Virus record (IMG/VR): IMGVR_UViG_3300025117_000228
Coordinates: 1 to 22,741 of that record
DNA length: 22,741 nucleotides
Direction: 5' to 3' (one strand)
DNA from: a virus
Below, one piece after another: positions 1-22,741 of the stretch. The notes under the pieces are model-generated. The model worked only from the letters and a program-made list of their open reading frames with translations, did not search any database and was not told the DNA's origin. Numbering within the stretch: position 1 is the first letter of the stretch; each line of letters begins with the position of its first letter. Position numbers and translations under genes: made by a program.

Positions 1-72
1 AGAGATAAAGGAAGCGAAAGTAGACTTACCTGCTCCTGGTAACCCGCGCAAGACTATAAATGTTTTATTCAT
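1..72 (-). CDS. P-loop kinase/ATPase, N-terminal fragment
   Basis: Only the first 24 codons lie in the window; the gene runs off the left edge. It opens with a short beta strand and an exact Walker A loop, GLPGAGKST (residues 10-18), that would bind ATP phosphate. The spacing of Met to P-loop is typical of small phage nucleotide or polynucleotide kinase-like proteins (AAA_33/zeta-toxin/PNK group). The ATG at 72 overlaps an upstream TGA as ATGA, and GAAGGGGA lies about 7 nt before it, so the start is well supported. Substrate cannot be told from this fragment. Confidence 0.7.
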   Translation of the reverse strand, partial: MNKTFIVLRGLPGAGKSTFASFIS

Positions 73-239
73 ATTAAATCCCCTTCAAAAACAAGTTCTA
101 TATCGTTCCCAACCCATTCTTTAAGAACTTTTTCTGCATCTTGTTTGAGTGTGGCAATTACTATAATCAAGTCCCTGCACAGACGCAAGCCAACAGTAGC
201 CACCTGTGCCGTAATTAACGAGTTGATGGAAAAACAGTT
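69..239 (-). other. Open +1 frame continuing the preceding gene
   Basis: This frame is open from 239 to the TGA at 71-69 and reads through an alternating hydrophobic/charged stretch that includes LKQDAEKVLKEW. It has only a GTG at 203 as a possible start, without a Shine-Dalgarno site. Its end overlaps the kinase start as ATGA, the arrangement expected of a true upstream gene end. It is best read as the displaced C-terminal part of the gene starting at 468. Confidence 0.4.
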
Positions 240-468
240 TCACTTTTATTTTCATTTTACACCTAGTTTCTTTATTATATCTTTCACTGCTTTCTTTAAT
301 TTCATCTATAATGTCTTTATATGAATAAAAATGAATTCCTTCTTCATCATAATCACCTGTCTTGTAATACACTTCTAAACTATCATCATCGTCAATGTAT
401 GGTGTCAAACTACTTTCAATCTCACCATCTACTAAATCTACATCTTCTTGATCAAACATGAAAAACAT
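121..468 (-). CDS. Acidic hypothetical protein, possibly frameshifted at its 3' end
   Basis: An unrecognised 115-residue protein whose first half is very acidic (residues 6-45 are rich in Asp and Glu). The ATG at 468 is preceded by CGGAGAAC about 7 nt away, which fixes the start. The last 20 or so residues (ending HTQTRCRKSS) look unlike a folded tail. A +1 shift near the CCC run at 173-175 opens a plausible amphipathic continuation that ends at 69, overlapping the next gene as ATGA. Removing one base of that run would give a 132-residue product. Whether this is a real mutation, recoding or a base-call error cannot be decided here. Confidence 0.6.
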   Translation of the reverse strand: MFFMFDQEDVDLVDGEIESSLTPYIDDDDSLEVYYKTGDYDEEGIHFYSYKDIIDEIKESSERYNKETRCKMKIKVKLFFHQLVNYGTGGYCWLASVQGLDYSNCHTQTRCRKSS

Positions 469-485
469 CTTTGTTCTCCGAGTAA

Positions 486-872
486 TTATCTTAAATGTAT
501 AATATCCGGAAGATATTCTTTTATTTTTGGAAAAAGATAAACTTTTACAAGTTCTTTGATAATTACATCTTCGTACTGATCAATAAAATGTGAAAGGTCA
601 AAAAGTAAGTCTCCATCTGTGATATTCTTGAAAATGCTAGAATCTTGCATATCATCTTTGGTTGCCCTGACCAAGCAGCCTTTCTTTGTGCCGTCTTCCA
701 CGACCCAAGATAAAACGGCCTCTAAAATATATGTTGGTGGCTTATCAATAGCAGTGATTACACTGTATCTTTCTACCTCGATAGCACTTAAAGATACTAT
801 TGAATTTCTATATTTATCTTTAGCATCTTGTTTAATAAGATAACCAAAAGTGTAATATCTGCGCTTGTTCAT
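486..872 (-). CDS. Hypothetical protein, 128 aa
   Basis: No family is recognised. The open frame extends to 977, but its first 30 residues are a hydrophobic run with no ribosome-binding site. ATG codons at 887 and 872 are better starts; 872 is preferred because GAAAG lies 8 nt upstream, a pattern shared with the starts at 4013 and 6247. The product MNKRRYYTF... has mixed charge and a C-terminal half rich in Ile, Leu and Asp that looks like alpha helices. No membrane segment or metal-binding motif is visible. The roughly 115 nt upstream (to 989) hold no gene, only a weak imperfect inverted repeat at 901-953. Confidence 0.55.
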   Translation of the reverse strand: MNKRRYYTFGYLIKQDAKDKYRNSIVSLSAIEVERYSVITAIDKPPTYILEAVLSWVVEDGTKKGCLVRATKDDMQDSSIFKNITDGDLLFDLSHFIDQYEDVIIKELVKVYLFPKIKEYLPDIIHLR

Positions 873-989
873 TTTATTTACTTTCATAAAACGGCTAAAA
901 CCGGACCTGACAACCAGTAATAGCCAAATAAATTCTTTCGCGGTCAGGAGCGGAGTGGTATAGAGTAGGATAACCACACATACATACTT

Positions 990-1688
990 TTACCTACCAT
1001 AGCACCCGGTGCTTTCCCGAGTGTCATCCTCGCCGCTTGCGCTGCCCAATCCCAATGAGCACGGCGAAGAGAGATGCCAAAGCTTGATTTCATTCTTAGG
1101 GGACCAGATAGCAATATCACGATATTCTTTTACTGGACGTACTTCTTTTCCATTGTACTTGAAGTGCTGAGGGACACAACAATCTATTGTTACAATGCAA
1201 AGATTCTCGTACCCATCTAGTTTATCAACACAATCTTGCAGCAAGGCATGAGAATGCACTGCAAGAATAATTGCTGTCTTCTTTGTTTTAGTCTTAGGCA
1301 AATCTTGAATCTTCGCTTTGTAACAAGACAAATTTTTATGTAAGATTCCCTTGTAGATTGTTTCTCCCCGCCCCTCACATCTTATAACCGGATCAATTGA
1401 AATAACTTCCCAATTAGACAAGTGTGTTATCAAAGCTCCGGTTCGAGGGACATGGCCGTCGCCAGGAACAATTACTGTAACTTCTGGATCGTGCATAGAA
1501 GGACATAATTCCATCTTCTGGAGATGTCTAATTCCTTCTAATGCCCCGAAGGATTCTGTTACTTCTTTTGGATTAGGGAATAGCGCAACCAGATTTGGTG
1601 CGGCATGAAGTTTGAAGAACTGATCTAAATATCTAGTGTTTACAGTTATCGTGTGTACATGTTTGGTTTCAAAGGTAACTGTTGCCAT
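990..1688 (-). CDS. Hypothetical protein with Rossmann-like core
   Basis: A 232-residue protein. Residues about 70-102 form a strand-loop-helix-strand unit, beginning VTVIVPGDGHVPRTGAL and ending VISIDP, that resembles the nucleotide- or SAM-binding half of a Rossmann fold. Further hydrophobic strands (TAIILAVHSH, LCIVTIDCC, DIAIWSP) alternate with helices, consistent with an alpha/beta domain. No catalytic motif is certain, so a methyltransferase-like role is only a guess. The last 26 residues are low-complexity (Ser, Gly, Thr) and look disordered. Start ATG 1688 has only a weak GAAAG upstream. Confidence 0.6.
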   Translation of the reverse strand: MATVTFETKHVHTITVNTRYLDQFFKLHAAPNLVALFPNPKEVTESFGALEGIRHLQKMELCPSMHDPEVTVIVPGDGHVPRTGALITHLSNWEVISIDPVIRCEGRGETIYKGILHKNLSCYKAKIQDLPKTKTKKTAIILAVHSHALLQDCVDKLDGYENLCIVTIDCCVPQHFKYNGKEVRPVKEYRDIAIWSPKNEIKLWHLSSPCSLGLGSASGEDDTRESTGCYGR

Positions 1689-1701
1689 TTTGTTTTTCTT
1701 T

Positions 1702-1950
1702 CTATTTTTTCGACTGGAGTTTTTTTATTGATTCAATGTGCAGGTTATCTAACATCTCCAAAGTAGAGAAGTTTAATGATTGATAAGACATTCTTAATGT
1801 CCGCATGTAGCAGTCTACACAGAGTTCATAATGAGCGCATTCAGTATCCATACTCCCTGCCTCATCTGTAAATCTCCTAACGATAAAACTGCAACTATCA
1901 ACATTTTCTTCTGATTTACAAATATCGCATATTAAAATTTCTTTTTTCAT
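1702..1950 (-). CDS. Small zinc-finger-like protein, 82 aa
   Basis: Two CxxC pairs (C8/C11 and C44/C47) separated by about 32 residues suggest one zinc site; the C-terminal third is helical with Leu and Lys. The frame stays open to 2124, but the upstream part falls in a region dense with inverted repeats and has no ribosome-binding site. ATG 1950 has AAAGGT 7 nt upstream and starts the sensible protein MKKEILICDICK. The unusually long structured leader (about 1951-2328) could control it. Function unknown; small Cys-rich phage proteins often bind nucleic acid or host proteins. Confidence 0.7.
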   Translation of the reverse strand: MKKEILICDICKSEENVDSCSFIVRRFTDEAGSMDTECAHYELCVDCYMRTLRMSYQSLNFSTLEMLDNLHIESIKKLQSKK

Positions 1951-1989
1951 TTGATTACCTTTGTAAGAAAAGAAATAAGTCCCGCCCAG

Positions 1990-2310
1990 CGAAACGCCTA
2001 GGACCAATCCCAAACGGACTGGCGTTGCAAGGTAACGCATAAACATTACAATGCAACCGGGACCAAGGGACCATCTTAGTTGGTCCTGGGGGATAGTACT
2101 GCAACAACTGCTGTTGGTTCCCATCCAATAAACTCTGTCTAGTACGAAGCAAACCAGACAGTCGGTTCTTTATGGCCAGTAAAGAACCTAGTACAGAAGT
2201 TATTCCTCTTACAGACCTACCACTATAAGTGAGTAGGGTCAGTGGAGCGTTTATAGTTCCGTACCTTTCATAAAAACAATTATCAGCAGTTATATTGATC
2301 GGATATAACC
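1990..2310 (-). ncRNA. Candidate structured RNA or leader (dense hairpins)
   Basis: The stretch 1951-2328 has no convincing gene but at least six strong inverted repeats. On plus coordinates: GCGTT/AACGC (2022-2038, 7-nt loop); CCGGGACCAA/TTGGTCCTGG (2057-2089, one G-U pair); TGTTGG/CCAATA (2112-2130, 7-nt loop, one G-U pair); CTGTCT/AGACAG (2135-2161); GGTTCTTTA/TAAAGAACC (2164-2188, perfect 9 bp, 7-nt loop); ACTATAA/TTATAGT (2222-2257); GTTATAT/ATATAAC (2289-2309, perfect 7 bp, 7-nt loop). Alternative pairings also exist. Strand is inferred from the flanking leftward genes. It is not a recognisable tRNA and has no terminator U-tract. Confidence 0.4.
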
Positions 2311-2328
2311 AACTAATAATTGGCTTCC

Positions 2329-2685
2329 TTAATCACCATTCCAAATACCATCCGGACGCATTTTAGCCATAGCAGCTAGTTGCAACAAAGGACGTTTAGC
2401 ATTTCCTTCAGTTGGTTTCCAATAGTCAGGGTGAACATCATTACCCAATTGTGAAGCTGCTTTTTCAAGCAGTGGTATGCTATCAGCGCCAGTCATACCA
2501 TATATTGTCCGTATTCCTTCTTTTCCGAAGAGCATGGAATAATGCTTACCATAGTTCCATGTAATATTCAACCAAGCTTCAGTAGTTCCACCGAATTCAT
2601 AAGTACCACCCTTCATTTGAATTGGTGTATCGAATTTTATGATGGTTTTATCTACCGGGTCATGCAATTCTATATCGTAACTCAT
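2329..2685 (-). CDS. Conserved phage protein of unknown function
   Basis: This 118-residue protein matches a type I have seen in many phage and prophage genomes: an N-terminal MSYDIEL...DP segment, a central GGTTEAWLNITWNYG block (residues about 32-46), then IYGMTGADSIPLLE and a closing block with DYWKPTEGNAK and MRPDGIWNGD. The conserved blocks are Gly/Trp-rich and carry Asp and Glu, but no function is established to my knowledge. The start is firm: GGGAGG lies about 7 nt before ATG 2685. A leftward promoter (2706-2734) sits directly upstream, so the mRNA leader would be only about 14 nt. Confidence 0.75.
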   Translation of the reverse strand: MSYDIELHDPVDKTIIKFDTPIQMKGGTYEFGGTTEAWLNITWNYGKHYSMLFGKEGIRTIYGMTGADSIPLLEKAASQLGNDVHPDYWKPTEGNAKRPLLQLAAMAKMRPDGIWNGD

Positions 2686-2705
2686 GTTTTTGCCTCCCTA
2701 AATAG

Positions 2706-2734
2706 ACAGTATCAAAATCCAAGGGGCAGGTCAA
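2706..2734 (-). promoter_or_regulatory. Leftward promoter, copy 1
   Basis: On the minus strand a run of seven T precedes CTTGACC (-35 TTGACC, 2734-2729), a 17-nt spacer, and TACTGT (2711-2706); a GATACT reading of the -10 is also possible. The same arrangement, including the T-run and TTTTGATACTGTC, recurs at 10073-10101. It lies just before the gene starting at 2685 and behind the one ending at 2743. Confidence 0.6.
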
Positions 2735-2742
2735 GAAAAAAA

Positions 2743-3432
2743 TCACTTTTTTTGAGATTTTTCGCAGAGGCAAGACCCATCCATGCAAGTAAATCTACCA
2801 CATTTTTTACACTTAGAAGCTTTGGCCTGTTCTCGGAGCAGATCAAGTTCTTTCCCGCGAACACGGAAAAACTCTTTCTCAGGATCAATTCCAGCAAGAG
2901 CAGGTTCCAAGTTACCAGGTAAAGCAAGAAATTCCTTACCACGTTTATGAAATCTAATCCTGTAACAAGGATAGATAGTCTTAGGTTTATAAGAAGCCCC
3001 ATGAGGCTCCCCGTATGGGCCAGTATCATGCCGGATATTGCCAGTAGAAATAAATGTAGTGCCTACAATCCAAGCATAAGGACTTCGCATGAATCTATCA
3101 GTTAGGTAGATTGGACGATCGTTATCTCGTCCTAGTGTATGGATCGCCTTCAAAGATGGGGATTTTGTGGCGTAATAAACCACCTCAACAACATCCCCAA
3201 TATTATACGTCTTTACACCATGGTTGTTCCATTGTTCAACCAGTTCATTCATTTTGACCTTCTTTCTATCTCGTTTAATGGTACTTTCAAAGACGTCTCC
3301 GGGCATATCATGACCACATTGTAGACAACTAATTACGTATGCATAGATTTCAAGGTTGTCTGGCATATCCACCAAAGCTATATCGATCTCTGCTTTTCCG
3401 CCGCAGTAAGGACATTGTTTTATATCTTTCAT
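2743..3432 (-). CDS. Lar-like zinc-ribbon protein with extra C-terminal Cys cluster
   Basis: The first 70 residues have the layout of restriction-alleviation (Lar) zinc ribbons: CPYCGG (C7, C10), a second pair ISCLQCG (C36, C39) and the closing EQWNN (W68-N69). Lar proteins are short and modulate type I restriction; this protein is far longer (229 aa). Residues 75-200 form an unrecognised beta-rich domain, and residues 208-223 form a second Cys cluster (CKKCGRFTCMDGSCLC). Start ATG 3432 has AGTAGGT just upstream. The zinc-ribbon call is fairly sure; an anti-restriction role is inference only. Confidence 0.65.
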   Translation of the reverse strand: MKDIKQCPYCGGKAEIDIALVDMPDNLEIYAYVISCLQCGHDMPGDVFESTIKRDRKKVKMNELVEQWNNHGVKTYNIGDVVEVVYYATKSPSLKAIHTLGRDNDRPIYLTDRFMRSPYAWIVGTTFISTGNIRHDTGPYGEPHGASYKPKTIYPCYRIRFHKRGKEFLALPGNLEPALAGIDPEKEFFRVRGKELDLLREQAKASKCKKCGRFTCMDGSCLCEKSQKK

Positions 3433-3438
3433 TTTTAC

Positions 3439-3765
3439 CTACTTACTTATTGAAGAAAACAAAAACCAAGAAGGTTCGCATGGGATTTTTAGTTTATTAC
3501 AGAATCTTTTAAGTTCACCACTGGGAGGCTTTTTAGTTGTGTCTACCGGAACAGCATCATAGCCATCAATGCAATAGCGAAATTTAGGTACTGCGGCCAT
3601 ATATCTATAATATCCGTCATGGCCGTACTTTATCATATCTAGGTCTATTGTTTTTATAGTCAGACCGGTTAACCATCGCTTTGGGAAACTCGCATCAATA
3701 TCCTTCACATGTTCTTGTGGGATTAGAATACCGTAGGCAAGATGTGTATATACGTTTATTTGCAT
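3439..3765 (-). CDS. Hypothetical protein, 108 aa
   Basis: No family is recognised. The protein is mixed alpha/beta in appearance, rich in Tyr and Lys, without signal peptide or membrane segment, and has only two Cys (in RYCIDG and IPCEPS). The start at 3765 is strong: AGGAG lies 6 nt upstream, inside the end of the preceding gene, which it overlaps by 10 nt. It is followed 6 nt later by the Lar-like gene at 3432, so the genes are probably co-translated from one message. Confidence 0.6.
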   Translation of the reverse strand: MQINVYTHLAYGILIPQEHVKDIDASFPKRWLTGLTIKTIDLDMIKYGHDGYYRYMAAVPKFRYCIDGYDAVPVDTTKKPPSGELKRFCNKLKIPCEPSWFLFSSISK

Positions 3766-4013
3766 TTTATTCTCCTATTCCATTTATTACATAACTTTTT
3801 GATTTCTTCTTTGATCTCCTCTCTCCCTAGACTATCAAAGCAACTTACAAAACCAGGCATTTCTATTCCACAAGCACACGTGATCACAACAGAATAATCA
3901 TCACATCTACAACCTGCATATTCAACTCTTAAACCTAGTTGTACTGCCGCACCACAGAAAGGACAGTATTTAATTTCACCATCATAGAGTTCGGCATCAA
4001 TAGGTTCAATCAT
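3756..4013 (-). CDS. Small Lar-like zinc-ribbon protein
   Basis: An 85-residue protein with the Lar-type pattern: CPFCG (C17, C20), ITCACG (C46, C48) and the terminal NKWNR (W78-N79). Two more Cys (C35, C37) lie between. Its length is close to that of classical Lar/anti-restriction zinc ribbons, making it the most typical of the three in this window. The open frame reaches 4076, but ATG 4013 is chosen: it sits 1 nt after the TAA of the preceding gene and starts MIEPIDAE; the earlier codons overlap that gene. Modulation of host restriction is a family-based inference. Confidence 0.65.
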   Translation of the reverse strand: MIEPIDAELYDGEIKYCPFCGAAVQLGLRVEYAGCRCDDYSVVITCACGIEMPGFVSCFDSLGREEIKEEIKKLCNKWNRRIKCK

Positions 4014-4014
4014 T

Positions 4015-4218
4015 TTATTCTTCTTTCTTATTAAGAGGACAATCTGGCCCCGGACGACAACCATCTGCCGATCCATAGAGATTATACCGCAACAAACAAC
4101 GCCACCTTTCTTCTACCGCCGCAATGTTTTGTCCATATTCGTTGTAGATGAATCTACAGCCTTTGCTGCAATGTCCCCACACGTCTGCATCTGGAATTTC
4201 AATAATTATTGTTTTCAT
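4015..4218 (-). CDS. Cys-rich hypothetical protein, tandem paralogue A
   Basis: A 67-residue protein, MKTIIIEIPDADVWGHC..., with Cys in GHCSKGC, WRCLL and a final CRPGPDCPL. The same landmarks (GHC, W-x-CLL, PGPDCP) occur in order in the gene just upstream, so the two look like a diverged tandem duplication. ATG 4218 overlaps the preceding TAA as TAATG, and GGGAGAGA stands 5 nt before it; the 14 codons upstream are unlikely to be used. The Cys spacing suggests a small metal-bound or disulphide fold. Function unknown. Confidence 0.65.
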   Translation of the reverse strand: MKTIIIEIPDADVWGHCSKGCRFIYNEYGQNIAAVEERWRCLLRYNLYGSADGCRPGPDCPLNKKEE

Positions 4219-4421
4219 TATTCTCTCCCTACTGGGCAATCTGGTCCGGGAATTAGCCAATATTCATCTGATTCTGTTTCTTCACTGTTCTGGTTAAGAA
4301 GACAATAATGCCAAGATTCTTCATAATAATTGTCATCAAAACTAGGTGGAATATAATGATGATAAGGACAATCGCAACTGCAATGTCCGTTTTCATCTTT
4401 CGGCGGAATATTAGTAATCAT
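4218..4421 (-). CDS. Cys-rich hypothetical protein, tandem paralogue B
   Basis: A 67-residue protein with GHCSCDCP near residue 12, WHYCLLN mid-protein and IPGPDCPVGRE at the end. It shares three motifs in order with its downstream neighbour although the rest has diverged. ATG 4421 is preceded by GGGGAC 7 nt upstream, inside the end of the previous gene (11-nt overlap). Function unknown; it belongs to the run of small Cys-rich genes in this block. Confidence 0.65.
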   Translation of the reverse strand: MITNIPPKDENGHCSCDCPYHHYIPPSFDDNYYEESWHYCLLNQNSEETESDEYWLIPGPDCPVGRE

Positions 4422-4749
4422 TCTTAAGTCCCCAAACTATATCAGGTATAAGTTTATCAACAGTACTTGTAAACAAATGCTTAACAAGTGCAGAATATAT
4501 AGATTCTTCTGAGAGAAGTTGTTCTGCAACTACTCTAAGGATAAGCTCCCTTGCTTTTTCAAGATGGTATGGAATAGATTCGTTTTTAATGCTTGCTTGA
4601 AAATTAGGATCAGAAAGTACCGATGCTAAAGACAATCCTTTCTGATGATTTACTTTTAAGTGGGAACAATAGACTTGAACACCTACTGAATCAACGTAGT
4701 CTACTTGTTCTACAGTTACCAGCATTAGATATTGTTGTTTATTCTTCAT
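4411..4749 (-). CDS. Hypothetical protein, 112 aa
   Basis: No family is recognised. It starts with a beta-hairpin-like segment (YLMLVTVEQVDYVDSVGVQV), followed by a helical half rich in Leu, Glu and Lys (residues about 60-105). Only one Cys, so it is not a zinc ribbon like its neighbours. GGGAAG stands just before ATG 4749. The start overlaps the preceding gene by 11 nt and the end overlaps the next by 11 nt, so translation is probably coupled. Confidence 0.55.
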   Translation of the reverse strand: MKNKQQYLMLVTVEQVDYVDSVGVQVYCSHLKVNHQKGLSLASVLSDPNFQASIKNESIPYHLEKARELILRVVAEQLLSEESIYSALVKHLFTSTVDKLIPDIVWGLKNDY

Positions 4750-4933
4750 CTTCTTCCCATTCTTCTATATCTTGTTCAATAGCTTTTCTTTTCTTCTTGT
4801 CAAAATACAATCTTCCTTCCCGGCAGTAATCACAAGACCCGTGATTTCTACAAGAAGAATCTACTGCTTTAGAACCGCGATATTTCCGTCTCTTATCTTT
4901 TCTATTGGGATAGTCCTTATCAAACCCCACCAT
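4739..4933 (-). CDS. Small conserved phage protein with SCRNHGSCDYC motif
   Basis: A 64-residue, strongly charged protein. Residues 9-41 contain a Lys/Arg-rich YPNRKDKRRKYRGSKA segment followed by C28-x5-C34-x2-C37 with a His between (SCRNHGSCDYC). I recall this signature from small phage proteins of unknown function; three Cys plus His could bind one zinc ion. The C-terminus is a Glu-rich acidic tail. The start at 4933 is firm, with GGAGG 4 nt before ATG inside the preceding gene. A nucleic-acid-binding role would fit the basic N-terminus but is inference. Confidence 0.65.
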   Translation of the reverse strand: MVGFDKDYPNRKDKRRKYRGSKAVDSSCRNHGSCDYCREGRLYFDKKKRKAIEQDIEEWEEDEE

Positions 4934-5621
4934 TTTCCTCCAACTGTTCTATTCTCATAATCAATCTTGAGATATATACCCAAGGATCAAGTTCATTGGC
5001 AAACCTCGATTCCATCTTCCCGCAACGAGAACATTCCAATAAGTTTGTACCTACCGGGGCAACAGAAACTTGTGTATGCAAACAGCTGTCACAAATTGCA
5101 ACTCCTGTTTTATGTGGTTTATTATTATTGATATTTGTTACTTTCTTTTCTATTTCCGCGATTAGATTGTTCCAATCATCAAGAGCTTGTTTAACGGTTG
5201 GTTGTTTTATGTCGTCTTGCAGATTGTTTGGTAGTAATTCATTTTTGAAATTACATTGTATAGATAATGAACAAGAGCTACATTTAACAATGATTTTACC
5301 TGTCTCATGAATGACTAACGGAGAATGCCCACAGTAGCAGGGGGATGTTAACATGGTTGTTTGTGCTTTGTGAATGATATGATTATTATCTGGTAAAGCT
5401 AGTACTTTACCTAATCCTAACTGTGTTAGTCCCCAAACACCACCAACGATTATCTCGATATTACCAGTTTCAGCCATGTCTTTTATGATCTCCTGATATT
5501 CTGCTTTGTTGAGATCATAACACTTATCCAGAATATACTTTAGGCTTTCTTCATCTCCATGGACATTGTAGAAGTATTTAAGTATACTATCAATAACTGC
5601 TATTTTCATTCCAAACTTCAT
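4920..5621 (-). CDS. Multi-domain Lar-like zinc-ribbon protein
   Basis: A 233-residue protein in three parts. Residues 1-75 are helical with a closing strand pair and look like a winged-helix domain (IEIIVGGVWGLTQLG). Residues 90-152 carry a Lar-like zinc ribbon (C95, C97, C114, C117, W150-N151). Residues 174-203 form a second zinc ribbon with ICDSC and ECSRCG (C177, C180, C197, C200). The mixture suggests a nucleic-acid-binding regulator or anti-restriction factor, but no exact family is claimed. ATG 5621 has GGAGA 7 nt upstream and lies 2 nt after the preceding stop. Confidence 0.6.
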   Translation of the reverse strand: MKFGMKIAVIDSILKYFYNVHGDEESLKYILDKCYDLNKAEYQEIIKDMAETGNIEIIVGGVWGLTQLGLGKVLALPDNNHIIHKAQTTMLTSPCYCGHSPLVIHETGKIIVKCSSCSLSIQCNFKNELLPNNLQDDIKQPTVKQALDDWNNLIAEIEKKVTNINNNKPHKTGVAICDSCLHTQVSVAPVGTNLLECSRCGKMESRFANELDPWVYISRLIMRIEQLEENGGV

Positions 5622-5623
5622 GA

Positions 5624-6247
5624 TTATTTCTCCAGTGTTTTGAATTGATTTTCTAAATGGTCATCTATCTTCTTGAGTAGGTTTAATAACCTGTTATACT
5701 CTTGAATGGAGGGCGGCTCATAGCTATCTCGCAATGCTAGAAATTTCTCTTTTATTTTTTCGTATACAGATTGTTTGTCTTCATAGTGTTGAATGTTTTT
5801 GGGGCCAAATTCATTTTCAAAGTTATTAAAAAACCAATGTATTGCTGCCAGATATTGTTTAGAAATATTTTTAGGGTTATGTTCTAAGATATATCTTTTC
5901 GCCGCCGTTAAGGGGAAATAACACGATTTATTATGCATTTTTAAAAGCATATTAATCGCCCTTTCCCGACTATAGAAAAAGGAATCATCCTTAGAAGTAG
6001 TAGCGGCCCAGGCAGTATGAAGCTGGTATGACCTAACCAGATTATCTAAAGTCGGGAGTTCTGTGATCTTTGCAAATTCTGGCCAATACCTAATCTGGTG
6101 ACTAGGTATGTGATCTATTGTTCCGCGCCGATTCCACTTAAATGATCCGCCGCCATCAGTCAGAATATGGCATAGCGCCCACTCTGCATTCTTAATGTAA
6201 AGTGGGTGATAAACAATAGTTGAGTAGATTAGATGTGATAATTTCAT
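5624..6247 (-). CDS. Hypothetical protein, 207 aa, mostly helical
   Basis: No family is recognised. The sequence has many aromatic residues (WALCHIL, RYWPEF, IHWFFNNFENEFG) and a C-terminal third that looks like a coiled coil (residues about 155-205, Leu/Lys/Glu-rich). No Cys cluster, signal peptide or membrane span. ATG 6247 follows the preceding stop by 1 nt with a weak GAAAGAAC upstream, so coupling to the DHH phosphoesterase gene is likely. Confidence 0.55.
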   Translation of the reverse strand: MKLSHLIYSTIVYHPLYIKNAEWALCHILTDGGGSFKWNRRGTIDHIPSHQIRYWPEFAKITELPTLDNLVRSYQLHTAWAATTSKDDSFFYSRERAINMLLKMHNKSCYFPLTAAKRYILEHNPKNISKQYLAAIHWFFNNFENEFGPKNIQHYEDKQSVYEKIKEKFLALRDSYEPPSIQEYNRLLNLLKKIDDHLENQFKTLEK

Positions 6248-6248
6248 T

Positions 6249-7220
6249 TTATGTTCTTTCCAAGAAGTTCATTAGCGCCGACCAAGTAGTTATAAACCCG
6301 GCCGCGCCAGTATGACCACCGCCATTGTATTTTTTAGCAATCTGACTTACATCTATTTTGTCTGAATAGAGGGAAACAGAAAACATCCCATTTTTCAAGC
6401 AGACATAAACAAGCATCAAGTCATGCTTAGCCGGATCGTATACACTCTGGAAAGCTCGGGAACCACGATCACAACTATTGATAGTTATTGCCCTGTATCG
6501 CTCGTCATCGTGATAGATAATCTTTTCCACAGCATAAGAATGCATATTTTGCGCGTTGAGGTTATCTCGGTATTGCTGTAATGTCTTTCCTAGTTTAATA
6601 TATTTTTTGTGATTATCAAATAATTCTTGCCAGATAGTATCGGCATCTTTATGTTTTGGATTAGCATTCATTCCGCTGATAAAAGCCATAGTTGGCATAA
6701 CTACTTCTTCCCAATCAAACATCCCCTTTTCTTGCCACGTATCAAACTGGCTAACCAAAGATACAACCTTCGGCTTTACCTTGTCACCATTGAAATACTC
6801 CCAAGTTAATTCACAAGCACCTTTACCAACTTGTAATATGCCATTCAAGACAGGTTCATCTTTCCCCATCTTGTTCTTGATGCTATCAACAAAGCAATTG
6901 AAATTACCATAGTCCTGCTCAAGTACAGTCTTATGATGATCTATCCAAATAAGATTTGCTTGTTGTAATCCAATCTCCCGAAACAAAGACTGCATAACAT
7001 CTGGTTTAAGGGAGAAATCCATCAAACAAACAACATCTTTACGGCCAATACGTTGTTTATTGCTGAGATGTTCATCTATTTCGGAAATGAACAAGGGGAA
7101 GTTATTTCCATGATCTATTGAATAGTATTTTATCTTGTCAGTCTTTTGCTTGAAATACTGACTGGCGATATATCCTGATAGATAGCCGTCAGGGTCGTTA
7201 TGGTAAATGAGATGAATCAT
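6249..7220 (-). CDS. DHH/DHHA1 family phosphoesterase
   Basis: A 323-residue protein with the full DHH signature: HNDPDG (H7, D9, D11), LMDFS (D68), IDHHK (D94-H95-H96), FDTW (D160) and, at the C-terminus, the DHHA1 substrate loop GGGHTGAAGF (G300-H303). These residues bind two metal ions and hydrolyse phosphodiester or phosphomonoester bonds; relatives degrade short RNAs, pAp, or cyclic dinucleotides. The exact substrate is not visible. The frame opens at 7262, but ATG 7220 is chosen because AAGGG lies about 7 nt upstream and it overlaps the preceding TGA as ATGA. Likely cytoplasmic. Confidence 0.85.
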   Translation of the reverse strand: MIHLIYHNDPDGYLSGYIASQYFKQKTDKIKYYSIDHGNNFPLFISEIDEHLSNKQRIGRKDVVCLMDFSLKPDVMQSLFREIGLQQANLIWIDHHKTVLEQDYGNFNCFVDSIKNKMGKDEPVLNGILQVGKGACELTWEYFNGDKVKPKVVSLVSQFDTWQEKGMFDWEEVVMPTMAFISGMNANPKHKDADTIWQELFDNHKKYIKLGKTLQQYRDNLNAQNMHSYAVEKIIYHDDERYRAITINSCDRGSRAFQSVYDPAKHDLMLVYVCLKNGMFSVSLYSDKIDVSQIAKKYNGGGHTGAAGFITTWSALMNFLERT

Positions 7221-7540
7221 GATTTTCCCTTGTGGTTTTGATATGCATTTTCGTATTGACACCGATCACAGCTGGATGCTCCATTGAGTGAACACTTTTC
7301 GCAATGCAATTCAAACATATACATCAGAAAAGCTTTGTATTTTTTGTAGGAAGTGTATTTTGAACAACAAACGTAGCAATAGTCGCTGTCTCTTTTGTTA
7401 CAATACCGACAGCATTTATTATAGAGCTCTTTCCGTTCCTTGTGTTGGTCTGCGGCGTATACCAACAACACAGGGGTCACCATCAAACCAAACACCACCA
7501 GTAACACAACAAATACACAAATAGCACCGATAAAGATCAT
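7217..7540 (-). CDS. Membrane-anchored Cys-rich protein
   Basis: A 107-residue protein with one strong hydrophobic N-terminal span (residues 3-29, MIFIGAICVFVVLLVVFG) followed by a Lys-rich segment and ten Cys in four clusters (C43/44/47, C55/58/59, C80/C83, C91/C94). The clusters resemble two zinc-binding modules. The start is decided by sequence: GGAGG at about 6 nt before ATG 7540 itself overlaps an earlier ATG at 7552, which is therefore rejected. By the positive-inside rule the basic, Cys-rich part is probably cytoplasmic. Function unknown. Confidence 0.65.
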   Translation of the reverse strand: MIFIGAICVFVVLLVVFGLMVTPVLLVYAADQHKERKELYNKCCRYCNKRDSDYCYVCCSKYTSYKKYKAFLMYMFELHCEKCSLNGASSCDRCQYENAYQNHKGKS

Positions 7541-7566
7541 TTTAACCTCCATACTATGTCTACTTC

Positions 7567-7965
7567 TTAAATAATTATGGTTCTGCTTAAATTTGGAACG
7601 AGAGTAGAAGGAAAGCCACCTACTCGGTAGTCTGGAATAAACTTTCTATTATGCATTTCGATTTCAGTGTGAAGTTGCATAAAACTAGGATTAAAATTCT
7701 CAGTATCAAGATTTTTTATATAGGCTTCTTCTATAGTCCACGGATAAATTCCAAACAGTCTATTTAAAAATTTCCGGAACATTGGTTGTTTTCTTTCATA
7801 TTTACTATAATCATGATTATTATGTACAAAGTAGTACTGAAAAAACCTATTCTCGTCAATGGCTTTTTGTAAATCGTTTTTAACATCTATTCGACAGGCA
7901 TTACACATTGCATATTTGTTTCTGTCGAAATAACCCATACATAAGCCATAATCAGGACAAGACAT
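7567..7965 (-). CDS. Hypothetical protein with N-terminal Cys motif
   Basis: A 132-residue protein. Cys at 3, 9, 21 and 24 (MSCPDYGLC...MCNACR) could form one metal site; the rest is rich in aromatic residues and Asn and not recognised. The start is very strong (AAGGAGA 7 nt before ATG 7965), and TAATG overlaps the preceding stop by one base, indicating coupled translation. Confidence 0.6.
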   Translation of the reverse strand: MSCPDYGLCMGYFDRNKYAMCNACRIDVKNDLQKAIDENRFFQYYFVHNNHDYSKYERKQPMFRKFLNRLFGIYPWTIEEAYIKNLDTENFNPSFMQLHTEIEMHNRKFIPDYRVGGFPSTLVPNLSRTIII

Positions 7966-8246
7966 TATGTTCTCCTTTTACTTATTTTAGATTCGATAAA
8001 AGTACTAGGTAGAAAGTCAAACCAAAAGCTGCCGCCATAACCAGTTTTACAATACTCTTTAAATTTTGTAAATTCAGGAGATGTTCGTTTTCCTTTCCCA
8101 TAGAAGTCTAAGCAGCCAAATTCAAACAAAGTTACGATTTCATGAGCAGTAAAGCAACCGTGATAGACATGCTTTCCAAAACGAGTTCTGCAAGCTAATG
8201 GTTTTGTTTTAAGAATAGCAGATTCTATCACGGTTGCCTTAGACAT
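7965..8246 (-). CDS. Hypothetical protein, 93 aa
   Basis: No family is recognised. A basic protein with a central HEIVTLFEFGCLDFYGKGKR segment and aromatic C-terminal part (GGSFWFDFLPSTF). No membrane span; three scattered Cys. The start overlaps the preceding TAA as TAATG, with GGAAG about 10 nt upstream. It is sandwiched with one-base overlaps between the DUF932-like gene and the Cys-motif gene. Confidence 0.55.
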   Translation of the reverse strand: MSKATVIESAILKTKPLACRTRFGKHVYHGCFTAHEIVTLFEFGCLDFYGKGKRTSPEFTKFKEYCKTGYGGSFWFDFLPSTFIESKISKRRT

Positions 8247-9340
8247 TATAGTAGACTTCCAGCTATTTCAGACAGTTCCAGACTTCTTCGCTTAGCTTCA
8301 GCATCTCCGCGATTCAAGAAATTACTCAAGGCGGAAATGGAGTTTGAAACACGCCAGATATTATTTCCTGCCGGAAGCATTTCAACATCTGGCTTATTAT
8401 AAATATTGGTAATTGCTTTCTCTTCTTTCTTTGTTATCTTATTAGCGGAACGAAGGGAAGCAAAGACCTTAGAAGCATCTACTTCCTTTTCCGCTGCATT
8501 CTTAATGGTTTCCATTGTACTGTCAATAGTCTTGTCTTGCAGTAGGTAATTGGTAGTATCCCGAACTACTTTGGAAATAAGGTTTGTTTCCGCCCTTAGT
8601 GTATCGACTGCATAGATAGCATCGGCTTCAATCCGGGAGCCAAGATGCTTCTTCCTGATCTCCTCACTACGAATTGCGCCATTCGCACACCACATACGAA
8701 GGATGAATGACCGCATAGCAAGAACACCATCTCCATAATCGCTATTGGTGAAGTTTATTCCATAACCGATTATTTCATTGGTAAAAGGTTCATATAAAGT
8801 CGGGAGAAGCATGGATACATCATACTTCGTTGTAAGGTCTCGGGACATGTAAGGAACCATCCCAAACTTACTCGCCTCTGTAAACAGAGATTCAAATATT
8901 GGTTGCGTGTCCATCCTCTTGTAGCGGTCAGAAACGAAACCAAGAACCTTGTCATTACTTACCCGAACCATGTTCCTCTCTTCTTCTTTCTTATTGTGAT
9001 ATAACTGGTTCAGGTTATGAGCAAGAAGATCATTCGCCCAAGGTTCTTTTACTTCCATCAGGTTGTTGATATAAGAAGTACCAATAGTTACTTCTCCCTT
9101 TGCTGCAATTTGCTGAACAGCGTGCTTATGAACCGGGTAAGTATCTTCCGCCATACTTACTGTCAAACCAGTTTCATCTACGCCAAACTGCAACTTACGA
9201 GAATTGACAATATAATCCTTATTGTCATCTGTCATAAGTTTTTCATAGAAGGTCTGGAACTGGTTTTTTCCGGTTTCAAAGAGGGTTTCTAGTTTATCAC
9301 GCATCTTCTGCGCTTGTTCGGAATTAGTCGCTGCATACAT
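8246..9340 (-). CDS. DUF932-like phage/plasmid protein
   Basis: A 364-residue protein resembling the DUF932 (phage/plasmid-like TIGR03299) group. Supporting features are VLGFVSDRYKRMDTQPIFE (residues 132-150), GYGINFTNSDYGDG (192-205) and the following RSFILRMWCANGA (210-222), which match the family's order of a 'vsdry' block, an 'N/Sd...G' block and the 'R..CxNG' block. The family is common on phages and plasmids, next to replication or recombination genes, but its biochemical role is unknown. Start ATG 9340 has AAAGGT 8 nt upstream. It is the largest gene of the leftward block. Confidence 0.6.
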   Translation of the reverse strand: MYAATNSEQAQKMRDKLETLFETGKNQFQTFYEKLMTDDNKDYIVNSRKLQFGVDETGLTVSMAEDTYPVHKHAVQQIAAKGEVTIGTSYINNLMEVKEPWANDLLAHNLNQLYHNKKEEERNMVRVSNDKVLGFVSDRYKRMDTQPIFESLFTEASKFGMVPYMSRDLTTKYDVSMLLPTLYEPFTNEIIGYGINFTNSDYGDGVLAMRSFILRMWCANGAIRSEEIRKKHLGSRIEADAIYAVDTLRAETNLISKVVRDTTNYLLQDKTIDSTMETIKNAAEKEVDASKVFASLRSANKITKKEEKAITNIYNKPDVEMLPAGNNIWRVSNSISALSNFLNRGDAEAKRRSLELSEIAGSLL

Positions 9341-9389
9341 TTTCAGTACCTTTCTTTATAAATATGTTTCTTCAATCACACCTTGCCAA

Positions 9390-9632
9390 TTAGAGAATAA
9401 TTGGCGAAAGTAACCAGGTTACTAGAGCAGCTAATAAAAAGTAATCTGCTAAATTTTTATAACACACAGCACCAATTAGAATGCATATAAAATACCCTAA
9501 ATCAACACAAGAATTTGTCAAATAAGAAATCCAAAATTCTAAAGTATATTCGAGACAGTACCCACCAAAAAGCCCACAGAGTAGTAATATAAGTATTAAT
9601 TCTTCACCAGATTTTTCTTTTTCTTCTGACAC
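9390..9632 (-). CDS. Small integral membrane protein
   Basis: An 80-residue protein starting with a GTG codon preceded by AGGAG about 7 nt upstream. After an acidic N-terminus (SEEKEKSGEE) it has three hydrophobic stretches (residues about 11-28, 45-58 and 62-80) that look like membrane spans, ending in LLSPIIL. No signal peptide cleavage site or enzyme motif is seen. It lies between the deaminase and DUF932-like genes. Function unknown; a holin role is possible by topology but nothing else supports it. Confidence 0.55.
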   Translation of the reverse strand: MSEEKEKSGEELILILLLCGLFGGYCLEYTLEFWISYLTNSCVDLGYFICILIGAVCYKNLADYFLLAALVTWLLSPIIL

Positions 9633-9641
9633 GACCTTCTC

Positions 9642-10055
9642 CTAAATCTTTAGTTTTTCTATTTTACCGCCCCAATTAGAAAACACTACGTATTTGATTC
9701 CAACTTCTCTAATCGCCGCCATACAAGAACTACATGGAAAAGCCATAGAAATTACATTATCAACTTTTCTTCTTCTTGTTACGTATAATGTTGCTTTTGA
9801 TAAATCCTTGCAATTGTGTAAAGCTTCTATTAAAGCATCTATTTCTGCATGAAGATACTGCTTCTTCGGGCCACCATACTTCTTTTGTGTCGGATGGGTT
9901 TTTTCCCGATTAGACCCGGTTCCCAGTACCCGCCCGCGACGCGCTATAATGCAGCCAATAAATTGATTGCAGTGACCCCCGAACTTTGTTAAGGTTGCGG
10001 CCAGGGCCATCAGGTCAACGTCTTTTTGGGAAATGGTCATTGGCTGGGCTTTCAT
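9642..10055 (-). CDS. dCMP/cytidine deaminase-like zinc enzyme
   Basis: A 137-residue protein with both zinc-binding motifs of the cytidine/deoxycytidylate deaminase superfamily: HAE (H69-A70-E71, within LHAEIDALIEAL) and PCSSC (P107, C108, C111). H69 and the two Cys bind zinc and E71 shuttles the proton during hydrolytic deamination. The GSNREKTHP stretch before the HAE helix also fits. Phage dCMP deaminases feed dUMP to thymidylate synthesis; cytidine itself is an alternative substrate. It is the first gene after the leftward promoter at 10073-10101. ATG 10055 has no clear ribosome-binding site; ATG 10040 or 10010 are alternatives. Confidence 0.8.
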   Translation of the reverse strand: MKAQPMTISQKDVDLMALAATLTKFGGHCNQFIGCIIARRGRVLGTGSNREKTHPTQKKYGGPKKQYLHAEIDALIEALHNCKDLSKATLYVTRRRKVDNVISMAFPCSSCMAAIREVGIKYVVFSNWGGKIEKLKI

Positions 10056-10072
10056 GCAGCATCAACAAAATG

Positions 10073-10101
10073 ACAGTATCAAAAATAAAAAGGCGCGTCA
10101 A
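10073..10101 (-). promoter_or_regulatory. Leftward promoter, copy 2
   Basis: On the minus strand seven T, then CTTGACG (-35 TTGACG at 10101-10096), a 17-nt spacer and TACTGT (10078-10073) within TTTTGATACTGTC. It nearly repeats the promoter at 2706-2734. Initiation near 10066 would leave only about 10 nt before ATG 10055. Confidence 0.6.
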
Positions 10102-10136
10102 GAAAAAAAGCAAAAATATTTTTCTTTTTTTTCTTG
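10099..10136. repeat. A/T-rich inverted repeat between divergent promoters
   Basis: CAAGAAAAAAAG (10099-10110) faces CTTTTTTTTCTTG (10124-10136), with AAAAATATTTTT (10112-10123) a perfect palindrome between. The outer ends coincide with the -35 boxes of the leftward (10101) and rightward (10134) promoters, so the A/T tract could act as a shared UP-like element or repressor site. Confidence 0.6.
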
Positions 10137-10162
10137 CGGAATATAAGTCCTTTATATATAGT
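10134..10162 (+). promoter_or_regulatory. Rightward early promoter
   Basis: TTGCGG (10134-10139) is followed by a 17-nt spacer and TATAGT (10157-10162); TATATA two bases earlier is an alternative -10. The -35 match is weak but the upstream T-rich tract could compensate. The first gene follows at 10205. Confidence 0.45.
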
Positions 10163-10204
10163 TGCCTTGGGAACGAGAATTAATTAACTGAAAGGACTGC
10201 TAGA

Positions 10205-10636
10205 ATGGAAACTTTACAAACTTGTGTCGCTTGCAATCAACCAATCACTTACATGGAGCCGATCCGACTCAAGAAGGGTGAAAAAGTCGGAAGGCTGGAA
10301 GATGGGGATATTGTTTGCCAGTACTGCTATAATGCAATCGCTTTTCTACGGGAAATAACCACTGATATTTATAATCGAGTAGTAGCCGGAGAAGACAAGG
10401 ATTTAATTGCATTAGACATTATGAAGAGATTCGGTAAACATAACTATTCCTTGGTATTCGATTGTCACGAAGGGTCTTTTAACGTAGAATCTTTTGATGT
10501 AAGCGGGAATAACCGAACATTCTTCGTTGAACAGAGTTTCCATAATGCGGTATTCAAGACAATTGAGCATACAATTATTGGAACAAGCAACAGGCTTATG
10601 AAGGTGATAGAAAAAGCGGAAGAAGCTAGAAAATAA
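10205..10636 (+). CDS. Hypothetical protein with N-terminal zinc finger
   Basis: A 143-residue protein. C7/C10 (TCVAC) and C38/C41 (VCQYC) form a likely four-Cys zinc site in the first 45 residues. The rest is mixed alpha/beta and ends in a charged helix (RLMKVIEKAEEARK). AAGGA stands about 9 nt before ATG 10205. It is the first gene after the divergent promoter region, where phages often place early regulators, but no DNA-binding fold is evident. Function unknown. Confidence 0.65.
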   Translation: METLQTCVACNQPITYMEPIRLKKGEKVGRLEDGDIVCQYCYNAIAFLREITTDIYNRVVAGEDKDLIALDIMKRFGKHNYSLVFDCHEGSFNVESFDVSGNNRTFFVEQSFHNAVFKTIEHTIIGTSNRLMKVIEKAEEARK

Positions 10637-10638
10637 CA

Positions 10639-10668
10639 TTGGAAACTTCTTTTCCTAATTGCTATAAT
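10639..10668 (+). promoter_or_regulatory. sigma70-like promoter
   Basis: TTGGAA (10639-10644), an 18-nt spacer and a perfect TATAAT (10663-10668). Transcription would begin near 10675, at or just before the first ATG of the next gene, implying either a leaderless message or use of a later start. Confidence 0.5.
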
Positions 10669-10674
10669 TAAACC

Positions 10675-10953
10675 ATGACAATTTGTATAATGGAGACGAA
10701 AATTAAAACAGAATGGATGGAGGAAAGGAAGGTGTTTCTAAAGACAGAACTAGACCACGGACACATCACAGCGGAAATAAAGCAGTACAAGGATGCTTAT
10801 CGCGGCGTAGTATCAGTGACGTATAAAAATAAAGATACTTCTTTAGAATTGTTTAAGGAGTACAATGAAGACTCTGAAGAAGCTTGTAAGTCGGCAATGG
10901 AGACGGATATTCTAATGGTGCTGGACATCATAGAATATCAAGGGAAAAAGTGA
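10675..10953 (+). CDS. Small hypothetical protein (start uncertain)
   Basis: The open frame encodes up to 92 residues rich in Lys and Glu, with a strand-forming centre (YRGVVSVTYKNKDTSLELF) and a C-terminal helix; no family is recognised. The start is uncertain. ATG 10675 has no ribosome-binding site and coincides with the predicted transcription start. GTG 10732 has GGAGG 8 nt upstream and would give a 73-residue product beginning with FLKTELDHG after the initiator. The end overlaps the next start (TGATG). Confidence 0.55.
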   Translation: MTICIMETKIKTEWMEERKVFLKTELDHGHITAEIKQYKDAYRGVVSVTYKNKDTSLELFKEYNEDSEEACKSAMETDILMVLDIIEYQGKK

Positions 10954-11135
10954 TGGATCATGAACTGTTCGAGTTAGTAGAAATGTCTGGCAGAGCAGAA
11001 GAACTACTAGAAGAAGACTCTTCTTTGGCAAATGCTATTCTAGCAGTACTAGAAAGACTAGACGAAGATTTGATGTACAATGTAACTATCTTCGCAAACA
11101 AGAATGGGAATGTAATAATTTCGATAAAGATTTGA
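10953..11135 (+). CDS. Small acidic hypothetical protein, 60 aa
   Basis: MDHELFELVE... is a Glu/Leu-rich helical segment (residues 1-38, including EELLEEDSSL) followed by a short beta hairpin (VTIFANKNGNVIISIKI). The ATG at 10953 shares bases with the preceding TGA and has AAGGG 8 nt upstream, so it is preferred over the GTG one codon earlier. Its acidity is compatible with a DNA mimic or small regulator, but that is a guess. It is followed by a TTGA overlap with the next gene. Confidence 0.5.
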   Translation: MDHELFELVEMSGRAEELLEEDSSLANAILAVLERLDEDLMYNVTIFANKNGNVIISIKI

Positions 11136-11542
11136 ACTACAATATCGACAAGTTTACTTTCACTGATTATATCGACTATAAACGACAATTCGAGTCGATA
11201 ACCTTTAATCAGGCGAGACCTTCTTTCCTGGCATGGCTTGCTCGATATACTGTAAAAGACAACAAGGGGAGGTACATAACAAATAATTCAGAAGAGACGA
11301 TCCCACTCTTAATCTCCCATCTAAATAATCTGGCGCAAAATAGTTGTCTTGTTTGTGGTCATCAATGTAAAAATATAGTCTGTGAATCGTGTAAAAGGGA
11401 AGGGTGGAAAACACAACATGATATGGACAGTATATTTTCATTTATGAAAATATCAGAACTTGTCGGAACTGGCGTATGGGCGCGAAACAAAGAAAGGATT
11501 ATTTATTACAAGAATGGAATGCTAAACAAAACAAATATTTGA
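11132..11542 (+). CDS. Hypothetical zinc-ribbon protein, 136 aa
   Basis: A protein with an all-helical N-terminal half and a compact Cys cluster at residues 72-87 (CLVCGHQCKNIVCESCKREGW; C72, C75, C84, C87 as the likely ligands). The only start consistent with the open frame near the preceding gene is TTG 11132, which overlaps that gene's stop as TTGA; a weak AAAGA lies upstream. It is the last gene before the terminator at 11572 and lies just upstream of the large terminase. A small-terminase role was considered because of position, but no DNA-binding domain supports it. Confidence 0.5.
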   Translation: MNYNIDKFTFTDYIDYKRQFESITFNQARPSFLAWLARYTVKDNKGRYITNNSEETIPLLISHLNNLAQNSCLVCGHQCKNIVCESCKREGWKTQHDMDSIFSFMKISELVGTGVWARNKERIIYYKNGMLNKTNI

Positions 11543-11568
11543 CATAATAATATTAAGTCTTGTATAAT
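11539..11568 (+). promoter_or_regulatory. Consensus sigma70 promoter for the late unit
   Basis: TTGACA (11539-11544), an 18-nt spacer and TATAAT (11563-11568): both boxes match the consensus exactly. Initiation is expected near 11575, inside the left arm of the terminator that follows. Confidence 0.8.
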
Positions 11569-11571
11569 TAA

Positions 11572-11598
11572 CCCAAGGATCATTCCTTGGGTTTTTTT
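11572..11598 (+). terminator. Intrinsic terminator
   Basis: CCCAAGGA (11572-11579), loop TCAT, TCCTTGGG (11584-11591), then seven T (11592-11598). The perfect 8-bp stem and U-tract should stop transcripts coming from the four-gene unit at 10205-11542. Confidence 0.85.
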
Positions 11599-11626
11599 GT
11601 GTCGAATTTCCAAAACGAGTAGGTTT

Positions 11627-13840
11627 ATGTCAGAAATTGATCATACAAGTCTATCTGACCAAGAATTAAATTCCATAAATGATGCAATAAAAGAATCAGA
11701 AGATTTTGTAAAGAAGGGTGTAGATACAAATATACAAATCCTGTCAGATGAATTTATGTGGGATTTAGCAAAGAAATGTACTCAATATTGTATCTTGCAG
11801 AATGGAAAAGAGTTTAGAAAATACCAGACTTGGTTTTGTAATAGGATTATCTATTCGCTTCTTATAGAAGATGTAGAGACTATCACTGGACTCTGGGCGA
11901 GGCAGTGTCTTCCTGGAAATACTATTATCTTTGACCGCGATGGCACTGCTTTACAAATTAAAGATCATAAAGATGCTTGGTATACCGGGCATAGAGAAGT
12001 GTTTAAAGTAACTGTTGCAAATGGAATGCTTGTTCGTGCAACCGGAAATCATCCATTTCTTACAAAACGTGGTTGGATTCCAGTACTTGATTTAGTTCCA
12101 GATGATTATCTTTGTATATTATCTTCTTGGGATCGTCTAAAGAGTAAGTTTGATAAACTAACAAATACTGATAATTGTTACGAAGCAGCGGAAGACGGAA
12201 TTGATGGCGAGAAGAGAGTTTGGGTAAAACTAAAATCAGTAGTTCCAGATGGAACAGAAGATGTTTATGATATTACTTTCCCTGGAAAGGGTTGGTTTGT
12301 AGCGAATGGTTTTTGTGTTCACAACTCAGGGAAGACAGAGGTACTAGCTACAATATGTGCTGGAACTGCTATTATTCTTCCCACGCTATCTAAATACCTA
12401 AGTGATCCTCGTATACAAAAGTATAAAGATGGAATGTGGATGGCTATCTTTGGCCCCACTTATAGTCGCGCTGGTATTATGTATAACCGGGCTAAGCAAT
12501 TCCTTTTAAGCAAACATTCACGAGATGTTATTCGTTCTTTAGGAACTGGGATTAACTTAGATAACTTCCGTGGTTCAGTATTAAAACTTCCAAATGGTAG
12601 TTTTATTGATATTCGTACTGCTAGTCCTGGTTCTAAGCTAGAGGGAGATACCTATCACTTTGTTGTAATGGAAGAGGCGCAGGATATTTCTAATACTCTT
12701 GTGCGAAAGTCTATTACACCAATGATTAGTGATACGGCAGGAACCAGGGTAAAGATCGGAACTCCTACTAAAACAAAAAACCACTTTTACGATTCGATTA
12801 AACGAAACGTGGCAGCAGATGGAATAGCTAAGATTGGGGACTGGGAAGACAAGACTGAGAGTTATAAGAACAAACTACACTTTGAATTTGATTGGAAAAC
12901 AGTAGTTAAATACGCTGGGACAAATCGGTATGAAAAAGTTGTCAAAAAAGTAATAGAAGAGTTTGAAAGTATTGGTGGTGAGAATTCAGAAGACTTTAAG
13001 ATGGCATACTGTTGTAAGTGGTCTGATAGTCTAAGTTCTTTCTTATCTAGCGCCGCGTTAAAGAAGTGCTCAGTTATCCATGGAGCATCAGAATTTGTGT
13101 ACGGTGAAAAGGGAGAAGTAATCTCTGAATTTAAGAAGCGGGCTTTAACGGAAAGATCAGAAGGTGATCATCCTGTTATTATAGCGGGTGACTTCGGTAA
13201 AATGAAATCATCAACTGTACTTACCGCTGGGAAAGTATGGTTAGACAACCCCATTAAGTTTGCTGGAGAGACACGGTATCGAATACACATTTTGGACTGG
13301 CTTGAGATTATTGGCGACGATCATGAATTGCAACATAAACAAATACTAGAATTTGTTTCGCGGTATCCAACTTGCTTTAAGTTCGTTGGCGACGGAACAG
13401 GTAAAGGTGATCCAATTATTTCCCGTCTTCGGGGTGATTTGGAGCCGAACAGAATTGCGGTTGTACCATTTATATTTTCTAAGCAATCAAAACATGAAGG
13501 GTATGGCGTATTAGAGCAAGAGATAAACAGCGGAAGGATAACTTGGCCTTATGGAAAAACAACGAAAACCAAGAGAGTAGACCGCTTCTATCAGCAGTTG
13601 GAAGGTTTGGAAGTTGAATGGGTAGGCAACATCAGGAAGGTTGGTAAACCAGAAGATGAATCTTCGGCGCAAGATGACTACCCTGATAGTTTAATGATGC
13701 TTTGTTGGGGTGCAAATAAAGATAGAAGACATATTTCTACTCAACTTGATTACAATCCACTAATTAAAGTAGATACAAGATATTTTGAGAATTTCCTTTA
13801 CGAAAGACCAGACAACTTCAGTAGGCGCCCTTTTAGATAG
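11627..13840 (+). CDS. terL: Phage terminase large subunit, interrupted by an in-frame intein
   Basis: The packaging motor ATPase/nuclease, 737 residues as translated and 597 after removal of a 140-residue intein (residues 94-233). Splicing joins ...LWARQ to SGKTEV, rebuilding the Walker A motif. Walker B is VVMEEAQ (E349-E350 the key acids). The C-terminal RNase H-like nuclease carries IIAGDFGK (D522), KFVGDGTGKGD (D589) and DDYPDSL (D687), the usual three metal-binding Asp. The frame is open from a TTG at 11597, inside the terminator, so ATG 11627 with AGTAGG just upstream is chosen. Portal follows 8 nt after the stop. No small-terminase gene was identified nearby. Confidence 0.92.
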   Translation: MSEIDHTSLSDQELNSINDAIKESEDFVKKGVDTNIQILSDEFMWDLAKKCTQYCILQNGKEFRKYQTWFCNRIIYSLLIEDVETITGLWARQCLPGNTIIFDRDGTALQIKDHKDAWYTGHREVFKVTVANGMLVRATGNHPFLTKRGWIPVLDLVPDDYLCILSSWDRLKSKFDKLTNTDNCYEAAEDGIDGEKRVWVKLKSVVPDGTEDVYDITFPGKGWFVANGFCVHNSGKTEVLATICAGTAIILPTLSKYLSDPRIQKYKDGMWMAIFGPTYSRAGIMYNRAKQFLLSKHSRDVIRSLGTGINLDNFRGSVLKLPNGSFIDIRTASPGSKLEGDTYHFVVMEEAQDISNTLVRKSITPMISDTAGTRVKIGTPTKTKNHFYDSIKRNVAADGIAKIGDWEDKTESYKNKLHFEFDWKTVVKYAGTNRYEKVVKKVIEEFESIGGENSEDFKMAYCCKWSDSLSSFLSSAALKKCSVIHGASEFVYGEKGEVISEFKKRALTERSEGDHPVIIAGDFGKMKSSTVLTAGKVWLDNPIKFAGETRYRIHILDWLEIIGDDHELQHKQILEFVSRYPTCFKFVGDGTGKGDPIISRLRGDLEPNRIAVVPFIFSKQSKHEGYGVLEQEINSGRITWPYGKTTKTKRVDRFYQQLEGLEVEWVGNIRKVGKPEDESSAQDDYPDSLMMLCWGANKDRRHISTQLDYNPLIKVDTRYFENFLYERPDNFSRRPFR
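11906..12325 (+). other. Mini-intein within terL Walker A
   Basis: A 140-residue protein-splicing element without an endonuclease domain. It begins with Cys (CLPGNTIIF, block A), has block B VRATGNHPFLT with its conserved Thr and His, block F DVYDITFPGKGWFVANGF and block G CVHN, and is followed by Ser as the +1 extein residue. These are the residues for N-S shift, transesterification and Asn cyclisation. The insertion point lies between Q and S of the P-loop, the most conserved spot in the host protein. Confidence 0.93.
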
Positions 13841-13848
13841 GAGTCACT

Positions 13849-15450
13849 ATGGACTATAGAAAACTAGCACTTGCCTCTGCTTCAATGTCAAATTTTCATC
13901 GGCATTTAATGCAGAATGCTGAAAATATGCAAAGAATCATGCAGTATGAAACATATTGGGATTTTTATAATGGGATTCAGTGGATAAACAGGTCTCCAAA
14001 TGACAAAAATAAGCTAAAAACAATTAACTATTGCAAGGCAATTATAGATCGACATGTAGAATTTCTAGTAAGAAACGGATTTGATATAGTTATCCCGGAT
14101 ATTCCTGATACCCCGGAAAACGAACAGGAATCAAGGCAATTCCAGAAGAATTATTTGGATGATGCTTGGCGCAGAAACGACAAGAATCTTTTCCTGTTCC
14201 TATTGGCGCAAACAGGGTTTGTAACAGGTGATACTTGGATACGAGTATCTTGGGTTGGTGATGATATATATGACAATTCAAGTTTTGATGCTTCAGAAAA
14301 CAACTATGTAAAACTAGATGTTATCCCTCCTAGTTTTGTTTATCCTGTTGTTGGTGGTCCTTATGGGGTAGATAAGGATAATATACAAGAGATTACTATT
14401 CTGTATCCTGTATACAAGCGTATTGAATCTAAAAAATTCTTTTCTTATGATACACATTTTGAAGATAATATAGTAGTAAAGTCAGAAACCTGGACAAAAA
14501 ATACTGTTACTTACAGAGAGGGTAAAGATTCAGAAGTAACTAAAGAACACTTCTATGGGGAAATACCACTTATACATATCCCAAACTGGTTGCAAGGATC
14601 GAATTATTACGGTTATTCTGATCTAGCAGAGATCATAGATATTCAGAGAACCTACAACGAAAAGACTTCCGATCTTTGTAGAATGCTAGACTATTATGGG
14701 CATCCTACAACAGTAATTATAGGAGCAACACCATCTAATCTTTCTCGCGCGGAAGACAGGGTGTGGTTCATGCCAGAAGGAACGGAAGTAGAGAATCTGG
14801 AAATGCAAAATTCTCTTGCCGCCGGACTAGAGTTTAGAGATGCACTTAGGTCTGATTTATTTGAACTATCGTCTACCCCGGATGATGCCCTTGGTAGAAA
14901 GAATGATAAATCACAGGCGGATAATACTTCGGCTATATCATATCATTACATGCCAATGACTGACAAACGAGACGTAAAACAGAATCTGTATTCTAAAGGA
15001 CTGGAGAAAGTAAATGAACTGATTATGAAAACATTGGAAATGAAAGATCAGAACTTTAGAAAGCAGATGGATGCTTTAAAGAAGTATGGAACACATATCT
15101 ATCGTAACCAAGTTATATTCAAAGAGACTCTCCCTCGTAACGAGCAGATGGAACGATCTAACGCTGAAACCGATCTTAGATTAGGATTGACTACAAGAGA
15201 GCGGGAATTAAGACGACGTGGTTGTGGTGATTCAGATGCTAAATTTATTGTTGAAGAAGCAAAGAAAGAAATGAAAGAAGAATTAGAAACCAAGTTACAA
15301 TTAGAAAATCAATATGCAATAAAAGTAAATGCAGGCAGCAACAACAGTGATAGTACAAAACAAAACGCGGGTAACAAAAGCCCAACTAGACCAGAACAAG
15401 AAATACAAGGGAATAAAGTTTCCTTGACAAGTGAAAAGAAAGTGCAATAA
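13849..15450 (+). CDS. Phage portal protein
   Basis: A 533-residue protein of the SPP1 gp6-like portal type, forming the ring through which DNA enters the head. Supporting features are its place right after terL, its length, the N-terminal YWDFYNGIQWINR segment, the INYCKAIIDRHVEFLV helix, the GYSDLAEIIDIQRTYNEKTSD helix region (about residues 258-278), and a long charged C-terminal tail with a Gln/Asn-rich end. AGGAG precedes ATG 13849 by 5 nt. The assignment comes from context and resemblance. Confidence 0.8.
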   Translation: MDYRKLALASASMSNFHRHLMQNAENMQRIMQYETYWDFYNGIQWINRSPNDKNKLKTINYCKAIIDRHVEFLVRNGFDIVIPDIPDTPENEQESRQFQKNYLDDAWRRNDKNLFLFLLAQTGFVTGDTWIRVSWVGDDIYDNSSFDASENNYVKLDVIPPSFVYPVVGGPYGVDKDNIQEITILYPVYKRIESKKFFSYDTHFEDNIVVKSETWTKNTVTYREGKDSEVTKEHFYGEIPLIHIPNWLQGSNYYGYSDLAEIIDIQRTYNEKTSDLCRMLDYYGHPTTVIIGATPSNLSRAEDRVWFMPEGTEVENLEMQNSLAAGLEFRDALRSDLFELSSTPDDALGRKNDKSQADNTSAISYHYMPMTDKRDVKQNLYSKGLEKVNELIMKTLEMKDQNFRKQMDALKKYGTHIYRNQVIFKETLPRNEQMERSNAETDLRLGLTTRERELRRRGCGDSDAKFIVEEAKKEMKEELETKLQLENQYAIKVNAGSNNSDSTKQNAGNKSPTRPEQEIQGNKVSLTSEKKVQ

Positions 15451-15456
15451 AATATA

Positions 15457-15485
15457 TTGACATTAGAATTTATACTTGTTAGACT
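15457..15485 (+). promoter_or_regulatory. Late promoter before the capsid genes
   Basis: A perfect TTGACA (15457-15462), a 17-nt spacer and TAGACT (15480-15485). It lies just after the portal stop and about 50 nt before the small gene at 15535, and could boost expression of scaffold and capsid protein. Confidence 0.5.
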
Positions 15486-15534
15486 ATAGATTGGTATCTT
15501 AAATGTTAGTTCTATTTTTCCTAGGAGGAAAATT

Positions 15535-15732
15535 ATGAAGAGTGCTGGATCGAAATCGAATGATCGGGTTAATGATGGGGATTCTCAGGTTAAGAATGGC
15601 GAGATTAATACCTTTTCTTTTACCAAAGAACAGCGGGATGATCGAGTAGTTGGTGGTGTAGGTTCGGTTGAGAACGACCATTCCAAACCAACTGTTCAAG
15701 ATCATAAGGTTCTGAAGAATAACATCGTTTAA
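15535..15732 (+). CDS. Small hydrophilic hypothetical protein, 65 aa
   Basis: MKSAGSKSNDRVNDGD... is rich in Asp, Asn, Gly, Ser and Val and probably largely disordered; no family is recognised. AGGAGG 7 nt before ATG 15535 is the best ribosome-binding site in the window, so strong translation is expected. The gene lies between portal and scaffold and has its own promoter, suggesting a structural or head-assembly role, but this is inferred from position. Confidence 0.55.
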   Translation: MKSAGSKSNDRVNDGDSQVKNGEINTFSFTKEQRDDRVVGGVGSVENDHSKPTVQDHKVLKNNIV

Positions 15733-15733
15733 C

Positions 15734-15747
15734 AATTATTGATAATT
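15734..15747 (+). promoter_or_regulatory. Conserved leader stem-loop, copy 1
   Basis: AATTA (15734-15738), loop TTGA, TAATT (15743-15747), then ACGGAGA just before the scaffold start. The same unit with loop CTGA precedes the last gene in the window (22631). Confidence 0.45.
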
Positions 15748-15764
15748 AATTACGGAGAATAACT

Positions 15765-16505
15765 ATGGCTAGTATGGAAGAAGTGTTAGGCGACATCCAA
15801 ACTGATGAACTTGTGAATGATCTTTCTAAACCAACTGGAGAAGATAATCCTGAAAAGGAAAAGGTCATCACTATTACTAAGAAGGAACTTGAGGACCGGC
15901 TGAATAAAGTTAGGCAGTCTGAAAAGAACCTTCGAGTTAAGCAAGTCGATGCTGCTGTAAAGAAGTTCACCGACGAAGAGCAGCTTCGTAAAGAACTAGA
16001 AAAGAAACTTGCTGAAAAGCAAGAAGCCCCAAAACAAGAAGTTTCGGAAGTATCTAGTCTTCTACAGGAAATTAATAGACACAAAGAAGAACTAGAAGAG
16101 ACTAAGAAAGCTGTTTCACAGATCATTTCTGACCAGGTTACTAAGATTAAACAGGAGCAGGAAGCTGCTTTTGAAAAATATAAGGCGGAAGTTATCAGGG
16201 AACGGCTCATCAAGGAGAATGGGATTACAGAATCCTTTTCTAAACTTGTTATTGGAAAGACTGTCGGCGAAGTGGAAGCATCTGTACTGGAAATTAAGGT
16301 TATGCAAGAAAAGGTTTTTGGTGAAGTACAGGAAAAGTTGGCGAAAGAACGAAGCGAATCTGTAGCCAAACCGCTTTCAATGGTTGAGATTAATAAGAAC
16401 GTAATGAAGAGTCTCGGGATGGATTCTGATATTCGTGACAAGATAGTTCATGCCAAGGAAGAAGATTTCCAGAAGATGGTGGATGAACTATTACATAAAC
16501 ACTAA
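15765..16505 (+). CDS. Capsid scaffolding protein
   Basis: A 246-residue protein with a long, strongly charged coiled coil (residues about 38-150, Lys/Glu-rich heptads) flanked by an acidic N-terminus and a helical C-terminal domain ending DFQKMVDELLHKH. Short length, coiled coil and position directly before the major capsid gene are typical of phage scaffolds, which organise capsid subunits and then leave or are cleaved. No protease motif is present. CGGAGA stands about 7 nt before ATG 15765, and MCP follows 13 nt after the stop. Confidence 0.75.
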   Translation: MASMEEVLGDIQTDELVNDLSKPTGEDNPEKEKVITITKKELEDRLNKVRQSEKNLRVKQVDAAVKKFTDEEQLRKELEKKLAEKQEAPKQEVSEVSSLLQEINRHKEELEETKKAVSQIISDQVTKIKQEQEAAFEKYKAEVIRERLIKENGITESFSKLVIGKTVGEVEASVLEIKVMQEKVFGEVQEKLAKERSESVAKPLSMVEINKNVMKSLGMDSDIRDKIVHAKEEDFQKMVDELLHKH

Positions 16506-16518
16506 CGGAGGATAGATT

Positions 16519-17496
16519 ATGGCTAATGTGGGTTTTGGTGTTAATACTGGTGGGCAGTATATTGCTCTACCAGAGACGAAGCTTCCTGTTTATTCCGCTG
16601 TAATTGAACGTCTTGCTCTTCCTAATATGCCTTTTGATTACTTTGCTGTTCAGAATGAAGACCTGAGCAAAATGCCAGGTGAGCAGATTATCTTTACTCG
16701 TTTTGGCGACATTGATCTTGGTGGGCCGCTGCTTGAAACTAAAACCATTGAGACTAAAGCTTTTACCGCCTCCCAGTATTCAGTTACCGTGACTGAATGG
16801 GGCAATGGTATGGAAGTATCTGAAAAGCGACTGCATCTAGCGCAAGAAGATACTCTTATGGAAGCTTCGATCTCTCTAGGCCGCGATTATGGTATGACTA
16901 CCAATAAGTGGCTGCGAGATACCGTGATGGGCACTCCGAATGTTATCTATTCCAATGGCCGGGCTTCTCGTGCTGCTTTGCAAGGTGGCGTTGACTACTT
17001 CAATATTGATCTAGTACATCAAGCTGCTGAAACACTAGATACTGCCGGCGCTCCTAAATTCCAGGGTTTGAATGCTTGGGTTTGTGTGTGCCACCCTCAC
17101 CACATTGCTTATTTGCGTCAAGACCCACACTGGGAAGCTGTTCAACTTTATAATCGTACCGGCCGCCCGATGGATTATACTGTTGGTCGCATTGATGACA
17201 TGGTGTTTATTTCCTCGACTGGAATGCCAAACGGCGCACAGGCTAATACTGGCAAGAATAAGATTGCTTACGATGCCACTTTGATCAATGCCTCTGTTGG
17301 TGGAACTGCCCCAGCAAACGTGTACAAGTCTGTTTTCTTTGGTGACTATTGCTATGTTCGTGCTACTGCACTACCAGTCCAACTTCGTTATGACATTCCT
17401 GCTGACTTTGGCCGTCAACACAAACTAGCTTGGTATGGCATCTTCGGTCTTGGGCTTATGGAAGCCGATTTCGCAGTCGTAGCCGAAACTGTTTAA
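16519..17496 (+). CDS. Major capsid protein, N4-gp56 type
   Basis: A 325-residue HK97-fold capsid subunit of the N4-gp56 type. Supporting features are the N-terminal ALPETKLPVYSAVIERLALP segment, the MPGEQIIFTRFGDI strand (residues 52-65), the EWGNGMEVSEKRLHL spine region (about 93-107) with a following long helix, and the C-terminal DIPADFGRQHKLAWYGIFG block. The codon pattern is richer in CTT/GTT/CGT/GCT than neighbouring genes, as for highly expressed phage proteins. CGGAGG stands 7 nt before ATG 16519. Confidence 0.85.
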   Translation: MANVGFGVNTGGQYIALPETKLPVYSAVIERLALPNMPFDYFAVQNEDLSKMPGEQIIFTRFGDIDLGGPLLETKTIETKAFTASQYSVTVTEWGNGMEVSEKRLHLAQEDTLMEASISLGRDYGMTTNKWLRDTVMGTPNVIYSNGRASRAALQGGVDYFNIDLVHQAAETLDTAGAPKFQGLNAWVCVCHPHHIAYLRQDPHWEAVQLYNRTGRPMDYTVGRIDDMVFISSTGMPNGAQANTGKNKIAYDATLINASVGGTAPANVYKSVFFGDYCYVRATALPVQLRYDIPADFGRQHKLAWYGIFGLGLMEADFAVVAETV

Positions 17497-17522
17497 TAAC
17501 ATTTCCTATAAGGAGAATATCC

Positions 17523-17726
17523 ATGGTAAAGAAGGAAGTTGAATTGGTGGAAACTACTGAAAAGCAAGAGCAAGAGGATGACAAGGAACGATACGTAGTT
17601 TATATGCAAACGCGAACTGTGCGTATTGGGCCTAAGTTGTATTATGCTGAAAAAGATAAAAAGGAAAAACTGCCAGCATTTGTAGCCGAACATTTGTCGG
17701 AGAAAGGAGTAGCGCGGATAGTCTAA
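17523..17726 (+). CDS. Small head-associated hypothetical protein, 67 aa
   Basis: A charged N-terminus (VKKEVELVETTEKQEQEDDKE) followed by a short beta region VVYMQTRTVRIGPKLYYAEK and a helical end. The frame is open from 17430, but ATG 17523 with AAGGAG 8 nt upstream is the clear start; the earlier part lies inside the capsid gene. The stop overlaps the next start (TAATG). Position between capsid and connector genes suggests a head or neck accessory role. No family is recognised. Confidence 0.6.
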   Translation: MVKKEVELVETTEKQEQEDDKERYVVYMQTRTVRIGPKLYYAEKDKKEKLPAFVAEHLSEKGVARIV

Positions 17727-18541
17727 TGGCTAATCTAAGTGACACAATAAGACAAATCCGTTATCTGGTTTTTGATAGGAACCCCCCGGCAGCGGGGGGA
17801 ACTCCTGTTTATTCCGATCAATACTATGTAGACGCTATAAACTGGTCGTTAAAAAAACTAAACTTTGATCTAGTTGATTGTCTAAAGTTTATACCATTAC
17901 CGCCATGGACTGTAGCTTCCCTGCCCTCTATATTGGATTTTCTATTAATCAAACTTGCCTGTATCCAATTATGCCAAATGCGCGGGGCGGAAGATACAGT
18001 TGGTATAAATGGTGTGCTTGCAGATGGTGAAGTAAAACATATTTCTGTACCTGATTTAACAGTTATCGAACATGACAAGGCGTCAGGTGATTATATAGGT
18101 GCTGCGTATTGGTATAGGCGAGCTAAAGAACTTCAGAATGAATATGATGGCGAAATAGAGAGGTTTGTTCCTTCTGAAACGCGATGGCTTGGCGCCGGAA
18201 TGAGTATGTATTGTACAACAATGAATACTCGAACTGGCGGAATGCAAAATTACGAATACGATGCACCATTGACTGCTCCAACATTATCATTGGCATATAC
18301 CAATAATAAACTTGTGGCAAACTGGACTAAATCTGCTTCTGAATATTTTTATTCGTACACTTTAGTAAAAGTTATTTCCGCCGATGAAGAAGAAACTGTG
18401 TTTATTATATATGACAATCAAATAATTACTAACACGTTGGATTTAGTATTGGGATCGGGTACACATACTTATAAGATGTATTTAACCAATGCTAACGATC
18501 TTGCATCGGAAAGTAACGAAGTTGATATAGTAGTTTCATGA
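17726..18541 (+). CDS. Head-tail adaptor protein with fused fibronectin-III-like domain
   Basis: Residues 1-150 are helical with a DTIRQIRYLVFD start and a YSDQYYVDAINWSLKKLNFDL helix, resembling head-tail adaptor (connector) proteins that dock below the portal. Residues about 183-271 are all beta and begin APTLSLAYTNNKLVANWTKS, with regular strands ending SNEVDIVVS, the look of a fibronectin type III or Ig-like domain. Such domains decorate phage surface proteins and may bind host glycans. Start ATG shares a base with the preceding stop; the end overlaps the next gene as ATGA. The adaptor call rests partly on position. Confidence 0.6.
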   Translation: MANLSDTIRQIRYLVFDRNPPAAGGTPVYSDQYYVDAINWSLKKLNFDLVDCLKFIPLPPWTVASLPSILDFLLIKLACIQLCQMRGAEDTVGINGVLADGEVKHISVPDLTVIEHDKASGDYIGAAYWYRRAKELQNEYDGEIERFVPSETRWLGAGMSMYCTTMNTRTGGMQNYEYDAPLTAPTLSLAYTNNKLVANWTKSASEYFYSYTLVKVISADEEETVFIIYDNQIITNTLDLVLGSGTHTYKMYLTNANDLASESNEVDIVVS

Positions 18542-18972
18542 ACGAAGCATCTGTACTAAATAAAGTTGATAAGCTTCTTACGGATCATCAATCTCTGGAA
18601 CCGATTTACATATTAAAGTACGAAGGAACTCTCCCTTCACCAAAAACACCATTTACAACAGCGGTTAAAAAGTATGGTTCACCAATTGCTGTTGTTGGCC
18701 GAGCCATAACAAATCCAACAAAAGAACTTGCATCTTTATTCGGAAATCTAGCAAAGATTGAAATTGCCTTTGTATGGTCACGATTGGAACTAATCAAGAA
18801 GTTCCCTCTTGCCGCAGAAAATGATTGGCTAGATTCAAAAGATATAGTGCAGTATAAAGACAATACATATGATTTAATACAAGTCAAACCAAGTGGGCAC
18901 TATGCAAGTTTTTGCACGCTGGTAATAGGCGCAGGTAAAACAGGGCGTGGAGATAAGCCGAACACACCTTGA
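18538..18972 (+). CDS. Probable head-closure (stopper) protein
   Basis: A 144-residue, mostly beta protein with LEPIYILKYEGTL, PIAVVGRAI, KIEIAFVWSRLELI and SFCTLVIGAG strands; no family is certain. Its size and position, second of four overlapping genes between connector and sheath, match stopper or head-closure proteins. It starts in an ATGA overlap and ends in a TTGA overlap, so translation is coupled along the cluster. Confidence 0.45.
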   Translation: MNEASVLNKVDKLLTDHQSLEPIYILKYEGTLPSPKTPFTTAVKKYGSPIAVVGRAITNPTKELASLFGNLAKIEIAFVWSRLELIKKFPLAAENDWLDSKDIVQYKDNTYDLIQVKPSGHYASFCTLVIGAGKTGRGDKPNTP

Positions 18973-19538
18973 TTTATGGCGATTGGGATAAAGTAAGAGA
19001 AATATTAAAATTCTGCATTAGTGGGTCAGAAGATGTGTTCTATGATGATGTTGTTGACCTAACTAAAAGAATACATAAGGAAATAAGAACACACGTTACT
19101 TTGGGCGGAAGAGGAAGAGAAGGATTTCTTCCGTTGGCGGAAGAGACAATCAGACGCCGTAGAACATATGTTGGTGATCGTCCTGTGCGGTCTTTTACAA
19201 GACCTATGTTTAGAACAGGGAAATATAGAGATAGTATTTTAAAAAAGGTTGTAAAAGACGATAAAGTAGTATATTCTATTATTGATGTAGATGAGAAGGC
19301 ATTTGAAATTCATCGTAAAAAAGATGGTTCTATTGTTAGGGTGCCGATGAGAGATGTAGCAGGTTGGTTGGAGAATGGAACAGTTCATCAAAAACCAAGA
19401 ATGCATTGGCGAGTAATATATTCAAACATTCCTGTTTTCAAAGAATATGATTGGTTAGTTAAGTCAAGATTGCTGAGAATTAGGTTAAATAAAATTGCTG
19501 CATCTGTACCAAGGATTCCGAAAAGGATGAAGAAGTGA
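18969..19538 (+). CDS. Probable tail-completion protein (HK97 gp10-like)
   Basis: A 189-residue basic protein. The segment AGWLENGTVHQKPRMHW (residues about 133-149) resembles the GT...mp.RP.l motif of HK97 gp10-type tail-completion/neck proteins, and position agrees. The only in-frame start near the preceding gene is TTG 18969, overlapping its stop as TTGA; an ATG at 18975 is in another frame. No close Shine-Dalgarno site is seen, so translation probably relies on coupling. The N-terminal 60 residues are helical with many charged residues. Confidence 0.5.
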   Translation: MIYGDWDKVREILKFCISGSEDVFYDDVVDLTKRIHKEIRTHVTLGGRGREGFLPLAEETIRRRRTYVGDRPVRSFTRPMFRTGKYRDSILKKVVKDDKVVYSIIDVDEKAFEIHRKKDGSIVRVPMRDVAGWLENGTVHQKPRMHWRVIYSNIPVFKEYDWLVKSRLLRIRLNKIAASVPRIPKRMKK

Positions 19539-20200
19539 CTTCTTACTACACCTCAATTGATGTAGATTTAGCTTGGCACAAGCTATTGAAGCCGTTTTCG
19601 CCCTTATCTGATGGAACAGTAGTAAATATATTTAGTGAAGCACAAGATGTAGACATTCGAGACTTTGAAAATTTACCAGCAATATCACTAGAACTTCGAT
19701 ATGAAACACCGGATACGGATCGACTAGAAGGATGGATAGAATCCCCAGTTGGTTATGTATACGATGGCGCGGGAATTGAAAAGCAAGAAGTTTGGATGAA
19801 GCAACCTCAACCATATCTTTTAACGTACTTTATGACAGTAAGAGCTTTAAAGCCGGAGCATTCAAGAGAGATTGATTATAAGTTTGCAACACTGATTAAA
19901 AACGACCATGTACTTGAGATTCCGGTTGATGACACAGTACATTACGTAAATTACAGACATACATTTTTTGAGAACTTGGAATGGGAAGGTTCTAGGTATG
20001 CTGGGGAAGTCGATAATGGTGATCGGTTGTTTGGAAGTGTGAGATTGTACTTGGCGCATGTACTTTATTATTATCCGCAAAACGTTTTATATGATCTGCC
20101 AAAGCAAACCAAATGGGATTTGAGTGTACGCTATAAGAACAGTAGCGGAGTTTATACGAACAAAGAAGCTTTAGAAGCTATAACCACACATAGGAGTTAG
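19535..20200 (+). CDS. Probable tail terminator protein
   Basis: A 221-residue protein beginning with GTG in a GTGA overlap, with AAGGA 8 nt upstream. It has an N-terminal helix (DLAWHKLLKPF), a strand-rich middle with two long aromatic stretches (YLLTYFMTVRAL; VLYYYPQNVLYDLP) and no signal or membrane segment. Position directly before sheath and after tail-completion gene fits the tail terminator, which caps the tube and joins it to the neck. The assignment depends on gene order. Confidence 0.45.
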   Translation: MTSYYTSIDVDLAWHKLLKPFSPLSDGTVVNIFSEAQDVDIRDFENLPAISLELRYETPDTDRLEGWIESPVGYVYDGAGIEKQEVWMKQPQPYLLTYFMTVRALKPEHSREIDYKFATLIKNDHVLEIPVDDTVHYVNYRHTFFENLEWEGSRYAGEVDNGDRLFGSVRLYLAHVLYYYPQNVLYDLPKQTKWDLSVRYKNSSGVYTNKEALEAITTHRS

Positions 20201-20206
20201 GGAATT

Positions 20207-22084
20207 ATGCCTAATTATAATGATTTTCCTCCAGGGTCGTTTGCAAATATTGATACGAGTAGAGTTGTTACTCCTTTTACCGCGATTAATAGTATTACTC
20301 CTTGCTTTTATGTAACTTGTGAATGGGGTCCTACTCTTACTCCGACTCTTGTTACTCCAGACTTCTCTTCGTTTGAGAAGCAGTTCGGTACTTACAAGAG
20401 TGGATTAAATGGTGCTTATCAGGTAAACAACTTCTTTGAAGAAGGCGGACGTGCTTGCTATGTTTACCGATTAGCCCAGATGGATGTGAATCTACAATAT
20501 GTAGATGCTACTAAGGCTTCTGTAACTATCCCAGGTCTTGATCTTGATGGTGCTTATGGCTACGGACCACAAGTAGGTTTGGTTGTTTGGGCTAAATATT
20601 ATGGATTGCTTGGTAATGATCTTAAAGTAACTTTTACCAAAAACTCTGAACGACCGAGTTTTGGTACTGGACTAGACCTTGCTGCTAATGCAGTAGCCGG
20701 CAATGCTTACATTGATGTGTTAGGTCTATATGGCTTTAAAGCTGATATGGTGCTTCGTATACACGAAGGAACCAAGGACGAATGGGTTTCAGTACAGGCT
20801 GTAGAAACTATTGTAAGTGGTGGAACCACAACTTATCGGGTGCATCTAAATGATGATTTGATTCAAAGTTTTGCTGCTGCAACAACTACAGTCGAATCCA
20901 TGGAATTTGATGTTCTTGTTTACGTAAAGAACAAGTTGGTTGAATCCTTCTCTAAGTTGTCTGTAAATGCTGACGCTAATAACTACTTCGCCACCGTAAT
21001 CGACAATGAATATGAAGGGTCAAATTATATTACTATAGTTCCGGGTTCTGGAGCTACTACATTCTCTGCTATGTTCCCGGATGATATTGTCAAAGCGTTG
21101 CTTGCTGGGGCTACTACAGAATTAAATGCTAATAATTATGTTGCTGATACTGAAGTAATCGGCGTCAAGGGATTCAAAACTGGTTTATATGCAATGGACG
21201 ATTTCCGTTGGCTTATTAGCAAACTTTGTATTCCAGATGGTAACACCAATATCTATCGTAAGGCTCAGGTATATTGTGACAATCGACAAGACATGGGGTT
21301 ATCTTTAGCAGTTCCGAATGCAGATGTGCCGGCAGGATTTACTACAATTGCTGCTTACACCACTGCTGCTAGTTGGCGACAAAAGTTTGGTGCATCTTCG
21401 TTGTTTGTTGACGGCCCATTGTGGGCGGATATTGAAATCTATGATCCAATTGGCAAGGGTAAAAATCCTCGTAAGTGGATCGATCCAACTGGCGCTGTTT
21501 TGGGAATGAACGCTCGTATTGCAACCCTGCCATTTAATATTGACGGTGGTATCCATGCTTGCCCGGCAGGGTTTGACGACAACTTTGGTTATCTCCGTAC
21601 TGCTTACGATGTGAAGTACAAGACTTCCCCTGATGAACACACTTACCTTAACAATGCTGGGGTAAATGCAATTATCAAGAGCGGCGCTAAAGTGTATGTC
21701 CGTGGTTGCCGTACTACTTCCGCAGACGAAAGGTTCCGCTTCATTGGTAATACCAACTTGCTGATTAGTATCAAGAATACTTTTGAGCAATCTTCTGAAT
21801 ATGCTGTGTTCCGTGGTAATAATAAACGACGTTGGAACGCTCTTGTCAAAGCTGGCGAAGATTATCTTAAGGGACTTTTTGATGATGGCCAACTTGGTGG
21901 GGCTAACTATGACGAAGCTTTCACCATTAAAATGGGAGTAGACCAAAACACTATGACTCTTGCAGATGTTCAGAAGGGGCTAGAACTAGGGCAAGTAGCA
22001 GTACTTCTCCCTGGCGTAGCCGAAAAGATATTCTGGAATATCAACGTAATTGATCCAAACCAGATTGGTTTGTCAATCGTTTAA
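20207..22084 (+). CDS. Contractile tail sheath protein
   Basis: A 625-residue sheath subunit; its helical polymer contracts to drive the tube through the host envelope. The N-terminal block (SRVVTPFTAINSITPCFYV, then FSSFEKQFG and AYQVNNFFEEGGRACYVYR, residues about 18-86) and the C-terminal block (CPAGFDDNFGYLRTAYD; GNTNLLISIKNTFEQSSEYAVF; the EKIFWNINV strand) have the order expected for phage sheaths, with an inserted variable beta-rich region between (about 150-300). TAGGGAATT precedes ATG 20207. It is followed 14 nt later by the tube gene, the usual pairing. Confidence 0.88.
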   Translation: MPNYNDFPPGSFANIDTSRVVTPFTAINSITPCFYVTCEWGPTLTPTLVTPDFSSFEKQFGTYKSGLNGAYQVNNFFEEGGRACYVYRLAQMDVNLQYVDATKASVTIPGLDLDGAYGYGPQVGLVVWAKYYGLLGNDLKVTFTKNSERPSFGTGLDLAANAVAGNAYIDVLGLYGFKADMVLRIHEGTKDEWVSVQAVETIVSGGTTTYRVHLNDDLIQSFAAATTTVESMEFDVLVYVKNKLVESFSKLSVNADANNYFATVIDNEYEGSNYITIVPGSGATTFSAMFPDDIVKALLAGATTELNANNYVADTEVIGVKGFKTGLYAMDDFRWLISKLCIPDGNTNIYRKAQVYCDNRQDMGLSLAVPNADVPAGFTTIAAYTTAASWRQKFGASSLFVDGPLWADIEIYDPIGKGKNPRKWIDPTGAVLGMNARIATLPFNIDGGIHACPAGFDDNFGYLRTAYDVKYKTSPDEHTYLNNAGVNAIIKSGAKVYVRGCRTTSADERFRFIGNTNLLISIKNTFEQSSEYAVFRGNNKRRWNALVKAGEDYLKGLFDDGQLGGANYDEAFTIKMGVDQNTMTLADVQKGLELGQVAVLLPGVAEKIFWNINVIDPNQIGLSIV

Positions 22085-22098
22085 TAAGGAGTAAATAG

Positions 22099-22629
22099 AT
22101 GCCTCTTAATGCAGATTTTGTCGCTAAAGAAAAATTAATCAATTCTGGATTTATTGTGACATTCAACATCCCAGCATACCCTGACACTATTCAGGTCGGT
22201 ATGTCCAAGATTACCGGACTCAACAGTAAATCACAAATCATTGAATATCGTGAAGGTGATGAGATTGAGATCAATCACAAGTTTCGTGGTAATGCAGTAT
22301 TTGACAACGTGTCTATGGAACGAGCTGTTCCACGAAAAGGGGTATTAAATGCTGGCTTTTTCAAAAAGTGGAAAGAAGACAGTAACCGTTTTACAAACAT
22401 AAAACATGGCGGAAACCCGAACAGCGCCATTGTACCGGCTCAGTATCGCGGGACGGCAATAGTAGAAGTGCTTGATGTAGATCGTGCAAATTTAGCATAT
22501 GAATTTGAATTGCCTAATGTTTGGCCAGCAGAAGTATCTTGGAGTGATCTTGAAGGTGCTGGCGGTGCATTATTTACAGAAACAATTTTATTTGCTACCG
22601 AAGCAGTATTTGCTACTTTGTCAAAATAA
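22099..22629 (+). CDS. Tail tube protein (gp19-like)
   Basis: A 176-residue subunit of the inner tail tube. The FIVTFNIPAYPDT strand, SKITGLNSKSQIIEYREGDE (residues about 36-55) and the NVSMERAVPRKGVLNAGFFKKW block (about 74-95) match the T4 gp19-type tube fold (strand, 'sGL...v..y.eG', 'v.L.rg'). Length agrees with the family. AAGGAG lies 8 nt before ATG 22099. Rings of this protein stack inside the sheath encoded just upstream. Confidence 0.85.
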   Translation: MPLNADFVAKEKLINSGFIVTFNIPAYPDTIQVGMSKITGLNSKSQIIEYREGDEIEINHKFRGNAVFDNVSMERAVPRKGVLNAGFFKKWKEDSNRFTNIKHGGNPNSAIVPAQYRGTAIVEVLDVDRANLAYEFELPNVWPAEVSWSDLEGAGGALFTETILFATEAVFATLSK

Positions 22630-22630
22630 C

Positions 22631-22644
22631 AATTACTGATAATT
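22631..22644 (+). promoter_or_regulatory. Conserved leader stem-loop, copy 2
   Basis: AATTA (22631-22635), loop CTGA, TAATT (22640-22644), then ACGGAGA before ATG 22662. It repeats the leader at 15734-15747 with a changed first loop base and an intact stem. Confidence 0.45.
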
Positions 22645-22661
22645 ATTAACGGAGATTTTCC

Positions 22662-22741
22662 ATGGCTAAAGAAATTGACCTGTTCTTTGGAATTACACTT
22701 AATGGTACGCGATTCAAAAAGGTAATTGTAGATGGTATGAT
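22662..22741 (+). CDS. Probable tail protein, N-terminal fragment
   Basis: Only the first 26 codons are present: MAKEIDLFFG, then ITLNGTRFKKVIVDG. CGGAG stands upstream, so the start is good. By position after the tube gene it could be a tail-assembly or second tube-like protein; the fragment is too short to classify. Confidence 0.6.
   Translation, partial: MAKEIDLFFGITLNGTRFKKVIVDGM

Follow-up and report, generated by a model that had tools for sequence, protein, structure and literature searches.

The window, meaning the whole 22,741-base stretch of viral DNA analysed here, contains the late operon of a tailed phage, from the terminase large subunit gene terL to the tail tube (Table 1). 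Read from the ATG at 11627, terL encodes a precursor of 737 aa (an upstream in-frame TTG at 11597 also lies in the open frame), which is interrupted within its Walker A motif, at WARQ^SGKTE, by a segment of 140 residues. Removal of this segment would leave a predicted product of 597 aa, in agreement with the spliced length proposed in the initial annotation of this DNA. The C-terminal part of the protein matches phrog_2 (terminase large subunit, 1.1e-20) and, weakly and slightly below the cut-off, Terminase_6N, and TerL has conserved acids at D289, D356, D450 and D451. An assembly artefact of a single contig is excluded because an identical intein-carrying terL is present in two further contigs (3300002097_000133 and 3300025087_000273); the intein shows zero variation among these sister contigs.

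Table 1. Features of the interrupted terL gene and of the late operon around it (window coordinates).
Feature	Position	Strand	Basis
N-extein of TerL, ending GLWARQ	11627..11905	+	93 codons from ATG 11627; aligns with the N-terminal part of the relatives' TerL up to [SA]RQ
Class-1 mini-intein, 140 aa (HINT domain without endonuclease)	11906..12325	+	PF14890, TIGR01445/TIGR01443, solved inteins, AF2 model; exact boundaries: Cys1 codon at 11906, Asn140 ends at 12325, Ser+1 from 12326
Block A, CLPGNTIIFDRDG	11906..11944	+	Cys1 nucleophile and conserved Gly13, both invariant in 16 aligned inteins
Block B, VRATGNHP	12032..12055	+	Thr46 and His49, invariant in 16 aligned inteins
Linker, residues 77-97 (~21), place of the endonuclease region in relatives	12134..12196	+	Alignments; low model confidence
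Blocks F and G, EDVYDITFPGKGWFVANGFCVHN, with Asp122, His139 and Asn140	12257..12325	+	TIGR01443 and 16-row alignment
SGKT: Ser+1 nucleophile and C-terminal half of Walker A	12326..12337	+	Uninterrupted [SA]RQ-[SAG]GK[ST] in 77/80 relatives
C-extein of TerL: rest of the ATPase and RNase H-like nuclease	12326..13840, stop included	+	Terminase_6N, phrog_2, conserved acids
Portal gene, directly 3' of terL	13849..15450	+	PF05133 SPP1_portal, 2e-19
Major head protein	16519-17496		phrog_1357, 8e-37
Contractile tail sheath	20207-22084		phrog_23, 4e-26
Tail tube	22099-22629		Phage_T4_gp19, 6.6e-14

Several minor features were seen around these genes. At 11539-11598, a perfect sigma-70 consensus promoter (TTGACA-N18-TATAAT, 12/12) runs over the stop codon of the preceding ORF, and a strong hairpin carrying a T-run (stem 11570-11593; fold z-score -2.6) begins 2 bases past its -10 box, directly before terL; this hairpin is a candidate terminator, attenuator or 5' stabiliser. 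Further upstream, ~21 bases stand in place of 9398-9703 (~306 bases) in contigs L011 and L012, which are elsewhere nearly identical to the window, an insertion, deletion or replacement inside the phage population. For two small minus-strand ORFs, 2746-3432 and 3759-4076, the similarity to Lar, a restriction alleviation protein (PF14354), is weak and below the cut-off (1.7e-5 and 5.6e-5, respectively).

The splicing domain and its short N-terminal half

The 140-aa segment is matched by the Pfam model Intein_splicing (PF14890; 1.1e-15, 58.2 bits, cut-off 35.8) and by the models of the N-terminal and C-terminal splicing regions, TIGR01445 (1.2e-6, 29.4 against a cut-off of 24.5) and TIGR01443 (4.5e-5, 23.6 against 15.6), as well as by the sequences of the solved DnaB, DnaX, DnaE and RecA inteins. 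All three models score above their cut-offs and a modelled fold agrees (see below), which bears out the proposal of the initial annotation that a mini-intein splits Walker A here, after ARQ and ahead of SGKT. The splicing residues it had listed (Cys1, the block B Thr and His, the HN end and Ser+1) were likewise recovered, block B reading RATGNH. In a 16-row alignment of the window intein with 15 relatives, Cys1, Gly13, Thr46, His49, Val120, Asp122 and Asn140 are invariant and His139 is nearly so; block G of the window intein reads FCVHN, and the full class-1 catalytic set (Cys1, Thr46, His49, His139, Asn140 and Ser+1) is in place. By homology, Thr46 and His49 would catalyse the N-S acyl shift. 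The two halves of the domain are joined by ~21 residues, which leaves, as had been claimed, no homing endonuclease within the segment. No LAGLIDADG, HNH or GIY-YIG match was found with Pfam in the intein or in the scanned ORFs of the window, and no free-standing homing endonuclease that could serve movement in trans among its larger ORFs.

AlphaFold, supplied with the alignment of these 16 natural inteins, produced a model with a pLDDT of 92.2 and a pTM of 0.85, in which the block of lowest pLDDT (residues 81-90) falls inside the linker; a run without an alignment gave no fold (pLDDT 33) and was discarded for the aligned run. The closest structure to the model is the Ssp DnaB intein 1mi8 (rmsd 1.4 Å, 113 residues), followed by many further inteins and HINT domains of hedgehog proteins, and the segment is thus predicted to adopt the horseshoe HINT fold. 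The Ssp and Npu DnaB mini-inteins (1mi8 and 4o1r, Z 18.1 and 17.6, respectively), which are the best structural matches, share with the window intein the HINT fold, the class-1 residues and the lack of an endonuclease, but they differ in host protein and site and have ~22-27 more residues between blocks A and B.

This shortness of the N-terminal half is the one unusual trait of the intein, and it is family-wide rather than specific to the window. The block B His is at position 48-51 in all 16 aligned inteins, including one from a different terminase protein (L231), compared with ~66-99 in the other inteins of the scan where the motif was read correctly (the automatic reading was wrong for L025, L225, L096, L042 and L077, whose numbers do not refer to block B). 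TIGR01445 aligns to the window intein only from profile position 44, and the residues matching window residues 22-27 sit ~22-27 positions later in solved inteins, some chains of which start with a few extein residues. As judged from these alignments, what is missing would be the first hairpin following block A. A tentative and rather doubtful extension is that inteins at the TerL Q^SGK site are a lineage of their own, with a HINT domain lacking the first β-hairpin segment between blocks A and B, of which the 140-aa window intein would be a natural mini form, trimmable towards one of the smallest splicing domains; going one step further, the speed at which the lineage splices might be tuned to late-phase packaging. 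The compact N-terminal half may serve small splicing tools.

Empty and occupied alleles of the insertion site

Searching with a profile of the TerL C-extein gave a comparison set of 80 TerL loci. The motif [SA]RQ-[SAG]GK[ST] is uninterrupted in 77 of them, two have inteins and one was not scorable, from which it follows that the segment is no regular part of terL. The loci with an empty site include the nearest TerLs (L138-L142, 39-41% identical), and the site is also uninterrupted in the Streptomyces phages BRock and pSt2308 (SRQSGKTETVA). No cultured phage was found with an intein at Q^SGKT; in Bacillus phage KLEB27-3 the TerL intein sits at GK^T. In the related TerLs of Bacteroides phage BS162P1 (L015) and of MT835482.1 (L013), Walker A is intact and a TerL intein, not named as such in the records, lies further downstream, at a different place in each.

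When the window intein, the C-extein or the portal gene was used as a lone query, mainly identical viral contigs were retrieved, and relatives were reached via a VHN^SGKT DNA pattern and profile searches. The DNA pattern combined with the intein profile yielded 14 non-identical relatives whose inteins share the [Q/S]^SGK boundary. Nine of these (L137, L095, L123, L033, L225, L226, L227, L230 and L233) are full-length alleles of 342-372 aa with a LAGLIDADG_3 match at E 1e-13 to 1e-19. Four others (L025, L064, L119 and L122; 316-318 aa) keep an endonuclease-sized region without a LAGLIDADG match, in which both motif acids are missing or replaced, and are regarded as endonuclease-dead alleles. 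L221 is a second mini-intein at this boundary (159 aa). An intein-profile genome scan found one bacterial metagenome bin with an interrupted frame (L234). The initial annotation had presented a stand-alone mini-intein in Walker A as a puzzle, a view that is not sustained given alleles with an endonuclease, with a dead one or with none at the site in related TerLs and mini-inteins in Walker A of other TerLs.

The dead LAGLIDADG region of the L025 group is still ~190 aa long. In its least diverged pair, L025-L119, this region looks constrained (dN 0.20, dS 1.3, Nei-Gojobori), the only usable value in a group where synonymous sites are largely saturated. The inactivated endonuclease may contribute structurally to splicing. 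Other variants were noted among the occupied alleles. In L227 (2605-3696; also L228 and L229), VSN replaces VHN before SGKS, a change of the penultimate His to Ser. The phage G-like TerL of L225 (3501-6836 of IMGVR_UViG_3300028886_000035, a 281 kb contig) contains three inteins in one open frame, all supported by Pfam: a double insertion in Walker A, 3 residues apart (SRQ^[358 aa]SGK^[272 aa]TES), and a third of 369 aa further downstream. A second, more downstream intein is also present in the TerLs of L221 and L230, that of L221 at the Walker B region (CEE^...HN^CQDIS).

The window intein has its closest relative in L137 (IMGVR_UViG_3300002307_002251), whose TerL intein likewise sits at Q^SGKT and has the short N-terminal half, but is 361 aa long and includes a LAGLIDADG endonuclease. 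Because the two are 55% identical over 119 splicing columns and the flanks of the deletion (DDYLCILSSW and DGEKRVW) are still recognisable, the window intein can be described as an L137-type intein minus ~220 residues, the ends of the deletion being approximate because the nearest TerLs are only ~40% identical.

The intein tree joins the window copy to that of L137 with moderate support (87/94), and L221 groups with L095, L225, L230 and the L025 group; a tree in which the two mini-inteins were forced together was rejected (p-AU 4.2e-5). Since they are not sisters, the endonuclease was lost at least twice, independently, at the Q^SGK site. The TerL tree, by contrast, places the window in a fully supported group with 8 intein-free terminases, and a TerL clade of the window and L137 was rejected (p-AU 0.005). 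The TerLs of the two are just 31% identical, against 55% for the inteins, a contrast qualified by the faster divergence of inteins than of TerL in the L025 group. Several branches of both trees are long, and no close relatives of this phage population, intein-free or endonuclease-bearing, are known. Because its TerL groups with intein-free terminases and not with that of L137, the window intein was probably acquired by homing into the phage lineage before the endonuclease was deleted. This order of events fits the homing-cycle model for inteins (PMC1654191), in which mini-inteins are end products of endonuclease loss (PMC8966425).

Predicted splicing, persistence and alternative readings

Taken together, the segment is very probably an ordinary class-1 mini-intein at a recurrent TerL Walker A site, Q^SGK[TS], which arose by a ~220-residue deletion from an L137-like intein. 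At the level of sequence, the splicing domain, the empty site, the full-length, dead and mini alleles and the discordance between the TerL and intein trees are established. Following established intein chemistry, the HINT fold would excise itself post-translationally and join ARQ to SGKT: with help from Thr46 and His49, Cys1 would undergo an N-S acyl shift, transfer to Ser+1 would follow, and Asn140 cyclisation and an O-N shift would then generate the 597-aa TerL with an intact Walker A. TerL would be active solely after splicing, as it can soundly be inferred that the ATPase of the precursor is inactive, its P-loop being cut between Q and SGKT. Packaging should thus need splicing, but dependence is not regulation. 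In evolutionary terms, an ancestral intein with a working endonuclease would have homed into the phage lineage and lost later the ~220 residues of the LAGLIDADG endonuclease and its linkers. The remnant would persist because an imprecise deletion would wreck a loop that the ATPase needs, and splicing makes it cheap to carry. A regulatory role is not needed to explain this persistence, for which the homing cycle accounts.

An improbable alternative is that the mini-intein is kept as a regulator and that slow or conditional splicing, in response to redox, temperature, DNA or ATP, times packaging. Conditional splicing has been documented for other inteins (PMC5790916, PMC6195587), any delay in splicing would delay ATPase activity because the insertion cuts the P-loop, and the intein contains Cys70, Cys91 and Cys137 besides Cys1. 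However, nothing specific was found in its favour: positions -1 to -6 of the N-extein (GLWARQ) are without Cys, which makes a redox trap pairing Cys1 with a nearby N-extein Cys unavailable, and the site is empty in most TerL relatives. Moreover, the five representative terminase inteins studied in mycobacteriophages spliced readily, the precursor being readily visible for just one (PMC5050341). Ideas on packaging control are left unchanged by the mini-intein. Marginally less probable still is a remnant that no longer splices, or a HINT domain limited to cleavage without ligation. This could be suspected from the short N-terminal half, but the half is common to 15 other inteins in terminase-type genes, Cys1, Thr46, His49, Asp122, His139, Asn140 and Ser+1 are all kept, and the fold model is confident. 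In addition, if TerL stayed unspliced, its Walker A would be broken although the late operon is otherwise intact, yet the gene is found unchanged in other samples. That the segment is a normal terminase insertion domain rather than an intein is refuted by the empty sites of its relatives, and intein HMMs and structures match it from end to end.

The window mini-intein is thus of a known and well-documented kind and not a new system. Its site brings together all stages of the homing cycle (empty, with an active-looking endonuclease, dead and mini) in one uncultured phage gene family.

Other inteins in the Walker A motif of terminases

Mycobacteriophage TerL1-a and TerL1-b are likewise inteins in the Walker A P-loop of TerL, and splicing has been demonstrated by experiment for TerL1-b and other TerL inteins (PMC5050341). 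These two sit at GK^T or one residue off, whereas the window intein lies at Q^SGKT, 3 residues before Thr, and by insertion site it does not belong with them; Q^SGKT thus adds another insertion site to those published for the mycobacteriophage P-loop. They also differ in host protein, which is of the Terminase_1 family whereas the window TerL is closer to Terminase_6, and the endonuclease of TerL1-b has been shown to be active (PMC5050341), whereas the window intein has none. Mini-inteins of 131-148 aa in the Terminase_3-type TerLs L035, L085, L096 and L130 also lie in Walker A directly before SGKT, but in another terminase family and with an N-terminal half of ordinary length. Apparent split inteins occur at Walker A as well: in L024, L030, L032, L060, L063, L071, L100, L101, L116 and similar loci, TerL-like ORFs start with 43-64 residues resembling the C-terminal half of a split intein, ending in VHN immediately before SGKT(Y/W).
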